IMG/VR virus record: IMGVR_UViG_3300012950_000003
Coordinates: 1-60,067 of that record
Origin: a virus
Direction: 5' to 3' (one strand)
Length of the DNA: 60,067 nt
A program made the position numbers and the translations under genes. This document shows, piece after piece, positions 1 to 60,067 of the stretch. The notes under the pieces were generated by a model, which searched no databases, was not told where the DNA came from, and worked only from the letters and a program-made list of their open reading frames with translations. Within the stretch, counting starts at the first letter, position 1, and every line of letters begins with the position of its first letter.

Positions 1-2
1 GG

Positions 3-2183
3 GAGATAAAACACTCTCAGGAAAATATTGAAGCCTACCAAAAAACGATTGACGCCTTTGATCCGACCAAGGGGTTCGGCAAGTTGGGCGGCCAAACCTT
101 CAAGAGTTTGCAAGAGAACGAACATGCCAGAGAAAGATTCTTGTATGAGATGAGCCGGGGCGGGTTGGGCCAATTCCAAGAAGATGCCCGGCATATGCTC
201 TCTCGGTTGGGTGACGTTGAAGGGCAAACAGTAGGCGATTTCTTAGGCGGGATGATCGGTGCCGAAGAGGCTAACATCCAAGCGGCCCAAGATAGTATGG
301 CCGGCCTGAGTATGCAGTTGGAGAATTTGGTTCGAGTTAGCGGCGATGCAGACATTAACCGTTTTGAGCAACTGATTTCCACTTTCAACGACCTGCAAAC
401 TTCAACACAAGCCAAGGCTTGGAATCTGCAACTTGAAATTCTAGCCAAGAATCTCGGTTTGAGTAAAGAGGTTCTGACCGATTTTATTCGGTTGGCCAAA
501 GATGCCAGCCAGTTACCAGCAGTCACGCCACCACCTGCACCGGCCAAAGGCGGTCTAAGTGAAGCCGAAAAAGCCTTGAAGGCAAAGAAGGCTATTGAAG
601 CGGCAACCAAGGCCAGGGAAGAAGCTAAAGCCCGTCAGATGCAGGGCGAAGCTGACCTCAGAGCGCAACAAGAGAAGTTGCGGAAGTTACAGGCCAAGTT
701 AGACAAAGAGGTGGAAGCAGAAAGGGTAGCTGAAGCTGAAAAGACGGCCACCGAAATCAAGCGGGTAAGGACGAAGATGATGCAGGATCTTCTCCGCCAA
801 AATAAAGAGCGATCAGAACAGGCCTTCCAAGACGATTTGGTCACCTATAGACAGCAATTAGAACGGGAAGCTGAAGCTAGCCGCCAAGCCAAGGCCAAAG
901 AACTAGAAGAGCGAAAAAAAGCTGAAGATCTATATTGGATCGCTTATGTTAAGGCTTCCAAGTCAAGGTTCAAACAATTAGCGGATGCGCGCAAAAAGGT
1001 TGATGATGAACGCCGCCGCTTGGATGCCATCAGTTCGCCGGGGATGCGGTTTGACCGTATGCCCGGCATAGGGGATGCGGGAGAAACCGCAGGTGATGTC
1101 AAAACGGTGGCTGATAGCTTTCGTGATTGGGCCGATGGTATAGCTCAAGTTTCTGATGCCTTCGCCTATTTGGGGGAGACATTGGGTATGGAAAGCGAGG
1201 TTTATAAAGAAGGGTTTGAATTTGTCACCAATGCGGCTGATGCTATCAGCAAGATGGCTAGCGGCAACATGGTTGGTGGTGTGATCCAATTATCAATGGC
1301 TGTTTTGGAATTGGTGCCAGCCTTCAAAAAGTTAAAGGAGGCGGCACGGCAATCACCTATACTGGAGACACTTCGCAATCGGTTGGAAGATATACCAAAA
1401 GCGTTCCTTGAAGCTACCGATGAGGATTTTGTTAAGTCGAGGTTGGCGAAGATGGAGGGGGCAGACAAGGAGGCTTTTGACCGATTGGCTAAAAGCATAA
1501 ATTATAAGCTGAACGAAATGGAAGATCATGTCCGAAGGCTCCGCAACAAAAGCCAAGAAATCAGCGGTGCCATTTTGGAGGGGTTACGTGAGGGGTTCGT
1601 CAAAAACGACCTTAGTACCACCTTAGACACTATTTCTGGCTCCATTGACAAGATGCTATATGAAGCGGTATTGCAGGCCAGTATGAGCAAGGCTTGGATG
1701 TCAGGCTCGGTTGGCCGCTTGGCTGTGGAATTGGACAAAGCCTTGGCGGATGCGGTCATTGATGAGGCCGAGAAAAAGACTTTGGCTGGCGTTCGGGCTG
1801 GGGTGGAGGCATTTACTAGGGACGCCCGGTTAAAGGCTTCCGATGCGCTACAAGCCTTGGGCCTCAATCCGCAAGCTATGTTCCCCCAAGCCGAAAAAGA
1901 AGACCGAAAAACACCCGGCCTATCAGTGGCTATTCGCAATATTACCACCCGACAAGCCGATACCTTGACCCGTGTCCTCCGTGGCCAAATGTCGTTACTA
2001 TCTCAAGTAGCGGGTAACACCTTACGTTCAGCAATGGCTCTCGAAACATACTTACCGTCCGTGTCGAATACTTTGGAACAGAACCAAGGCCGACCAGCGG
2101 CCGAACAGGTTACCAGCTTTAATAGGCAATCAAATTTGATAGATTCATATTTCCAACAACAGGCGGCAATGGGCGGAGCCTGA
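3..2183 (+). CDS. Tape measure protein, carboxyl part (5' end lies outside the left edge)
   Basis: This is the carboxyl portion of the tail-length tape measure protein. The frame is open from base 3; the first internal ATG (84) is not a convincing start, and the 27 codons before it look like the same protein. About 726 residues are present. Residues about 180-330 are a long charged coiled coil rich in Ala, Glu, Lys and Arg, after a Pro-rich hinge (PPPAPAKGG). The rest is helical, with a more hydrophobic stretch around residues 400-440. Its amino-terminal part is the gene entering the right edge at 58977. Tail-tip genes follow 19 bases downstream, as expected. Joining the two window ends directly leaves the frames offset, so the junction is incomplete or contains an error. 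Confidence 0.85.
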   Translation, partial: EIKHSQENIEAYQKTIDAFDPTKGFGKLGGQTFKSLQENEHARERFLYEMSRGGLGQFQEDARHMLSRLGDVEGQTVGDFLGGMIGAEEANIQAAQDSMAGLSMQLENLVRVSGDADINRFEQLISTFNDLQTSTQAKAWNLQLEILAKNLGLSKEVLTDFIRLAKDASQLPAVTPPPAPAKGGLSEAEKALKAKKAIEAATKAREEAKARQMQGEADLRAQQEKLRKLQAKLDKEVEAERVAEAEKTATEIKRVRTKMMQDLLRQNKERSEQAFQDDLVTYRQQLEREAEASRQAKAKELEERKKAEDLYWIAYVKASKSRFKQLADARKKVDDERRRLDAISSPGMRFDRMPGIGDAGETAGDVKTVADSFRDWADGIAQVSDAFAYLGETLGMESEVYKEGFEFVTNAADAISKMASGNMVGGVIQLSMAVLELVPAFKKLKEAARQSPILETLRNRLEDIPKAFLEATDEDFVKSRLAKMEGADKEAFDRLAKSINYKLNEMEDHVRRLRNKSQEISGAILEGLREGFVKNDLSTTLDTISGSIDKMLYEAVLQASMSKAWMSGSVGRLAVELDKALADAVIDEAEKKTLAGVRAGVEAFTRDARLKASDALQALGLNPQAMFPQAEKEDRKTPGLSVAIRNITTRQADTLTRVLRGQMSLLSQVAGNTLRSAMALETYLPSVSNTLEQNQGRPAAEQVTSFNRQSNLIDSYFQQQAAMGGA

Positions 2184-2202
2184 TCATTGATAGGAGTTCA
2201 TA

Positions 2203-5200
2203 ATGGCTAATCAGCTAGTAAAGATTAACGGCAGAAATTTATATGACGGGCTAGTGACTGAGGTTGGCGGCGTGACCCACAACTGCAACTTCGAGACCTT
2301 GACGGTATCGGGCCGGGGTTTGGCACCAACCAGAGATCGCCAACTGCAGTTCCCGGGTGATGTTGGAGCTAGGGATTACGGCAGTTTGCCGGACGTGCGA
2401 AGGATTACCGTTAATGGGATTTTGCACGCTGACACCATCCAAGCCTTTGAATATGGCATGGATCAGTTAAAACAGCTTGGCCGCAACCGTTTGAAGGTAG
2501 ACGAGATATTGTATGGTGAGGTGGAAGCTCAGACCTTATGGTTCGCGGATGAAAGTATCGTGGCTGGGCCGTTCGTATATTCCCATGAGGGGACGGATGG
2601 GAGTGGGGATTATTATATTGTCAATTCTGCATCTCCAATCGCCTCTTATGATCAGTGGGGTCCGAAATGGACGGCACTTGGATCAACGGCGGCCGACATC
2701 TCGACATATGATTATAAGATAGAGTTCACCAATAGTGCTAACGATTATTATAATGGGTTTCTGTTTGATTTCTGGAAAATAGGCAGTAATTCTAACCAGA
2801 GACAGCTTTACATTAAGCCGACGGCTAATTTCACCTCAGCCCCAACAGCAGGCGATATTTTTTGGGTCCGTGATGACCGCTATTACCTAGTTAATTATAG
2901 TGGCACCATGAACGAGGAACGGTTGACCCGTCAGTGGTTCGCTCACGGATTTGCCAACATCACTTTACCCTTCAAAGCGGTGTACCCTTTCGCGGTTAGT
3001 GAGGTCAAAACTACCGAGTTCACACCTAACGCCACCAACGGCTATTTCAAGAGCATCAATACCGGTACAGCCCCAACTTTCCCGGTTTACCGTATTAAAG
3101 GCGCGGCTAATACTCCCACCATCGTGGAAGCCACCCATTCGCTAGTATGGAACGCCAACGACAATAACGCCACCAACATTCTGGGCGATACAGTAGGGGC
3201 CACCGTTTCAGCGGCCGGGTTCTACGGTCAGACCGGCAAGTTGAACCAAGCTATCGCTTTTGATAGCAATCAGGACAAAACCAAAGGGGATGCCCTCACT
3301 GTCACGAATCCCGAGACTCGGAATGGTATGGGGATCGGGGCGGCTCTTAATGCCAACCAAGCCACCATCTCTTTTTGGGCTAAAAAGGCGGGGGACTGGA
3401 GCTTAGACCTTGGGGGGGTAACAAACGAGTATCTTTTTGCCAATGGGAATCTATATATCACTATAGATCACCCTACAGACAGGCTCTATTTCCAACGAGG
3501 CGGAGTCAACAATTATGTGTCGACAACTACATTAACGGGGGGCAATTGGTATCTGGTTGTAGGGCGGTGGGATTCCAGGCGTGCCGGGTGGTCAACAGCC
3601 TACGCCTCTGCATATATATCTTTCGAGATCTACGACACTTCGGGTAGCCTTATTTTGAATAGCAACGCCTCCTCCAACCCCAACGACCCGGACACTGCCT
3701 ATGATATCACCCTTGGCAGCTCCTTGGGCAGTATTCAGTATTGGGACGGCCTGATCGACGATCTGGCCATTTGGGACCGCCCCTTATCAGACACCGAAGT
3801 CTCCACCCTAGTCAACTCCGGCACAGGTGTCCGAGCCGATACCGTAGCCTCCAGCGAGTTGGTGTATTATTCGGACTTCGATCAAACCGTCGGGACGGTA
3901 TTTGATGACGAGCAAATCGCCTCCTCCAACATGGACACGGCGCAGGTTTCGGCCACTACTACCACCACGGCTACTATTGCCGGATACGGTGACAAGATCT
4001 TTCCGGGTACTGATCGGTTTGTTCTCTACGACGAAACCGGCTACAAGGTACAAAGCACAGTAGCAACCTCGGCTGATACGAGCATCACCTATGCCACCCT
4101 AACAGACGCCGATAAAGTCGGGGTTTATGCCACGCTGAACGGGAGCCAAGGGTTCAGCCAGGGGGATATACTAAATGCCGGCACCTCTGATTTGGCGACA
4201 AGCTGTTGGTTCAATATCCCGGAAGGTACTGCTGATGGGAATTATTTTGTGATCTACAAACGCGACGGCGGGATGTTATATAATTGTGCCATCACGATAC
4301 TCGCTGGTGGGACACAAGCCCTCCTGAACAGCTCTTATTATACCGATTGGTCAAATTATCTGTACCGGTATTCAACTAATATGATAAGTGCAATAGATGG
4401 CAAATGGCATCACGCCTTTTTTGTTTGGGATAATTCAACCCAGACGGTCCAATTTTATTTGGATGGTACGGATATTAGTGGTAGCGGTAGCTCCGTTGCT
4501 GGCACGGTCACTACTGTTTCGCCGTCCGCGAATATATATGTGGGCATCGACTACACAGGGTCGGCCAACTTTTGGGCCGCTAACGGCAAAATTAAAGATT
4601 TGCGGGTATGGGCCGGTAATGATTTGGGAGCCGCCTCATTACATGCCGCCGCCGCCCTGACCCTTGCCAGCAACCCAAATGGGGCTTCTGTTTCTATCAA
4701 CTCTCATGCCGAAGATGCCTGGTGGTTGATGTCCGATGCCGCCACGGACACAACTTTGGCCGACAGCTCGGCCAGTTCAAACACGCTAGCTTTAGTCGGC
4801 GGCGTAGATACCAACTACGGCACCCACTCCCGCACCCAACTGGCATACATCAGCAGAAACCTGATCGCCGATGGGGGCATGGAAAATGGCGGGATTGGGG
4901 GGAGGTTGCAAGGAGACGCGGCGTCTTCCTATTCCACAATCACCAGCCAAGTCAAAAAAGATGCCCAATCAATCCAGATTACCAACGGAGACGCAACACC
5001 AGCGGCATTCCGTAACGTTTTTACCACGGCCAGCGGCGAAGATTATGTCATCCGGGCATGGCATCGAGGGGCGGCGACTATCGCCTTCGTGAATATGATG
5101 ACAGTGGGGGCGACGGCAATTATTAACACCACCCAAGCCGGAGTCACGGCCAATACTTGGGGTTTCGTTGAGTCTTGTTATGAGGCGGCGGGAGCCTCTA

Positions 5201-6525
5201 CTGATTTAAGTATTATTTCGAGCAGTACCACTGACACTGAGACTTGCCAATACGACGACCTAAAAATCCTGCCCAACTTGGTGGATAACGGCGGCATGGA
5301 GGGGGGAGCTGGTCCGCCCACGGGGTGGACGCAAGAGGCCGGCGCCACAGTAACCTCAGACACTGATGAGCATAGCGGAACAAATTCACTGCTGATTACA
5401 GCGACCGGGGGCGATCAGGGGGCTAATCAATCCTTATCTGGTGCTTTTGTGGCAGGAAACTGGTATGAATTAAGCCTATGGTATAAAAAGGGGACGGCTA
5501 CAGGGAAAGTGATGATAAATGATGGGGCGGCCAATGTCGTGTCGGCCACTGACTTGACAGAGACCTCATACACGCGGCGGAGCTGGATATTTAAGGCCGG
5601 AGGAACAGGTGCAGGCATCTATATTAGAGCGGTTAGTGCCGGTACTGTTTATTTTGACGACATAGCCATAGTCCACCGCCCCGACCTGTCCGCCTCCTTC
5701 AACAACATGACCAACGGCTATCGCTTCGAGCCGACGAGATTGACGCGGGGGTATAAAACGGGCTACAACGAGAAATATGATTTTTCGGGCCAAACGATTA
5801 ACCTTGATGATTACTCCATACGGACTGTGTTTAGGCCACAATACCCGTCGGCGGTAGCCGAGGACAGCTACATTATCAATGTGTATAGTGATGGGAATGA
5901 TTATATAGCTGTCAAATACGATAACGCATCCGATAAGTTTGTGTTCCACCGAAAGGCTGGTGGGGTGCATTATTACGCATATTCGCCTGTGATGAACTTC
6001 TCACAGGACGATGAAATCGAAATAGGGTGCAGTTTTGATACCACCAACGGGATGAAGATTTATGTAAACGGTTCAAATGCAGGGGCGACTAATCAGGCGT
6101 CGACAACTACCGCAAGCTACATCCCAGCGGCGGCCTCTGTCTTAATTGGAACGTATTCTACAACATCTGGAAATTATCCGCCGGTTCTGATCGACGACCT
6201 CGAAATCCTGGCCAAATCGCAACCCGATGAATGGTTCGCCGAACAACACGCCAAACGGAACGCGGCCAAGTTTGAGAACCTGAAAGCGGTTTATGCTTCC
6301 ACCTTGGATGCGGGAGACATCTTGACCTTAGACTCCAACACCACCAAGGTAATCGCTAGGGCCAAACTGTGGGACGCTTCGGCCAGCACTGATACTGATG
6401 CCCTGACCAATATGACCATCAACCAGAGCAAGATGCCGATCTTGTCACCTACCAAGTCGATGTTGTATTTTCCTAATTCGATACCCTCTGGTGTTGAGAT
6501 TTATTACCGCAATAACTTCCAATAG
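2203..6525 (+). CDS. Large distal tail (Dit-like) protein with LamG/lectin and CBM-like domains
   Basis: The protein has 1440 residues. The first ~270 residues resemble siphovirus distal tail proteins that cap the tail tube. They are followed by at least three concanavalin/LamG-type jelly-roll segments (around residues 330-540, 640-870 and 1180-1340), recognisable by repeats such as WHHAFFVWDNSTQTVQFYLDG and 'IDDLAIWDRPLSDTE'. Two CBM4/9-like modules begin NLIADGGMENGG (~885) and NLVDNGGMEGG (~1025). Such domains bind carbohydrate, so a role in recognising the host surface is likely. No peptidase or hydrolase motif is evident. The start at 2203 has GGAG (2193) upstream. The gene follows the tape measure and precedes the tail-tip protein, which is the canonical Dit position. 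The Dit call is inferred from position and the amino-terminal region; the lectin-like character is visible in the sequence. Confidence 0.75.
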   Translation: MANQLVKINGRNLYDGLVTEVGGVTHNCNFETLTVSGRGLAPTRDRQLQFPGDVGARDYGSLPDVRRITVNGILHADTIQAFEYGMDQLKQLGRNRLKVDEILYGEVEAQTLWFADESIVAGPFVYSHEGTDGSGDYYIVNSASPIASYDQWGPKWTALGSTAADISTYDYKIEFTNSANDYYNGFLFDFWKIGSNSNQRQLYIKPTANFTSAPTAGDIFWVRDDRYYLVNYSGTMNEERLTRQWFAHGFANITLPFKAVYPFAVSEVKTTEFTPNATNGYFKSINTGTAPTFPVYRIKGAANTPTIVEATHSLVWNANDNNATNILGDTVGATVSAAGFYGQTGKLNQAIAFDSNQDKTKGDALTVTNPETRNGMGIGAALNANQATISFWAKKAGDWSLDLGGVTNEYLFANGNLYITIDHPTDRLYFQRGGVNNYVSTTTLTGGNWYLVVGRWDSRRAGWSTAYASAYISFEIYDTSGSLILNSNASSNPNDPDTAYDITLGSSLGSIQYWDGLIDDLAIWDRPLSDTEVSTLVNSGTGVRADTVASSELVYYSDFDQTVGTVFDDEQIASSNMDTAQVSATTTTTATIAGYGDKIFPGTDRFVLYDETGYKVQSTVATSADTSITYATLTDADKVGVYATLNGSQGFSQGDILNAGTSDLATSCWFNIPEGTADGNYFVIYKRDGGMLYNCAITILAGGTQALLNSSYYTDWSNYLYRYSTNMISAIDGKWHHAFFVWDNSTQTVQFYLDGTDISGSGSSVAGTVTTVSPSANIYVGIDYTGSANFWAANGKIKDLRVWAGNDLGAASLHAAAALTLASNPNGASVSINSHAEDAWWLMSDAATDTTLADSSASSNTLALVGGVDTNYGTHSRTQLAYISRNLIADGGMENGGIGGRLQGDAASSYSTITSQVKKDAQSIQITNGDATPAAFRNVFTTASGEDYVIRAWHRGAATIAFVNMMTVGATAIINTTQAGVTANTWGFVESCYEAAGASTDLSIISSSTTDTETCQYDDLKILPNLVDNGGMEGGAGPPTGWTQEAGATVTSDTDEHSGTNSLLITATGGDQGANQSLSGAFVAGNWYELSLWYKKGTATGKVMINDGAANVVSATDLTETSYTRRSWIFKAGGTGAGIYIRAVSAGTVYFDDIAIVHRPDLSASFNNMTNGYRFEPTRLTRGYKTGYNEKYDFSGQTINLDDYSIRTVFRPQYPSAVAEDSYIINVYSDGNDYIAVKYDNASDKFVFHRKAGGVHYYAYSPVMNFSQDDEIEIGCSFDTTNGMKIYVNGSNAGATNQASTTTASYIPAAASVLIGTYSTTSGNYPPVLIDDLEILAKSQPDEWFAEQHAKRNAAKFENLKAVYASTLDAGDILTLDSNTTKVIARAKLWDASASTDTDALTNMTINQSKMPILSPTKSMLYFPNSIPSGVEIYYRNNFQ

Positions 6526-6533
6526 GCCGATCA

Positions 6534-9500
6534 ATGCTTGAGAGTTACCGCCTAGAAGTTTGGAACGGCAAAACTGAAACCGTTGGGGGGACGGAATACC
6601 CTCCTAACGGCCTCAGAATGGCTTTTCTGGACAGTATTGACTTTAATAGTGTTCAAGTGTCGGAGGACTTGGTCGGAGGCCACAGGATCGAATTTCGGGC
6701 GGCTTACGACGATCCGGCCTTGGAGCATGTGACCGCCTTCAATTATTTGCGGTTGGTGGATTTACGGACCGATGTTTTGGAGACCACCATCACGGCCATA
6801 AATTCCTCTACTGGCGTAGTGCTGGATGCTACCACCGGCCCGGCTTTCTTGACCAATTTAGCTATAGATGATGTGGTGACTGTTAATTTAGCTGACACGG
6901 TATACCGTAGCACGGTCAACAGCATTGATGCCGCTAGTGTCAGTATCCGTCAATGGTCACGGGGTGAGGTTGGCACTACCCAAGTCAAGACAGCGGCCGA
7001 CCATGCTGGCCGTACCATCCAGAGAACCGATTATCGGCTCTACCGGATCAAGCAGGTCGAGTATCAACGTGACCAGCAAGGCATTTTATCGGCCCGGATC
7101 CAAGCTGACCATTTCAGTTACGATATGGCCAACCTGCCTTTTATTGTTAGCGGTCGAGCGGATATAGCCTATTCTCAAAACCAGTTAGGAGCTTCACGCC
7201 CGTCTTGGGAACAAGACCCCACCAGTTTATTAGGGGAGGTTTTAAGCCCTTTCAGCAATAGTTTCGCCGCCGGCCGGGTCGATTTTTCTGACACTAGCAA
7301 CAAGGAGGCCGTTTTTAGGTCGGATTCGTGTCTACGAGCCGCCCGTAGTTTGGCCCCCATTTGGGAAGGTGACCTGTCTATCAATGAAGATGGGCTAGCC
7401 GATCTCCTCTATTTCAAAGGCAGGCACTCCGGCATGAGTGTGATCTATGGCCGGAATCTGGAATCTTTGAGCAAGCACCAAGACGCTTCAGAATTAGCCA
7501 CCGAGATTTATCCGGTTGGCGCATCTTCCGCCTGGGAAGATACCTATACCGGCCTCGTCCAAGATTTCCATACCGCCACTTACAGCACGGGCCGTCAAAC
7601 CTCGCGCCAGATGTTACGGATCGCCAATAATTGGGCCGGCGGTGATAGGAAGTTTCGGGTCGGTGATGTGATAGCTGTTTACAATGATGTCTGGGCTACT
7701 GGTGTGGTTTCCCAAAGTTCGGACAGGTTGACCTTGACCTTGGATGCTACCAAGGGGCCGGGGTTAGCTACCGTCACCACTTATGCCGGCCTGAAAGCCA
7801 GTGCCTATCGGGGTGGGATCGCCTTTATTTATTCAGGTACTGAAGCTGGCCAGATCAGGAATATTGTTGATAATGGCGGCTTGACGGTGACTTTAGACCA
7901 AGCCTTCGGTGGAGATCCGACTGGCGGCGAAATTTGGCTGATCCGTAACCCAGAGATAACCGAGGTCTTGGGGTTCAATTACCTGACCGGCACCGCCACC
8001 TCTGGCACGTCCAACACCTTGACCGATAGTGGAGCCTCATTCGGTGATTATACCAGCACTGGTTGGATCGAGATTGCTAGCGGGACCGGATTGGGCCAAG
8101 TTCGGGCCGTCTATAATAATACCTCCACCGTGATCACGGTGGCTTCGGATTGGGATACCACCCCTGACAGTTCGAGTGTCTATATGCTCTGGAACAACCA
8201 TCTAGCGACTGGAACTGGCAGTTATTTTATGCAGGTCGGAAAGTTGAAGCGACAACCTTCTAGCGCCTCCTACGAGACGGGCGGTAGTACCGTCGGCCAA
8301 TATGGGGCCGGAGGGGTCAGCATGATGGTTAAGGTCGATACTGAGGAGCCGTTGACGGTCGGCAAATCGTTCAACTACCGGTCATCATTACGGTATTATC
8401 ATCGGGGCGGAACCAATGCCCATACTGTCAGCTTGGTGGATGCGTCAGAGAGTAGCAAATTCACCCATGTCGGCCGGGTCAGGATCAATGAGTATCTACC
8501 GACCCTGACGGCAGGAGACCCAGCCATCGGCATCCCGGTTAAACAGGTTCTGGAGACCCGGATCACCTCTATCAGCAATAATTATTTGATCCTTCCGCCT
8601 TCTCCTATCAGTGAGCCAACTACTGGTGATCCGACCACCTTTGCCAGTGTGGAGGCGGTGACGTTCAAAGACCAAACGGCTAGCGACAATTATGGGCAAG
8701 TCAGCCGGTTCGTGTCGGACGAACAGATCCATCGGCCTGACGACCTAGCCAATAAAGCCCTGAAGACTTTAGCCAAATCGTCGATTCCCAAGACCCGCTA
8801 TTCGGTCAAGTTTGGCGAGTTATACGAGATCGACCCCATCCTTTATGATACCGAGAAAGCTAATGTCGGTGATCTATTCGATGTCTATGACGAGTCGGCC
8901 ACCGCCGCCACTTACCAAGACAACCTGATCGACCCTAATGAGTTTCAAATCGTTATCCCGGCCACGGCCAGATTAGCTCATGCAACTGATTTCACCGTAA
9001 TCTACTATATCGCCGGCGGTACCATTTCCTTGATTGAGAACCAATATCGAGGGGCCAAGCTCGGCTTCGGGCGTAGCACCATCACCTTGATAGATGAATT
9101 TATGAAATTCTATGCGGTTGTAGCTAACACTGATTCCCAAATCGTAATTGAAAGGATGGACGAAACGGTCGATGCTTGGGCATTTGAGCCAGCCAACATG
9201 AGTTCAACGCCGTACGGAGGCGGGATTCGCAACAGCTTGCGAATTATCGAGAAAAGTTGGAACCCGTTCGATCCGCGCCAAATGACAGTCGAGGTTTCTA
9301 ATGCCGAGGATATGATGGCCTCATTGCCTCAACTGCAACTGAAGCAAGATCTGGCCGGCAAGAAAACCCAAACTGGAACCAATAACGCTAATATCCAAGC
9401 CAACATTCCGGTCTGTATGCACTGGTCAAGTGAAAAACGGAGGTGCGTTCGGTCGGCCCCGCCCAACTGGTTCTGCAATTCCATCTACGCCAATAAAGAC

Positions 9501-9965
9501 GGCAAGTTGACCGATGAATTGAAACCGATCACCAAAGCCATGTGCAAGGGATTCCAGACACCGGTTGATCGTGACCTCCCTACCGTTACCAAGACCATGA
9601 TTACCACTATTTCAAGTCTGGCTTATGATGCCTCTGCTACCAACCCGTCATCGTTTACTACCATTTCAGTTGATTTGCCGGTAATTGTGAGAGATGCTAG
9701 TCAGGTCAAAGTGACCCCAATAGGCATGACCAAAGATGCGGATACTGGGAGCGAGGTACAGAAACCGCCCCGCAAATTAAAATACAAAATCAAACTTGAC
9801 GGACTTAACGACCTGAAACCTTACGACCCGGTAAAAGGTACAGGTATCGTTTTGGATGGTTGGCAAATGGATGGAAACGATCCAGACCATGAAGGCACCT
9901 ATGAGATCAGCCTGACCGGATCTGATGCTTCCTATTATTACGATCAATTTATGGCTTCGCAATAA
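6534..9965 (+). CDS. Tail-tip / tail-associated (Tal-like) structural protein
   Basis: This 1143-residue protein follows the Dit-like gene and holds the usual place of the siphovirus tail-associated protein. The amino-terminal ~200 residues (opening MLESYRLEVWNG) look like the hub fold of baseplate proteins. The middle contains several beta-rich repeats with 'GTGLGQVRAVYNNTSTVITV' and 'GTEAGQIRNIVDNGGLTVTL', typical of tail-fibre adaptor segments. The last ~250 residues include a Cys-containing stretch (CMHWSSEKRRC, then WFC and MCKGF) that may be disulfide- or metal-stabilised. I see no lysozyme or peptidase catalytic motif. It overlaps the next gene by one base (TAATG), so the two are translationally coupled. 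Exact function beyond tail tip is not assignable from sequence. Confidence 0.7.
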   Translation: MLESYRLEVWNGKTETVGGTEYPPNGLRMAFLDSIDFNSVQVSEDLVGGHRIEFRAAYDDPALEHVTAFNYLRLVDLRTDVLETTITAINSSTGVVLDATTGPAFLTNLAIDDVVTVNLADTVYRSTVNSIDAASVSIRQWSRGEVGTTQVKTAADHAGRTIQRTDYRLYRIKQVEYQRDQQGILSARIQADHFSYDMANLPFIVSGRADIAYSQNQLGASRPSWEQDPTSLLGEVLSPFSNSFAAGRVDFSDTSNKEAVFRSDSCLRAARSLAPIWEGDLSINEDGLADLLYFKGRHSGMSVIYGRNLESLSKHQDASELATEIYPVGASSAWEDTYTGLVQDFHTATYSTGRQTSRQMLRIANNWAGGDRKFRVGDVIAVYNDVWATGVVSQSSDRLTLTLDATKGPGLATVTTYAGLKASAYRGGIAFIYSGTEAGQIRNIVDNGGLTVTLDQAFGGDPTGGEIWLIRNPEITEVLGFNYLTGTATSGTSNTLTDSGASFGDYTSTGWIEIASGTGLGQVRAVYNNTSTVITVASDWDTTPDSSSVYMLWNNHLATGTGSYFMQVGKLKRQPSSASYETGGSTVGQYGAGGVSMMVKVDTEEPLTVGKSFNYRSSLRYYHRGGTNAHTVSLVDASESSKFTHVGRVRINEYLPTLTAGDPAIGIPVKQVLETRITSISNNYLILPPSPISEPTTGDPTTFASVEAVTFKDQTASDNYGQVSRFVSDEQIHRPDDLANKALKTLAKSSIPKTRYSVKFGELYEIDPILYDTEKANVGDLFDVYDESATAATYQDNLIDPNEFQIVIPATARLAHATDFTVIYYIAGGTISLIENQYRGAKLGFGRSTITLIDEFMKFYAVVANTDSQIVIERMDETVDAWAFEPANMSSTPYGGGIRNSLRIIEKSWNPFDPRQMTVEVSNAEDMMASLPQLQLKQDLAGKKTQTGTNNANIQANIPVCMHWSSEKRRCVRSAPPNWFCNSIYANKDGKLTDELKPITKAMCKGFQTPVDRDLPTVTKTMITTISSLAYDASATNPSSFTTISVDLPVIVRDASQVKVTPIGMTKDADTGSEVQKPPRKLKYKIKLDGLNDLKPYDPVKGTGIVLDGWQMDGNDPDHEGTYEISLTGSDASYYYDQFMASQ

Positions 9966-10336
9966 TGGCTAATAACGTCCCAAAAACCGAACTGGATTAT
10001 GCCAACTCGGTCAACCACGAACTGCTGGAGTTGATCCTATATCGCCAGAAAAGGAAATATGCTTTGAGTGCATCCTTGTTGGCGGTTCTGTTGGCCTTGA
10101 TCATGGGCTTGCTGGTGATGGCGGCTGGGAAATATGAGATCGACGCTGGGGTGGAGACCCTATTGACTATCACCGTCACCGCCGTGGCAACAAGCATGTC
10201 CAAGCTGACCGATTTCTGGTTTAACAACCAAAGTGATGACGCCCAATTGGTGAAAGAAGCCACTAGCTTCAGCTTGGGGCTAAACGGCCCCAGCAAGGGG
10301 GAAGGGAACGAAGGAGATGAGACTGAAACTGGTTAG
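9965..10336 (+). CDS. Small membrane protein, two transmembrane segments
   Basis: The protein has 123 residues and two hydrophobic helices (about residues 34-54 and 65-82) separated by a short loop (GKYEIDAG). The carboxyl tail is hydrophilic and ends in a Gly/Glu-rich stretch. It overlaps the tail-tip gene and opens a run of small membrane proteins that reaches 13767. That position after the tail genes suits a holin or holin-like protein, but there is no family signature that decides it. The start codon is set by the TAATG overlap. Confidence 0.6.
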   Translation: MANNVPKTELDYANSVNHELLELILYRQKRKYALSASLLAVLLALIMGLLVMAAGKYEIDAGVETLLTITVTAVATSMSKLTDFWFNNQSDDAQLVKEATSFSLGLNGPSKGEGNEGDETETG

Positions 10337-10526
10337 AAATTCGGACCATGTGTTCGGGGAGCTTGACCGATATTGGCATGCCAAGGTGGAAGTGGCTGGC
10401 GAGGTTATGCAAGATATTTTGCTGACTGAATCACAAATCAAGGATGCCATCAAGAGAGCCAAACGGAAAGACGAACTGCTCAACGGCACCAAATCGTGGG
10501 GTGAGAAGCTGTTCGGGTGGTGGTAA
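10317..10526 (+). CDS. Hypothetical small protein
   Basis: The product has 69 residues, is basic, mostly helical, and ends KLFGWW. I do not recognise a family. It overlaps the preceding membrane protein by 20 bases, with GGAG upstream of the ATG, and is followed directly by the cytidylyltransferase-like gene whose ATG abuts its stop (TAAATG). Tight packing in the same direction supports real translation. The amphipathic helix and Trp-rich end might associate with membranes, which would fit the surrounding small membrane genes, but this is inference only. Confidence 0.55.
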   Translation: MRLKLVRNSDHVFGELDRYWHAKVEVAGEVMQDILLTESQIKDAIKRAKRKDELLNGTKSWGEKLFGWW

Positions 10527-10946
10527 ATGATAGGCTTCACTTGCGGATCGTTCGACCTGTTACATGCCGGCCATATTCTAATGCTAACTGAATGTAAGGA
10601 TTATTGCGACTATTTGATCGTGGGCTTGCAGGTAGATCCCTCGGTTGATCGGTCAGAAAAGAATAAGCCGGTCCAATCGTTGTTTGAACGCCAGATCCAA
10701 TTAGAGAGTGTCAGGTACGTGGATCAGGTAGTAGTTTATGAAACCGAGGCCGATTTGGTACAAGTATTGTTGTCCTTCTGCCCTGATCGACGGTTCGTTT
10801 CAGAGGAGTATCGAAACAAGGATTTCACCGGATCTGAGATCTCTGGCATCGAGGTCATTTATAACAACCGTCGTCACCATTTCAGTTCGAGCCGATTACG
10901 GGAACGATGCCAAGATGGATCCGGCTGGGTAATGGATCGTGAATGA
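10527..10946 (+). CDS. Cytidylyltransferase-like nucleotidyltransferase (HxGH family)
   Basis: The protein (139 residues) has the classic nucleotidyltransferase opening GSFDLLHAGH with the HxGH pair at His13 and His16, and the distal SSSRLR motif at residues 120-125 that corresponds to the ISSTxxR phosphate-binding motif. The length matches TagD/RfaE-type enzymes that transfer CMP or AMP to a phosphorylated small molecule. The substrate cannot be read from the sequence. It sits in the cassette of membrane proteins between the tail genes and the histidine kinase, an unusual place. Possible roles are making an activated polyol or sugar for surface modification. It abuts the upstream gene and overlaps the next one by 8 bases. 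Confidence 0.8.
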   Translation: MIGFTCGSFDLLHAGHILMLTECKDYCDYLIVGLQVDPSVDRSEKNKPVQSLFERQIQLESVRYVDQVVVYETEADLVQVLLSFCPDRRFVSEEYRNKDFTGSEISGIEVIYNNRRHHFSSSRLRERCQDGSGWVMDRE

Positions 10947-11172
10947 ATCAACTTTAGCTTATGGGCGGCACGGTGATATGTCCTATTATTTGGCCCCGGC
11001 CTTGGAAGGTGAACGCAAGCGGAAATTCTATTGTTTGATCAAGCAAATGAGGCAAGCGGTAGATGAAATCTATGAGGCAGGGGATGAGTGTCCGCCTTTG
11101 CTACTGACAACTAACTTTCAAACGGTCATCGACTTGAAGGCTCAAGCCCTGCTAATTTTGCGGGGAGGTTAG
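10939..11172 (+). CDS. Hypothetical small protein
   Basis: The frame gives 77 residues from a GTG start overlapping the end of the cytidylyltransferase-like gene. An internal ATG at 10978 (MSYYLAP) would give 64 residues and is an alternative. The product is soluble-looking, with several charged helices and a hydrophobic carboxyl end (ALLILRGG). No family is recognised. It is retained because it is the only open frame in this tightly packed stretch. Confidence 0.5.
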   Translation: MNESTLAYGRHGDMSYYLAPALEGERKRKFYCLIKQMRQAVDEIYEAGDECPPLLLTTNFQTVIDLKAQALLILRGG

Positions 11173-11185
11173 CGGCAAAAAGCAA

Positions 11186-11548
11186 ATGGTTGGGAATGGG
11201 CCAACTGGCCTTGGTGAATATGACGGGAAGACTGACCATGAAGTGATCTTGATTTTGGAAACCCAAGTCCAAGATCTGATGAAGAACTTGGACAAAACTG
11301 AGCAGAAAAACGAAAGGTTGACCAAGACCCAAGGCCAAATCTCAGTGGTGCGGTTAGTCTTTACTGGTGTCCTAATCTTGGTGGGTTGCATGGTGGCGAT
11401 GAGCATTGTGTCGTGGTGGTCTCCTAAAGGAACCATTGGGATCGAGAAAGAATTGGCCTTTTTTGAAAGGTTATTGCTGGTAATGTTGGGCATCTTATCC
11501 AGTGCGGTGGTAGCCTTATACGATCAACGGAACGGAGACGATGGGTGA
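11186..11548 (+). CDS. Small membrane protein with coiled coil and two transmembrane helices
   Basis: The protein has 120 residues. Residues about 18-50 form a charged heptad-like helix (ILETQVQDLMKNLDKTEQKN), followed by a transmembrane helix (about 55-78) and a second one (about 90-112). This arrangement is seen in holin-associated and phage membrane proteins, but no named family is clear. The start is chosen from the ATG at 11186 after the previous stop. It belongs to the membrane-gene cassette 9965-13767. Confidence 0.55.
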   Translation: MVGNGPTGLGEYDGKTDHEVILILETQVQDLMKNLDKTEQKNERLTKTQGQISVVRLVFTGVLILVGCMVAMSIVSWWSPKGTIGIEKELAFFERLLLVMLGILSSAVVALYDQRNGDDG

Positions 11549-11555
11549 TTAAAAC

Positions 11556-11645
11556 ATGGAAACCAATTGGGCGGAGATATTATGCTTTTTGTTAGCGATG
11601 GGATGCTGGCAGGCTTTGTTCTTTCTGGCTATCGTTTGGAGTTGA
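11556..11645 (+). CDS. Very small single-pass membrane protein (29 residues)
   Basis: This short open frame encodes 29 residues, almost all one hydrophobic helix (ILCFLLAMGCWQALFFLAIV), with a short charged start. It fills the gap between the 11186 gene and the histidine kinase. No strong Shine-Dalgarno is visible, so translation is uncertain. An alternative overlapping ATG at 11582 gives a 28-residue peptide without a clean membrane helix. It is listed because the surrounding cassette is made of small membrane proteins. Confidence 0.35.
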   Translation: METNWAEILCFLLAMGCWQALFFLAIVWS

Positions 11646-11658
11646 TTGAGGGGAGCCG

Positions 11659-13137
11659 GTGCCAATAGCTTTGTGGCATTTGATTGTATTGGGCCTCATA
11701 TGGGGTTGTGGCACCGCCTTTTTGTGTGCCTTGGCTTTGTTGCGGGCGCAAAGGGCTGTTACGGCTGAAGTCAAAGGCTATTTGGCCGCAATTTTGGAAG
11801 ACCACCGCAACAAGGCGGCAGAGATGGTAGGGCAAGGAGTACAAGCCCAATTGCTAGCGGTGAAGGAAGAATTGAAGCAGGCTTTGGAGGATGTTATCAC
11901 CGCGGAGAGAGCGCAAGTGGTGGCGGAAGATGCCCAAGTGGTAGCCGAAGCCCAAACCAAGGCTAAAGGCGATTTCTTGTCACGGATGAGCCACGAAATC
12001 CGCACTCCCATTAATGGCATTATTGGCTCGTTGGCTTTGATTGAACCGCGGGACTTGACTCCGCAACAAGGTGAGGATTTGCAACGAGCCGTGATTTCAT
12101 CAGACAGATTGTTGGCCGTGGTTGATGAAATCTTGGATTTGGCCCAAGTGGAATCGGATCAAACCGTATACCAACATGACCAATTTAGCCTATTAGAGAT
12201 CTGCCAAGAAACAATCAACGGGTTACAACCGCTGGCTGATAAAAAGGGGTTGAATCTGGTCTGTGATGTTTCCGACCAAATGGATCAGACCCGTTACGGA
12301 GACCAGCAAAAAATTCATCAAGTATTGGCTAACCTAATCAGCAATGCCATCAAGTTTACGGAGGAGGGGCAGGTCTGGTTGAAGGTGATGCCAGCCGTTG
12401 ATGATGATGTCCGTTTCGAGGTTTCCGATACCGGGCCGGGTATAGAAAAGGATTTGCAAACCAAACTGTTTCAACCCTTTAACCAAGCTAGCCAGAAAAG
12501 TGGCGCCACCGGTTTGGGCTTATCTATCAGCCAAGGATATGTGCAAGGCATGGGCGGCAGGATGGGGGTGGTAAGTCAAGCCGGGGCCGGTGCTATGTTT
12601 TGGTTCCAACTGGAATTGGCTACCAATGGTCGGGCCAAGGTAAAAGACAATCAAGCACAAGCACAAGCACAAGCACAAGCACAAGCACAAGCACAAGCAC
12701 AAGCACAAGCACAAGCACAAGCACAAGCACAAGCACAAGCACCATTACGGGTTTTGTCAGTGGATGATGATCCGGTCAATCGGGCGGTAGTGCAACGCCA
12801 TCTGGAGAATCTGGGTTGCCAAGTGGTGACGGTCAATGATGGGTTGGAGGCGGTAGAGGAATTCTGTTTCTCCAGTTACGACTTGATATTGATGGATTTA
12901 TTAATGCCGAACATGGACGGATTTGAGGCTAGTTTGAAGATGCGGCAAATAGAAAAAGACAAAGGTTTGAGAGCTAACCGTATTATAGCCTTAACCGCTT
13001 CAGTAGTGGGTGATATTGCCCGTCAATGCCAAGCGGCAGGGATGGATGGGTACTTGAGTAAACCTTTCAACAAAAAGGATCTGGCGGCTATTATAGCCGA
13101 GGCAAATGGAAATCGAGATGCAAGAACAAGCGGGTAG
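11659..13137 (+). CDS. Membrane-anchored hybrid sensor histidine kinase with receiver domain
   Basis: The protein has 492 residues and starts at GTG with GAGGGG upstream. Order of parts: one transmembrane helix (residues 5-28); a coiled coil; HisKA dimerisation domain with phospho-acceptor His112 in SRMSHEIRTPINGI; HATPase with N box NLISNAIKF (225-233), DTGPGI (257) and GLGLS (285); a (Gln-Ala)15 linker (332-361); a receiver domain with DDDP at its start, phospho-acceptor Asp413 in LILMDLLMPNMDG and Lys468 in LSKPF. All catalytic residues are present, so it should be active. There is no recognisable sensor domain beyond the membrane segment and no output domain, so phosphate would have to pass to a host phosphotransfer protein. 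A two-component kinase in the tail/lysis cassette of a phage is highly unusual; acquisition from a host is likely. Confidence 0.92.
   Translation: MPIALWHLIVLGLIWGCGTAFLCALALLRAQRAVTAEVKGYLAAILEDHRNKAAEMVGQGVQAQLLAVKEELKQALEDVITAERAQVVAEDAQVVAEAQTKAKGDFLSRMSHEIRTPINGIIGSLALIEPRDLTPQQGEDLQRAVISSDRLLAVVDEILDLAQVESDQTVYQHDQFSLLEICQETINGLQPLADKKGLNLVCDVSDQMDQTRYGDQQKIHQVLANLISNAIKFTEEGQVWLKVMPAVDDDVRFEVSDTGPGIEKDLQTKLFQPFNQASQKSGATGLGLSISQGYVQGMGGRMGVVSQAGAGAMFWFQLELATNGRAKVKDNQAQAQAQAQAQAQAQAQAQAQAQAQAQAQAPLRVLSVDDDPVNRAVVQRHLENLGCQVVTVNDGLEAVEEFCFSSYDLILMDLLMPNMDGFEASLKMRQIEKDKGLRANRIIALTASVVGDIARQCQAAGMDGYLSKPFNKKDLAAIIAEANGNRDARTSG
12652..12741 (+). repeat. (CAAGCA)15 hexanucleotide tandem repeat coding (Gln-Ala)15
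   Basis: Fifteen perfect, in-frame copies of CAAGCA lie between the HATPase and receiver domains of the histidine kinase. Perfect identity at third positions suggests recent expansion by slippage. Copy-number changes keep the frame because the unit is six bases, so linker length could vary between virions. Confidence 0.98.
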
Positions 13138-13330
13138 CAATTCACAAAAAGGGCAACTCAAGGATCTGACTATCCGGATGGCTAAAATTGAGCAAACCTT
13201 GACCGATTTGCAAGTGGCTATTGCTAGGCTGGAAACTTCGCAAAGCCAAAGCTACAAAACCTTGACCGTGATTGGTTCCGTAGCCTTGACCGCCGTGGCA
13301 GGTATTTTAGCCAAGTTATTGATGACCTGA
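13106..13330 (+). CDS. XhlA-like holin-associated protein
   Basis: The product (74 residues from 13106; 70 from the ATG at 13118) has an amino-terminal coiled coil (about residues 18-50, LTIRMAKIEQTLTDLQVAIA) and one carboxyl transmembrane helix (about 53-72). This coiled coil plus carboxyl anchor is the architecture of XhlA/haemolysin-type lysis proteins of Gram-positive prophages. The gene overlaps the end of the histidine kinase gene by 32 bases, suggesting coupling. The family call rests on architecture, not on a diagnostic motif. Confidence 0.5.
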   Translation: MEIEMQEQAGSNSQKGQLKDLTIRMAKIEQTLTDLQVAIARLETSQSQSYKTLTVIGSVALTAVAGILAKLLMT

Positions 13331-13335
13331 AATGA

Positions 13336-13767
13336 ATGAATCCACTGTTTATCTTCCGCTCGGTTGTCGGCTTAATCCAAACGCTGAAGTCGACGCAAGA
13401 AACGATCAAGGACGAGTCAAAGGAGTTTGATGAGGAGGCGGGGGTGAAAGCCTCGCCAGCGGTCAAAACGGTAGCCCATGCCACCATTTGGGGGAAGGTG
13501 ATATTGTTGGCGATGCTGGCTGGAGACTTGCCGTTACTGGATTGGTTTGATATAGGTGGCTCGGAAATATTTGAGTGGGCGGCGGTGATTTTGATTTGCG
13601 GGTGTGGTATTTTGGGCTTAGTGTCGCATTGGGACTATTCTGACAAGGACGATCAGCGGCAAGATTACCACCGACGGCGGGAAGAAGAAAGCCGCCAACA
13701 ACGGGCTTTGAAGCAACGGCAGGAACGGCAACGGCGAAAAGATTCTAATTTCTTGCCAGACATTTAA
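13336..13767 (+). CDS. Membrane protein, holin candidate
   Basis: The protein has 143 residues with two hydrophobic helices (about residues 51-66 and 78-96) and a strongly charged Arg/Gln/Glu-rich carboxyl tail (from about 100). Two helices with a charged carboxyl end is a class II holin layout. It is the last gene of the plus-strand late unit before the terminator at 13858. ATG codons at 13332 and 13336 compete; the frame used here is from 13336. Holin function is inferred from topology and position next to the XhlA-like gene. Confidence 0.5.
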   Translation: MNPLFIFRSVVGLIQTLKSTQETIKDESKEFDEEAGVKASPAVKTVAHATIWGKVILLAMLAGDLPLLDWFDIGGSEIFEWAAVILICGCGILGLVSHWDYSDKDDQRQDYHRRREEESRQQRALKQRQERQRRKDSNFLPDI

Positions 13768-13857
13768 GGAACTCAAACGGGAGGCGGGGAGTAGCAGGCA
13801 GTAACTGTTAAGCCCCACACCAACAACCAAAACTTTGATTCTGATCCTCCCGTAGAG

Positions 13858-13897
13858 AAAAGCTCGGTCTGATAGCGAGGCCGAGCTTTTTATTTAG
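13858..13897 (+). terminator. Intrinsic terminator of the plus-strand late unit
   Basis: A perfect 10-bp stem, AAAAGCTCGG (13858-13867) with CCGAGCTTTT (13881-13890), encloses a 13-base loop and runs into a T-rich tail. It lies 90 bases after the last plus-strand gene. Confidence 0.85.
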
Positions 13898-13901
13898 ACA
13901 T

Positions 13902-13945
13902 AAAAAAGGGCCGATCCAAGTGTGTTCAGTCACCTGAATCGGCCT
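13902..13945 (-). terminator. Intrinsic terminator of the minus-strand early unit
   Basis: Read on the minus strand, a stem built on GGCCGAT/ATCGGCC (13909-13915 and 13938-13944), extended by imperfect inner pairs, is followed by six T residues (A-run 13902-13907 on the plus strand). It faces the plus-strand terminator, making a convergent pair. Confidence 0.75.
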
Positions 13946-14058
13946 TGATTAGTTTAGATGTTCAAATCAGTTTCAGCTTACCGGCAATAACTGATCGAAT
14001 CTAACTGCGGGGCTTTTTATGGGCTATTTTGGCGGATCCCATTTTGTCCCACTGTTTA

Positions 14059-14078
14059 ATTATAACGCCTCAATTATA
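14059..14078 (-). promoter_or_regulatory. Two TATAAT boxes, possible minus-strand promoter(s)
   Basis: On the minus strand, perfect TATAAT hexamers occur at 14073-14078 and 14059-14064. The first has a weak -35 (TTCACC, 18-base spacer). No gene lies between here and the minus terminator at 13902-13945, so any transcript would be a ~150-nt non-coding RNA. Chance occurrence in an AT-rich stretch is possible. Confidence 0.35.
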
Positions 14079-14103
14079 CCATCAACCCCACCCGTAGGTG
14101 AAA

Positions 14104-14418
14104 TCATTGGGGCCGATTAGAACTTCCATTGAGGTGTTGCCAGAAATGTTCCTTGTCTCGCCAATCCTGTTCCATTTCCTCCACCACGGCTGAAATGTAG
14201 AGGTGAATCAAGGTGGATAAGCTATCGTTCAAGTAGCCATCCGATTCCATGCCCTTCAGCAATGACCTTCGATACCATTTTTTGATGTCTTCAATCGGTT
14301 CCTTCAAGTCAATATCAGCCACTTGGTGGGCCATCTTGTCCCGTAGCTCGATTACTTGGTGGTAAGGCAAATTTTGGAAATCGGCTTCTACTTGGTGGGA
14401 TAATTCAAAGTGATCCAT
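14104..14418 (-). CDS. Hypothetical early protein
   Basis: The product has 104 residues, is acidic and helical, and starts MDHFELSHQVEADFQ. A Shine-Dalgarno-like GGAGGAGATGGAG lies upstream on the minus strand. I recognise no domain. It is the last gene of the minus-strand early unit, separated from its upstream neighbour by about 105 bases containing a strong hairpin, so it may be regulated apart from the rest. Confidence 0.6.
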   Translation of the reverse strand: MDHFELSHQVEADFQNLPYHQVIELRDKMAHQVADIDLKEPIEDIKKWYRRSLLKGMESDGYLNDSLSTLIHLYISAVVEEMEQDWRDKEHFWQHLNGSSNRPQ

Positions 14419-14446
14419 CTGTTTTCTCCATCTCCTCCAATAATGC

Positions 14447-14481
14447 CCCTAACACCCGACAGGCTGTGTCGGATGCTAGGG
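14447..14481. other. Imperfect hairpin in the gap between two early genes
   Basis: CCCTA-A-CA-C-CCGACA pairs with TGTCGG-A-TG-C-TAGGG around the loop GGCTG, with two C-A mismatches. No T-run follows on either strand, so a simple terminator is unlikely. It may be an RNA stability or leader element of the 14104-14418 gene. Confidence 0.5.
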
Positions 14482-14524
14482 TTTAGTGTAAGGCCATACA
14501 ATTGCGGAATAAAACGCACTACGG

Positions 14525-14791
14525 CTAATAGTAGCCTTGATCTCGGTGCAGGTCTCGATAAAGCATTCTGGCCTCATCGTCTCGCACCTCATTAAAGATC
14601 AAACCCTCCAACTTATCCGCCCGCTCTAGGTAGTCGAGAATCCGTTCAGTATCGAGGTAGTTGATAATATGGTTGATCAACTCCTCCTTTGATTCTCGTC
14701 CCAACTCTTGGCGGAAAATCTGTTCCGCCTCAGCGGGATAGTTGACCCCCCGTATTCTGGCCCGTTGGATTTCGGCGGGATGCAATGGCAT
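14525..14791 (-). CDS. Hypothetical early protein
   Basis: The product has 88 residues, is highly charged, with two helical segments (RQELGRESKEELINHIINYL and a following Leu-rich helix). No family is recognised. Its ATG overlaps the stop of the upstream gene (TAATG), so the two are translationally coupled. Function unknown. Confidence 0.6.
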   Translation of the reverse strand: MPLHPAEIQRARIRGVNYPAEAEQIFRQELGRESKEELINHIINYLDTERILDYLERADKLEGLIFNEVRDDEARMLYRDLHRDQGYY

Positions 14792-15669
14792 TATTTCACC
14801 CCCTTGATTTCGCCGATCAGTTGATCGGCTTGTTCATCGGTCAATAACCGGGGATTCGTCACCTTATATTGGCTGGTCAGTTGTGCTTTTAACACCTCTG
14901 GCTTCATAACTGGTTTCGATTGGTAGGTTTGGAAGATCTGAGCCAACTTCGGGATTGAGATCTTCTGGTTGGTTGTGGGAATCGTGGGGAATGTGTCTTC
15001 TGGAATCTTGGCCGCATCCAACCAAGATTTCCATAATTGAGGGGTTAATTCGGCCCCATTCTCAGGTATCGTAATGGCGGTTTCAGCTTCGAGTTCGGCC
15101 TTGGCCTTTTCGACCTTTTCCCCCAACTTTTCGGCTTGGCCTTGCCGACGATCTAACTCCTTCCTGGCTTTATCTTCGACTACCTTTAGAGTGGGTGTCG
15201 GTTCCATCGTGGTGGTCGAGGTGGCTGTTTCCCTCCCTGCGTCTTGTTCGAACCTTTCTTTGTTTTTTGCCTCTTGCCGTTCTCTGGCTTCAACCACGTC
15301 AAAGCTCATTTTGCCTTGACCGTCAGCACCTACATATCCGGCACTGGCTAAGGCGCGGCCAATGGCCGAAGTTTCAGCGATCTCGTATAGGCTTTCCGCA
15401 TTGTGTAAAGGTTTCAGGAACCCACCATCGCCGTTAGGCAACGCCAACTGCTCGATAGCATGGCCATCGTATTTCAGCTTGTCTGGCAATAATGGATCGG
15501 TCGGGTAGATGGTAATCCGAGCCGAACATTCAATTACAGCCCCCAAAACGGGGTGCGACTCAAAGGTTGGTTTGGTAGTTTCAACTGAAACCATGTCCAA
15601 ATAATCTTGGTGGAGGCCAGCCAATCGACTGGCAACGTTGTTATATTGATCGTAGTTTTTTCTGGCCAT
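14791..15669 (-). CDS. Putative phage recombination / single-strand DNA-related protein
   Basis: From the ATG at 15669 the protein has 292 residues. An upstream in-frame ATG at 15711 with AAGGG would add 14 residues but overlaps the preceding gene. Residues about 90-110 carry AETSAIGRALASAGYVGADG, a signature seen in ERF-type and related phage proteins that bind or anneal single-stranded DNA. The middle (about 130-210) is a charged coiled coil and the carboxyl part is Pro/Thr-rich then helical. I infer a role in phage recombination or replication; the exact family is unsettled. Confidence 0.5.
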   Translation of the reverse strand: MARKNYDQYNNVASRLAGLHQDYLDMVSVETTKPTFESHPVLGAVIECSARITIYPTDPLLPDKLKYDGHAIEQLALPNGDGGFLKPLHNAESLYEIAETSAIGRALASAGYVGADGQGKMSFDVVEARERQEAKNKERFEQDAGRETATSTTTMEPTPTLKVVEDKARKELDRRQGQAEKLGEKVEKAKAELEAETAITIPENGAELTPQLWKSWLDAAKIPEDTFPTIPTTNQKISIPKLAQIFQTYQSKPVMKPEVLKAQLTSQYKVTNPRLLTDEQADQLIGEIKGVK

Positions 15670-15674
15670 TACAA

Positions 15675-16022
15675 TTACCTTATGGTTGAGAAGGTTAAAA
15701 TGTGCTTGCATTGATGCCCTTGAAACTCAAACTCAAAGTCAGGACAACTGCAAACCCAAGTTTTCTTGAAGATCTGATAAGATACGATGTATCCCTGACC
15801 TCCAAGTGATTGTGAAAATACGCAGTAGACCTCGTACCCATCCCGCACAAAAGGCATTTCCACGTATTGATGGTTGAAGCGAATCGAATTCGCATTTTCG
15901 ATCCGTTTTAGGTTCGACGGCGTGGGGTTAATGTCCATCCCTTTTGCTACCGCCAAACATTCATTGTAACTCAATTGAGGCTTGATCCCAAACTGGTTTT
16001 GCCTCTGCTGATATGCTATCAT
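15675..16022 (-). CDS. SWIM-type zinc-finger protein
   Basis: The product from ATG 16022 has 115 residues; this start has AAGGAGA nine bases upstream, better than the longer reading from 16043. The carboxyl region has the SWIM pattern CxC-x(n)-CxH: Cys91, Cys93, Cys105 and His107 in WVCSCPDFEFEF...HQCKHI. SWIM fingers bind DNA or protein in transposases, helicases and archaeal/bacterial regulators. The amino-terminal ~80 residues have no visible family. It sits directly upstream of the single-strand DNA-related gene, six bases apart, so a DNA-linked task is plausible. Confidence 0.7.
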   Translation of the reverse strand: MIAYQQRQNQFGIKPQLSYNECLAVAKGMDINPTPSNLKRIENANSIRFNHQYVEMPFVRDGYEVYCVFSQSLGGQGYIVSYQIFKKTWVCSCPDFEFEFQGHQCKHILTFSTIR

Positions 16023-16071
16023 ACTTGTCTTCTCCTTGAGCACCTTTATGGCTTCAGGTGTTAAATTAGTT

Positions 16072-16104
16072 GGGGTTGTGCTTTAGACACAGCCCCATTT
16101 TTCT
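16072..16104 (+). terminator. Plus-oriented terminator-like hairpin inside the minus operon
   Basis: GGGGTTGTG (16072-16080) pairs with CACAGCCCC (16088-16096) with one T-G pair, followed by ATTTTTCT. It would stop plus-strand (antisense) transcription. On the minus strand the trailing bases are not a T-run. Confidence 0.5.
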
Positions 16105-16222
16105 ATCCGCTACAAAACACCAAGACCAGCCAGATAAACATGGCCCCGGCCAATATTATCGTCTCCAGAAAATCTCTAATCATTTCCGGCCCATTATCTC
16201 CCCAAAAACTATCTTTCATCAT
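16103..16222 (-). CDS. Small membrane protein (39 residues)
   Basis: The frame reads MMKDSFWGDN then a charged helix and one transmembrane segment (about residues 21-37, ending VLVFCSG). GGAG lies four bases before the first ATG, and the start overlaps the TGA of the ArdA-like gene (ATGA), so it is probably translationally coupled. No family is recognised. Single-pass micro-proteins of this type are common in phage early regions. Confidence 0.55.
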   Translation of the reverse strand: MMKDSFWGDNGPEMIRDFLETIILAGAMFIWLVLVFCSG

Positions 16223-16533
16223 ATTCTCCAATAGTGGCCGTTATCTTCCGAATAGTCCGTCATTACCGCCCTTGCTGTTATCTCCCAATCAATAGCAATA
16301 AAGTGGGGGAGCAACTGCTCCAGGTCGTAAAGGTCATAAAGCAAGTCCATGACAAAATCCTTGTCACTCTGCCAGAAGCCTTGATAACTGTCCTCAATAC
16401 TGTCGGCTTGGATGCTCAATTCGCAAGCGGCTACCAACATCTCGATGCTGTGCTGTTTGATCAGGGAATCGACTTTGTTTCGCCCCAAGTTGGCGATTAG
16501 TCCTTTGGCTTGGGTATAGGTTAAATCTGACAT
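16219..16533 (-). CDS. ArdA-like antirestriction protein (short form)
   Basis: The 104-residue product matches the carboxyl domain of ArdA in layout: an acidic helix followed by SIEDSYQGFWQSDKDFVMDL, then HFIAIDWEITARAVMTDY and a final NGHYW, corresponding to the usual 'YxG...S..DF', 'YIDyEa.aRdl' and 'DY...nGy.F' blocks. ArdA mimics B-form DNA and blocks Type I restriction enzymes. The protein is acidic, as expected. It lacks the amino-terminal domains of full ArdA (about 165 residues), so it may act differently or only bind a subset of targets. The match is from recall of the family pattern. Confidence 0.6.
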   Translation of the reverse strand: MSDLTYTQAKGLIANLGRNKVDSLIKQHSIEMLVAACELSIQADSIEDSYQGFWQSDKDFVMDLLYDLYDLEQLLPHFIAIDWEITARAVMTDYSEDNGHYWRI

Positions 16534-16817
16534 TATTTCTGCTCCTCTATTAAGAGGCTTTTATATCCTCGATCCTCAATCGCTTTCTCGATGACTTTGA
16601 TGGAATTCATTAACCCATCAATCTCCGGCTCCAGCTTTACTTTTCTCACTAAGAGGGTGTCGTAATCGGTGGTAAAGGGGCAGTTGTCTCGAGCCGCCGG
16701 GTTAAGCCGAAAGAGCTTGGAATCAATTGCCTTATAATCATCTTGCATAAATGAGAGCAACCCTTTCAGTTGTTCTCGGCTTTCGATCAAACCTGATACT
16801 GTCAATGATATTGCCAT
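16533..16817 (-). CDS. Hypothetical early protein
   Basis: The 94-residue product is helical, with a Leu-rich pattern over the whole length and ends LLIEEQK. The last codons double as the ribosome-binding site of the next gene (GAGGAGCAGAAATAATG). No family is recognised. It starts at a TAATG overlap with the stop of the upstream gene. Confidence 0.6.
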   Translation of the reverse strand: MAISLTVSGLIESREQLKGLLSFMQDDYKAIDSKLFRLNPAARDNCPFTTDYDTLLVRKVKLEPEIDGLMNSIKVIEKAIEDRGYKSLLIEEQK

Positions 16818-17188
16818 TATGCTGTCTCCTTATTCTTGAGTTCTTCAAATGCTTCGGTCAATTCTGGTGACTTGTAATCTTCACCGTTGTAATCTTTGTC
16901 TAGCCCGTCATTGTGGCCAACCCGATTAATCTCGTTGCCCAATCCCTCCATCAGGAATCTGGCGTGATATTTCAAGACATGGCTGGCTCCTTCCAAAATG
17001 GCCTCCTCTATCAAACGGCCAATAATGTCATCAGTGACATCCACATCACTGTTAGACAACCTTATGGCTATACTGTGCCATGTTCGGTCTCGATTGCGTT
17101 GAATCTCCTCAACGCAATCCTCAATGGTCTGGCCGAATTTGCCTCTGGTTTGTTCGCTAATCTTGCTCAGTTGGCTTTTCAATTCCAT
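16817..17188 (-). CDS. Hypothetical early protein
   Basis: The product has 123 residues, starts MELKSQLSKISEQTRGKFGQ and is mostly helical. It ends NKETA because the terminal codons form the AAGGAGACAGCATAATG start signal of the next gene. The ATG is preceded by AAGGAGACAGAGAA. No conserved domain is recognised. Confidence 0.65.
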   Translation of the reverse strand: MELKSQLSKISEQTRGKFGQTIEDCVEEIQRNRDRTWHSIAIRLSNSDVDVTDDIIGRLIEEAILEGASHVLKYHARFLMEGLGNEINRVGHNDGLDKDYNGEDYKSPELTEAFEELKNKETA

Positions 17189-17200
17189 TTCTCTGTCTCC

Positions 17201-17818
17201 TTATTTGACTTCTTTAATAGTGACCCCATCTTGGGCCGCATCTTCAATGGTAGGGTATCCGGTTATAAACAGGACTTCTTCGTGGCTAAACTGCTCGTCA
17301 TCAGTGTCGATGGTGTAAAGCGGCCCAACCGGTTCATCTTCATCAGCATCCAAGATGGTGTGTCGGTTGGCTCCAACTTGCTCGGCATGAGTGCTTAATT
17401 CTGGATTTAGTAATTGCTCTCGCTCCTCCTCAGTGGCTTGGAACCAAGCATCGAATTCTTGCTTGGTCTTGTTTACCCAATTAGTGATCTCCTGCTCCGA
17501 ATAATTGTGGTCGTCCTTGTCAAAGAAGTAACCTTGATCTCGGGCCGAATCGCTTGTTTTACTCTCTACCCATTCGGTGGGGCGGTCTTGTAATTCCCAA
17601 CAATGACGGTGGTAGCAATTAGCGGAATAGTTGATAATGTGGTCAGATTCACCACCAAGGCAAACACTGTTGTAACCAGTGAATTCACCAACCACTAGCC
17701 CTTTCCTCTCGATGATAGCTACTTGCGTCATCCATTTGTTGATGCCACCCTCAAAGATGGCGTATTGTGACAATAGTGGGTGACCGCATGTGTTGCAATT
17801 TTTGCTTGAGAATCCCAT
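17201..17818 (-). CDS. Putative zinc-binding early protein
   Basis: The 205-residue product begins with a CxxC pair (NCNTCGHPLLS, Cys8 and Cys11) and has a second potential metal-binding cluster about residues 68-74 (CYHRHCW). This pattern looks like a zinc ribbon. The rest is acidic, with EQITNWVNKTKQEFDAWF as a clear helix. No named family is recognised. The start shares the AAGGAGACAAAATAATG module, overlapping the upstream stop. Confidence 0.6.
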   Translation of the reverse strand: MGFSSKNCNTCGHPLLSQYAIFEGGINKWMTQVAIIERKGLVVGEFTGYNSVCLGGESDHIINYSANCYHRHCWELQDRPTEWVESKTSDSARDQGYFFDKDDHNYSEQEITNWVNKTKQEFDAWFQATEEEREQLLNPELSTHAEQVGANRHTILDADEDEPVGPLYTIDTDDEQFSHEEVLFITGYPTIEDAAQDGVTIKEVK

Positions 17819-18000
17819 TATTTTGTCTCCTTGCGGTTTTCAATTTCATCTATAGCCATGTTGACCAGAACCAGCATTTTCCTCATGGTATCAAGGCCCA
17901 ACGGCGTGACGTCCTTCTCAATCGAAAATCTTCGTTCTTCCTTATCCAAGGCCTGAATGGTGGCCTTGGTGGTTTGTAACTCTTGCAAGTTAATCATCAT
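17818..18000 (-). CDS. Hypothetical early protein
   Basis: The 60-residue product is a single charged, mostly helical polypeptide. It ends RKETK, where the codons AAG GAG ACA AAA TAA also serve as the ribosome-binding site and stop/start overlap for the next gene. ATG codons at 18000 and 17997 compete. No family is recognised. Confidence 0.6.
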   Translation of the reverse strand: MMINLQELQTTKATIQALDKEERRFSIEKDVTPLGLDTMRKMLVLVNMAIDEIENRKETK

Positions 18001-18009
18001 TTTGTCTCC

Positions 18010-18279
18010 TTATGCGTTCGCGTTCTGGATAATATACTTGTCTACGTTGCTTACATGGTCACCGTCGTTATTGAAGGCGATATAAACTTTGTTTGGAACT
18101 CGGATACTGTTTTGTTCCAAGTCTGCTGTAACCGTCGGGCTACCGTCGGCCATCTGTGCTAAGTCGTAAATGCCAACCGGACACCTTTCGTGGGCTTGAA
18201 TCTCGCTGTCTGTAATGCCAACCTGGGCGGTTTTGTCCTTAACCTGTTCCAACTTGTTAATCAACTCTTGTACTGTCAT
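18010..18279 (-). CDS. Hypothetical early protein, first gene of the distal early unit
   Basis: The 89-residue product opens MTVQELINKLEQVKDKTAQV, a short helix followed by beta-rich sequence with VYIAFNNDGDHVSN. It resembles small phage proteins with an amino-terminal 'TVxELIxxL' helix of unknown role. It is the first gene downstream of the minus-strand promoter at 18315-18343, with GAGGAG upstream of its ATG. Confidence 0.65.
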   Translation of the reverse strand: MTVQELINKLEQVKDKTAQVGITDSEIQAHERCPVGIYDLAQMADGSPTVTADLEQNSIRVPNKVYIAFNNDGDHVSNVDKYIIQNANA

Positions 18280-18314
18280 CGCCTTGTTCTCCTCTAACTG
18301 TTTTATATGTTTGT

Positions 18315-18343
18315 ATTATAACTGATTATAACAGGAGAAACAA
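18315..18343 (-). promoter_or_regulatory. Early promoter P2 (TTGTTT-N17-TATAAT) for genes 18279 to 14104
   Basis: On the minus strand the -35 TTGTTT (18338-18343) and a perfect -10 TATAAT (18315-18320) are 17 bases apart. The spacer contains GTTATAATCAG, nearly identical to that of P1 at 24714-24742. The predicted start is about 30 bases before the 18279 gene. Confidence 0.8.
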
Positions 18344-18352
18344 GGGAAAACC

Positions 18353-18394
18353 GTGTTTTTATTATGTTTTTCTGTGTTTTTATTATGTTTTTCT
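18353..18394. repeat. Two perfect 21-bp tandem repeats upstream of early promoter P2
   Basis: The unit GTGTTTTTATTATGTTTTTC plus T occurs at 18353-18373 and again at 18374-18394. Its core (TTTTATTATGTTTTTC, or GAAAAACATAATAAAA on the other strand) also lies upstream of P1 at 24745-24759. The 21-bp period is two helical turns, which suggests binding of a regulator along one face of the DNA. Confidence 0.9.
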
Positions 18395-18416
18395 CACCCT
18401 TGTTATGGGCTGATCT

Positions 18417-18445
18417 TTGCCTTCTGCATCATTTTAGGGTATCAT
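18417..18445 (+). promoter_or_regulatory. Candidate promoter of a plus-strand small RNA
   Basis: TTGCCT (18417-18422), a 17-base spacer and TATCAT (18440-18445) give a plausible sigma-70 promoter. It points away from the minus operon and towards a strong terminator 45 bases further on. Confidence 0.5.
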
Positions 18446-18449
18446 AAAG

Positions 18450-18525
18450 ATCGAGGATATTTTAGGGCTGGGGCTCGATATCTTTGTTGGCGGTGGGGTT
18501 CTGGCAGAACCCCACCGCCTTTTTG
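18450..18525 (+). ncRNA. Candidate small RNA between early genes (plus strand)
   Basis: Between the 18279 and 18541 minus-strand genes, a predicted plus-strand promoter is followed by a 5' stem (CGAG 18452-18455 with CTCG 18474-18477, possibly extended by AAAGAT/ATCTTT) and a 13-bp terminator stem with a T-run. No gene is encoded on the plus strand here. The transcript would be about 75 bases. No target was found by eye. Confidence 0.45.
18489..18525 (+). terminator. Strong plus-oriented intrinsic terminator
   Basis: GGCGGTGGGGTTC (18489-18501) pairs perfectly with GAACCCCACCGCC (18507-18519) across a five-base loop, followed by TTTTTG. The minus-strand side has no T-run, so it is directed at plus-strand RNA. 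Confidence 0.85.
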
Positions 18526-18540
18526 TGTTTGCCCCTCGAG

Positions 18541-18774
18541 TTAGAATAAGTCACCTTGGGCCGGTGGGGTTTTGATGAAAGTGTATTGTTGAATCAAGGC
18601 TTCGTCTCTGATCTTGATTCGTTGCTGGTAATCACCTTCAACCCGTCCGTCTTCCAAAGCTCGATAGAATTGGCCTCGGGTGGGATACTGGCCGAAGGTA
18701 AAAGCACCCCGACTAGCCATTTCTTTGATAGCTTGAAACTTCCCCTCTTTGTTTCTTGGGCCGATATTCTTCAT
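18541..18774 (-). CDS. Hypothetical early protein with clamp-binding-like tail
   Basis: The 77-residue basic product has no recognised domain. Its carboxyl end is PPAQGDLF, close to the QxxLF / QLDLF consensus used by bacterial proteins that bind the beta sliding clamp. It is the last gene of the proximal early unit, followed by the small-RNA region. The start overlaps the end of the 18771 gene. Confidence 0.6.
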   Translation of the reverse strand: MKNIGPRNKEGKFQAIKEMASRGAFTFGQYPTRGQFYRALEDGRVEGDYQQRIKIRDEALIQQYTFIKTPPAQGDLF

Positions 18775-19016
18775 GGCTTTGGCAGGCAGGTCATATAAAT
18801 GCTACCTCTGGCCTCGTTTTGAGCTAAGTATTCCAGCATATCTTCTAAGCTGATACTATCAGCCAGCCACTCGATTAATTCTTGGGCCGATTCTTGTTGG
18901 GCAACATGCTGAAAGTTGTCTCGCACTTCTGTTTCCTGTTTTCTGAGGAACTCTAATTGCTGTTGGTACTGAGTTGACTGCTGGCTAAAGTGTTCGTCAG
19001 AAGGGTCATTAATCAT
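18771..19016 (-). CDS. Hypothetical early protein
   Basis: The 81-residue product is rich in Gln and Glu with a long helix (about residues 10-50). No family is recognised. It overlaps both neighbours by a few bases, which supports coupled translation within the early operon. Confidence 0.55.
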   Translation of the reverse strand: MINDPSDEHFSQQSTQYQQQLEFLRKQETEVRDNFQHVAQQESAQELIEWLADSISLEDMLEYLAQNEARGSIYMTCLPKP

Positions 19017-19321
19017 TAGAATAGCTCCATTTGCTGTGATGGGGGTTGGATTGGTGGCACTGGTAAAGGTTCGATTGGTGGTGACATTCCCAACTCTCGC
19101 TGGGCTTCTTCCTCACCGGTCAGTCGGACCAGATGTTGCCAGTTGATATTATTGTTCTTGATATGCTCAGGCGGCAAAGCACGAAGGTCACGGATAATCT
19201 GCTTGGCCGTGGACAAGCCGGCGTCCCATTGACGCCAGCCCTCCATTTTGACCATGTATTTTCTCAACGACTCTTGGCTAGGTTGCCAATAGTCACTGGT
19301 TTTAGGTTCCTGATTGGCCAT
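19016..19321 (-). CDS. Hypothetical early protein with Pro-rich end and clamp-binding-like tail
   Basis: The start at 19321 overlaps the stop of the upstream gene (TAATG); an in-frame longer reading from 19360 is less likely. The 101-residue product has a folded amino part (SQESLRKYMVKMEGWRQWDA), then a Pro-rich stretch (PPIEPLPVPPIQPP) and ends QQMELF. A flexible Pro-rich arm ending in a QxxLF motif is a typical way to present a beta-clamp-binding peptide. Function otherwise unknown. Confidence 0.6.
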   Translation of the reverse strand: MANQEPKTSDYWQPSQESLRKYMVKMEGWRQWDAGLSTAKQIIRDLRALPPEHIKNNNINWQHLVRLTGEEEAQRELGMSPPIEPLPVPPIQPPSQQMELF

Positions 19322-19791
19322 TAGCCTTGCCCCCGGATATTGCCACCAAACTTCCGCCAATCGGCTTGTTCAGCGGTACATTGGCCAAAATCCAACAATA
19401 GGATTTTGTTTTCAGCGTCAAAGGTTAAGCCGCTTTTATCCTCAATGAAGGAGAAAACCATACCCCTGTTGGGGGGTGAAATTTTGGCCTTAGCCAAGAA
19501 CTGGGCAATACCCAAGGAGATAGAGGATTTACTGCGTGATTGATAGCGTTTGCCTGCCGCCCCCTTTTCCACTTTGGAGAATTTGACCATCAATTTCTTG
19601 TTGCCGTTCTCCTCTAATAAGTGGACTTTATACCAAGTGAAATCTCGCAAGGCTTGTACCGCTCGGCCTTTGATCCTCAGGAGTCCATGCGATGATCCAT
19701 ATAACCGGGCGCTGACAACCCCACCCGGGTGTCCGGAACGAAGTGGGGTTATCTCCTCGGAGTTTTCAAATTGTTTCAATAAGTCAGTCAT
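19321..19791 (-). CDS. Hypothetical early protein
   Basis: The 156-residue product is basic with several beta-strand-like segments (GLLRIKGRAVQALRDFTWYK, and ENKILLLDFG near the end). No family is recognised. It lies between the DUF932-like gene and the clamp-tail gene and shares TAATG junctions with both, so it is probably co-translated. A DNA-binding role would fit its charge and neighbours, but this is not shown. Confidence 0.55.
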   Translation of the reverse strand: MTDLLKQFENSEEITPLRSGHPGGVVSARLYGSSHGLLRIKGRAVQALRDFTWYKVHLLEENGNKKLMVKFSKVEKGAAGKRYQSRSKSSISLGIAQFLAKAKISPPNRGMVFSFIEDKSGLTFDAENKILLLDFGQCTAEQADWRKFGGNIRGQG

Positions 19792-20609
19792 TAGTTAGTC
19801 CTTTCGGCCAAGATTGCCATTTCGTCTATCACTTGCTGAATTTGTGGGGCGAATATACGGTTGAAGATACGTTGCAAATCCAAACTGCTACGGGCCATTC
19901 GTTGATAAGGGTATTTCTTATCTTGGAAATTCTGAGTGAAAGCCTGATGTAGTCGGTGTAGACTATACCCGTCATAGGTGAACTCTTCGTGCTTTGGCAC
20001 CCAATACTGGTGTTCCACGTTGGGAATAGCGGTATTGGCGATCACTTTCGCTCGGCTAGCTTCCATGATGATATGGTCGACCAGAATTTGGTGTTGGCTG
20101 TCAGTGTTTTCACTGTCGAGGGTGACCCGTTTGTAAGCGATGTGCATCTGTTCCTGATGCTTAACATACTGACCAATCTTGGTTACGGCATCACCTAACA
20201 AGTAGGGTAGTCGTGACATGATATGTTTGGTATGTTGGGTTTTATAAACTACCTCGCCGGTGATACAAGAGTTCAAGCAAACGGTTTGGATCTTACCAGC
20301 GGCCATTTTGGTAGCACTGGATTTGTCGTTAGAGTTGAAGAAGGTAACAGCGTTGTTGAAATCATCGTCCAGTTGGCTTTCAAACTGGTAGATGCCGAGC
20401 GCGCGCATATGATTATCAGTCATATGGAATTGGCTGTCTGTGATAGTGTGGCCCAATTCTTCGATTAGGGTTACTGTCTGCTGGTGCATGACTGAATGCG
20501 GTAAGGGCTTGAAATAACCGTCCGGATCGTAAGCCGGCAATTGGGCTTGGAACAGTTGCTCCAGCTCGACCCGTTGCTGGTTGCCGCTGTAAATGTTGAT
20601 TGATTTCAT
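19791..20609 (-). CDS. DUF932-like phage/plasmid protein
   Basis: The 272-residue product contains the DUF932 hallmark around residues 95-115, FNSNDKSSATKMAAGKIQTV followed by CLNS, which matches the family block 'NSHDGSSA.r...g..rvvC.N'. DUF932 proteins are widespread in phages and plasmids; their biochemical role is not settled, though they are often beside recombination genes. The length is near the family norm. It overlaps the 20606 gene by four bases (ATGA). Confidence is in the family, not in a function. Confidence 0.65.
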   Translation of the reverse strand: MKSINIYSGNQQRVELEQLFQAQLPAYDPDGYFKPLPHSVMHQQTVTLIEELGHTITDSQFHMTDNHMRALGIYQFESQLDDDFNNAVTFFNSNDKSSATKMAAGKIQTVCLNSCITGEVVYKTQHTKHIMSRLPYLLGDAVTKIGQYVKHQEQMHIAYKRVTLDSENTDSQHQILVDHIIMEASRAKVIANTAIPNVEHQYWVPKHEEFTYDGYSLHRLHQAFTQNFQDKKYPYQRMARSSLDLQRIFNRIFAPQIQQVIDEMAILAERTN

Positions 20610-20836
20610 GGGGTCAAATCTCCTTGGCCTTTGGCTTGTTCAAAAGAACTCTGTTTCCAGTTTTCAGTCCAGTCTTTGAATAGTTGATAAGCTAACTTAC
20701 GGCTCAGTCCAAAAGTGTCTTGCAACACCTTTGGCGCACCGTACATATTTATACTCCCACCGGCTTGTAATCGGTAGAGGAACCTGTAGGTGGTCTCTCG
20801 CTCCTTGGGTCGTCCGAATTCTGTTTCAATCTCCAT
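20606..20836 (-). CDS. Small HTH-like early protein
   Basis: The start at 20836 is chosen because AAGGAG lies six bases upstream; in-frame ATG codons at 20851 or beyond are alternatives. The 76-residue product contains GAPKVLQDTFGLSRKLAYQL, which reads as a helix-turn-helix, and ends KGQGDLTP. A regulatory or DNA-binding role is inferred. It overlaps the DUF932-like gene. Confidence 0.5.
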   Translation of the reverse strand: MEIETEFGRPKERETTYRFLYRLQAGGSINMYGAPKVLQDTFGLSRKLAYQLFKDWTENWKQSSFEQAKGQGDLTP

Positions 20837-20919
20837 TTTTATCTCCTTGTTCATAATCTTAAATTGTGGTTGCCCACGACCCCGTGAGGGGTTTCGGCCA
20901 GTTACCATCTGGCACTCGT

Positions 20920-21222
20920 TCAGGCGGGAGTCAAACTGGTATCAAGAACCAGATCGTCACCATTAAACTCCCAAACCAAATCGGTTCCGGACTTTCTTAC
21001 GAACCAGTCAAAATCTTTCTGCCACAAGATATATGGCAGATTAAACTCTTGGAATGCCTGATTGATCCGCCGCTTAGTGGTGACCGTGAAATAGCCGTTT
21101 GTTCGTAGGGTGATGGTATGCTTGTCCAAATTTAAGTTGAAAATCTCGGTGTCGTACAAACTGACAGCGATGCCGTTGTCAGTGCTATAGACTTTGGTCT
21201 TCTTCTTCTTTCGTAGTTCCAT
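20920..21222 (-). CDS. Hypothetical early protein
   Basis: The 100-residue product starts MELRKKKKTKVYSTDNGIAV, is basic at the start and beta-rich after it. The ATG has the module AAGGAGACAAGATAATG upstream. The bases 20837-20919 downstream hold no gene I can support. No family is recognised. Confidence 0.6.
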   Translation of the reverse strand: MELRKKKKTKVYSTDNGIAVSLYDTEIFNLNLDKHTITLRTNGYFTVTTKRRINQAFQEFNLPYILWQKDFDWFVRKSGTDLVWEFNGDDLVLDTSLTPA

Positions 21223-21249
21223 TATCTTGTCTCCTTGTTGACTCTACTC

Positions 21250-21492
21250 TTACGGGTAAAGGTGGTGCTCCCGTCCCAGCTCGTCGGTCAGCTCGACACC
21301 ATCGTCCAAATAGAAATCTTGGCGGACAATCCAGTCGAGCATCATGTTGTCGGCCTCCAGCTCGGATCGCTCCGAGCAATTGGTCACGACACAGCTCCAA
21401 TGTTCCTGACCTGACGGATCGACCAGCACTTGGCGATACCTCTCATGCGGTGCCCATCCTATAGCTGACTTTCGTTTGATTCTCAATTCCAT
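21250..21492 (-). CDS. Hypothetical early protein
   Basis: The 80-residue product is acidic in its second half (LYPxx end; DDGVELTDELGRE). It begins MELRIKRKSAIGW, sharing its first four residues with the neighbouring 20920-21222 protein. No family is recognised. Translation is coupled to the gene upstream through AAGGAGACAGAATAATG. Confidence 0.6.
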   Translation of the reverse strand: MELRIKRKSAIGWAPHERYRQVLVDPSGQEHWSCVVTNCSERSELEADNMMLDWIVRQDFYLDDGVELTDELGREHHLYP

Positions 21493-21710
21493 TATTCTGT
21501 CTCCTTGATTCTGGCCGCTTTGATGAGAGTGATTTCATTCTCATCTTCTGCGTTGTTTCCTACGTCATTGCACAGTTCAAACCATTGCTCGTCCGTGAAT
21601 TTATAGGCTCGAACTATCTCCATAGCTTCTTTCTGGTTATTGGCTACAATGTCGAAGTCCGCATACCAGTGTTTCGTGAATTTGAATTTAACATTGTAGG
21701 CGCGTCCCAT
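21492..21710 (-). CDS. Hypothetical early protein
   Basis: The 72-residue product starts MGRAYNVKFKFTKHWYADFD and looks like a small alpha/beta protein. It ends ARIKETE, where KET(E) is encoded by the ribosome-binding module of the next gene. No family is recognised. Confidence 0.6.
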   Translation of the reverse strand: MGRAYNVKFKFTKHWYADFDIVANNQKEAMEIVRAYKFTDEQWFELCNDVGNNAEDENEITLIKAARIKETE

Positions 21711-21883
21711 TATTCTGTCTCCTCTGCATTGGCCGTAATGGCATCAATATCGTTTTGGGTAAGTTTGATCCCGACATAGTCGGTATAATCAAGGACGAAG
21801 CTCAAAGCGACTTCATGGTAGCCGCTCTCTTTGAGGCCACCCTTGTAGATTTGAGTGGCCTTGTTGAATTGTTGATTGGTCAT
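21710..21883 (-). CDS. Hypothetical early protein (57 residues)
   Basis: This short gene lies exactly between the stop of 21880-22113 and the start of 21492-21710. It is a single helical domain starting MTNQQFNKATQIYKGG and ending AEETE, once more the signature of the overlapping AAGGAG/GAGGAGACAGAATAATG module. AAGGAGG precedes its ATG, and the ATG overlaps the upstream TGA. No family is recognised. Confidence 0.65.
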   Translation of the reverse strand: MTNQQFNKATQIYKGGLKESGYHEVALSFVLDYTDYVGIKLTQNDIDAITANAEETE

Positions 21884-22113
21884 CGCCGGCCTCCTTGAAG
21901 TGGTAGCAAGTATTGGTCATCCTCTATATAGAGGTCGGTTTTCCGATCATAATAGCGACCCTCTTTCGGATCGTAATAGAGGGTTCTGCCGTTATCGGCA
22001 AAGTACCACGGCCCTTCCATTCCTTCGATGGGCGGGTATTCCTTCGGGTCGATAAGGTTGGTGCCGATCACTTTCCATGACCGGCTGTTGCTGAACGTTG
22101 CTGTCAATCCCAT
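21880..22113 (-). CDS. Hypothetical early protein
   Basis: The 77-residue product is Tyr-rich (YFADNGRTLYYDPKEGRYYD) and probably beta-rich. AAAGGAGACAGAATA precedes its ATG. No family is recognised. Confidence 0.6.
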   Translation of the reverse strand: MGLTATFSNSRSWKVIGTNLIDPKEYPPIEGMEGPWYFADNGRTLYYDPKEGRYYDRKTDLYIEDDQYLLPLQGGRR

Positions 22114-22126
22114 TATTCTGTCTCCT

Positions 22127-22621
22127 TTATCCTAACCGGCTTTGCTGTTGTTGCTCTTTGACCGAATCGCTTCCGAAAGTGTCTCTGATCTTGTTCATGT
22201 CCCACGACCCTTTGGATCGACTTCGGTACTGTTTTGGTTTCCAGTACCACATCAATTTCTTTGAGTGCCACCTGTAACTGGATTTCTTGAGTGCATCCTT
22301 ACAAGGTTTGGTGTTGCCACTGACCCATATATAAATGCCGCAGACCTCTATATTAAGGTTGAGGTGTACGATCTCGTTAATGGCATCCATGAACATTTGC
22401 TCACCGGCCCATGTAGCGGTTTCAGCCCACTTACGTTCAAACCCGTTATCGCTGGAGGCCGCTTTGGTCTTCCATGCAAACCAGCCCATCTCGTATTGAG
22501 TGTTGACCTCTTGCATTACCTCTTTATTCCCACCTTTGTCCGGGTGGTGGATAATAGCTAAGGTTTTGTAACGCTTCTTGAAATCCTCTAAACTTTCGCA
22601 TCCTTGGAAATAGTTGTTCAT
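22127..22621 (-). CDS. J-domain (DnaJ-like) protein
   Basis: The 164-residue product opens with a J domain: helix II ends in RYKTLAIIHHPDKGGN with the invariant HPD at residues 26-28, followed by helix III (EVMQEVNTQYEMGWFAW). J domains stimulate the ATPase of Hsp70 (DnaK). The carboxyl ~100 residues are basic (YRWHSKKLMWYWKPKQYRSR) and end in Gln-rich sequence, suggesting a nucleic-acid-binding tail. Phages use such proteins to recruit host DnaK for replication-complex remodelling or folding. It lacks the Gly/Phe and zinc-finger parts of full DnaJ. Confidence 0.85.
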   Translation of the reverse strand: MNNYFQGCESLEDFKKRYKTLAIIHHPDKGGNKEVMQEVNTQYEMGWFAWKTKAASSDNGFERKWAETATWAGEQMFMDAINEIVHLNLNIEVCGIYIWVSGNTKPCKDALKKSSYRWHSKKLMWYWKPKQYRSRSKGSWDMNKIRDTFGSDSVKEQQQQSRLG

Positions 22622-22630
22622 AATAGCCCC

Positions 22631-22990
22631 CTAGTAGTCAGTGCCTTCGACGGTGAGGTTATCCAAGCCGGAAGAAGTCTCGCAGTAATCTATTTCGCCC
22701 TGATCCTCGGCTAGCTCCTCTACCATCCCTATCCAGAGGTCATCGCTTTCTGGATAATGTTTCTCAATCAGTTCGCCTAACCCTTCAACATCCTCGTCGA
22801 GCAATTCTGGGAACTGATCTCGGTCGATATCTTCAGTGTCAAAAGCGTCGGGGTTGGCTTTGGCTAATTTCCAAAGTTGGGTCAAGAACTTATCGTAATC
22901 GGTACGCTGCTCGATTTCGTCTAACAAGTCGTAGAAGTCGTACTCCTTCGTGCAGTTGAATTCCTTGACTACGGTGAATTCTAAATACAT
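22631..22990 (-). CDS. Very acidic early protein, DNA-mimic candidate
   Basis: The 119-residue product contains about 36 Asp/Glu against about 8 Lys/Arg, spread along the whole chain in helical segments. Such composition is typical of DNA-mimic inhibitors (for example Ocr-type antirestriction proteins), though no sequence family is recognised. It lies in the early region with the ArdA-like gene. The first bases downstream of 22990 carry a Shine-Dalgarno (GGAGATAAG). Confidence 0.5.
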   Translation of the reverse strand: MYLEFTVVKEFNCTKEYDFYDLLDEIEQRTDYDKFLTQLWKLAKANPDAFDTEDIDRDQFPELLDEDVEGLGELIEKHYPESDDLWIGMVEELAEDQGEIDYCETSSGLDNLTVEGTDY

Positions 22991-23008
22991 CTTATCTCCT
23001 CGCTAAAT

Positions 23009-23917
23009 TTATAGTGCCAACTCGTTTAATTGGTCGGCCATCTCTATCATTAAGTGGCAATCAACTAACCTATCCAACCATCTTTGGGGGATACCCGACA
23101 TACCGTAATGGGCACCGGCTATCTGTCCGTAAACGGCTCCCACCGTATCGCTGTCATCGCCTAAATTGGCTACTTTCAATGCACCTTCCTCGAAACTGTC
23201 GGTGCTGAAAAATCCCCACAAGGCGGCTCTGAGTGTGTCGACTACATACCCACTTGACTCTATATCAAGTTCGTTGGTTTCGGCTAACCAGTAATGCCAA
23301 TCCGGGTCGTCTCCTAACCCATAATCTCTCAACTCGTTAGTCGGATAATCTTCCCCGTTAATGGCTTTGTATAAACATCGTCCTAACTGCTGACTGGCTG
23401 TCAAACAAGTTGGGTGGGCGTGGGTTAGTTTGGATTGCATCTGACTTAATGCTGAGGCTTGGTCTAAAGTCTTGGCCGCAATAGCCGCTGGTGCTAACCT
23501 CATTATTGAACCGTTGGCTTGGGTGAACTCGCCGTTATTCTCTTTGACCTCACCTGTCATCTTAAAATGGTGTAGGCTATCAGCGGTGGTCGTGCCGATG
23601 TCGAAACAGTAGCCTTTGACGCTGAACTTGCCGTTATCCGACCAGTCGATCCATCTCTGCATAACGTCCTGTTGGTCGAACCCTTGTTTCAGTATCAATG
23701 ATTCGGCTAAACAAAGTGCCATGCTGGTGTCGTCTGTCCATTCACCCGCTTTCAACTTAAAAGGGCCACCGCCAACCATATCGACAATCTCCTCGAAATG
23801 ACCTCTAACTTTGAATTCGTTAGTAGTGCCAACGGCATCACCAACGGCTAATCCAACTAATGCGCCTCGGGCGCGATCTCTCTTTTCTTTATTGGCTTGT
23901 AGTCTCATTACCTTCAT
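23009..23917 (-). CDS. ADP-ribosylglycohydrolase (DraG/ARH family)
   Basis: The 302-residue product shows the ARH fold signatures: GALVGLAVGDAVG (residues 18-30), GEWTDDTSMAL (58-68) with the metal-binding TDDT, and LGDDSDTVGAVYG near residue 253. These Asp residues coordinate two Mg ions and hydrolyse ADP-ribose from protein or nucleic acid targets. The full length fits the family. In a phage it could undo host ADP-ribosylation defences or process modifications placed by a phage-encoded transferase. ATG codons at 23917 and 23908 compete; GAGGAAGG precedes the first. Confidence 0.88.
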   Translation of the reverse strand: MKVMRLQANKEKRDRARGALVGLAVGDAVGTTNEFKVRGHFEEIVDMVGGGPFKLKAGEWTDDTSMALCLAESLILKQGFDQQDVMQRWIDWSDNGKFSVKGYCFDIGTTTADSLHHFKMTGEVKENNGEFTQANGSIMRLAPAAIAAKTLDQASALSQMQSKLTHAHPTCLTASQQLGRCLYKAINGEDYPTNELRDYGLGDDPDWHYWLAETNELDIESSGYVVDTLRAALWGFFSTDSFEEGALKVANLGDDSDTVGAVYGQIAGAHYGMSGIPQRWLDRLVDCHLMIEMADQLNELAL

Positions 23918-24056
23918 TACCTTCCTCTATGCGTTGTTCCATGATGGATTGAAAGAGGTCTTTGATCTCTTTTTCCCATTGGCTGTGATCCTCTCGCACT
24001 TGAACCACTTCGGCTAATAAATCATCAAGAGTTGTTGTGGGTTGGTTGTTCATCAT
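23889..24056 (-). CDS. Hypothetical early protein (55 residues)
   Basis: The frame starts MMNNQPTTTLDDLLAEVVQV, a helical acidic peptide, and overlaps the first codons of the ADP-ribosylglycohydrolase gene, whose ribosome-binding site (GAGGAAGG) lies inside it. The ATG overlaps the stop of the upstream gene (TAATG). No family is recognised. Confidence 0.55.
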   Translation of the reverse strand: MMNNQPTTTLDDLLAEVVQVREDHSQWEKEIKDLFQSIMEQRIEEGNEGNETTSQ

Positions 24057-24301
24057 TATTTGGTCTCCTCTATAAAAATCCCATTTTCATAAGCCTCGTC
24101 AATCGAGGCTTGCCCGGTCAACTGAAGGGCTTCGGCTAAAGTGAATCCCTCGATGTCACCGTTGTCATCCCGGACATAATCGTATACCCCATGCCCTTCA
24201 GCTACGGTGTAATACGCTTCTGTCATCATATACATGACTTCTATCTTTCGTTTTCGTTCCTCGAGCCAACTTGGAATTGTGCTTGCGGTTAAGATGATCA
24301 T
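24056..24301 (-). CDS. Hypothetical early protein
   Basis: The 81-residue product is acidic, helical in its second half (EGFTLAEALQLTGQASIDEA) and ends FIEETK, the tail imposed by the overlapping GAGGAGACCAAATAATG module. AAGGAGGCCAAATA precedes its ATG. No family is recognised. Confidence 0.6.
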   Translation of the reverse strand: MIILTASTIPSWLEERKRKIEVMYMMTEAYYTVAEGHGVYDYVRDDNGDIEGFTLAEALQLTGQASIDEAYENGIFIEETK

Positions 24302-24447
24302 TATTTGGCCTCCTTTTTGGCTTGGGCTTCGGCATAAACTCTAGCCCGGATTTTGCTAATTCGTCTACTGGCTTCGGCGAATGCTTCTCGTACACCGCCC
24401 ACCGATTTGGGGTACCGTTTGACCGTTACTCGTTGGGTTCTATTCAT
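24301..24447 (-). CDS. Small basic early protein (48 residues)
   Basis: The frame encodes a basic helical peptide (MNRTQRVTVKRYPKSVGG to AEAQAKKEAK). Its final codons form AAGGAGGCCAAATAATG, the start signal for the next gene, and its own start overlaps the 24440-24679 gene by eight bases. No family is recognised; the charge suggests nucleic-acid contact. Confidence 0.55.
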   Translation of the reverse strand: MNRTQRVTVKRYPKSVGGVREAFAEASRRISKIRARVYAEAQAKKEAK

Positions 24448-24679
24448 TGTTTGATCTCCCCAAAAATTGCTGGTTGTAAACTCTATCTGGCACTGATATG
24501 GTTACCGTTTCCAGTTCCAATATTAGTTGGCCTAACTTGGTGGTTCGGCAATAATCGCCGAGCGTTTCCGTCACTAACTGGCGTGACCTTAAATTTTGGT
24601 AGGCTTGACCGCTGGCTAAAGTGGAAGTCAACTGACCCGTCTCCAAAATTCGTCTTTCTTCTGGGCTTAAACTGTTCAT
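24440..24679 (-). CDS. First gene of the minus-strand early operon, hypothetical
   Basis: The 79-residue product starts MNSLSPEERRILETGQLTST and contains a helix pair. It is the promoter-proximal gene, 28 bases after the predicted start from P1. GGAGACA is visible upstream of the ATG. No family is recognised. Confidence 0.65.
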   Translation of the reverse strand: MNSLSPEERRILETGQLTSTLASGQAYQNLRSRQLVTETLGDYCRTTKLGQLILELETVTISVPDRVYNQQFLGRSNNE

Positions 24680-24713
24680 CTATCCTGTCTCCATCTCTTT
24701 TTATTATGCTTGT

Positions 24714-24742
24714 ATTATAACTGAATATAACATCAAAAACAA
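24714..24742 (-). promoter_or_regulatory. Early promoter P1 (TTGTTT-N17-TATAAT)
   Basis: On the minus strand the -35 TTGTTT (24737-24742) and the -10 TATAAT (24714-24719) are 17 bases apart. The spacer end GTTATATTCAGT matches P2 at 18315-18343 except for one base. Transcription would begin about base 24707 and feed the early operon. Confidence 0.85.
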
Positions 24743-24803
24743 GGAAAAACATAATAAAAGTAAGGAAAAACCTAAGAAAAGTGATGTTTTTTGTGAGGAA
24801 AGT
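24741..24803. repeat. 21-bp phased operator-like array between P1 and the repressor gene
   Basis: The unit AAGGAAAAACATAATAAAAG plus T (24741-24761) is repeated with changes at 24762-24782, and AAAGTGATGTTTTT recurs at 24778 and 24799, also 21 bases apart. The array spans the gap between the two divergent promoters and shares its core with the repeats upstream of P2. Confidence 0.8.
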
Positions 24804-24814
24804 GATGTTTTTCT

Positions 24815-24844
24815 TTGACTTTCGGTAGGGTTTGAAAGTACAAT
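24815..24844 (+). promoter_or_regulatory. Promoter of the repressor-like gene
   Basis: TTGACT (24815-24820), an 18-base spacer and TACAAT (24839-24844) lie directly before the plus-strand HTH gene. The -35 adjoins the end of the 21-bp-phased array, as expected for autoregulation. Confidence 0.7.
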
Positions 24845-24867
24845 ATAAGCAAAGTTAAAAATGGGGG

Positions 24868-25197
24868 ATGATGATGAAAATGGTGCGTTTTCGATCCGAC
24901 CGTTTACGTGGATATGTTGAACACGGCTGGATGAAAGAATTGTCGGGGAAGATGGGAATTGCTAGGAGTCAGTTGATGCACCGCTTGAGCGGAGAGACTC
25001 GTTGGCAGATTTCTGAACTCAACCCGGTTTTGAAAGGCATTAACGAGTTACGACAGAAATATTTTGGCGATGGCGTTTCTTTGGTAGATATTGATGAGAT
25101 CTTGGAATTTAGAGAGGTGCCGATGGAGGCTGTCCAAATATCGTTGCCGCAGATAGCCGAACCCGTAGGTTCGGATACTAACCCCGGTGAGGCTTAA
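24868..25197 (+). CDS. HTH (XRE-like) transcriptional regulator, early control protein
   Basis: The 109-residue product has a helix-turn-helix around residues 20-50: LSGKMGIARSQLMHRLSGET, which resembles the XRE/Cro layout (helix, turn 'GIARSQ', recognition helix). It is divergently oriented to the early operon and flanked by phased repeats, so it likely binds them and controls both directions. ATG codons at 24868, 24871 and 24874 compete; the preceding ATGGGGGATG offers a weak ribosome site. No integrase is present, so it is a lytic-cycle switch rather than a prophage repressor, by inference. Confidence 0.65.
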   Translation: MMMKMVRFRSDRLRGYVEHGWMKELSGKMGIARSQLMHRLSGETRWQISELNPVLKGINELRQKYFGDGVSLVDIDEILEFREVPMEAVQISLPQIAEPVGSDTNPGEA

Positions 25198-25240
25198 AGA
25201 GTTGGACCGGGCGGGTTATGTAATTAGAAGCATGAAAAAA

Positions 25241-25263
25241 GCCCGAACAGTATGGGTTCGGGC
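25241..25263 (-). terminator. Minus-oriented terminator upstream of the early region
   Basis: GCCCGAAC (25241-25248) pairs perfectly with GTTCGGGC (25256-25263). Read on the minus strand it is followed by six T residues, so it would block transcription entering the control region from the right. Confidence 0.7.
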
Positions 25264-25277
25264 CAAAAGGATGGATA

Positions 25278-28187
25278 GTGAATTATACCACATTTCCTGA
25301 TTCTGGACAAGCAGTCCAAGCCATCAAAGAGACGGTGGACTTGACAGAACTGGTATCCAGAGATGAAACCCTAACTAATAATTTCGGTGCACATGCCAGC
25401 AAACATGCTTCCAAAAATGGGAAGTGTTTGCATATCACGCCGGAGAAACAGCTTTGGCAATGCTTCTCCTGTGGGAAAGGTGGCGACATCTTTTCATGGG
25501 TGATGGATCGTGACGGTTGTGAATTTCCGCAAGCTGTCGACTGGATCTGCCAAACCTACAATCTAGCCCACCCCACCCTCGACTCGGAACAGTGGGAACA
25601 GCAAAAGATGGCTCGGCAAGAAGCCGACCTGATCCGGCCCATTACCAAGCAGGCTTGCCAGTGGTATCACTCCCAACTGAAACCGATGCCGCATTTGATC
25701 TATTTGCAACAACGGGGTTTGAAACAGGAAACTATTGACGGCTTATTGATCGGTTACGCTCCGGACCGGAGCAATGGTCTCTACAGCCATCTGCAACAGA
25801 AATTTGGTTATACCGATGACCTGTTGCTCAAGACCGGCCTGTTTTACCGCAATGATAACGGCAAGCCGACCGACCGTTATCGGGATCGCTACATCTTCCC
25901 TTATTGGCAAGCCGACCAGATCCTGTTCTCTATCGGGCGTAGCACCCAAGATGATGAGCCGGACAAGAAATACATTAAGCACCTGACTAATAGTGAACGC
26001 TACCCGTTCGTCAGTGCCAGTGCTGTCCAGAACACCATTTATGGTACTGACTCAATCAAAGACGCTAACCAGCTAATTATCACCGAAGGTATCGTCGACG
26101 CTATTTTGGGTATCCAAGCCGGCTATTCGATCCTATCACCGGTTACTGTCCGTTTCAGCCAGAATCAAGTCCAGCAATTGGTTAAGTTGGCCGAAGGCGC
26201 ATCCACCGTCTATATCATCAACGATAACGAGGAATCGGATGTTGGTCTCAAAGGTGCCTTAGCCACGGCCGAAGCTCTGCATCGGCAGGGCAAAGATGTG
26301 CGGTTGGTGACTTTACCTCGCGACAGCCATCAAGAGAAAGTGGATCTAGCCGATTTCCTGCAAAGCGAGAAAAATTTAGAGCCGATACTGAAAACAGCAC
26401 CCGGTTACCTGAACTTCAAGATCCGCCAACTCCACCAGTTCGATGGGGCTGAACGGCAACGGTTATTGAAACAGACAGCCCAACTGATGTCCCGACTACC
26501 CTCTTTTGAACAGGAACCTTATATTCAACAGGTTGTTGATGAAAATCTGATGGCCAAACGGCCTTTCCAAGCCTTGTTGAAACAGGTAGTGGTGGAGGAG
26601 AAACAAGAACAGGCCCAAGAACGGGAACAGGAAGCTCGTCGCAATATGGGCCATGTTGAGTTCTTGCGTTGGCAAGTAAATGAAATCCGCCTTAACGAAG
26701 ACAAGCTGAAAGATTTCATGGTCAAACGTAGCGTTAGCGGCCTGATCCTAGAGGACATGAAACAAGTGGGTCAATTACACCTGACCGAGGAGGGCGGTCA
26801 ATACTGGTTCAATAAGGAGAACAATAAGCTCTACGAAATCCAGCAGGATTCAGTTGAGTTCCGAACTCTCCTCGATAAGCGGTACGACATCAATGCCAGC
26901 GAACGGGAATACGATTTCGTCTTTCAAGCGGTGCAAGCCCAAACTCGAGCCCACGGCCTAAAAACCGAGGTTCACCGTTTGAGCCATTTCCTAGAAGGTA
27001 AAGGACTCTACATTCACAACCAAGACAACCAGATCTACTATTTGGACGGTGAAAAGGTGGAATTGGTGCCTAACGGTACGGATGGGGTCTTGTTCTTGAG
27101 TAAACAAGGTCATCAACCTTTTACTTATCGGCCCAATACACCAACCCAATATATGAAGCCGATGCTGGTCGAGAATATCAATTTCGATGAACACGGCTCC
27201 AACTTGGAAGTCTTCGACCAGCGACTGGTATTCGAGATCTGGCTCAAATCCTTGTTCTTCGGTAACTTGCAGAAAACCAAACCGATCCAATGTTTTATCG
27301 GCGAGAAAGGTAGCGGTAAAAGCTACTGCCAGAAACGGGTCGGCATGTTCCTGTTCGGTGAACATTTTTACGTTGACATCTTGGATAAAAACCGAGAGGA
27401 CGCCTTTATTGCTACTGTCACCAATAACGCTTTCTGCGCCTTCGATAACGCCGACGATCATATCGGTTGGCTACCTACCCGATTGGCCCAGATAGCTACT
27501 GGCGGTCAAATCACCTTGCGTAAATACTATACCGAGAATCAAGAATCCGTTTATCATCCCAAATGTTTTGTCAGCATCAACGCCCGTACGCCTAACTTCA
27601 AACGTGACGATGTGATGGACAGGTTGTTGCCGTTCAAAGTCAAACGGTTCCAGAGCTTTATAGCTGAAAACCGACTCACCCCTCAACTGCTGGAAGCCCG
27701 CGACCTGATCTGGAGCGACCTGATCGACCAGCTGAACCCGATAGTCAATTACCTGCTACACGATGATGAGGCAACCCTTGATACCAATTTCCGACTAGCT
27801 GATTTTGCTCAGTTCGGCTGGAAAGCGATGCGGTCTCAAAAGCAGTCAGCGGATCAACGCCAAGAAATGGGTGACTACTGGCTGGAAATTCTAGACAAAT
27901 TAAGTCAAGCCCAATCGGAAGAACTGCTAGTCGAACATCCCATATTCATGTGCTTGGAACAGTGGATGGAAAATGAAGATAATCACCGTAAACAGGTATA
28001 CTCCAGCCAACTATTCCAAGAATTGGCCGAGATATCCGAAAGCTATAGCCTCGGCCTACCCTACCGAAATGCCGCCACCTTCGGGCGCCAGTTAGTTCAA
28101 ATCCGTAATAATCTAGAACAATATTATTCGATTCGAGTTGCCAAAAACAATAACAAGACCTGTTACTCTTTTTCCGTTTTGCCCTAA
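25278..28187 (+). CDS. Primase-helicase (DnaG-type zinc/TOPRIM plus P-loop ATPase)
   Basis: The 969-residue protein starts at GTG with AGG upstream. Residues 39-70 form a CHC2-like zinc finger (Cys50, Cys62, Cys65 in WQCFSCGKGGD), with the first ligand pair replaced by a His-rich stretch (HASKHASKNGK). A TOPRIM domain follows (ITEGIVDAI about 268-276; IINDNEESD about 313-321). The carboxyl half has Walker A GEKGSGKS (675-682), a Walker B-like AFDNADD and a later NAR motif (SINARTPN), as in D5/DUF5906-type phage helicases. It should prime and unwind at the origin, whose iterons overlap its stop codon. No polymerase gene accompanies it. Confidence 0.9.
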   Translation: MNYTTFPDSGQAVQAIKETVDLTELVSRDETLTNNFGAHASKHASKNGKCLHITPEKQLWQCFSCGKGGDIFSWVMDRDGCEFPQAVDWICQTYNLAHPTLDSEQWEQQKMARQEADLIRPITKQACQWYHSQLKPMPHLIYLQQRGLKQETIDGLLIGYAPDRSNGLYSHLQQKFGYTDDLLLKTGLFYRNDNGKPTDRYRDRYIFPYWQADQILFSIGRSTQDDEPDKKYIKHLTNSERYPFVSASAVQNTIYGTDSIKDANQLIITEGIVDAILGIQAGYSILSPVTVRFSQNQVQQLVKLAEGASTVYIINDNEESDVGLKGALATAEALHRQGKDVRLVTLPRDSHQEKVDLADFLQSEKNLEPILKTAPGYLNFKIRQLHQFDGAERQRLLKQTAQLMSRLPSFEQEPYIQQVVDENLMAKRPFQALLKQVVVEEKQEQAQEREQEARRNMGHVEFLRWQVNEIRLNEDKLKDFMVKRSVSGLILEDMKQVGQLHLTEEGGQYWFNKENNKLYEIQQDSVEFRTLLDKRYDINASEREYDFVFQAVQAQTRAHGLKTEVHRLSHFLEGKGLYIHNQDNQIYYLDGEKVELVPNGTDGVLFLSKQGHQPFTYRPNTPTQYMKPMLVENINFDEHGSNLEVFDQRLVFEIWLKSLFFGNLQKTKPIQCFIGEKGSGKSYCQKRVGMFLFGEHFYVDILDKNREDAFIATVTNNAFCAFDNADDHIGWLPTRLAQIATGGQITLRKYYTENQESVYHPKCFVSINARTPNFKRDDVMDRLLPFKVKRFQSFIAENRLTPQLLEARDLIWSDLIDQLNPIVNYLLHDDEATLDTNFRLADFAQFGWKAMRSQKQSADQRQEMGDYWLEILDKLSQAQSEELLVEHPIFMCLEQWMENEDNHRKQVYSSQLFQELAEISESYSLGLPYRNAATFGRQLVQIRNNLEQYYSIRVAKNNNKTCYSFSVLP

Positions 28188-28497
28188 CCTGCCCTAACCT
28201 GCCCTAACTATGTTAGGGCATCATTCACCCTTAGCCCAAACCCTTGCTACCACTTAATCCGACGGGGCAACAAGATGGGGTTAAGTTAGGGCAAATTAGG
28301 GCAAACAGGGCAAAAACGGAATCTGTAACTTTTACTACAGAAAAAGTTTTATTGAAATGAAATAAAACTTTTATTTTACTGGAGCTGTATGGTACCCTAC
28401 TTACCCTGTTTGCCCTACCCTAGAGCAAGAAAGCCTGTCATATCAAGGGGTCAGCAATTATTTTAGCTTAGGGCAAATTAGGGCATCGTAGGGCAAG
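28181..28497. repeat. Iteron array: multiple 10-bp-phased TTAGGGC repeats, probable replication origin
   Basis: Copies of a 10-bp unit containing TTAGGGC (or GCCCTAA) come in tandem blocks: three at 28181-28210, three at 28286-28315, three inverted around 28391-28420 and three at 28468-28497. GCCCTAAC-TAT-GTTAGGGC (28201-28219) is a perfect inverted pair. An AT-rich segment (28320-28380) lies in the middle. The array follows the primase-helicase gene, overlapping its stop codon. This is the classic arrangement of an initiator-bound origin; the role is inferred. There is no gene in 28188-28592. Confidence 0.75.
28342..28372. other. Perfect 12-bp AT-rich hairpin inside the iteron region
   Basis: AAAAGTTTTATT (28342-28353) and AATAAAACTTTT (28361-28372) form a perfect inverted repeat with a seven-base loop. 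It may be the unwinding or priming element of the origin, or a weak terminator after the primase gene. Confidence 0.7.
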
Positions 28498-28592
28498 TCG
28501 AAAATTCGGCAGTTATTTTGTCGATAATGATGAAAAAGGCAAGCAAGAAATCCGCAACCATTAAATTTTGGGCGGCAAAAGGGAGGGTTGAG

Positions 28593-28898
28593 ATGGCTAC
28601 ACCTCGAGATAAGGATGTTCTGGTGGTGAATGCTAAGGATCAATTATTGATACAGGTGAAGTATTCTGCTATCCCAGCCCTTATCGTAGCTTCAGACGGG
28701 TTGAGAATCCACGGCTTCCCGACCAAGAAGTACCCGCAAGGCCGAATCCCTTATTTAGCAGTAACCGATGTTCTGGAGTGGCACCGAAACGAATTGCCGC
28801 ACACTATTAATCCGAAGGAATGTCAGGAACGGGAAGAAGTGATCTTAGCTCTAGAAAAGACTTTAGCTAAACATCAGGCCAATGAAGAAGGAATTTGA
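28593..28898 (+). CDS. Hypothetical protein after the origin
   Basis: The ATG at 28593 has GGGAGG six bases upstream; the longer reading from a TTG at 28518 is less likely. The 101-residue product opens MATPRDKDVLVVNAKDQLLI with a beta-rich core (LIVASDGLRIHGFPTKKY) and a carboxyl helix of Glu/Lys. No family is recognised. It overlaps the next small gene by 17 bases. Confidence 0.6.
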   Translation: MATPRDKDVLVVNAKDQLLIQVKYSAIPALIVASDGLRIHGFPTKKYPQGRIPYLAVTDVLEWHRNELPHTINPKECQEREEVILALEKTLAKHQANEEGI

Positions 28899-29007
28899 CA
28901 GTTTCTTCATCTGGGTTTGGGGTTTCTTAATAGGCACCTTGCTCCTGTTTGTGGCCGGAGTTATCTGGGGGATATATGCTTTTATTCTGTTTTGGATGGC
29001 AACTTGA
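28882..29007 (+). CDS. Small membrane protein (41 residues)
   Basis: The frame starts MKKEFDSFFIWVWGF and is dominated by hydrophobic helix(es) rich in Trp, Phe, Leu and Gly (residues 8-39). It overlaps the end of the previous gene and its stop overlaps the TTG start of the next gene, so it is likely translated in series. Function unknown. Confidence 0.5.
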   Translation: MKKEFDSFFIWVWGFLIGTLLLFVAGVIWGIYAFILFWMAT

Positions 29008-29534
29008 AGATAGATAAACCCAAGTCTCCAAAGAAGACCAACCAAAAGGTATGGCTGACGGTGGAGCAATCAGCCGAAAAAGTGGAACGGAGTCCGAATA
29101 CTATTCGCAATTGGATTAACCAGTCCAACAAAGGACTGGTTAAGAACCGCTTGCTGTTACGCAAAGCCTGGCGCGACAAAAACCAGACCAATTGCCGAAA
29201 AAAGACATGGCTGATTGAGGAGCAGTCTTTAATAGATCGCAATCAGAATTCGGTTAGGATGCGGAAGTATGTCAAGCCACAAAAGATTCATCGGCAAGAT
29301 TTGGTTCGTAAAGGAATGCCCAAAAGCATTCGCTATGAAAGCGGCGATAGCCCGCAACGAGTAGAGGCTGACAGGCGAAAATGGGTCGATGAATGGGTGG
29401 CAGAAGGTAAGAGTTTAGACCGTATTCTAAGGGTCTTCAACCCGTATCTCCACCCAGAAATCTCGGGGTACTATTCCCAATCCATTAAGCAAAAATTTTA
29501 TCAGGAGAGGGCCAAACATGATTCTCAAGAATAA
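29004..29534 (+). CDS. Paralogous HTH DNA-binding protein A
   Basis: A TTG start at 29004, just at the stop of the preceding gene, gives 176 residues. Residues about 16-35 form an excisionase/MerR-like helix-turn-helix (WLTVEQSAEKVERSPNTIRN), and a second copy-like block (WLIEEQSLIDRNQNSV) follows. The carboxyl part KSIRYESGD...WVAEGKSLDRILRVF is clearly related to that of the 29909 protein, so these two are paralogues. They may be regulators or origin-binding proteins, since they lie next to the iterons. The function is inferred. Confidence 0.6.
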   Translation: MKIDKPKSPKKTNQKVWLTVEQSAEKVERSPNTIRNWINQSNKGLVKNRLLLRKAWRDKNQTNCRKKTWLIEEQSLIDRNQNSVRMRKYVKPQKIHRQDLVRKGMPKSIRYESGDSPQRVEADRRKWVDEWVAEGKSLDRILRVFNPYLHPEISGYYSQSIKQKFYQERAKHDSQE

Positions 29535-29901
29535 GGCCGCTAGCCGGTTACGAGATATTATCATAGAGTTGGATCGGATAAGTTTAGAGCAGGAACGTTT
29601 AGCGGGAGAGATAGGAGCGTTTTTAGCCTCCTACCAAGAACGGACGTGGGACAAGGAGTGTCAAGGTTGTGGGATAGGGTTCAAGACGGATGATCAGAGG
29701 CGGAAGTATTGTCAGCCTCAGTGTGGGCGGGCTTCCCGCGACAAGGTTTATCTTCAGAAAGTTAAGGAAGATCCACAGAAAAATGCCCGACGGAAAAAAC
29801 AGAATGCTATCGCGGCTAGAAAGTATCGAGACTCTAAGAAAAGGAAGGAGGCCGAAGCGGGATCAGCCAAGAATGTCAAGATAGCCTCACCGCTTTTTTA
29901 A
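29518..29901 (+). CDS. Small zinc-ribbon protein
   Basis: The 127-residue product has a helical amino part (residues 8-40) and a zinc ribbon with Cys48, Cys51, Cys65 and Cys69 in CQGCGIGF and YCQPQCG. The carboxyl third is Lys/Arg-rich, with repeats of RKKQNAIAARKYRDSKKRKE. This is the build of a nucleic-acid-binding protein, but no named family is clear. It overlaps the paralogue A gene by 17 bases. Confidence 0.65.
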   Translation: MILKNKAASRLRDIIIELDRISLEQERLAGEIGAFLASYQERTWDKECQGCGIGFKTDDQRRKYCQPQCGRASRDKVYLQKVKEDPQKNARRKKQNAIAARKYRDSKKRKEAEAGSAKNVKIASPLF

Positions 29902-29908
29902 TGCCCTG

Positions 29909-30379
29909 ATGCAGAAGCGTTGGATCACAGTCAAGGAAGCCGCCCTCCGAATACAACGCAGTCATCAGACTGTTTACCGCCTGATCTATAAATCCGAACT
30001 GGGCCAACTTGATCCGCCTTTAGAAACCCTGCGAATCGAGTCTGGGGTGGGGCGCCGCTGGATGGTAGAGGAGTCTTCCCTGGGAGGGCTATCGCCGCCA
30101 TGGTCGAACTATATCAAAGACAACCTGCTAGTCAATGGGGGCCAACGCAAGGACGGTCTAACTGTCAAGAACAAGAAAAGCATCCGCTACGACGGCAACG
30201 ACACGGAGGCCAAAGTGTTGTCTGACAGAAAGAAATGGGTTAAGGGCTGGATCGCTGAAGGAAAAACGCTCCGCCGCGTACTGTCAGTTTTCGATAGCTC
30301 CCTCCACCCTGAAATAGAACAGATCTATTGGCAGTTGGTAGAGGAGTCAGAGGCGGATGATCCAAGAATATCAAGATAA
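29909..30379 (+). CDS. Paralogous HTH DNA-binding protein B
   Basis: The 156-residue product begins with WITVKEAALRIQRSHQTVYR, an excisionase-type helix-turn-helix, followed by RRWMVEESSL. Its carboxyl part (KSIRYDGNDTEAKVLSDRKK, then WIAEGKTLRRVLSVFDSSLH) matches paralogue A at 29004-29534 throughout. Duplication and divergence are evident. Proximity to the probable origin suggests DNA binding there or at phage promoters. Confidence 0.6.
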   Translation: MQKRWITVKEAALRIQRSHQTVYRLIYKSELGQLDPPLETLRIESGVGRRWMVEESSLGGLSPPWSNYIKDNLLVNGGQRKDGLTVKNKKSIRYDGNDTEAKVLSDRKKWVKGWIAEGKTLRRVLSVFDSSLHPEIEQIYWQLVEESEADDPRISR

Positions 30380-30599
30380 CCTATTTGTGATAACGACAGT
30401 AAAGGAGGTCTTCCATTTAGAGGGAGCTCGTCACCGGGTACAGATTTTCCGGCAGATGGGAGAGTTCGAGTATTTGTCGCTGGAGCCTCGATTTAGGGCT
30501 AGTCGTTGTGCTACCGTGGTAGTAGGGGAAACCCAAAATGAAGCTATACAGAAAGCCAAAGATTACCTGAATGGACAATTAGGTATACCGGGGTTCTGA
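30357..30599 (+). CDS. Hypothetical protein
   Basis: The 80-residue product is a compact alpha/beta polypeptide (VKEVFHLEGARHRVQIFRQM; ATVVVGETQNEAIQKAKDYL). No family is recognised. It overlaps the paralogue B gene by 23 bases and ends just before the next gene. Confidence 0.55.
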   Translation: MIQEYQDNLFVITTVKEVFHLEGARHRVQIFRQMGEFEYLSLEPRFRASRCATVVVGETQNEAIQKAKDYLNGQLGIPGF

Positions 30600-30622
30600 G
30601 ATTGAAACCCAGAACAAGGAAT

Positions 30623-30916
30623 ATGAAGTTCAAATGGCCCAAATTTAACATGGATATAGAAGAAACGGTAACGGCAATATTGCACGCCCAGACCGGCGAT
30701 ATCGTGGCGACGGTTATGAACGAAGTGGCTGGTAGTAACATGGCCCTAGAAATTAAGGAGATGATAACAGAAGAACTAGAACCCCTGATAAAATCAATGG
30801 CCAAGCAAGTTATTAGCGAATATATGGATCAGGTTAAAGACGAATTGATTGAAATGGCTTCCAAACGCTTGATAGAATTATTAGCCGATAGGTTGTTAGG
30901 AAAAGATGAGGCGTAA
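30623..30916 (+). CDS. Hypothetical protein
   Basis: From the ATG at 30623 (AAGGA just upstream) the product has 97 residues; a TTG at 30602 would add seven. It is a long helical, acidic polypeptide with MALEIKEMITEELEPLIKSM, perhaps a coiled coil. It overlaps the lysozyme gene by 11 bases. No family is recognised. Confidence 0.5.
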   Translation: MKFKWPKFNMDIEETVTAILHAQTGDIVATVMNEVAGSNMALEIKEMITEELEPLIKSMAKQVISEYMDQVKDELIEMASKRLIELLADRLLGKDEA

Positions 30917-31535
30917 AGTTATGATACCAGAACAGGTAATGGCGATTATCGAGGAAACAGTGCAAACCGAAGGCGGTTTTGTGAATGACCCGCTGGATGC
31001 CGGAGGAGCAACTAATTTCGGCATCACTCAAAAGACCTTTTCCGACTTTATAGGTAGATCAGCCACTACTGCCGAGATAGAGAATATGGCTTTAGAGGCG
31101 GCGGTCGAGATCTATTACGAGAACTTCTGGAAGAAGAACAAGGTGGAGCGTTTGCCAGAACCGTTGCAACATCACCAATTTGATGCCATCGTTCAACATG
31201 GGCCAAGAAACGCCGGTCGAATCGTACAACAGTCAGCCGTCAACCGTCGCCGATTAGAACCGGAGGAGGTGGATGGCATTGTAGGCCGTGGCACTTTGGC
31301 CGCTATTCAGCCCTTGACCTTAACCCATGTCTTAATTGAACGGGTAATGTTTTATGCCAACCTAGTCTTTGACGGCTCTAGCTATTTGAAACGAAATAGT
31401 CAGGTACGCTTCTTGGTAGGCTGGATGACTCGCGCTTTTGATTTTATTCGTCGGGATGAACGGGCTAAGGTTTTAGCCGAGATCGAGGCCGAAGCTAAAG
31501 CCAAGGCCGAGGAAGAAGCGCAACAGGAGGAATAG
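30906..31535 (+). CDS. Endolysin: GH108-type N-acetylmuramidase
   Basis: The 209-residue product has the GH108 signature TEGGFVNDPLDAGGATNFGI (residues 21-40), with catalytic Glu22 in EGG. A peptidoglycan-binding-like carboxyl domain of the type found with GH108 follows (about 95-165, GRIVQQSAVNRR...VDGIVGRGT). The final ~25 residues are an Ala/Glu-rich helix. It cuts the glycan backbone of peptidoglycan. It is not next to the holin candidates at 13106-13767, but lies between the origin region and the small terminase. ATG codons at 30906 and 30921 compete. Confidence 0.85.
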   Translation: MRRKVMIPEQVMAIIEETVQTEGGFVNDPLDAGGATNFGITQKTFSDFIGRSATTAEIENMALEAAVEIYYENFWKKNKVERLPEPLQHHQFDAIVQHGPRNAGRIVQQSAVNRRRLEPEEVDGIVGRGTLAAIQPLTLTHVLIERVMFYANLVFDGSSYLKRNSQVRFLVGWMTRAFDFIRRDERAKVLAEIEAEAKAKAEEEAQQEE

Positions 31536-31940
31536 ATGAAGAAACCAAGGAGGCGTCGCAAGAAGAATCGGTCTGCCCACCGCCATACGATTGATTCCTT
31601 AGGGGATAATGAGGAACGTCAATCACAGCCTGACTTTTCGCCAGGAAAAGGCCCGATGAGTGTGACCTCCGTCATCATCAACGATGACGGAACTACTAGC
31701 GTCTCAGAACAGCCGGATGTAGATCATGATTTGTGGTGGCAGGCCAAGGGTCTAGCCACCCAACACTTTGAAGATTTCTATGTCAATCAGGTAAAACGGG
31801 ATCATGGCGTGATTGTCAACCCGGCATCTAACAAAGACGGGATTTATGTGGACCCTAAACTTAACAAGTGGATGGATCATTGCGAACAGTGGATGGCCGA
31901 AAGATGGATGGCTGAGTACCAGAAGCTGATAAATGCCTAA
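31536..31940 (+). CDS. Hypothetical protein
   Basis: The 134-residue product begins with a very basic stretch (MKKPRRRRKKNRSAHR), then a low-complexity linker and a folded, Trp-rich carboxyl half (HDLWWQAKGLATQHFEDFYV; KWMDHCEQWMAERWMAEYQK). GGAGG precedes the ATG and the start abuts the endolysin stop. No family is recognised; the basic start suggests nucleic-acid contact. Confidence 0.55.
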   Translation: MKKPRRRRKKNRSAHRHTIDSLGDNEERQSQPDFSPGKGPMSVTSVIINDDGTTSVSEQPDVDHDLWWQAKGLATQHFEDFYVNQVKRDHGVIVNPASNKDGIYVDPKLNKWMDHCEQWMAERWMAEYQKLINA

Positions 31941-32415
31941 GACATTGATGGACTTGTTTGAGGAGGAGTCTCCGGAACGGCAAAGGATGGTGATCTTCCA
32001 ACGCTATTTTGGCCGGTTACCTAAAGGCCGGCTACCTAGCTTGAACGAGATTATTACCATGCACTACCAGACTTATACTAAACTGAAACGGGAAGCCTAT
32101 CGGGTGATGGTGGCTTTAGCCCGTCGGTATCTACGTCCGGTAGAGTTCTTCCCCATCCAGATCCATTTTCATTGGTATGTGGCTAACCGAAAAATAGATC
32201 CTGATAACATCTCAGCCGCTGGCCGAAAACTGATCTTGGACGCCTTGCAACAAGCTGGCATCATCCCTAACGATGGCTGGGACCAATTCATTGAAAAGGA
32301 AGGTGAAGTGATGCCTTTTCGCGACTTCTATTCGGTGGATAAAGACAACCCTAGAATCGAGGTAGAGATCTATCCGGCTGATAATGATTATTGTGTCACC
32401 TTTGATCACACCTAG
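31933..32415 (+). CDS. RusA-like Holliday junction resolvase
   Basis: The 160-residue product has the RusA endonuclease pattern: IDPDN (Asp89, Asp91), KLILDALQQAGII (Asp103) and PNDGWDQF (Asp114), matching the three conserved acidic blocks that bind Mg and cut four-way junctions. The length is typical with a ~70-residue amino extension. Such resolvases process branched phage DNA before packaging, consistent with its place before the terminase genes. It overlaps the previous gene by 8 bases. Confidence 0.85.
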   Translation: MPKTLMDLFEEESPERQRMVIFQRYFGRLPKGRLPSLNEIITMHYQTYTKLKREAYRVMVALARRYLRPVEFFPIQIHFHWYVANRKIDPDNISAAGRKLILDALQQAGIIPNDGWDQFIEKEGEVMPFRDFYSVDKDNPRIEVEIYPADNDYCVTFDHT

Positions 32416-32432
32416 CTGATCTCCGATTTTGG

Positions 32433-32441
32433 TGTTATAAT
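32433..32441 (+). promoter_or_regulatory. Extended -10 promoter of the candidate small RNA
   Basis: TGTTATAAT is a perfect extended -10 (TGnTATAAT), starting 18 bases after the resolvase stop. No good -35 is present (TAGCTG at the right distance), which is usual for extended -10 promoters. Predicted start about base 32448. Confidence 0.65.
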
Positions 32442-32447
32442 CATCCT

Positions 32448-32540
32448 GCCGGTGCGCACGCCGGTACAATCCTCTCCTTTGGACAGGGGTTGTATTGGGC
32501 GCCTCGTCACCTCGTTTCCGGTGGCGGGGCGTTATTTTAA
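32448..32540 (+). ncRNA. Candidate trans-acting small RNA complementary to a ribosome-binding site
   Basis: The ~93-base predicted transcript has three stems: CCGGTG/CGCCGG with loop CGCA (32449-32464); TACAA...TTGTA with loop TTT and a G-rich right arm (32465-32494); and the terminator stem (32500-32531). The middle hairpin displays TCTCCTTTGG in and around its loop, an anti-Shine-Dalgarno sequence. Bases 32473-32492 are a perfect 20-base complement of 51564-51583, the leader of the gene before the glycosyltransferase, covering its AAAGGAGA. No open frame is present. Function as an antisense regulator is inference. Confidence 0.65.
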
Positions 32541-32542
32541 TT
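32500..32542 (+). terminator. Intrinsic terminator of the small RNA / resolvase unit
   Basis: CGCCTCGTCACC (32500-32511) pairs with GGTGGCGGGGCG (32520-32531) using two T-G pairs, around an eight-base loop, followed by TTATTTTAATT. Confidence 0.8.
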
Positions 32543-32577
32543 CTGTGGGACTTTCAAAAGGCATCAGTGTTTAAGAA

Positions 32578-33051
32578 ATGAAAGACGAGCGTAAAATATA
32601 TGACCGGCTGGAAGTAGAGAGTGCTCCAGCCTTTGTTGCCTTCGAGATTTATCGCGACTTGGATCCGGGCCAGCGGTCAATAGATCGAGCCTTTGGGATT
32701 CACCGCGAACGGAAGGGGCAGAAACCTAACGGCAAACAAGCTCACGGCCATTGGACAAGATGGAGTAGTTTGCATAATTGGGTAGCCAGAGCTAAAGCCT
32801 ATGATGCCGACAATCAACGGGAAGCCCGTGAACGGGCGCAGGAAGACCGCCAAGCGGAAATCAAGAAATGGTTGGATGAACAATTCACTATCAGCAAGGC
32901 TTTCCAAGGTTATGTCCGCCGAGAAATCCGGGCCGAGCTAGAAACCCCTGGCACTCGTGAGGTTCACGAAATCCGCCAACTGGCGTTGGTATTTGATATT
33001 AGTGGTTCATGGGTGAAAGAGATTATCGGTGTAGGGGACGATGATGGCTAG
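32578..33051 (+). CDS. Terminase small subunit (TerS-like)
   Basis: The 157-residue product has the small-terminase layout: a helix-turn-helix DNA-binding part with GQRSIDRAFGIHRERKG and the frequent phrase HWTRWSSLHNWVARAKAYD, followed by a charged helical oligomerisation part (AREARERAQEDRQAEIKKWL). TerS recognises the packaging site and recruits the large subunit. The large subunit lies 6.7 kb away, separated by the modification cluster, an unusual spacing. The overlap with QueD is 11 bases. Confidence 0.7.
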   Translation: MKDERKIYDRLEVESAPAFVAFEIYRDLDPGQRSIDRAFGIHRERKGQKPNGKQAHGHWTRWSSLHNWVARAKAYDADNQREARERAQEDRQAEIKKWLDEQFTISKAFQGYVRREIRAELETPGTREVHEIRQLALVFDISGSWVKEIIGVGDDDG

Positions 33052-33610
33052 ACAGCATATCAGCCGGAAAGGGAATTTCGATGCCGGCCATCGGGTGATG
33101 AACGAGGCCATGAAGTGCTTTAATTTGCACGGTCATACCTATCTATTTGAACTGGCTTTCGGCTTCAACAGCGTGGCTCCAATCGGCTATGCCATCGACT
33201 TCAAAGAGATCAAGCGGGTGGGCTGTCAGTGGATAGACGATTTGCTGGATCATGGCATGATCCTCAACCCGACCGATGAAACGGTTATAAAGACGGTCGA
33301 GGGGTTGGGGGGCAAATTATGGTTGATGAGCCTCAACGGTGCGGGCCAGTATTGCAACCCGACAGTCGAAAATATTGCCAGAGAGGTGTTCATGGCCATG
33401 CAGATATTATTCGACCAAGGCCGGTCCGAAGGTGGCTATGGCTTACAGATTGATGAGGTGGTTATCTGGGAGACCCCTAATTGTGCTACCCGGTGCCGTT
33501 CGGATTCTATTTCGAGTGTTGAAAGAAACAATTTTCATAATGCGCGCTTCGACCAGATAGACCAGTACCGGATCAGGAAGGGTGAGCTCGAATACGACGA
33601 CCGATTATGA
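33041..33610 (+). CDS. queD: QueD-like 6-carboxytetrahydropterin synthase
   Basis: The 189-residue product has the pterin synthase zinc ligands His17 (FDAGHRVM), His30 and His32 (CFNLHGHTY), with catalytic Cys26 just before. WETP (pterin-binding Glu) appears near residue 148. It converts 7,8-dihydroneopterin triphosphate to 6-carboxy-tetrahydropterin. A carboxyl extension of ~30 residues is unusual. It overlaps QueE by four bases, so the pathway enzymes are translated in series. Two ATG codons (33041, 33044) compete. Confidence 0.9.
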   Translation: MMARQHISRKGNFDAGHRVMNEAMKCFNLHGHTYLFELAFGFNSVAPIGYAIDFKEIKRVGCQWIDDLLDHGMILNPTDETVIKTVEGLGGKLWLMSLNGAGQYCNPTVENIAREVFMAMQILFDQGRSEGGYGLQIDEVVIWETPNCATRCRSDSISSVERNNFHNARFDQIDQYRIRKGELEYDDRL

Positions 33611-34281
33611 ACCATAGCGAGATTTTTTATTCCATCCAAGGCGAAGGGATGTATGTGGGGATGCCGTCAGTCTTTTTTCGGTTCAGTGGTTGCCCGTTAC
33701 GCTGTGTTTGGTGTGATACACCTTACACCAGTTGGGAAGCGGAGAAGAAGAAGGTCAGCGTGCAACAGGCTACAGATAGCATAAACGAATATGGTTGTGA
33801 GCATGTAGTGATTACCGGCGGAGAACCTTATGCTCAAACCAAGGCTTTGGAACAGTTATGCCTTCAACTGCACGCCGATCACTATCTAACCATCGAAACA
33901 GCAGGTGTTATCTACCATCCCACCCTGGCCGACCTAATTTCGTTGAGCCCTAAATTGAGTAATTCTGTACCTGTCGGCCAAGCGCAAGCGGAGAAGCATG
34001 ATCATTTCCGCCTGAATTATAAGGTCTTAGCCCGGTTCCAAGAACAGCATGTTTGTCAATGGAAGTTCGTCATCGACAGGTCGGAAGATATAGCCGAGGT
34101 CGAAGACATAGAAACGGATTTACAGATTCCGCGCAACCATATTTTCTTAATGCCCCAAGGTAAAACCCAACCAGAAGTGGCTGGCAAAAGCCAGTGGCTA
34201 GCTGAGTTGTGTAAAGGGCATGGTTGGCGGTTCAGCCCCCGATTGCATGTCGATTTATGGGGTGATACGAGAGGTGTATGA
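33607..34281 (+). CDS. queE: QueE-like 7-carboxy-7-deazaguanine synthase (radical SAM)
   Basis: The 224-residue product contains Cys29, Cys33 and Cys36 in SGCPLRCVWCDTPY, the 4Fe-4S radical-SAM cluster site, after SIQGEGMYVG, the conserved QueE opening. GGEP at the expected place binds SAM. It rearranges 6-carboxytetrahydropterin to 7-carboxy-7-deazaguanine (CDG). Start overlaps the QueD stop (ATGA) and end overlaps the next gene. Confidence 0.93.
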   Translation: MNHSEIFYSIQGEGMYVGMPSVFFRFSGCPLRCVWCDTPYTSWEAEKKKVSVQQATDSINEYGCEHVVITGGEPYAQTKALEQLCLQLHADHYLTIETAGVIYHPTLADLISLSPKLSNSVPVGQAQAEKHDHFRLNYKVLARFQEQHVCQWKFVIDRSEDIAEVEDIETDLQIPRNHIFLMPQGKTQPEVAGKSQWLAELCKGHGWRFSPRLHVDLWGDTRGV

Positions 34282-34787
34282 AACAAAAAGAAAGTTCGAC
34301 CGATGAGGTAGTAGGCTTTTCTTGGTCACTGATCGAGCAGTTAGTTAGCCAAATCGTCTTACAGATAAACAATTCCGGCCAAAAATATTCAGCTGTCTAC
34401 GGTCTACCACGAGGAGGGCTAATCCCGGCCGTAATGTTCAGCCACCAATTAGGGTTACCTTATTACGATTGGGCCGATTTGGGATCGAGGACGGAACCTG
34501 CCCGCCACCATAATGTGCTGATAGTGGATGATGTGATCGAGACAGGTAAAACTATAAAGTCGCGATTCGCATGGTCTTCCGACTTGAGGCCTTTCGATAT
34601 AGCCACCCTGATAGACAAGTTACAGGCTGATTGGATAGATTATTATGGGTTACGGGTGGACTTGGATGTTTGGGTCAAGTTCCCTTGGGAGTCCGATCAG
34701 TCAACTACCCTTAATAATGACGGGGATCCCACCTATCCGTCACCCCCAAACCGGTCGTTTCTAAATGATGAATCAGGACGAGTTTGA
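34278..34787 (+). CDS. Phosphoribosyltransferase-like protein
   Basis: The 169-residue product carries VYGLPRGGLIPAVMFSHQLG (about 38-57) and the type I PRTase PRPP-binding motif VLIVDDVIETGKTIK (about 79-94). Such enzymes move a ribose-5-phosphate from PRPP to a base. In this cluster it could form a nucleotide of a deazapurine intermediate or recycle bases; the substrate is not visible in the sequence. It overlaps QueE by four bases and FolE by 23, indicating tight coupling with the pathway. Confidence 0.85.
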   Translation: MKQKESSTDEVVGFSWSLIEQLVSQIVLQINNSGQKYSAVYGLPRGGLIPAVMFSHQLGLPYYDWADLGSRTEPARHHNVLIVDDVIETGKTIKSRFAWSSDLRPFDIATLIDKLQADWIDYYGLRVDLDVWVKFPWESDQSTTLNNDGDPTYPSPPNRSFLNDESGRV

Positions 34788-35343
34788 GATGGATCAAGCC
34801 ATGATCGAAGAAGGGGTGCGGACAATGTTGATCGGTTTAGGTGAGGATCCGCAACGGGAAGGGCTCCAAAACACGCCAGCACGTTTCGCTAAAATGATGA
34901 TGGAGATGACAACCCCACCATCATTCACCCCGACCACTTTCAGCAACGAAGACGATTATGACCAGATAGTAATGGTCAGCAACATTCCTTTCTATTCCCA
35001 ATGTGAACATCATTTGGTTCCCTTTTTCGGCCAAGCCCATATCGGCTATCTGCCTCAAGCAGACTATATTGGTCTGAGTAAGTTTCCGCGAGTGGTAGAA
35101 TATTTCGCTCGCCGCTTACAGGTACAGGAACGGTTGACAACACAGATAGCCAATTGGGTGATGGGAACCTTAAACCCGTTAGGAGTGGGCGTAATCATCA
35201 AAGCCCGTCATCTCTGCATGGAGATGCGAGGGGTCAAGAAACCCGGTACTGAAACCACCACTTCGGCTATGTTAGGACAAATGCGAGACAACCCTAACAT
35301 GAAAAACGAATTCCTTAATCTGGTCAGTCAGGCATTGACATGA
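34765..35343 (+). CDS. folE: GTP cyclohydrolase I
   Basis: The 192-residue product has the zinc site of GTP cyclohydrolase I: Cys80, His82 (FYSQCEHHLVPF) and Cys151 (ARHLCMEMRGV), plus GLSKFPRVVEYFARRLQVQE. It converts GTP to dihydroneopterin triphosphate, the first step to queuosine-type bases and folate. In this context the first pathway step is phage-provided. It overlaps the HAD gene by four bases (ATGA). Confidence 0.93.
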   Translation: MMNQDEFEMDQAMIEEGVRTMLIGLGEDPQREGLQNTPARFAKMMMEMTTPPSFTPTTFSNEDDYDQIVMVSNIPFYSQCEHHLVPFFGQAHIGYLPQADYIGLSKFPRVVEYFARRLQVQERLTTQIANWVMGTLNPLGVGVIIKARHLCMEMRGVKKPGTETTTSAMLGQMRDNPNMKNEFLNLVSQALT

Positions 35344-35621
35344 AACATACGATCTGCGTTGACTTTGACGGCACATTAGAACTGGCTAACGGCCAACCTA
35401 ACCAACCGCTAATCGACTGGATGAACAGTCAGGGCTGTCGGTTCTTTATCTGGTCCTCACGGGACTGGATCTATTATGACTATATCGAGGATTGGCTTAA
35501 TCGTCACGGAGTACCTTGCCATAACATCATCTTGGGCAAACCGTTGGCTGATCTGTATATTGATGATCGAGCTTCCCATTGGCAATCTGTTCTGGATAAG
35601 TTAAGTGCCGAAAGAGATTAG
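35340..35621 (+). CDS. Small HAD-superfamily phosphatase-like protein
   Basis: The 93-residue product starts with the HAD nucleophile motif CVDFDGTL (residues 6-12, Asp8 and Asp10) and has SSRD (motif II, around 39-42) and DLYIDDRAS (motif IV, around 77-85). It is short, lacking a cap domain. HAD enzymes usually hydrolyse phosphoesters, for example of nucleotides or sugar phosphates. In this cluster it may clear a phosphate from a pathway intermediate or from inositol phosphate, which would link it to the neighbouring synthase; this is inference. Confidence 0.8.
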   Translation: MKHTICVDFDGTLELANGQPNQPLIDWMNSQGCRFFIWSSRDWIYYDYIEDWLNRHGVPCHNIILGKPLADLYIDDRASHWQSVLDKLSAERD

Positions 35622-36219
35622 CAGTGCCCCGCCTCGCGTTGGAGACGAAGCACCTCAAGCAATAATAAGGCTATTCCGCTTCCCGTATCAGTTCTTCGGT
35701 CGTCTGTGTGGCAATCACAGCCATACGTTGATGGATATAGCTTCGGGTGATGCTGGCCAGAAAACCGTCTTAGACGGATTGTTTCGGAGACTTATTTTCT
35801 TTGACAATTCTTGTGACCATGAATTTGTCAAACCGGCCGACATCCGATGTATCCCCATGGCTGATAAGAGTGTCGAAGTTTCATTTTGTTTTGAAACCGT
35901 TGAGCATCTTGATAGCCCCGACCAAAATCAAGCGTTGCGGGAATTGGAACGGGTGACCCAAACCCAGATAGTGATAGGAAGTATAGATGAGCATGGGGAA
36001 GACCACGTGGAAGGCGTACCTATTTTCAAAAAGAAAAACGATTCTAACCCCTATCATTTACGGGAGTTGAACTCGCTTACCTTCCCGCAATTGATTGAGC
36101 AGCATTTTACTGACATCGAATATTACCAGTCATGGCCATCCCCTTCCGGGATAGCCATGCGTCACGGGTTGTGGGCGAGGCCTCTTGCTTATTGTAATTA
36201 TGCGATGATTAACCTTTAA
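35605..36219 (+). CDS. SAM-dependent methyltransferase-like protein
   Basis: The 204-residue product from GTG 35605 has a class I methyltransferase core with a degenerate SAM motif (LMDIASGDAGQK about 45-57), an acidic turn (IPMADKSVEVSFCFETVEHL about 88-107) and the typical helix after it. The Gly-rich loop is altered, so activity is uncertain. It could modify the DNA base or sugar, or a capsule/inositol product. The start overlaps the HAD gene by 17 bases. Confidence 0.65.
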   Translation: MPKEISSAPPRVGDEAPQAIIRLFRFPYQFFGRLCGNHSHTLMDIASGDAGQKTVLDGLFRRLIFFDNSCDHEFVKPADIRCIPMADKSVEVSFCFETVEHLDSPDQNQALRELERVTQTQIVIGSIDEHGEDHVEGVPIFKKKNDSNPYHLRELNSLTFPQLIEQHFTDIEYYQSWPSPSGIAMRHGLWARPLAYCNYAMINL

Positions 36220-36253
36220 TTTCTACCGACCACACTGCAGAGAGTTTTAAGTT

Positions 36254-37339
36254 ATGAGCAAAATCAAAGTAGCCCTAATTGGGGTAGGCAACTGTGCTTC
36301 GGCTTTATTGCAAGGTGTTGACTACTACAAAGACCAAGATCCACAAGGGGTGATGACAGCCGATATTGGCGGTTATTCTCCGGCTGACATCGAAGTAGTA
36401 ACCGCCTTCGATATTAATGCAAACAAAGTAGGGTTGCCGATAGAAGAAGCGGTTTGGCAAAAACCAAATAATGCTTACACCTTTTCCACAGTTAGCAACA
36501 CGGCTATCGTCCAGCCGGGCATAGTGCTGGACAGTATGGCCGATTACCAGTTCCATAATTTCCCGGTCAAGGAGGAGACCGTTGAGGATCTGAAACGAGG
36601 CGTAGGACCTATCGTCAAAGCCTTAGTGGAAACGGGAGCCGAGATAGCGGTTTGTTATTTGCCGGTCGGTAGTTACGAAGCCAGCCGAGCCTATGCTAAA
36701 GCCTGCCTAAATGCCAAGGTCAGTTTCATTAATGCTATGCCGGAGTTCATTACCACTGACAAAATGTGGCAAGAACAGTTTGAGATTAATGGGCTAGTCT
36801 GTGCTGGTGATGACGTTAAAAGCCAAGTGGGCGCTACGGTAGTTCACCGCACTTTAGCCCACCTGATCGAGATGCGTGGACAGAAGATCAATAATACTTA
36901 TCAATTAAACTTCGGAGGTAACACCGACTTTGAAAATATGCTGGATCGGAGCAGGTTGGTAAATAAAGAGAAAAGTAAGACCCAATCAGTAACCAGTTTG
37001 TTGGACCAGATCCCGCATATGAAAGTAGGGCCTAGCGATTTTGTCTCTTATTTGGATGACAAGAAAATTTGCTATATCAATATCCAAGGAGAGCAATTTG
37101 GCGGCGCGCCTTTCAGCATAGAGTTAAAGTTGGAAGTAGAAGATTCGCCTAACTCAGCTGGCGTCATCTGCGACGCTATCAGAGGAGTTAAGTTGGCCTT
37201 GGATCGGCATCAATACGGGTATTGCGATGCTGTCAGCAGTTGGTGTTTCAAGTCACCGTCAATCCAGATGCCCGACTTAGAAGCTAAACAGCAGTTCGAC
37301 CGATGGATCAAGCCAGCCAATCAGGTGGGGGTGCGATGA
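36254..37339 (+). CDS. Myo-inositol-1-phosphate synthase (inositol-3-phosphate synthase)
   Basis: The 361-residue product matches the short bacterial/archaeal form: NAD-binding loop ALIGVGNCASALLQGVDYYK (residues 6-25), then NAMPEF (~158) and VGATVVHRTLAHL (~198), GNTDFEN (~224) and DSPNSAGV (~296). It makes L-myo-inositol-1-phosphate from glucose-6-phosphate, the only de novo inositol route. It is rare in phages and not known in queuosine pathways. It sits between the methyltransferase-like gene and QueC, with ATGA overlap to QueC, so it appears to be part of the same unit. The product's use is unknown. Confidence 0.92.
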   Translation: MSKIKVALIGVGNCASALLQGVDYYKDQDPQGVMTADIGGYSPADIEVVTAFDINANKVGLPIEEAVWQKPNNAYTFSTVSNTAIVQPGIVLDSMADYQFHNFPVKEETVEDLKRGVGPIVKALVETGAEIAVCYLPVGSYEASRAYAKACLNAKVSFINAMPEFITTDKMWQEQFEINGLVCAGDDVKSQVGATVVHRTLAHLIEMRGQKINNTYQLNFGGNTDFENMLDRSRLVNKEKSKTQSVTSLLDQIPHMKVGPSDFVSYLDDKKICYINIQGEQFGGAPFSIELKLEVEDSPNSAGVICDAIRGVKLALDRHQYGYCDAVSSWCFKSPSIQMPDLEAKQQFDRWIKPANQVGVR

Positions 37340-38301
37340 AAGAATTGCGTAGCCTCAATAAGTATTTGGACTTGGAAGCGGATTGGATGTCTAAACGGAT
37401 AGTCAACCAGTTAGAGTTTCAAAAAATGGTTACGGCGGCTCTTAATTGCCCTCAAAACGAATTTCGGACTTATCAACAGGTAGGCTTGATTAGCGGCGGC
37501 ATGGATTCGGTTATCATGTGGCATATTATGCAAAATGAACCTGGCTACAAATTAGCTGTCTTCTGCGATTTAGGCCAATCTTACAATTCGGCTGAAAGGG
37601 ATGTCTTGGATCAGCGCCAAATCCCGTATGTAGAAGAAAAGCTGGATTTGAGTTCAAGGCCCAATTGGGATCATATCATCCCCGGTCGCAATATGCTGAT
37701 GATGTTGCGGGCCGTTGATTATGTCACTGATGGCGGTAATCTTTGGCTAGGATGTGTCGACGGTGAATCCGGATACGACGACGGCGATAAAAGCCAACGC
37801 TTCTTTGACCTGTTCCAGACTTACGTCAAAGCAGAATACGATAAACAGGTTAAAATAAAGACCATGCGAACTGGAACTAAAACCTATTGGCTAAGTTGGT
37901 ATTTGGGTAAAACCGCAGATTTCTCCATCTTGGGTACAGTCACCTGTTTCAACCCAATTGAAGGCAAGGCTTGTTGCGCTTGCCAAGCCTGTCTACGTAA
38001 ATACCTGGCTATTCGATATTACAGCATCACCTGCTCGACTATGATCGAGTGCGACCCCACCGGCAACCTTTTGGAGGAACCTTTCGCCACTTGGGCCGAA
38101 CATATGGACCACCCAAGTTATCGCCAAGCTATCGCCGTTGGATGTAAACCTTTCATTGAAAGTTATATCAACAAAATGGAAACGGCTTCAGCCAACAGAA
38201 ATTATAGTCATTACAGTGAGGCTAGAATCGAGGAAGACCTGCCTCTCCTACAGGAATTGAAGTCGGATTTCTATCTAGGGGCCACCGAGGAGGGTAGGTG
38301 A
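37336..38301 (+). CDS. queC: QueC-like 7-cyano-7-deazaguanine (preQ0) synthase
   Basis: The start at 37336 overlaps the synthase stop (ATGA) and is preferred to an in-frame ATG at 37303. The 321-residue product has the PP-loop SGGMDS (residues 53-58) that binds ATP and the zinc-binding Cys cluster GKACCACQACLRK near residues 212-224. It turns 7-carboxy-7-deazaguanine into preQ0 using ammonia and ATP. The chain is about 90 residues longer than usual QueC, with an amino extension of ~40 and extra carboxyl sequence. The gene overlaps the DpdA gene. Confidence 0.9.
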   Translation: MKELRSLNKYLDLEADWMSKRIVNQLEFQKMVTAALNCPQNEFRTYQQVGLISGGMDSVIMWHIMQNEPGYKLAVFCDLGQSYNSAERDVLDQRQIPYVEEKLDLSSRPNWDHIIPGRNMLMMLRAVDYVTDGGNLWLGCVDGESGYDDGDKSQRFFDLFQTYVKAEYDKQVKIKTMRTGTKTYWLSWYLGKTADFSILGTVTCFNPIEGKACCACQACLRKYLAIRYYSITCSTMIECDPTGNLLEEPFATWAEHMDHPSYRQAIAVGCKPFIESYINKMETASANRNYSHYSEARIEEDLPLLQELKSDFYLGATEEGR

Positions 38302-39059
38302 GGTTATATTTCGCCGGCGCTGACGGCACCGAAAAGTATAATCAAGCCTTGTTCACAGGCGGGGTCAAATACCGGCTAGTATCAGCTTACACTTTAGGCT
38401 ATGACCGAGAGGTACCGGATTGGCCTTTCAAATCGACCATGATTGATAGTGGCGGTTATTCGGCCCGTACGCGTGGGGTGGAAATAGAGGTTGAAGAATA
38501 TGTCGATTTCCTTAACCGCAACCAACCTGATATGGCTTTGGAACTGGATACCAGCGATGTCTGGCAGACTTTAGCCAACCGCAAGATTTTGCAAGCTAAA
38601 TGCCCTTCAGTTTACATCATCCCTATTTACCATTGGAGCGATTATATCTCCTCCACCTTCCGGTCCATGATCGACGATTTAGTCACAGACTATCCGATGA
38701 TAGCCGTCGGCGGTGTAGCCGGTGTCAGCATTGGACGAGAAGAACAGTTTGAGCTTTACGATTATGTCTTCCAACGCACCCGTGACAAAGTAAAAGTTCA
38801 CGGCTTAGGCCAAACCAGCAAACCGTATCTGGAGAAATATCCTTTTTATTCGGTGGATTCAACTTCGTGGTTAGCGGCAGTTCGTTACGGGTGCAGCATG
38901 GTGGATGGGGCTTGGAAGGAGATGACAAAGTTGCAAGCCAAACTTTATCGTGGTCAGGAAGCGTTACAGAAACGAATCCCACCGGAGATAAGGCATTACT
39001 TGAAACTGGAAGATTATTTCACCCGATTATGGGGCAAGAGAGGAGTGGTTTGGACATGA
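38298..39059 (+). CDS. dpdA: DpdA-like DNA 7-deazaguanine transglycosylase
   Basis: The 253-residue product starts at GTG (GTGA overlap with QueC; GAGG upstream). It resembles the TGT family: Asp50 in STMIDSGGYSA (general base/nucleophile region), Asp84 in ALELDTSD, substrate loop AVGGVAG (136-142), VHGLGQTSKPYL and SVDSTSW. The short form with HGxGxTS and YSVDSTSW is that of phage DpdA, which replaces guanine in DNA by preQ0, not a tRNA enzyme. With FolE, QueD, QueE and QueC upstream the phage can make and insert preQ0. The exact modified base is unproven. Confidence 0.85.
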   Translation: MRLYFAGADGTEKYNQALFTGGVKYRLVSAYTLGYDREVPDWPFKSTMIDSGGYSARTRGVEIEVEEYVDFLNRNQPDMALELDTSDVWQTLANRKILQAKCPSVYIIPIYHWSDYISSTFRSMIDDLVTDYPMIAVGGVAGVSIGREEQFELYDYVFQRTRDKVKVHGLGQTSKPYLEKYPFYSVDSTSWLAAVRYGCSMVDGAWKEMTKLQAKLYRGQEALQKRIPPEIRHYLKLEDYFTRLWGKRGVVWT

Positions 39060-39781
39060 ACCAACACGGAACCCAACTAGCGGAACTGAACGTCGCAGAC
39101 CTGATAAAAGCCGACTGGAATTATAAGTCAGACGCTTCAGCAGAGATGCTAGAAAAGTTATGTGCTAGTATCAGCAAAGACCATTCGGCTGGTGTATTAG
39201 CGGTCAGAGAAATGGAGTCCGGGCAATTCGAGGTAATCGACGGCAACCACCGTTTCCAAGCTGTTTGCGAGTTAGGTTGGGAGAAAGTGCCTTGTGAAAA
39301 TTTCGGCGAAATTAGTTTAGCCCATGCGGTAACGGTAGCCCGACGCCGTAACCACCAATGGTTTGAGGACGACCCATTAGCCTTCGCCGAACTCTACCGC
39401 GACGTGGTATTGCCAGAATACAGCGTTGGGGAGTTGGAACAGTTTATGCCGGACAGCCAACAAGAACTGGAAGATTTGGCTAAACTGCTCGATTTTGATT
39501 GGGGCGAGTTCGATCAGGAAGAAACCCGCGAGGGAGCTAGACCTTCGGGCGAAATCGAAATAACCGTTAGCCTGAGTAAAGAACAGGCCGAGCTAGTTAC
39601 AGCTGAGTTGGAACGGGTGGGCGGAGAGACAGCCAACGCACTGGTCAGAATCGCTTGTACCAGCCAAAACTTTGAGCTAGCCCAAATAGAAGAATATTAT
39701 CAACAAACGATTCGTCAATGGTCGCCCGAGACAGCGGAAGAAGAAACAGAAGAACAGGACCTAATCCCTTTCTCCAGCTAA
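39056..39781 (+). CDS. ParB/Srx-like nuclease-domain protein
   Basis: The 241-residue product (start 39056, ATGA overlap) begins with a ParB-type domain: residues 27-75 include SAEMLEKLCASIS and IDGNHRF (61-67), the ParB/sulfiredoxin box that binds nucleotides. The rest is acidic (Glu-rich carboxyl part). ParB-like proteins with this box have been linked to DNA nicking or segregation in phages. It lies between DpdA and the large terminase, so a role in processing or marking modified DNA before packaging is plausible. Confidence 0.75.
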   Translation: MNQHGTQLAELNVADLIKADWNYKSDASAEMLEKLCASISKDHSAGVLAVREMESGQFEVIDGNHRFQAVCELGWEKVPCENFGEISLAHAVTVARRRNHQWFEDDPLAFAELYRDVVLPEYSVGELEQFMPDSQQELEDLAKLLDFDWGEFDQEETREGARPSGEIEITVSLSKEQAELVTAELERVGGETANALVRIACTSQNFELAQIEEYYQQTIRQWSPETAEEETEEQDLIPFSS

Positions 39782-39803
39782 ATTATTGCCAGCCTAAATT
39801 GCG

Positions 39804-41153
39804 ATGCGGTATAATAGCCCGAAGGTCAACTTGAAACAGATACGGTTCCCCGGCTTGAGGGCGGTGCCGGCTATTTTCAAACCGGCTTTTCAAGCTCTGC
39901 CTAAGCAACAGCAGTTCATAGATTCAGAGGCTTCTGAAAATCTGTATTCCGGGGCGGTTCGGGCTGGCAAGAGCCGGGCTTTGATGGAAAAATGTTATCT
40001 GCAAGGCGTGGCGGCACCCGGTATTCGGTTAGGCGTGTTCCGCAAAGTGCGAAGCACTATGTACGAAACCACCATTCGCACTTTCTTGTGCGACGTTTTG
40101 GGGTGGGATTCGATGGAAGATCCGCAACACCAACTGGTCAAACGGTGGCGAAAATCGGAGTTGAAAGCTACCCTCTATAACGGTTCCGAAATCATATTCT
40201 TGGGTATGGACAAGAATACCAAGATAGGGTCGCTAGAATTGGGCGGAGCTTTCGTCGATGAAGCGCATGAACTGGATGTCGACGATTGGAACATGATCCA
40301 AACCCGGTTGAGCCAGCCGATAGTGGAGAAACAGCAGATGTGGGCCGCTTGCAACCCGGCCAGTCCAATGCACTGGTTATACGAAAAGTTCTTCCGTCAG
40401 GCTGGTGATGACACCTATTGCGTAAGCACCAACAGTTTCGAGAACCCGTATTTGGGTGACGAATATATTGCACGCCTAAAACGGATGACTGGCAACTTCT
40501 ATCGCCGCATGGCTTTAGGCGAATGGGTAGCCTTTTCCGGCTTGGTTTATGACTGTTTTGATCCGGACCAGCACATCGTCGATGAGGTGAAGACTGGTGA
40601 TAGCTTCAATCTCCGCTCCATAGATTTCGGAGGACTTAACCCGCATGTCTGCCAATGGTGGCGAGTTTATCAAGATGGACGCATGGCTTTGTATCGGGAA
40701 CTGTATCACAGTAACATTTCGGTTCGGGCTTTCGCTGATATGATCCACCAACACCAACCCAAACAAGAACAGATTATGTTTACTGTCAGCGACCATGATG
40801 TTAGTGACCGACTCACCTTAGCCGAAAATGGCATCCAAACCCGACCGGCCTTGAAAGAGGTTAGGCAAGGTATCGAACGAACTTATGAAAAGCTGGCTAA
40901 CGGAGAACTGTTATTTTATCGACAGGCCTTGGTGGAACAGGATTGGCAGTTGAAAGATGATACCGGAGCAGTTAATCGGGTTAGGCCCCAATCCACATTA
41001 GAAGAAATCAGCGGCTACGAATGGGCAGTGAGTGCCGGTATCCCTAAAGACCAGCCGACCAAGAAAGACGATCACGGTATGGATGCTATGCGATATGCGG
41101 TGATGAGTTTACATCACCCCCAAGCTAGCTGGCGGCATATAAGGGGAGTTTAG
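39804..41153 (+). CDS. Terminase large subunit
   Basis: The 449-residue product has the ATPase motifs of TerL: Walker A SGAVRAGKS (residues 49-57), Walker B region GGAFVDEAHEL (145-155), and the nuclease acidic residues RSIDFGG (~273) and DHGMDAMRYAV (~421-431). It packages DNA into the procapsid and cuts the concatemer. Start at 39804 follows a 22-base gap after the ParB-like gene; a TATAAT lies just inside the start. The gene is followed by portal-linked genes in canonical order. Confidence 0.92.
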   Translation: MRYNSPKVNLKQIRFPGLRAVPAIFKPAFQALPKQQQFIDSEASENLYSGAVRAGKSRALMEKCYLQGVAAPGIRLGVFRKVRSTMYETTIRTFLCDVLGWDSMEDPQHQLVKRWRKSELKATLYNGSEIIFLGMDKNTKIGSLELGGAFVDEAHELDVDDWNMIQTRLSQPIVEKQQMWAACNPASPMHWLYEKFFRQAGDDTYCVSTNSFENPYLGDEYIARLKRMTGNFYRRMALGEWVAFSGLVYDCFDPDQHIVDEVKTGDSFNLRSIDFGGLNPHVCQWWRVYQDGRMALYRELYHSNISVRAFADMIHQHQPKQEQIMFTVSDHDVSDRLTLAENGIQTRPALKEVRQGIERTYEKLANGELLFYRQALVEQDWQLKDDTGAVNRVRPQSTLEEISGYEWAVSAGIPKDQPTKKDDHGMDAMRYAVMSLHHPQASWRHIRGV

Positions 41154-41453
41154 ATGGCTAGGACACCTCGATCCATGCACTATGACCAATTGAAAGCGCC
41201 GATTATTCTGCACAGTTTCTGGTCAGCCCGTTATGGCACCGTACACAAAATCCAGTGCGATACCGATTTGGAGTGGCGGGACCTAATCCAAGGGGTACCG
41301 GATTACGACAAAATCTTGTATGAAGTGGGTAAACGAAAGTTGGTAGCACCAGATTATTGTCTTTACATTTTGATAGAAAGGCGTAAAATGTTAGAGTTTA
41401 GAGAACGCAAATACGGCGAGAAGGCAGAACGTAAAATCATATCAGTGGGGTAA
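41154..41453 (+). CDS. Hypothetical protein between TerL and portal
   Basis: The 99-residue product starts directly at the TerL stop (TAGATGG) with GGGGAG upstream. It is basic, with a compact alpha/beta pattern (PIILHSFWSARYGTVHKIQC). No family is recognised. Its place suggests a DNA-packaging accessory, but nothing in the sequence shows it. Confidence 0.55.
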   Translation: MARTPRSMHYDQLKAPIILHSFWSARYGTVHKIQCDTDLEWRDLIQGVPDYDKILYEVGKRKLVAPDYCLYILIERRKMLEFRERKYGEKAERKIISVG

Positions 41454-41456
41454 ACA

Positions 41457-42884
41457 ATGGATTTCATCACCCAATTCCATCCAGACTACACCAACTTTCA
41501 AGCCGATTGGCAGTTCTATCTACAATCCTATATCGGTGGTCGGGCATATGTTACCGACAGCAATCTGTTCCAACATTTACGTGAAAGCGAACAGGATTTC
41601 AACTTACGTCTGAAACGGGCGGTCTACACCAATTACTGTCGGACAGTCATCGACCTCTACACCTCTTTCATTTTTGGGGTGGAAACCCATGTCATGCGTG
41701 ATTTTGAGGATGACCCCTATTACCTTGATTTCAGTCGTGACGTGGATTTACGGGGCAATACCATCGACGATTTCATGCAACAAGTGGCTACCTATACCCA
41801 AGTCTATGGTTTCTGCGGTATCCTGGTCGACTCACCACCATTGGATGATTCCATCCTAACTTTGCGTGACCAACAAGATTCCGGTATCCGACCTTATCTC
41901 TGTATCTACCAGCCAGTGGATATAGTCAATTGGTCCTTGGATAAATTCGGCCAGTTATTATGGGTTCGGCTACGGGAAAAGGTAACAGACAATGACGACC
42001 CGTTTGAAGAAACGGAAGAAGAAGTGGTGTTCCGCACCTTCACCCGTGACGAATGGTTCTTGCACGACGATGAAGGAGAACTGATAGAACAAGATACTCA
42101 CGGGTTGCAACGGGTACCTTTTGTCTTGGCCTATTTCCAACGTCATCCCCAATACCCGTTAATTGGTCTGAGCCAGTTAGTGGATATAGCCCCTATCAAC
42201 CGTCTGCTGACCAATATTAGCAGTTACATTGACGAGTTCGTAGCTAAACAAGCCTTCCCTTTCTTAGCGGCCTCGGACAATCCAATGGCGGCTAGCGATC
42301 AGGAAGAAGAAGCCATCATCTCGGCCAGTAACGTGTTCCAGTATCCGCAAGGCGGTCAACCACCGGCTTATGTCAGCCCACCCACTGACCCGGCTGAGTT
42401 CATGCAGGGTTTTTCTAGCGACTACCTAATCCAACAGATTTTGCGCGCGGCCCATCTGGATCATCGGGCATTGGCTGAACAATCTGGGGTAGCCAAACAA
42501 TACGATTTCCATCAACTGAACCATGTCCTAAGCCGGTTTAGTCGTAACCTTGAAATGGCTGAAGCACAGATAATGACGCTCTACCATAGTTGGACTGGAC
42601 AGGATTTGGATTTAGGCCAAATAGATTATCCAGACACCTTCGAGATCGAATCCATCAGTCAAGCACTGGCTAACAGCAAACTGGTGCGTGACATCTTCGC
42701 CGACAAATCACCCACCTTCACCAGTGAGCATCTCCATCGGATGGCCCGCCGACTAGCGCCCAAATTAGAACAAGACGTAGCCGAGACAATCGCCACCGAA
42801 CTAGGGGGAAGTGCTAAAAACGATTCTCTGGCCTTGGCTTACATGGCCGAGAGAGAAGAATTTGGCGGTAACGGACAAGCCTAA
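41457..42884 (+). CDS. Portal protein
   Basis: The 475-residue product lies directly after TerL and has the portal pattern: an amino region with many Tyr and Asp residues (MDFITQFHPDYTNFQADW), a long helical stem (about 225-275), and a carboxyl region with LIQQILRAAHLDHRALAEQS. The order TerL - small gene - portal - MuF - scaffold - capsid is the standard siphovirus module. The family (DUF4055-like) is my suggestion from the order and general composition. Confidence 0.8.
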   Translation: MDFITQFHPDYTNFQADWQFYLQSYIGGRAYVTDSNLFQHLRESEQDFNLRLKRAVYTNYCRTVIDLYTSFIFGVETHVMRDFEDDPYYLDFSRDVDLRGNTIDDFMQQVATYTQVYGFCGILVDSPPLDDSILTLRDQQDSGIRPYLCIYQPVDIVNWSLDKFGQLLWVRLREKVTDNDDPFEETEEEVVFRTFTRDEWFLHDDEGELIEQDTHGLQRVPFVLAYFQRHPQYPLIGLSQLVDIAPINRLLTNISSYIDEFVAKQAFPFLAASDNPMAASDQEEEAIISASNVFQYPQGGQPPAYVSPPTDPAEFMQGFSSDYLIQQILRAAHLDHRALAEQSGVAKQYDFHQLNHVLSRFSRNLEMAEAQIMTLYHSWTGQDLDLGQIDYPDTFEIESISQALANSKLVRDIFADKSPTFTSEHLHRMARRLAPKLEQDVAETIATELGGSAKNDSLALAYMAEREEFGGNGQA

Positions 42885-42891
42885 TCAGCCG

Positions 42892-43077
42892 ATGAAAAAG
42901 TTGGAAGACTATCATCCTGATGAGATGATTCCGGTTGACAGCTATTTGGTCCAATCAATGTGCGCTAAATGGCGGCGGCAGTTGGGGGTAATAATGGTTG
43001 AACGGCGTTTTGACAAACAGATGGAAGAAATTCTGAACCAATATCATCCCCAGACCATGATTGAAAAGAAGAAATGA
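42892..43077 (+). CDS. Small protein between portal and MuF genes
   Basis: The start at 42892 follows the portal stop; longer readings overlap the portal gene without support. The 61-residue product (MKKLEDYHPDEMIPVDSYLV) is charged and helical. Its stop overlaps the MuF start (ATGA). No family is recognised; it may be an accessory to head assembly. Confidence 0.55.
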   Translation: MKKLEDYHPDEMIPVDSYLVQSMCAKWRRQLGVIMVERRFDKQMEEILNQYHPQTMIEKKK

Positions 43078-46000
43078 GTATAGCCGATTACCAAGAATCT
43101 GTTTACCGATCCAGAGCTATCCCGTATAAAGCCACTGAAGCAGTAGAAGCTCGCCAGCTAACCGCTCTCAAAATGGCCTCGGCACAGCTAACGGATATAA
43201 TTCGTCAGATGACAGATTCCGGCGATTTGGAACAGGACGAACAGGTGAGTCGTGGTTTGTACTTAGCCAAAAGAATGGCGATCCAAAGTTTGATGACCCA
43301 ATTGGGGGACGGAATCAGTGGTGATATTTCGGAGACGGTGGCGGCGGTAACAGAAGAAACGGTCAGCATGATGGAAACCATCACTGACAAGTTGGATGAT
43401 GAAGACTTGGATTTGAGCAATTTCGCCTCGATCCCCCAAACGGTGGTTCAAGAATATGCCCACCGATCCGATGTGGAAGGATTGAAAATTAGTCCTAGCA
43501 TTTGGGCTGGACACCAAACAGCCCTGATCGAGAATAAGGTACTGTCGGCTTTAGCCCGAGGCCAAAGTGCCACTAGTTTAGCCGAGGATCTGCAAAAATT
43601 CGTCCTCGGCGGTTCGGAAGGTATGGGTCAAAGTGTGGCCTATAAAGCCTTTAGATTAGCTCGGTCAGAAATCAATAACGCTTATCACGAAAGCCGTCGA
43701 TTAAGTGCCATCGCCAGCCCGGTGGTAGCGGCAATGGAATGGAAGTTAAGTAATCGACACCCCGGCTGGGATATTTGCAACATGCTAGCCCAACAGAATT
43801 TATACGGTTTAGGCGCTGGCGTTTATCCTAGCGAACAGTTACCGCCAAAACCGCACCCCAACTGCATCTGTTATACTCTAGACAAATTGAGATCTCCAGC
43901 GGATTGGCAGAAACCCAAGCCTATACATCGGATGAAAAAAAGCCCTAGTGAGTATCGGCCTAAAGGCCAAGGCACCCAACTCTATATCAAGCGGCAATAC
44001 GAGTTTTTCGACCAGTTAATGGAGACTGTCAACTACGAAGCCGATAAGATTATGCCTATCGTAGCTGACGATTTGGCGATCCAACCAGCGCTAGGTTATG
44101 AGATCCCGACCTTTGACCTAACCGAGGCTCCATTGGAGTTTTTGGCTACTGACTATTTCAGTCAGCTATACCAGATTCCGACTATCAAAGCGGCCTTGTC
44201 AGAAACCGATTTCGAGATCATGTTACAAACCGGCTTGATCGCCACCGAATCAGGGCTAAAAGTCAAAGATGTGAAAATGAAAGGGGCGCAGTACCAGTGG
44301 AAACAGATTGCGCTTGACCATTTTGCCAGCCAAGGCATTAAGCTGTCCGACACCGATCAGAAGCTGGTAGCCGACCAGTTAAAGTTGGCCGGGGCTGAAG
44401 CTGTCCAAAAAGGGTTGACCGCCGAACAAATGATGGGGGCTAAAACCCCACCACCAGCACCCGCACCAACGCTCAAGCCGGGGCAAATCACAGCGGAATT
44501 AGCCAGTGATATGTACAGCCAAAAAACGGTGCTATCACCCGGGCTTGGTGAGTTATCTATGGCTGACTGGATGGTCGAACCGGTTTTTGACAAGTTGCTA
44601 AAATGGGCGGTCAAGCAAGAGTCGGCAGGAATTGGAATAACCACCGCCAACTTGAAAGCTGAGTGGACATCTGAATTGGCTAACGTGGGCAAGATCTGGG
44701 TCGATGTGTTCGGGCCGGGGGATTTAGATAGCATAGTCCAGAAATTCTCGGAATTTGGTGGGCAGATCAGTGGTGGCGCCGCTAAACCAACACCAGCCCC
44801 AACACCAGCCCCACCACCCAAACCAGCCCCAGTGCCAACACCTACAGCACCTAGCACTAGCACCTATCCTATTCCTAGCGGGTACAAGTTTGGCGTAGTC
44901 AGCGCGGAAGATATGATAGCTATGGCCCAAGAAGGTATTGATGCTCTAACGCAAAATATGGACATCAAGGGTAAGCCGATGAAAGGGTTGCAGTACCAAT
45001 GGTCGTATATTGTGGAAGGTTATTACGACCAACTCACCATCAAAGTACCTGGTCCAGAACAAAAGAAACTCGGCCAACAGGTATCTGATCTAGCTAAACA
45101 GGCTATGGATAACAACCTAACGGCTCAACAGGTTGTCAGTCCCGGCCCGGCCCCAATCGACAAAGATTTCCAAGTGCCAACCCTACCATCGCTAACCGAT
45201 GGAGCTTTTGCAGAGATGCTGGATCTTGGCCTTAATTACACTCAGGTGGGCATGGAAATCAAGGGTAAACCGATGACCGGGTTGCAGTACCAATGGAAAC
45301 AGATAGTTGATGATTATTACCTCGCGGCTGGTGCTAAAGCCAACGCTTCAGTACAAAAAACAATCGCCGACCAGTTGATTAAAGCCTCACAACAGGCCCA
45401 AGATCTGGGGTTAAGCGGGGAAGAATTGGTCTCGGCCCCAACAGCCGGTGCCGCCACCGCCGGACCGGCACAGATAGTGCCACCAGCGGCCTCGACGGTA
45501 TCAGCCCAAACTCCGACCACCGCCCAATTCCAGCAGAAAGCTGTAGGGCCGAAGAATCCCATCTTCCCACCGGATCTGCAATCAGTAGAGTTCGTGCAAT
45601 CGTTAGGCGGATCAACCGGGGCTAAATTAGTCAAAGGCATAGATGCTATCGCACGCAAATTCGTGTTAAAAAAGGGTGCTAATGAACCCCATTTGAAAGA
45701 GGAAATGATCGCCGATTCCATCTATAAATCGTTCGAAGAAGATAGGATCGGGGGCAAATTTAACACGATGAAGACGAAAGTGCCAGACTCTGAGAGTTAT
45801 CAGGATGTGGATGGTGCTATGGTTAAATTGAGTAATTTTCACGTTGGCGAGTCATTAGCCGATGTGCTTAACGGTAAGACTTCGCTTGATGTCGACCGAG
45901 TTAAAAAGGGGTTGCAACAAGGGTTTGTGCTAGATGCCCTGATAGGGAATTGGGATGTGGTTGGTTTAGGCTCTGATAATATTTTGGTCGACCAACAGCA

Positions 46001-49000
46001 TGACGTCTATCGCATAGATAATGGCGGGGCGTTACGATTCCGAGCGCAAGGTACTAGCAAAGGTTCAAAATTCCGCGATCAGCCGGAAGAAATCTGGACC
46101 ATGATGGATAAGAATCTTAATGCTCCATCGGCCAAAGCCTTTGACGGTCTAACTTTCAACGATGTTAAGAAACAGGCCGATTTCCTGTACGAGAACCGAG
46201 ACCTGATCTTGAGTAACCCGTTATTAGACCCGGCTTTGAAAGCTAAGTTAAGTAAACGGTTGGATGCTTTAGCTGACGACACGTTTTGGCAGAAAGCTAG
46301 AACCGAGTATATCCGTTTGGGTATCGCTACACCGGCCTTAAAGAAAAAGGTCAGCGCTGAGACAACAGAGAGTTATCGTAACGTGATGACTGGCATTACT
46401 GAAAAGGTGGAGCAGGACGCCACTTTTGGCCGTATCGCTGTCTCGATAGATAAAGAGGTAGTTGAAGACCATAACGCAAGTATTCAAAAAGACATTGATC
46501 CGCGGGGGAATGTTAAGCATATATTAGAGTTCAAGGTCACTGAAACTAACCAAGACGAGTTCAAAAAAGCCATGGAGGATTTAGGGGCTAAGAGAGATGA
46601 ATGGAATTATCTCTCCCGTCAGTACGATCAAGGGGAAGGTGGATGGAAAAATACCAGCCCCAGCTCCGGCTCCAACATTTCTTTTGACAAGGTTTGGCAA
46701 TATCGCCGTTCGGACGATCAGGCTTATGACATCGCTTTCTTTGATAATATCTCTAGTGTGAAAGAAACTTATGGATCATCCTCGACTAAGGCTTTGCGGG
46801 GTACGGTCAAAATAGAGGTTGATGGTTCGTTAGCCCAACTGCAAGAAAGGTTGCCGCAAGTGATTTCTGATTTAGGGTTGTCACCGGACCTAATGGCTAC
46901 ACCGGCCGATGACGATAGGTTGAAACTGAAAACGGCCCAAATGTTTCAACGGATCGCTCCCAATATGATGGTCAAAGAAGGGTACAGCCAACGGTTCACT
47001 GAATCTATGGATCAGGCAGAATGGGACGATTTGTATAAGGATGCGGTCGGGAAGATGGCCAAGGAATCGAAGCAAAGCGAAGATACTATTGTCCAATGGA
47101 TAAACGGGATGCAGTTAGGAGAAGCCTTTTCTGGTACTGATACCTATATCAACCAAGACACCGATTACAACCAATGGGTGACAAAAGGAGTGGATTACCT
47201 GATCCACAGCATTAGCCCACAACGGACGGCGGATGTCTTTGGCACAGCCGGATCTCAAGGTTTAATGTCGTCACGGGAAAGGTTTGGTCGGGGTATTACG
47301 GTAGGAGGCGGTTCAACTGGAGATGATTTTAGAACAGGTGGAGCCGATAGCGCCTTTACCCGGGTGGTCAATTACAAGGTAGCCCCGAAAAGGGGTATCC
47401 AAGATATTGGAGGAGCAGTTTCTTTGATCTTGGACAAATCATTATTGTCTCGAAGTGATTGGTACGCCTACAAATCTGACAATTTTGGTGACACTGATTT
47501 CAAGGCCCATACTTATGATAGGCTAACTGAAGCGGGCAAAGCCTCCGCAAGTGACAATGAAGTTATGTTCCGGGCTGGCATTCCCGCCCAGTTTGTGCGA
47601 GGAATTGTTTGTCGGTCACAGTCGGTCAAGAAAGAGTTGCTAGACACGTTGGCCCAGAAAGGGATTACTCAAATCGGTACCGTACCTATTAACGAGTATA
47701 CAGTACTGGTGGCGGCAAACCAAGACGAGCATGACTATTTCAAAAACCCGGCCTATGTAGAAGATGCCAGTTTGTTAATGCCGTCAGCCGGGCCAGTACC
47801 ACCACCTCCAGTTCGGGCTAAGACCATCGACGATATTTATAAAAACGATAAGATATCTATCACTACGCCATCTGGTGTTCCGTCCATGGTTAATATCAAA
47901 TCTATCTTTATTTACCAAAAAGTCTTCGAAGATATGGTTGATTGGGTAGGAGACAATGCAGGCTTTACCGTAGACCAATTCAAGGCGGAATTGGGTAAAC
48001 ATAATCCAGCGATGGCCAGTGTGTCAGATAACAAGCTGGACGATTTATCCAAAGGGCTGAAAAAGGCGTATCAAGACATTCAAGCACCAACGCCGGCACC
48101 GCCAGTCAGCAAAGATGATTATATCAAAGAGCATTTTGCCGGTATAGATTATAACGATCCCGATTGGGGGATGATGGCGGATTTGGACTTAGGCTCATTC
48201 CAGGATATTGTCAAATGGGTGGATGACAATCCCAATGATGCCACCTATGAGTGGGACAAAAAGTTCCAAGCTAAATGGGCTGAGTATGACTTTTTGATTG
48301 AACACGCAAGCATGACCAGCATCGACAAGTACGGCGCCCAAATAGTGCAACTGATTATTGATGCTGAAAAACCAGCACCAGCCCCACCACCTGCACCTAC
48401 TCCGGCACCTAGCCCAAGCACCACCGAGGCGGATGTTAAAGACGAATATGCCCTACTAAAGAAAAAGCCATATTCTGATGCTGGGAACATTTCGGGCAAG
48501 TGGTATCCGACTGAAGACGAGTTCGGAGAGTTAGTAGAATGGGCCTTGGATAAGGTTAATAATAATCAAGGATCGCCGAATATTTCGTCTGTCCACGCCA
48601 AATGGTATACGCTAAATGGGCCGTCGTCTCCGAACTCGAAGAACTTGAAAAACATTGTCGAGTCTCTGGAATCGGTTCTAAAGAAGGTCTCCGCTCAAGC
48701 CCAAGCCCAAACCCCAACGCCGACGGGAACAGCACCCCCACCCTTCATTTTAGACATGGATAATTTGGATATAGCTCAAATGCCGATAACCGACAGCAAA
48801 AAAGAGGTTATGACTAAAGGGCAGATGATTGCCGGTCCAGAGAATCTGAAAGTCTTGTTTGAAGACATTAAATATTTAACAGTTGACCCTGGGGTTGGTG
48901 ATCCTACAAATATAGACTTGATAACAGAGATTGTGGAAGAGTTTATGGAGGAAGAAGAATTACCCCTTTCAGACAAGATGAAGTCTAATCTAGTCGAAGC

Positions 49001-49034
49001 GTTGCAAATTCTAATGGAGTTGAACCTCAGTTAA
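43074..49034 (+). CDS. Giant polyvalent MuF head protein with repeats, kinase-like and possible ADP-ribosyltransferase regions
   Basis: The protein has 1986 residues. Residues about 150-290 form the Phage_Mu_F domain (RLARSEINNAYHESRR, then HPNCICYTL) that associates with the portal. Three ~90-residue repeats follow (about 365-455, 610-690, 705-795), each with a variant of MKGLQYQWKQIxxDYY and ending GLTAEQ/GLSGEE, joined by Pro/Ala-rich linkers. Residues about 835-1080 look like an atypical kinase fold (LVKGIDAIARKFVLKKG; IGNWDVVGLGSDNILVD; IDNGGALRF). Residues about 1370-1560 contain DNEVMFRAGIPAQFVRGIV, reminiscent of ADP-ribosyltransferase-type domains. More Pro-rich linked modules follow. 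This matches 'polyvalent proteins' carried in virions and injected into the host. Kinase and transferase calls are inference. Confidence 0.75.
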   Translation: MSIADYQESVYRSRAIPYKATEAVEARQLTALKMASAQLTDIIRQMTDSGDLEQDEQVSRGLYLAKRMAIQSLMTQLGDGISGDISETVAAVTEETVSMMETITDKLDDEDLDLSNFASIPQTVVQEYAHRSDVEGLKISPSIWAGHQTALIENKVLSALARGQSATSLAEDLQKFVLGGSEGMGQSVAYKAFRLARSEINNAYHESRRLSAIASPVVAAMEWKLSNRHPGWDICNMLAQQNLYGLGAGVYPSEQLPPKPHPNCICYTLDKLRSPADWQKPKPIHRMKKSPSEYRPKGQGTQLYIKRQYEFFDQLMETVNYEADKIMPIVADDLAIQPALGYEIPTFDLTEAPLEFLATDYFSQLYQIPTIKAALSETDFEIMLQTGLIATESGLKVKDVKMKGAQYQWKQIALDHFASQGIKLSDTDQKLVADQLKLAGAEAVQKGLTAEQMMGAKTPPPAPAPTLKPGQITAELASDMYSQKTVLSPGLGELSMADWMVEPVFDKLLKWAVKQESAGIGITTANLKAEWTSELANVGKIWVDVFGPGDLDSIVQKFSEFGGQISGGAAKPTPAPTPAPPPKPAPVPTPTAPSTSTYPIPSGYKFGVVSAEDMIAMAQEGIDALTQNMDIKGKPMKGLQYQWSYIVEGYYDQLTIKVPGPEQKKLGQQVSDLAKQAMDNNLTAQQVVSPGPAPIDKDFQVPTLPSLTDGAFAEMLDLGLNYTQVGMEIKGKPMTGLQYQWKQIVDDYYLAAGAKANASVQKTIADQLIKASQQAQDLGLSGEELVSAPTAGAATAGPAQIVPPAASTVSAQTPTTAQFQQKAVGPKNPIFPPDLQSVEFVQSLGGSTGAKLVKGIDAIARKFVLKKGANEPHLKEEMIADSIYKSFEEDRIGGKFNTMKTKVPDSESYQDVDGAMVKLSNFHVGESLADVLNGKTSLDVDRVKKGLQQGFVLDALIGNWDVVGLGSDNILVDQQHDVYRIDNGGALRFRAQGTSKGSKFRDQPEEIWTMMDKNLNAPSAKAFDGLTFNDVKKQADFLYENRDLILSNPLLDPALKAKLSKRLDALADDTFWQKARTEYIRLGIATPALKKKVSAETTESYRNVMTGITEKVEQDATFGRIAVSIDKEVVEDHNASIQKDIDPRGNVKHILEFKVTETNQDEFKKAMEDLGAKRDEWNYLSRQYDQGEGGWKNTSPSSGSNISFDKVWQYRRSDDQAYDIAFFDNISSVKETYGSSSTKALRGTVKIEVDGSLAQLQERLPQVISDLGLSPDLMATPADDDRLKLKTAQMFQRIAPNMMVKEGYSQRFTESMDQAEWDDLYKDAVGKMAKESKQSEDTIVQWINGMQLGEAFSGTDTYINQDTDYNQWVTKGVDYLIHSISPQRTADVFGTAGSQGLMSSRERFGRGITVGGGSTGDDFRTGGADSAFTRVVNYKVAPKRGIQDIGGAVSLILDKSLLSRSDWYAYKSDNFGDTDFKAHTYDRLTEAGKASASDNEVMFRAGIPAQFVRGIVCRSQSVKKELLDTLAQKGITQIGTVPINEYTVLVAANQDEHDYFKNPAYVEDASLLMPSAGPVPPPPVRAKTIDDIYKNDKISITTPSGVPSMVNIKSIFIYQKVFEDMVDWVGDNAGFTVDQFKAELGKHNPAMASVSDNKLDDLSKGLKKAYQDIQAPTPAPPVSKDDYIKEHFAGIDYNDPDWGMMADLDLGSFQDIVKWVDDNPNDATYEWDKKFQAKWAEYDFLIEHASMTSIDKYGAQIVQLIIDAEKPAPAPPPAPTPAPSPSTTEADVKDEYALLKKKPYSDAGNISGKWYPTEDEFGELVEWALDKVNNNQGSPNISSVHAKWYTLNGPSSPNSKNLKNIVESLESVLKKVSAQAQAQTPTPTGTAPPPFILDMDNLDIAQMPITDSKKEVMTKGQMIAGPENLKVLFEDIKYLTVDPGVGDPTNIDLITEIVEEFMEEEELPLSDKMKSNLVEALQILMELNLS

Positions 49035-49438
49035 TGCCTCAGTCATGGGTAGCCTTTGATACCAAGTGGGAAAATGGGACTGAACCTTGGCTGGCTTTCT
49101 ATGTCCAGTTATGGGATAAGGAGAATGAAGGTATCTACTTGGAACAGATAGCGTTGGAGATTAGCCGTTTAGAGGAATATGGTGGCGGGTTTTGCTGGGG
49201 TGCTGGCGGAGCCTCGATGGAGAGTTCGACCTTGGAACGGCAACCAGATGGAAGTTGGATTCAAACTAGCAACAATCTTAGGGACGGAGAACCGGATCGG
49301 ATAATCACTTACCAGTTCCTGACCTTGGATTTGTATCAATATTATTTCCCTAAAAAGTTCGATATTGACTTTCGCTCGACCGAGGATTTACAGGCTTATA
49401 TGGTTAAATATAACGCCGAAGAATTTGGCATTAAGTAG
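49034..49438 (+). CDS. Hypothetical protein after MuF
   Basis: The 134-residue product starts at a TAATG overlap with the MuF gene. It is Trp- and Tyr-rich, acidic and beta-rich (MPQSWVAFDTKWENGTEPWL), with a Gly-rich loop (GGGFCWGAGGAS). No family is recognised. Because it is coupled to the MuF gene, it could be an immunity or chaperone partner of that protein, which is only a suggestion. Confidence 0.55.
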   Translation: MPQSWVAFDTKWENGTEPWLAFYVQLWDKENEGIYLEQIALEISRLEEYGGGFCWGAGGASMESSTLERQPDGSWIQTSNNLRDGEPDRIITYQFLTLDLYQYYFPKKFDIDFRSTEDLQAYMVKYNAEEFGIK

Positions 49439-49497
49439 CAGATATGGCCGACGGGCCTTAAACGGAGATCGACGGATCGAAAACGGAGGACCATAAA

Positions 49498-50379
49498 ATG
49501 GCAGAAACAGCAGAAGTCACAACCCAATCAACTGAGGAATCAACTGAAACGACTGTGACTCCAGCCAGCCCGTCCGAAGGGACGCAAAACACGGCACAGG
49601 ATCCAAAACCTGTTTTCAACGATCAACAGCAACATTGGATAGACAACCAGATCATCCCAAAAATTGTGGCTCAAACCAAAAGGTCTCAACAGGCCGATGC
49701 CAAAGCCAGAGGTTTGGGTAAAGATGAACGGGAAGAACTAGAGCAATTTCGTGTCCAGCAACGAGAACTAGCCGAACAGAAAGCCTTGGACGAACAACGA
49801 GAGTTGGAAGAAAAAGGTGAGTATAAAAGGATCATCGAAGAAAAGGATGTTCTAGTGCAGAAAGCGGTAGCTGACAAAGAACAAGCGGCGAGCTTATTGC
49901 AACTAGAACGGGAATCCAATTTTATCGAGAACCAATTAGATTCGGCCATCTCCAGAGTAGAAGGTGGGATTCTGCCAGATATGGTACATATCGCCAAACA
50001 GATGCTGAAAAGTGGTGTGCCAATTTTAGTAGATTCTGATACCTACTATTCCGTTAAGACCAGCAATGGAGCTGACGGCGGCGACTTGGAGGTTCAAGTT
50101 GTGGATGGGAGTGGTAACCGGCCTTTTAACTCTAATGGCGAATATATGTCGTTGGAGGAAGCACTGGCCGGGTTCGTTGTTCGCCATCCTAGTTTCCAAC
50201 CAGCCAACTTTCGAGGTGGCGGGTCCGGGGCCAGTGGTGGTTCTAATCTCAACTCTGTCCAATCCTTACAGAAAGAGCTTGAAGATTTGACGGCCCAAGC
50301 CCGTAAATCGGGACGGTCGGGAGATCGACAAGCCATGCTGAAAAAACAGCGTGAACTCAAAGCGGCGGAATCTCAATAA
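49498..50379 (+). CDS. Capsid scaffold protein
   Basis: The 293-residue product begins with a Thr/Glu-rich disordered part (MAETAEVTTQSTEESTETTV) and is then a long charged coiled coil (about 80-150, Glu/Gln/Arg-rich), with a basic helical carboxyl end (KKQRELKAAES). This is the usual build of phage scaffolds, and the gene is directly before the major capsid gene. GGAGG lies upstream of the ATG. Motif-level proof is lacking; position and composition decide it. Confidence 0.75.
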   Translation: MAETAEVTTQSTEESTETTVTPASPSEGTQNTAQDPKPVFNDQQQHWIDNQIIPKIVAQTKRSQQADAKARGLGKDEREELEQFRVQQRELAEQKALDEQRELEEKGEYKRIIEEKDVLVQKAVADKEQAASLLQLERESNFIENQLDSAISRVEGGILPDMVHIAKQMLKSGVPILVDSDTYYSVKTSNGADGGDLEVQVVDGSGNRPFNSNGEYMSLEEALAGFVVRHPSFQPANFRGGGSGASGGSNLNSVQSLQKELEDLTAQARKSGRSGDRQAMLKKQRELKAAESQ

Positions 50380-50398
50380 CCGCCAAGGATAAACTATA

Positions 50399-51544
50399 AT
50401 GGCTTTTTCAGGAAGAGCTACCTATTCAAATGATACATTGATCGGTGAAGACGTATCTGATCTGGTATCTACTATCTCACCCTTTGAAACTCCGTTACTG
50501 GATTTCTTGGGTGATGCCTCACAATCAGCTACCAATGTCCTCCATGAATGGGTGGAAGATTCACTCAATCCCGGCACTTTATTGGCATCATCGGCCATCG
50601 CTTCGGCCACGGCTGATACCGCTTTCCGTGTCAATGGCACCGGCAACAATTTGCAAGTGGGCGATATTCTACGTATGGTCGGCGGCAACGTGATTGCCAA
50701 CGAAGAATTGATGCAAGTCACAGTGGTGACCGGTGCTAATTCGATTACTGTTAGCCGAGGTTTCGGGAGTGTTGGCCCATCTTCACTAGCAGTCGGCGGT
50801 TCTTTGGAACTGGTTAGCAATGCCAGTTTGGAGGGGGCCGATGTTTCGGGCGATATTTCCCTCAACCGTAGCCGTCAATACAATTTCGTGCAACAGTTCC
50901 AAAAGCCGATTGAGGTTAGCGACACCCAACGCTCAGTCAACAACTTGGGCGGGATTGACGACGAATACAGTTACCAGCTAGAGCAAAGAACCAAGGAGAT
51001 CTTGCGTGACTTGGAGAAAGCGGTCATCTTGGGCGCGGCTTCGGGTAACAGCTTCGGTTCATTAACCGCCTATCGGTCAATGAAAGGTATCTGGCGTTCA
51101 ATCGCTACCAACCAACAAACCACCACCGCCGCTTTGACCGAAACTTTCTTGGGCGATACTATCGTCAAGTCAGCTTGGGATAACGGTGGCGATGATGTTG
51201 ACCTGATCGTGGCTGACTCCCAATGGAAACGAGCCATTGATGGCTTGATCGACTCCCGGATCAGGGTAACTGATGATGCTGACACCTTACGTACTGAAGT
51301 GACTTATTACGAGTCTAGCTTCGGTCGTCAAGTGGTGTTACCACCTAACCGCCATATGCCTTACAAATCAGCGATGGTTTTAGCTTCTGACCGAATTGAA
51401 GTGGTACCGTTGCAAGGCCGATCATTCCAACATGAATCGCTAGCCAAAACCGGTCATGCCACCAGAGGAGTGGTAGTGGGTGAATATACGGTAGCGGTGA
51501 TGAACGAAGCCGGCCATGCCAGAGGTATTGATACCGACGCTTAA
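50399..51544 (+). CDS. Major capsid protein (HK97 fold, DUF5309 type)
   Basis: The 381-residue product lies after the scaffold. It has the DUF5309 pattern: VSDLVSTISPFETPLLDFLG near residues 20-38, then a beta-rich region with SRGFGS, a spine-helix-like segment (YSYQLEQRTKEILRDLEKAV) and the carboxyl HATRGVVVGEYTVAVMNEAG. DUF5309 proteins are HK97-fold capsids of many environmental phages. Length and position agree. The gene is followed by the leader containing the 20-base antisense target. Confidence 0.88.
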   Translation: MAFSGRATYSNDTLIGEDVSDLVSTISPFETPLLDFLGDASQSATNVLHEWVEDSLNPGTLLASSAIASATADTAFRVNGTGNNLQVGDILRMVGGNVIANEELMQVTVVTGANSITVSRGFGSVGPSSLAVGGSLELVSNASLEGADVSGDISLNRSRQYNFVQQFQKPIEVSDTQRSVNNLGGIDDEYSYQLEQRTKEILRDLEKAVILGAASGNSFGSLTAYRSMKGIWRSIATNQQTTTAALTETFLGDTIVKSAWDNGGDDVDLIVADSQWKRAIDGLIDSRIRVTDDADTLRTEVTYYESSFGRQVVLPPNRHMPYKSAMVLASDRIEVVPLQGRSFQHESLAKTGHATRGVVVGEYTVAVMNEAGHARGIDTDA

Positions 51545-51563
51545 CCTTAAACCAACCTTTAAC

Positions 51564-51583
51564 CAACCCCTGTCCAAAGGAGA
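51564..51583 (+). promoter_or_regulatory. 20-base antisense target covering the Shine-Dalgarno of gene 51593
   Basis: These 20 bases (CAACCCCTGTCCAAAGGAGA) are the exact reverse complement of 32473-32492 in the candidate small RNA. They include AAAGGAGA, ending 9 bases before the ATG at 51593. The AAA between CC and GG could form the loop opposite the UUU loop of the small RNA. Confidence 0.8.
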
Positions 51584-51592
51584 TTGTTTGAA

Positions 51593-51811
51593 ATGCCAAT
51601 GATAGACAAAGCGGATATTGAAGTGCTAAAAACCTTTATGACCCATAATATTGGTCGGCCCTTCAACCCCAGATACTTGGTTCGGTTTAGGCGGGTCTTG
51701 CCGGTGCTGTTGCAAGATTACGAAAAACTATGCCATGAAAATGATGCTTTACTTAAAACTAACCGTCAGCTGGAGGAAGAATTGAAAAAGGGGCAAGAGG
51801 CGGCAGAATGA
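51593..51811 (+). CDS. Small protein coupled to the glycosyltransferase gene
   Basis: The ATG at 51593 is chosen because AAAGGAGA lies nine bases upstream; a TTG at 51584 is in frame but too close. The 72-residue product is a helical, charged polypeptide (ADIEVLKTFMTHNIGRPFNP; carboxyl coiled coil RQLEEELKKGQEAAE). Its end overlaps the glycosyltransferase start by four bases (ATGA), so translation of the latter depends on this gene. No family is recognised. Confidence 0.65.
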   Translation: MPMIDKADIEVLKTFMTHNIGRPFNPRYLVRFRRVLPVLLQDYEKLCHENDALLKTNRQLEEELKKGQEAAE

Positions 51812-54789
51812 AATATAATATCGCCTTCTATTGCCAATCAGTACCCTTTTCGGCGGAGACTATTAAGCTGGAGAAATCTTTGGGCGGTAGTGAAACGGCC
51901 TTGGTCTATATGGCCAATGCTTTAGCTGAACGGGGCCATCAAGTCACGGTCTTCACCCAATTCCAAGACGAAGACCATCAAGGCCGGTATAACGGGGTCA
52001 AATGGGCTGACAGCCAGTATTTCCCTGATATGTGCCACAGTATAGAATGGGATATTTTTATCTCTCAACGCTATTATCCAGTGATGGCTAATAATGTTCG
52101 GGCTAAATATCGAGGGTTATGGGTTGAGGATGTAATGGAGGTCGGCATCAAGGCCGAGTATGCTGGCTCCTTGTGGCAAACCGATCAGATCCTTTATGTC
52201 AGTGAATGGCAACGTCAGAATTACGAATCCATCTTGCCCAGCGGGGCCGAGAAGTTGGGCTTTGTGACCAAGAACGGGATCGACTTAGCCACGGTTGATG
52301 ACAACATGGCTGACGAAAAAGACCCCAACCAGATGATTTATATCAGCCGGCCAGAACGTGGTTTGTTCCCTTTGTTGCAAATCTTCCCCCAAATGCGGGA
52401 ACAACGACCTGACCTTGAGCTAAAGGTTTGCCGCTACTATTCTATGTATGAGAATAATCCGGAAGTGAAACGGATTTGTGAGCAAGCCGACCGCATGGTA
52501 GCCCATACCGAGGGTGTTCAATATTTGGGTAACTTGAACAAGGAACAACTATACCAACATATCTCCAGATCAGCTTTGATGTTGTATCCGGGTGTGCCGA
52601 CTTTCGATGAAACTTCCTGCATCGCCGCTTTGGAAGCCCAAGCCTGTCGAACCCCAATGGTAGCCACCAGCCGAGGCGGGTTGGTTGAAACCTTGTGGCC
52701 ATTTGCCGGAGCCTTAATTGAGGGCGATGCTTATAGCAAGGGATACCAACAAGAGTTTATAGCCCAAGCCTTCGATTTGCTGGACAGTGCCAGCCGTTAC
52801 CAAGAGGCACAAAAAATGGGTCGTGAGTGGGTAGTTGACAATTATCAATACAGCACCATCGCGGAGGAGTGGGAACAGAACTTCGATCAATTCTTTGTAT
52901 CTCGGTTCCAAGACCATTTGCCGCAAATCTTTGACAACTTGCTCCACCATGACGATTTCGTTACCGCTTACCATATACGGGAAGAAGAAGGCATCAGCCA
53001 AGAGCAACAGGACCGCTTGGATTCCCACCTCAATCAGACCCATTCCGAACAGCAATATGAAGATGGGATGTTGGCACCCGAACTGGAAGGCAAAGCGGTT
53101 GAAGCGGGGCTTCATGGCCGATTAGAAACTGTCTTGCAATTGATCGACCCCCAAAACAGCCAAATGGAGCCAGCGAACATCTTGGATTATGGTTGTGGGG
53201 GAGGTGTCTTTGCCAGTGCCCTGCAACGAATGTTTCCTTCGGCCCAAGTTTTGGGTATAGATTTCAGTCAAGGCATTGTGGACAAGGGCAACCAATTCAT
53301 AGCCGATCAAGAATGGGAGCAACGGAAACCTCATTTACACCAAGCCGATTTAATGGATGCTTCCAGCTTGCAAGAGATCAAGGTTGAAGGTGATGTTCTG
53401 TTCTCTTTAGAGGGCCAGAAATACGATTTGATCTTTTGTGGCGAACTTCTGGAACACTATGTCGAACCAATGGAATTGGTCTTGCCCTTGGAAGACTTGC
53501 TGACTGATGAAGGTTGGCTGGTATGGACAGTACCCAACGGGCCGTTCGTGGAGATGGCTACCAACGATAGAGAACTGAATCAACGGACGCATCGGATTCA
53601 TTGGGAATATAACACGGTGGAGGAAGTCTTTAGCCAAAAAGACGGTTATCAAGCCCGTTATATCTGCACCAATAATGAGACCGGATGCCGTGGCTTACAC
53701 AAGGGGCATTATGTCTTTCGGCACCAAAAAGGCGGTCAATACGGTGAGATAGATTTCGACAAGAAAGCCAAGTTGACTCGACCTTACCAAAAGATCAGTG
53801 TTTGCATGATCGCTAAAAATAACGAACAGGATATAGGCCGTTGTTTGGAGTCGGTCAAAGATGTAGCTGACGAGATTATTTTGGCCCATAACCAATCCAC
53901 TGATGGCACGGTGGAAATCGCCAAACAACACGGGGCCAAGATCATCGAGTTGCCAGAGAAATGGCCAGCCGCCCCGGATTGGGCACCGGCACCGGGCAAC
54001 TTTTCATGGATGAGGAACGAATCGGTTGACCCGGCTAGTGGGGATTGGATTTTGTGGATTGATACTGATGAGCAATTGCGGAACGGACACCTTTTAGGTA
54101 AATATTTGCAAAGCAGGTTCTATGACGGTTATGTCTTGCGCCAAGTCCATTTGATGGTTGATGCTGATCAAAGGCATGATACCCCGGTCAGATTGTACCG
54201 TAATGGGGCCGGCTTCAAGTTTTATGGCTGCATCCATGAACATGCCCATAAAAGCCTAAACGAACCGATAGAGCCGTCATTTGAGCTACCCAAGACCGAT
54301 ATTATCCATTATGGATATGTGACTGAAGATATACGGCAATTCAAGTGCAAAGAACGAAATATTGGGTTGTTGAAACTGGATCGGGCTGTCCATCCAGAAC
54401 GCTTGTTAGGTTGGGTCTTATTAGCACGGGAATATATCAATATGGTGGGTTGGGAAAAACAAGAGAACCCGAACCAACCTTTGAGCCAAATCTCCGACCG
54501 ACGGTTACGGGAAGTGTTACGAATTTACCATGATGAGGAACTCAACTTGGCCGATCTGAACGGTCGGTATTATAAGCTGATATTCCCTCTCTATCAGGTA
54601 GCTTTGAAGTTGTTGGGCGTTGGGTTCGGGGCTGAGATAGATGTCAAGGTGACGGATAACGGGCAAGCCATGCGCTTCTTGGATCAAGATGACGTGGAAA
54701 AGCATTTACAGTTCCAGCTCAAGGATTTGGAAAAGCAGGTATTTACCTTGACCAGAGACAAAACCTTTTTGACCCAAGTGGAGGGCTAG
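51808..54789 (+). CDS. Trifunctional GT4 - methyltransferase - GT2 protein
   Basis: The 993-residue protein has three enzyme modules. Residues about 1-370: GT-B glycosyltransferase of family 4 type (LGGSETALVYMANALAERGH at 25-44; FDETSCIAALEAQACRTPMV about 264-283). Residues about 420-640: SAM methyltransferase (NILDYGCGGGVFASALQ; GIDFSQGIVDKG). Residues about 662-870: GT2 glycosyltransferase (KISVCMIAKNNEQDIGRCLE; DWILWIDTDEQL with the DxD-like DTD). Such a fusion in the capsid module points to sugar decoration of the virion, perhaps with methylated sugars. A host surface target is the alternative. Its start is coupled to the 51593 gene. Confidence 0.9.
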   Translation: MKYNIAFYCQSVPFSAETIKLEKSLGGSETALVYMANALAERGHQVTVFTQFQDEDHQGRYNGVKWADSQYFPDMCHSIEWDIFISQRYYPVMANNVRAKYRGLWVEDVMEVGIKAEYAGSLWQTDQILYVSEWQRQNYESILPSGAEKLGFVTKNGIDLATVDDNMADEKDPNQMIYISRPERGLFPLLQIFPQMREQRPDLELKVCRYYSMYENNPEVKRICEQADRMVAHTEGVQYLGNLNKEQLYQHISRSALMLYPGVPTFDETSCIAALEAQACRTPMVATSRGGLVETLWPFAGALIEGDAYSKGYQQEFIAQAFDLLDSASRYQEAQKMGREWVVDNYQYSTIAEEWEQNFDQFFVSRFQDHLPQIFDNLLHHDDFVTAYHIREEEGISQEQQDRLDSHLNQTHSEQQYEDGMLAPELEGKAVEAGLHGRLETVLQLIDPQNSQMEPANILDYGCGGGVFASALQRMFPSAQVLGIDFSQGIVDKGNQFIADQEWEQRKPHLHQADLMDASSLQEIKVEGDVLFSLEGQKYDLIFCGELLEHYVEPMELVLPLEDLLTDEGWLVWTVPNGPFVEMATNDRELNQRTHRIHWEYNTVEEVFSQKDGYQARYICTNNETGCRGLHKGHYVFRHQKGGQYGEIDFDKKAKLTRPYQKISVCMIAKNNEQDIGRCLESVKDVADEIILAHNQSTDGTVEIAKQHGAKIIELPEKWPAAPDWAPAPGNFSWMRNESVDPASGDWILWIDTDEQLRNGHLLGKYLQSRFYDGYVLRQVHLMVDADQRHDTPVRLYRNGAGFKFYGCIHEHAHKSLNEPIEPSFELPKTDIIHYGYVTEDIRQFKCKERNIGLLKLDRAVHPERLLGWVLLAREYINMVGWEKQENPNQPLSQISDRRLREVLRIYHDEELNLADLNGRYYKLIFPLYQVALKLLGVGFGAEIDVKVTDNGQAMRFLDQDDVEKHLQFQLKDLEKQVFTLTRDKTFLTQVEG

Positions 54790-54792
54790 ATT

Positions 54793-55386
54793 ATGGCTGT
54801 CAGAGCAACGATGGCTGACTTGATAACTTATACTCGCTATCTGGTAACGGATGAGGCTTCAGCCACTTTCACTGACCAGAAAGTGCAGGATGTATTGGAT
54901 CAGCATCGGACCCATTTTGACTATATCTTGCTGGATCGTGATAGCGATTACCGGTATTACTATAGCCGAGGATGGCGGGGCGATGATGTGTCATTGAATC
55001 GGATTCCGCGCAGTAATTATCCGATCCAAGTGCCGGATTTTAGCCTTTATACCAAGGTCGGTTTCTTTGAGACTGATTACACGTTACGGGATGGTAGGAC
55101 TGAAGACAATACTAGCCACACGGCCGATGATGCCAACCTATTCGACGGCACTTATACCTTCAGCACCACGCCAGATACTGACCTCTATTTCTTCGGTAAA
55201 GGCTACAACGTTTGGAGGGCGGCTGGTGATCTCTTGAGTTGGACACCAGATTTCGGGCGCTTGCCATTAGACAGTACTAGCCGAGGCGGGGTCAGTGAAT
55301 CCTATGGTTGGGGCGAGAAAATAGAACAATATTATCACCGAGGGATGGGCTTAAATAAACGGGTGCCCAAATTGTATCGAGCATGA
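54793..55386 (+). CDS. Head-tail adaptor-like protein
   Basis: The 197-residue product opens MAVRATMADLITYTRYLVTD, a helical start of the type found in head-tail connectors, and is Asp/Tyr-rich after that. It lies in the position between capsid and tail genes where adaptors (gp6/gp15-like) are coded. No diagnostic motif is present, so the call is from position and general pattern. It overlaps the next gene by four bases. Confidence 0.5.
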   Translation: MAVRATMADLITYTRYLVTDEASATFTDQKVQDVLDQHRTHFDYILLDRDSDYRYYYSRGWRGDDVSLNRIPRSNYPIQVPDFSLYTKVGFFETDYTLRDGRTEDNTSHTADDANLFDGTYTFSTTPDTDLYFFGKGYNVWRAAGDLLSWTPDFGRLPLDSTSRGGVSESYGWGEKIEQYYHRGMGLNKRVPKLYRA

Positions 55387-55574
55387 AAGACTTCAATAGT
55401 ATGCGTATTGTCTGTTATTTGTCTGGCCAAATCTCGGACCAAAAATGGCGAGAGATGTTGAACCAAAACGAGGAGCTTCAACGACGCTGGTCATTGATAG
55501 AACGGGAAGAGGTTGGCGATATGATGCGGATGGGCGATCAAATGAGGGCGGTTTGTCAGGTGGCGGCTAAATGA
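55383..55574 (+). CDS. Small hypothetical protein in the head-tail module
   Basis: The 63-residue product (MKDFNSMRIVCYLSGQISDQ) is helical and charged. It overlaps both neighbours by four bases (ATGA), so it is expressed with the head-tail genes. No family is recognised. Confidence 0.55.
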   Translation: MKDFNSMRIVCYLSGQISDQKWREMLNQNEELQRRWSLIEREEVGDMMRMGDQMRAVCQVAAK

Positions 55575-55909
55575 ATTTGTTCATTAACACCACCGATATT
55601 AGTACCGTTACCATCCAACAGGAAACGGCTACCCAAGATGCCAACTTTAATTATGTGACCGATAGCCCAACGGCTCTACAAACCAATGTGCAGGTGGATT
55701 TGCAACCAACTACGGCTAGCATGAAGGACAACGCTACTGGTGGTGTGTATCAAAACACGCATACCATGTACAGCCAAAGGTACGCTAATGTATTGACCGC
55801 TTACCCGTCTGGTGGAGTGGTGGTTGTTTTGAATGGAACCACTTTTGATGTCTTAGGGGTTGAGGATTGGACTAGCCACATGGAAGCCTCGTTGCAGGAA
55901 CGGGTGTGA
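55571..55909 (+). CDS. Head-closure/stopper-like protein
   Basis: The 112-residue product is beta-rich (LFINTTDISTVTIQQETATQ; GGVVVVLNGTTFDVLGVEDW) and lies after the adaptor candidate. Its size and beta composition suit head-closure (stopper) proteins, a family with little sequence conservation. The call is by position. Start overlaps the upstream stop. Confidence 0.45.
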   Translation: MNLFINTTDISTVTIQQETATQDANFNYVTDSPTALQTNVQVDLQPTTASMKDNATGGVYQNTHTMYSQRYANVLTAYPSGGVVVVLNGTTFDVLGVEDWTSHMEASLQERV

Positions 55910-55911
55910 TC

Positions 55912-56022
55912 ATGGCCATGAAATGCGATTATAAAATCAAGAAACGGCCAGCCCGAAAACCTAAGCCCCGCCGCAAACAACGTAAGCAAGGTAAATATCG
56001 TTCCTTCACCCGACAAGGCTAA
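55912..56022 (+). CDS. Very basic small protein (36 residues)
   Basis: The frame encodes MAMKCDYKIKKRPARKPKPR followed by more Lys/Arg, 36 residues with about half Lys/Arg. The stop overlaps the next start (TAATG). It is probably a DNA-binding or packaging-associated micro-protein; no family is recognised. Confidence 0.5.
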   Translation: MAMKCDYKIKKRPARKPKPRRKQRKQGKYRSFTRQG

Positions 56023-56174
56023 TGGCTAAAAAGAAGACCAAGTTTGAGAAGGTGATGGGCGAATTCAAGCGAGGCAGTTTGCGATCCAGTAGTGGTCGCA
56101 AGGTAATTAACCGCCGCCAAGCGATGGCCATAGCCTCCAGTTATGGCCGTAGACGGAGCCGAAAACGAAAGTAA
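56022..56174 (+). CDS. Small basic protein, DUF6496-like (50 residues)
   Basis: The frame encodes MAKKKTKFEKVMGEFKRGSL, then SSSGRKVINRRQAMAIASS and a basic end. The 'GxLxSSSGxKVxNRxQAxAIAxS' arrangement matches the DUF6496 family of small basic proteins found in phages and bacteria, function unknown. It is joined to both neighbours by TAATG overlaps. Confidence 0.65.
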   Translation: MAKKKTKFEKVMGEFKRGSLRSSSGRKVINRRQAMAIASSYGRRRSRKRK

Positions 56175-56515
56175 TGTTAAAGGCCAAGCAGGACGTAGAA
56201 AAGTTCGTAGCCCGTCAGTTAGATAAGGTTATCACTAAGATCGAGACTAAGGGTGAAGCCTACTTGGACTATTTGGGTCGGCAGAGCGTCAATAATAGCC
56301 GTGACGGTAATCGGGCTGGTGCTTGGATAGATCGCACAGGTAATTTGAGGGCTAGTATCGAGCATAGGTTATTTGAAGGATCAGCCGGGCCTTATGCCAA
56401 GGTCTTCGCCGCTATGGAATATGCCGTTCATGTTCATTTTCGGGAGGGTTATCGGGTCTTGATTAAACCAACTAAAGCCGAAGTCAAAAAAGCGATGCAA
56501 GGATTCAAGTTGTAA
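56174..56515 (+). CDS. HK97 gp10-like tail completion / head-tail protein
   Basis: The 113-residue product has a charged amino helix and a core with DRTGNLRASIEHRLFEG and EYAVHVHFREGYRVLIKP, the pattern of HK97 gp10-type proteins ('TGxLrxSi...YA..vEfG'). These join head and tail tube. Position and spacing fit. The next gene lies nine bases downstream. Confidence 0.7.
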   Translation: MLKAKQDVEKFVARQLDKVITKIETKGEAYLDYLGRQSVNNSRDGNRAGAWIDRTGNLRASIEHRLFEGSAGPYAKVFAAMEYAVHVHFREGYRVLIKPTKAEVKKAMQGFKL

Positions 56516-56524
56516 GGAGGTGTA

Positions 56525-56947
56525 ATGGGTGCGGTAACAACTGACAATTATCTGATCGGATTAGCCACCTTGGTTAATGTTTCCGGTGTGACATCGTTAC
56601 TCAACGGTGGGATCACCAAAGGGCCAAAACGACCGGATGGTGTCAGCTATCCCAGCGTCAATGTTCTGGCCTCTATTAATGATGTGGGCATGGATTCCAC
56701 TATCCAGAATTATGACGGCTGGTTTAATGTGTTCGTGGCTTCGGAGGATAACGGTTCGGCTGATGTGGCCACCCTGTCTTCAATAGAAAGCCAGATCATA
56801 ACAGCGGCCAATGTGGAGAGGTGGACACAAGGCACCACCGTTTGCAAATCACAATTCTTTCTCGGCACTCTCGGCCCGTTATGGGATGCTTTAGAGGCCG
56901 ATGTTCATTATTTGACAGTTAGGTTCCGGTCTTATATTAGTTTATGA
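56525..56947 (+). CDS. Tail terminator-like protein
   Basis: The 140-residue product follows the gp10-like gene and lies before the tube gene, the place of the tail terminator. It is alpha/beta (MGAVTTDNYLIGLATLVNVS; FNVFVASEDNGSADVATLSS). GGAGGTG lies upstream of the ATG. Family not proven by motif. Confidence 0.6.
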   Translation: MGAVTTDNYLIGLATLVNVSGVTSLLNGGITKGPKRPDGVSYPSVNVLASINDVGMDSTIQNYDGWFNVFVASEDNGSADVATLSSIESQIITAANVERWTQGTTVCKSQFFLGTLGPLWDALEADVHYLTVRFRSYISL

Positions 56948-57086
56948 AAGTTACATTTGTTAGGTTTCTCAGGCCGTTTTGTAAACTTTCTGACGGTATA
57001 TATATTTTTAATTTGGAAAATATTTTTCCAGCCAAAAACTTTTGAAAGTGGGAAAATAACATAACAAACATAACATGGGAGGTTAA
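56948..57086 (+). promoter_or_regulatory. AT-rich leader with a possible late promoter before the tail genes
   Basis: No gene lies here. TTGTAA (56979-56984) and TATATT (57001-57006), 16 bases apart, could be a promoter for the tail genes. A short hairpin GGAAAATATTTTTCC (57015-57029) and a GGGAGG ribosome site before the next ATG follow. Regulatory role is inferred. Confidence 0.4.
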
Positions 57087-57686
57087 ATGTCGCACCTAGA
57101 ACTAGATATTGGTGCCATCCAGTATCCGCAAGTCAATGGGAGCATTATCAGGTTAGAAGATACGGCTACGGTTGATATTAGCGGTCACTATTCGGTGGCT
57201 GGTGCCACAGATGCCGAACGGCAAGAGAATTTGGAGATCGAGATGTTCAAGCGGGGCAAGGTGGCTTTAGTTGATTACGACCGCCAAAAACAGATCGACG
57301 ACCATAACAAAGAGATCCAAGAATCGGTCAAGGATCTGGAAGGTGGCAAGGTTAATCAGCCAACCGCGCCCGGGGCACCGACCTTAACGGTTCAAGCCAG
57401 TGATGGCAAGCTGAAAGTTTCGGGGGTAGCTGATTCGGCTACAACTCGATTGGTGGTTACTATTACCGGTAGTGGAGATCCTAGTACCATCACCGATGAG
57501 GATGGCAACGAAGTTGATAATACTGTACGGGTTGATTTCCAAGAAACGATCACCACCGGCTTGCCGGATTATGCAGTAGAAATAGTTGAACCAACCATAA
57601 CCGTAGCTGTCAAGGTGACGGCTTACAACAAAATCGACGATCAAGCGGTGGCAGAATCTTCATGGTCTCCACCAGCTTCAGAATAA
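57087..57686 (+). CDS. Ig-like tail/decoration protein
   Basis: The 199-residue product has an amino domain of unknown type with a Glu/Lys-rich helix and a carboxyl Ig/Fn3-like beta sandwich (PGAPTLTVQASDGKLKVSGV, then TISVAVKV-like strands). Ig-like domains decorate tail tubes and capsids in many phages. It sits just before the tail tube gene, with GGGAGG upstream of the ATG. Confidence 0.6.
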   Translation: MSHLELDIGAIQYPQVNGSIIRLEDTATVDISGHYSVAGATDAERQENLEIEMFKRGKVALVDYDRQKQIDDHNKEIQESVKDLEGGKVNQPTAPGAPTLTVQASDGKLKVSGVADSATTRLVVTITGSGDPSTITDEDGNEVDNTVRVDFQETITTGLPDYAVEIVEPTITVAVKVTAYNKIDDQAVAESSWSPPASE

Positions 57687-57698
57687 AGGAGAAAAATT

Positions 57699-58229
57699 AT
57701 GGCTATAACAACTGCCAATATCCTATTGGGATCAGGCACCTTTTCCTGGTATGGCCTCAATATAACGGGTACACCCTCAACCGGTTGGCATGATGTAGGC
57801 GGATTTCGTGACGGGGTGACAATGGCTTTTGAAGAAGACCAAGTTTTGGTGGAAGGCCAAGCAGGTGGGGCTGTTAAAGCCTTACGAGGTAGGATGGGAA
57901 TTACCGTCACCACTAACCTATTAGAATCTACACTAGACAGCTTGATGGTCTCCCTATACGGTTCTGGCACCAACACCGATGTCGTTACCGCCGGTACCTC
58001 TATTGAGTTCTTAGTGGCCGATCCAGTGCCAGTGCCGATCAAGTTTGTGGCCGCTTCCTCAATCGGGGCTGACGGGTTAACCACTTACAACTTTTCGTCG
58101 GCGGTGCCGCAATTAGGCCAAGATGTTTCCTATACCAAGGACGCTGAAACCATTTTCCCTGTCACTTTCACTTGCCTAGCGATAGCCAGTGGATCTAATT
58201 GGGGATTTGGCAAGGTTACAGACACCTAG
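57699..58229 (+). CDS. Major tail tube protein
   Basis: The 176-residue product is beta-rich (NILLGSGTFSWYGLNITGTP; GRMGITVTTNLLESTLDSLM), as in siphovirus tube proteins. It is followed by the frameshifted chaperone pair and the tape measure gene, the fixed order of siphovirus tails. AAAGGAG precedes the ATG. Confidence 0.75.
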   Translation: MAITTANILLGSGTFSWYGLNITGTPSTGWHDVGGFRDGVTMAFEEDQVLVEGQAGGAVKALRGRMGITVTTNLLESTLDSLMVSLYGSGTNTDVVTAGTSIEFLVADPVPVPIKFVAASSIGADGLTTYNFSSAVPQLGQDVSYTKDAETIFPVTFTCLAIASGSNWGFGKVTDT

Positions 58230-58231
58230 AA

Positions 58232-58756
58232 ATGAGTGAAGATCGTCTCAATTTCCTGACAGTCAAGGTGGAAGAACTTGAGAATCAGGTCAAGAACCTT
58301 AAAGAAGGCGGTGTCGGCGATCAAGCCGAAGAACTGCGTAAGGTTATGGCTGATATTCCCGAGGTTTTCACCGTCCATCGCCGTGACGGAAGCGGAGAGG
58401 TGGAGAAGATCGAACTCAGTTTGCATTATCCCTCATTTTATAAACTGGAGCTAATCTCGACCGAGGTTCAAGCTCTATTAGAATCGGTGCAAGATGACGA
58501 GGATTTGATGGCCGAAACGGCCATCCCTCGTTTCATCATGCGCCTATTGGGTAAACAAGATCTGCGGGACCGGATCTACAAGGTTTTACAGATAGCTTTG
58601 GATCCGTTCCCCGATCCTGACCCGTCGAAATTAGAGGTGGAGATGGAGGTGATTAAACTGCTAAATCCAGCCGAAGTCATCGACGCCTTAGTCAAGGGCT
58701 CAACCCCTTTTTTCATTCAAATCTTTCAGATCCTCAACCTAAGCAAGCCAGCCTGA
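58232..58756 (+). CDS. Tail assembly chaperone G
   Basis: The 174-residue product is helical and acidic (SEDRLNFLTVKVEELENQVK; FIMRLLGKQDLRDRIYKVLQ). It lies between tube and tape measure, the place of the gpG-type chaperone. A slippery run near its end lets ribosomes enter the -1 frame and add 87 residues, giving a G-T fusion as in lambda and many siphoviruses. It coats the tape measure during tail assembly. Confidence 0.75.
   Translation: MSEDRLNFLTVKVEELENQVKNLKEGGVGDQAEELRKVMADIPEVFTVHRRDGSGEVEKIELSLHYPSFYKLELISTEVQALLESVQDDEDLMAETAIPRFIMRLLGKQDLRDRIYKVLQIALDPFPDPDPSKLEVEMEVIKLLNPAEVIDALVKGSTPFFIQIFQILNLSKPA
58705..58714 (+). promoter_or_regulatory. -1 frameshift slippery site in the chaperone gene
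   Basis: In the G frame, codons read ACC CCT TTT TTC, giving two overlapping canonical heptamers: C CCT TTT (58705-58711) and T TTT TTC (58708-58714). After a -1 shift the next codon is CAT at 58714 (or TTT at 58711), and the frame stays open to 58977. Confidence 0.75.
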
Positions 58757-58977
58757 TCCCGCCTTGGATGGGTTATGCCAGCTTAGAAATGAATATGGCT
58801 AGAGGGTTGCATATACCGCCCGGCACAATTTACCGCAAAATGCCGTATTTGAAACTGCTCCTCTATTTGCATATTTTGGATTTGGAAGAACAAGAACGAA
58901 ATATCGACGAAGTTAGAACTAAGCACCAAGAGATGTCCCGTAAAGCACCGGAAAATTTCCGACGAGGCAAAATATAA
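58714..58977 (+). CDS. Tail assembly chaperone T region (reached by -1 frameshift)
   Basis: This frame is open from the slip site to 58977 with no stop. The first ATG is only at 58768, without a clear ribosome site. The fusion adds 87 residues after PFF, including PPWMGYASLEMNMARGLHIP, a helical region with a Leu-rich segment (LKLLLYLHILDLEEQ) and a charged end. It should bind the tape measure. The stop overlaps the tape measure start (TAATG). Confidence 0.75.
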   Translation, partial: HSNLSDPQPKQASLIPPWMGYASLEMNMARGLHIPPGTIYRKMPYLKLLLYLHILDLEEQERNIDEVRTKHQEMSRKAPENFRRGKI

Positions 58978-60067
58978 TGGCTGATACCACCAACATCGGC
59001 AACATCGAATTTGATCTTAACCTAGACACTAAAGGTCTGCAACGAGGGGCCAAGAAAGCCGAATCAGTAATGAGCCGGTTGGACCGAACTTTTCAGCAAC
59101 TAGGTAATATCAACCAAGCCGGTGAGATGATTACTCGCACCGGTAAAGCCTTGTTCGATTTTGGGAGGCAGTTCATCGACTCAGCCGCTCAGATCGAACG
59201 GTTTACGGCCGGGTTGACTTCGGTAACTGGTAGTGCTGACGAAGCGCAACGTCAGTTGAAACGGTTACGGGAAGTAGCTAAACTGCCGGGCTTAGGGTTC
59301 CCGGAAGCGGTGGAGGGTTCAACCAACCTGCAAGCGGCCGGCTTCTCGGCTGGCCAAGCCGAAGAATCGTTACGTGCCTTTGGTAACGCTTTGGCCTCGG
59401 TGGGTAAAGGGAAAGCCGAATTAGACGGAGTGATTCTGGCTCTCAGCCAGATGGCGGCTAAAGGGAAGCTGAGTGCCGAGGAGATCAATCAGATCGCCGA
59501 ACGGGTACCACAGATCCGTCAGGTAATGAAGGATGCCTTTGGTACTGCCATTCCCAAAGACATCGAAGCGATGGGCATCTCGATTGATGACTTTGTTTCT
59601 GGTGTCAATAAATCCCTGTTAAAAATCCCACCGGTGGCTCAAACGGCCAGCAACGCTTTCGAGAATTTCGGTGATACCCTCAACCAGTTACGAACCACTA
59701 TTGGCAACATGGCTTTGCCGGAAGTGACGAGGTTGACCACCGATTGGACTGACAAAATATCCCAACTGAACGAGATGTTGATGCCAGCCAACGAACGGCT
59801 GGAGGCGGTGGGTAATCGCATCTCGGCCATGACTACCAGCTTCAAGGCTCAGAACACCGAAACGGAAACCTTGATCACTCGGTATGGTGAGATCCAAACC
59901 GCTTTAGCTGATGCCAATATTGATACCGAAGAAGCCGAACGGTTACACGATGAGTTGCTGAAAGTGGTCAAATCCTTGAAGGAACAACTGCCCGGCCTGA
60001 TTGGGTTATGGGGTGATGAGGGCGGTTCCATTGAGGAGGCCAATGCCGCCTTAGCTCGTCGGTTGGA
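58977..60067 (+). CDS. Tape measure protein, amino part (runs off the right edge)
   Basis: The first 363 residues of the tape measure protein are present. The amino part shows the TIGR02675-type pattern: TKGLQRGAKKAESVMSRLDR, FTAGLTSVTGSADEAQRQLK, and the segment ELDGVILALSQMAAKGKLSA then EEINQIAERVPQI, typical of this family. The chain ends in ALARRL plus two bases of the next codon. The carboxyl part begins at base 3 of the window; the join leaves a frame offset. The start shares a TAATG overlap with the chaperone. Confidence 0.9.
   Translation, partial: MADTTNIGNIEFDLNLDTKGLQRGAKKAESVMSRLDRTFQQLGNINQAGEMITRTGKALFDFGRQFIDSAAQIERFTAGLTSVTGSADEAQRQLKRLREVAKLPGLGFPEAVEGSTNLQAAGFSAGQAEESLRAFGNALASVGKGKAELDGVILALSQMAAKGKLSAEEINQIAERVPQIRQVMKDAFGTAIPKDIEAMGISIDDFVSGVNKSLLKIPPVAQTASNAFENFGDTLNQLRTTIGNMALPEVTRLTTDWTDKISQLNEMLMPANERLEAVGNRISAMTTSFKAQNTETETLITRYGEIQTALADANIDTEEAERLHDELLKVVKSLKEQLPGLIGLWGDEGGSIEEANAALARRL

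What the first reader, a model, noticed from the sequence alone, without database searches (positions are those of the whole stretch)
32433..32542. Candidate phage small RNA with a 20-base perfect complement to a distant ribosome-binding site
Seen directly: an intergenic stretch with a perfect extended -10 (TGTTATAAT), three stems and an intrinsic terminator, no gene inside. Bases 32473-32492 are exactly complementary to 51564-51583, which covers the AAAGGAGA ribosome site and leader of gene 51593. By my estimate a 20-base inverted match between two sites in 60 kb is unlikely by chance. Both sites lie in plus-strand transcribed DNA. The small RNA presents UCUCCUUUGG around a UUU loop, the classic anti-Shine-Dalgarno layout, while the target has AAA opposite. 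Inference: the RNA blocks translation of gene 51593 and, through the ATGA overlap, of the trifunctional glycosyltransferase.
Basis: partly seen in the sequence, partly recalled or inferred. Interest (0 to 1): 0.85.

Follow-up and report, generated by a model that had tools for sequence, protein, structure and literature searches.

The report
Phage small RNA covering distant ribosome site
An uncultured bacterial virus appears to make a short RNA, just ahead of its packaging genes, that base-pairs over the translation start of a distant late gene; a related virus has kept the same pairing although both partners changed sequence, which is strong evidence that the pairing is used.

Summary
Bases 32473-32492 are perfectly complementary to 51564-51583, the longest inverted match in the window; 0 of 200 Markov simulations exceeded 18. 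The RNA side lies in a compact promoter/three-hairpin/terminator element (z = -4.8) between a RusA-like gene and the terminase small subunit. The target covers the Shine-Dalgarno site of a small gene between the major capsid protein and a glycosyltransferase.

One related phage contig (IMGVR_UViG_3300008219_000054) carries both loci. Its own leader has a 15-base perfect complement to its own homologous RBS leader, in the same register. Across the 15 pairs, 7 have changed on both sides and all 7 still pair. Each RNA is predicted to bind its own target (-27.9 and about -22 kcal/mol net) far better than any other gene start (about -8) or the other phage's target (-5 to -6).

The best explanation is a phage-encoded antisense small RNA, probably the terminated leader of a late operon, that represses translation of gene 51593 and perhaps, by ATGA coupling, the glycosyltransferase. 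Closest analogue: StxS of Shiga-toxin phages. Discrete transcription, repression and the effect on the glycosyltransferase remain inferred, and only two phages carry both sites.

The parts
32433..32441 (+). Extended -10 promoter motif TGTTATAAT (TATAAT at 32436-32441); predicted start near 32448
   Evidence: Exact pattern match; no good -35; start site inferred
32448..32542 (+). Predicted small RNA of about 95 nt, three hairpins
   Evidence: Fold -47.8 kcal/mol, z = -4.8; no Rfam family at gathering threshold
32448..32465 (+). Hairpin 1
   Evidence: Fold; not formed in the same way in the relative
32466..32493 (+). Hairpin 2, which holds the pairing segment
   Evidence: Fold
32473..32492 (+). 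Antisense segment UCUCCUUUGGACAGGGGUUG
   Evidence: 20-nt perfect complement to 51564-51583; 7 compensated changes in the relative
32498..32533 (+). Hairpin 3, intrinsic-terminator-like stem, 14 pairs
   Evidence: all 14 pairs kept in the relative with 6 pairs altered, one on both sides
51564..51583 (+). Target site: leader and Shine-Dalgarno site (AAAGGAG 51576-51582) of gene 51593
   Evidence: homologous site aligned in relatives
51593..51811 (+). Target gene: 72-aa protein with a possible coiled coil, function unknown (weak phrog_1378 match)
51808..54789 (+). Glycosyltransferase/methyltransferase/glycosyltransferase fusion starting in an ATGA overlap; possible co-regulated gene
50399..51544 (+). 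Major capsid protein, upstream neighbour of the target
   Evidence: phrog_1328, E = 1.5e-60
32578..33051 (+). Terminase small subunit, first gene downstream of the RNA
   Evidence: phrog_6299, E = 6e-11; 78% identical relative in L010
31933..32415 (+). RusA-like Holliday junction resolvase, gene upstream of the RNA
   Evidence: phrog_1682, E = 1e-25

Best explanation
The 32448-32542 element is a phage-encoded small regulatory RNA. It is probably the short transcript made when transcription starting at the head of the late (terminase-capsid) operon stops at the leader terminator. It base-pairs over about 20 bases with the leader and Shine-Dalgarno site of gene 51593, 19 kb downstream, blocks ribosome loading there, and so lowers gene 51593 and, through the ATGA overlap, the glycosyltransferase, without lowering the capsid gene just upstream. 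Shown here: the complementarity, its conservation by compensatory change at the same two places in a second phage, and its predicted specificity. Inferred: that a discrete RNA is made, that pairing represses rather than stabilises or processes the message, and that the glycosyltransferase is affected.
For: 20-nt perfect match, longest in the genome. In the related contig the leader upstream of terS (L010:9871-9885) is perfectly complementary over 15 nt to L008:11156-11170, just upstream of the homologous gene's SD. This is the longest match of that leader anywhere in the 20-kb locus scanned (next 11), and 20,000 shuffles never exceeded 12. Random real stretches of the same sizes reached 15 or more 8 times in about 195,000. 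Ungapped, the two duplexes share register; 7 pairs changed on both sides and still pair, 97% of cells pair, and sliding by one column drops this to about 50%. Net binding gain is -27.9 for its own target against -8.9 for the next of 47 genes; in the relative -21.5 against -8.1 for the next of about 31; cross-pairs are -5 to -6. The element is structured and ends in a conserved hairpin in both phages. Precedent: StxS, a late-promoter/terminator RNA that binds the stx1B RBS (PMC7873438).
Against: Only one relative holds both sites; the other five target-bearing contigs do not reach the leader, so the covariation rests on two sequences. The promoter has no good -35 and lies at a somewhat different place in the relative. 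The relative's terminator lacks a strong U-run and was not called. Hairpins 1 and 2 are not conserved as structures. In the relative the SD core itself pairs only by G-U/A-U with one mismatch. Host and presence of Hfq are unknown; there are no RNA data.
Confidence: 0.72

Rival explanations
1. The pairing is real but acts in cis or through processing: the leader at the 5' end of a read-through late mRNA pairs with the gene-51593 leader on the same long transcript, or the duplex is an RNase III cleavage site that separates the capsid message from the downstream part.
For: Both sites are on the + strand in what looks like one late gene block; the duplex is long and nearly perfect.
Against: The terminator hairpin is conserved in both phages, which favours a short RNA. 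Pairing across 19 kb in cis seems less efficient than in trans (inference).
Confidence: 0.13
2. The gene-51593 leader is a sponge or decoy: the RNA's main job is on host mRNAs or on the antitermination of the late operon, and the late message titrates it.
For: Leader RNAs before late operons often serve termination/antitermination (general knowledge); sponge-type RNAs exist in phages (AgvB, AsxR; PMC12197685).
Against: The pairing lies at the SD rather than elsewhere in the message, and it was kept specific to this site in two phages.
Confidence: 0.08
3. Coincidence: unrelated matches in two phages.
For: 20-mers occur by chance in perhaps 0.3% of such windows (extrapolated), and many windows were read; 15-16-nt matches are ordinary somewhere in a 30-kb contig.
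Against: The relative's match is at the pre-specified homologous pair of sites, in register, with 7 of 7 changed pairs compensated; chance about 4e-5 or less.
Confidence: 0.04
4. DNA-level inverted repeat: recombination or inversion sites, or a duplicated protein-binding site.
For: Identical DNA in inverted orientation at two places.
Against: The sequence differs at 7 of 15 positions between the two phages while staying complementary within each; no site-specific recombinase was recognised next to either site; the 20-mer is absent from other viral contigs.
Confidence: 0.03

Closest known systems
StxS small RNA of Shiga-toxin phages (PMC7873438)
   Same: Phage RNA made between a late promoter and its terminator; pairs with the RBS of a late phage gene to silence translation.
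   Different: No sequence relation was tested; here the RNA lies directly upstream of terS, the target lies 19 kb away behind the capsid gene, and the pairing is 15-20 uninterrupted base pairs. Hfq dependence is unknown.
C4 RNA of P1/P7 and sar RNA of P22 (PMC12197685)
   Same: Phage antisense RNAs that block translation initiation of a phage gene.
   Different: According to the review these control antirepressor synthesis and lysogeny; here the RNA is encoded 19 kb from its target and the target is a gene in the late block.
Lambda late leader (pR' - 6S RNA - tR')
   Same: Short terminated leader RNA at the head of the late genes (from general knowledge).
   Different: PMC12197685 lists lambda 6S as an Hfq-dependent RNA whose function was not explored; no Q-like antiterminator was identified here.
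HK022 put RNAs
   Same: Structured RNA right after a phage promoter (from general knowledge).
   Different: put RNAs act on RNA polymerase, not on an mRNA; similarity was not tested.

Membership tests
Trans-acting antisense small RNA (RBS-blocking) | Encoded away from its target, with complementarity to the target's translation initiation region | tested here: met
   20 nt perfect over the SD, 19 kb away
Trans-acting antisense small RNA (RBS-blocking) | Complementarity maintained in evolution | tested here: met
   7 pairs changed on both sides, all kept, one relative
Trans-acting antisense small RNA (RBS-blocking) | Own promoter and intrinsic terminator | tested here: inconclusive
   Good in the window except for the -35; terminator stem conserved but weak U-run in the relative
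Trans-acting antisense small RNA (RBS-blocking) | Discrete transcript that changes target expression | not testable with these tools
   No RNA data
StxS-type late-leader small RNA | Lies between a late promoter and terminator at the head of late genes | tested here: inconclusive
   Immediately upstream of terS in both phages; late timing not known
StxS-type late-leader small RNA | Hfq binding and RNase E processing | not testable with these tools
   Host unknown
Rfam families | Covariance-model score at gathering threshold | tested here: not met
   0 hits in the window; sub-threshold hits on the element are far below their cut-offs, e.g. ctRNA_pGA1 17.2 bits against 45
Lambda late leader with antitermination | Q-like antiterminator and qut site | not tested
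   No Q-like gene was seen among the families scanned, but no dedicated search was made

The most novel reading that the evidence does not exclude
A previously undescribed family of late-operon leader RNAs in uncultured phages that doubles as a co-evolving antisense repressor, uncoupling translation of a glycosyltransferase module from the capsid gene just upstream of it.
Probability: 0.5. Interest if true: 0.7.

Novelty: new member of a known kind. Interest (0 to 1): 0.62.

Why it matters
Phage RNAs acting on the phage's own genes are known from a handful of model phages. Here the RNA, its target and the exact base pairs are predicted from genome sequence alone and supported by double compensatory changes, so a clean reporter test and a falsifiable prediction for further relatives exist. 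It also suggests how a phage could keep a modification enzyme low while the capsid gene directly upstream is highly expressed.

Tried and rejected
A preQ1-type riboswitch was considered because queD, queE-like, folE and queC-like genes follow terS. It was rejected: no Rfam match, and the relative has the element before terS but no queD homolog in the loci held. Known RNA families: none. The exact 20-mer in all viral contigs: none. Further relatives through RusA, terS (two searches), primase, lysozyme and TerL: only the one contig has the leader. Relatives of the capsid protein or TerL in one genome for each of 84,980 bacterial and archaeal species: none. Annotated phages: no DNA match, only distant capsid and terS relatives. 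Complements of the L005 and L009 target leaders elsewhere in their contigs: none of 11 nt or more apart from the sites themselves, as expected since the contigs do not reach the leader. Distant TerL contigs listed only inverted matches of 15-18 nt, which I did not follow up. Raw duplex energies without the cost of unfolding rank the target first but with little margin, because the hairpin arms pair with anything; the net gain is the fair measure.

Full report
Observation. The window is a phage genome that appears to be circularly permuted: genes of a relative run across the window's ends. The element at 32433-32542 lies between a RusA-like resolvase gene and a gene matching terminase small subunits. 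It has an extended -10, folds far better than shuffles (z = -4.8) and ends in a terminator-like hairpin. Its bases 32473-32492 are the exact reverse complement of 51564-51583, which is the leader and Shine-Dalgarno site of a 72-aa gene between the major capsid protein and a glycosyltransferase fusion.

Chance. In 200 third-order Markov sequences of the same length the longest inverted match was 14-18; the observed one is 20. By extrapolation a 20-mer somewhere is roughly a 0.3% event per window, so by itself the match is suggestive but not decisive, because many windows were read.

Independent test. Six viral contigs hold a relative of the capsid gene, and all have the same order capsid - small gene - glycosyltransferase with the ATGA overlap. 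Only one, IMGVR_UViG_3300008219_000054, also covers the terS leader. At first sight conservation fails: the window's 20-mer is absent from the relatives' targets, and the relative's leader barely aligns. But the relative's own leader contains CATGGGCGCGAATTG, the perfect complement of CAATTCGCGCCCATG, which lies directly before the SD of its own copy of the small gene. It is the longest complement of that leader in the locus scanned; the next is 11. Shuffles never exceeded 12 in 20,000, and random real stretches of the same sizes reach 15 or more at about 4 in 100,000.

Register and covariation. The two targets align without gaps: CAACCCCTGTCCAAAGGAG and CAATTCGCGCCCATGGGAG. In the first 15 pairs, seven columns differ and all seven are compensated in the RNA; the remaining four pairs (the SD) are Watson-Crick in the window and one mismatch, one A-U and two G-U in the relative. 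Sliding the partner by one column halves the pairing. The terminator hairpin just 3' of the pairing segment is conserved, with 14 of 14 pairs kept, so the two leaders are homologous and the pairing segment changed together with its target. With only two sequences the shuffle control inside that tool is weak (4/500); the main weight is on the pre-specified location.

Specificity. After subtracting the cost of unfolding, the window RNA gains -27.9 kcal/mol with its own target and at most -8.9 with 46 other + strand gene starts. The relative's RNA gains -21.5 with its own target and at most -8.1 elsewhere. The cross-combinations gain only -5 to -6.

Mechanism. The pairing sits on the ribosome site, so the simplest reading is translational repression of the small gene and possibly, by coupling, of the glycosyltransferase, sparing the capsid gene upstream. 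The position of the RNA at the head of the terminase-capsid block, with a terminator before terS, resembles the lambda-type late leader; StxS, a processed late-leader RNA, silences stx1B by binding its RBS (PMC7873438). Whether the phage uses antitermination is not known. Shown: complementarity, covariation, predicted specificity. Inferred: transcript, repression, coupling.

Limits. There is one informative relative and no RNA data; the host is unknown. The promoter is only partly convincing and the relative's terminator has a weak U-run.

Noticed in passing
window 33041-39056: A block between terS and TerL holds QueD, a QueE-like radical SAM protein, FolE, a QueC-like protein and a protein with a DSGGYS motif reminiscent of TGT-like enzymes: a likely 7-deazaguanine pathway, possibly for DNA modification. 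The relative has a much shorter terS-TerL gap and no homologs of these genes were found in the loci held.
   Followed up: partly
window 36254-37339: Protein with a myo-inositol-1-phosphate synthase domain (Pfam E = 3.6e-30), unexpected in a phage and possibly linked to the glycosyltransferase.
   Followed up: no
window 23009-23917, minus strand: Protein matches ADP-ribosylglycohydrolase (Pfam E = 1e-67), a possible counter-defence or host-modification gene.
   Followed up: no
window 18357-18393 and 24735-24780: A/T-rich repeats (TTTTATTATGTTTTTC / GAAAAACATAATAAAA) in inverted orientation inside and at one end of the minus-strand gene block.
   Followed up: no
L010 9490-9810: The relative has an extra ORF of about 100 aa between the RusA-like gene and the RNA element that is absent from the window.
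   Followed up: no
window, both strands: Extended -10 motif TGNTATAAT occurs 6 times where 1.7 are expected (0 of 100 shuffles reach 6); five of the six are on the minus strand.
   Followed up: no
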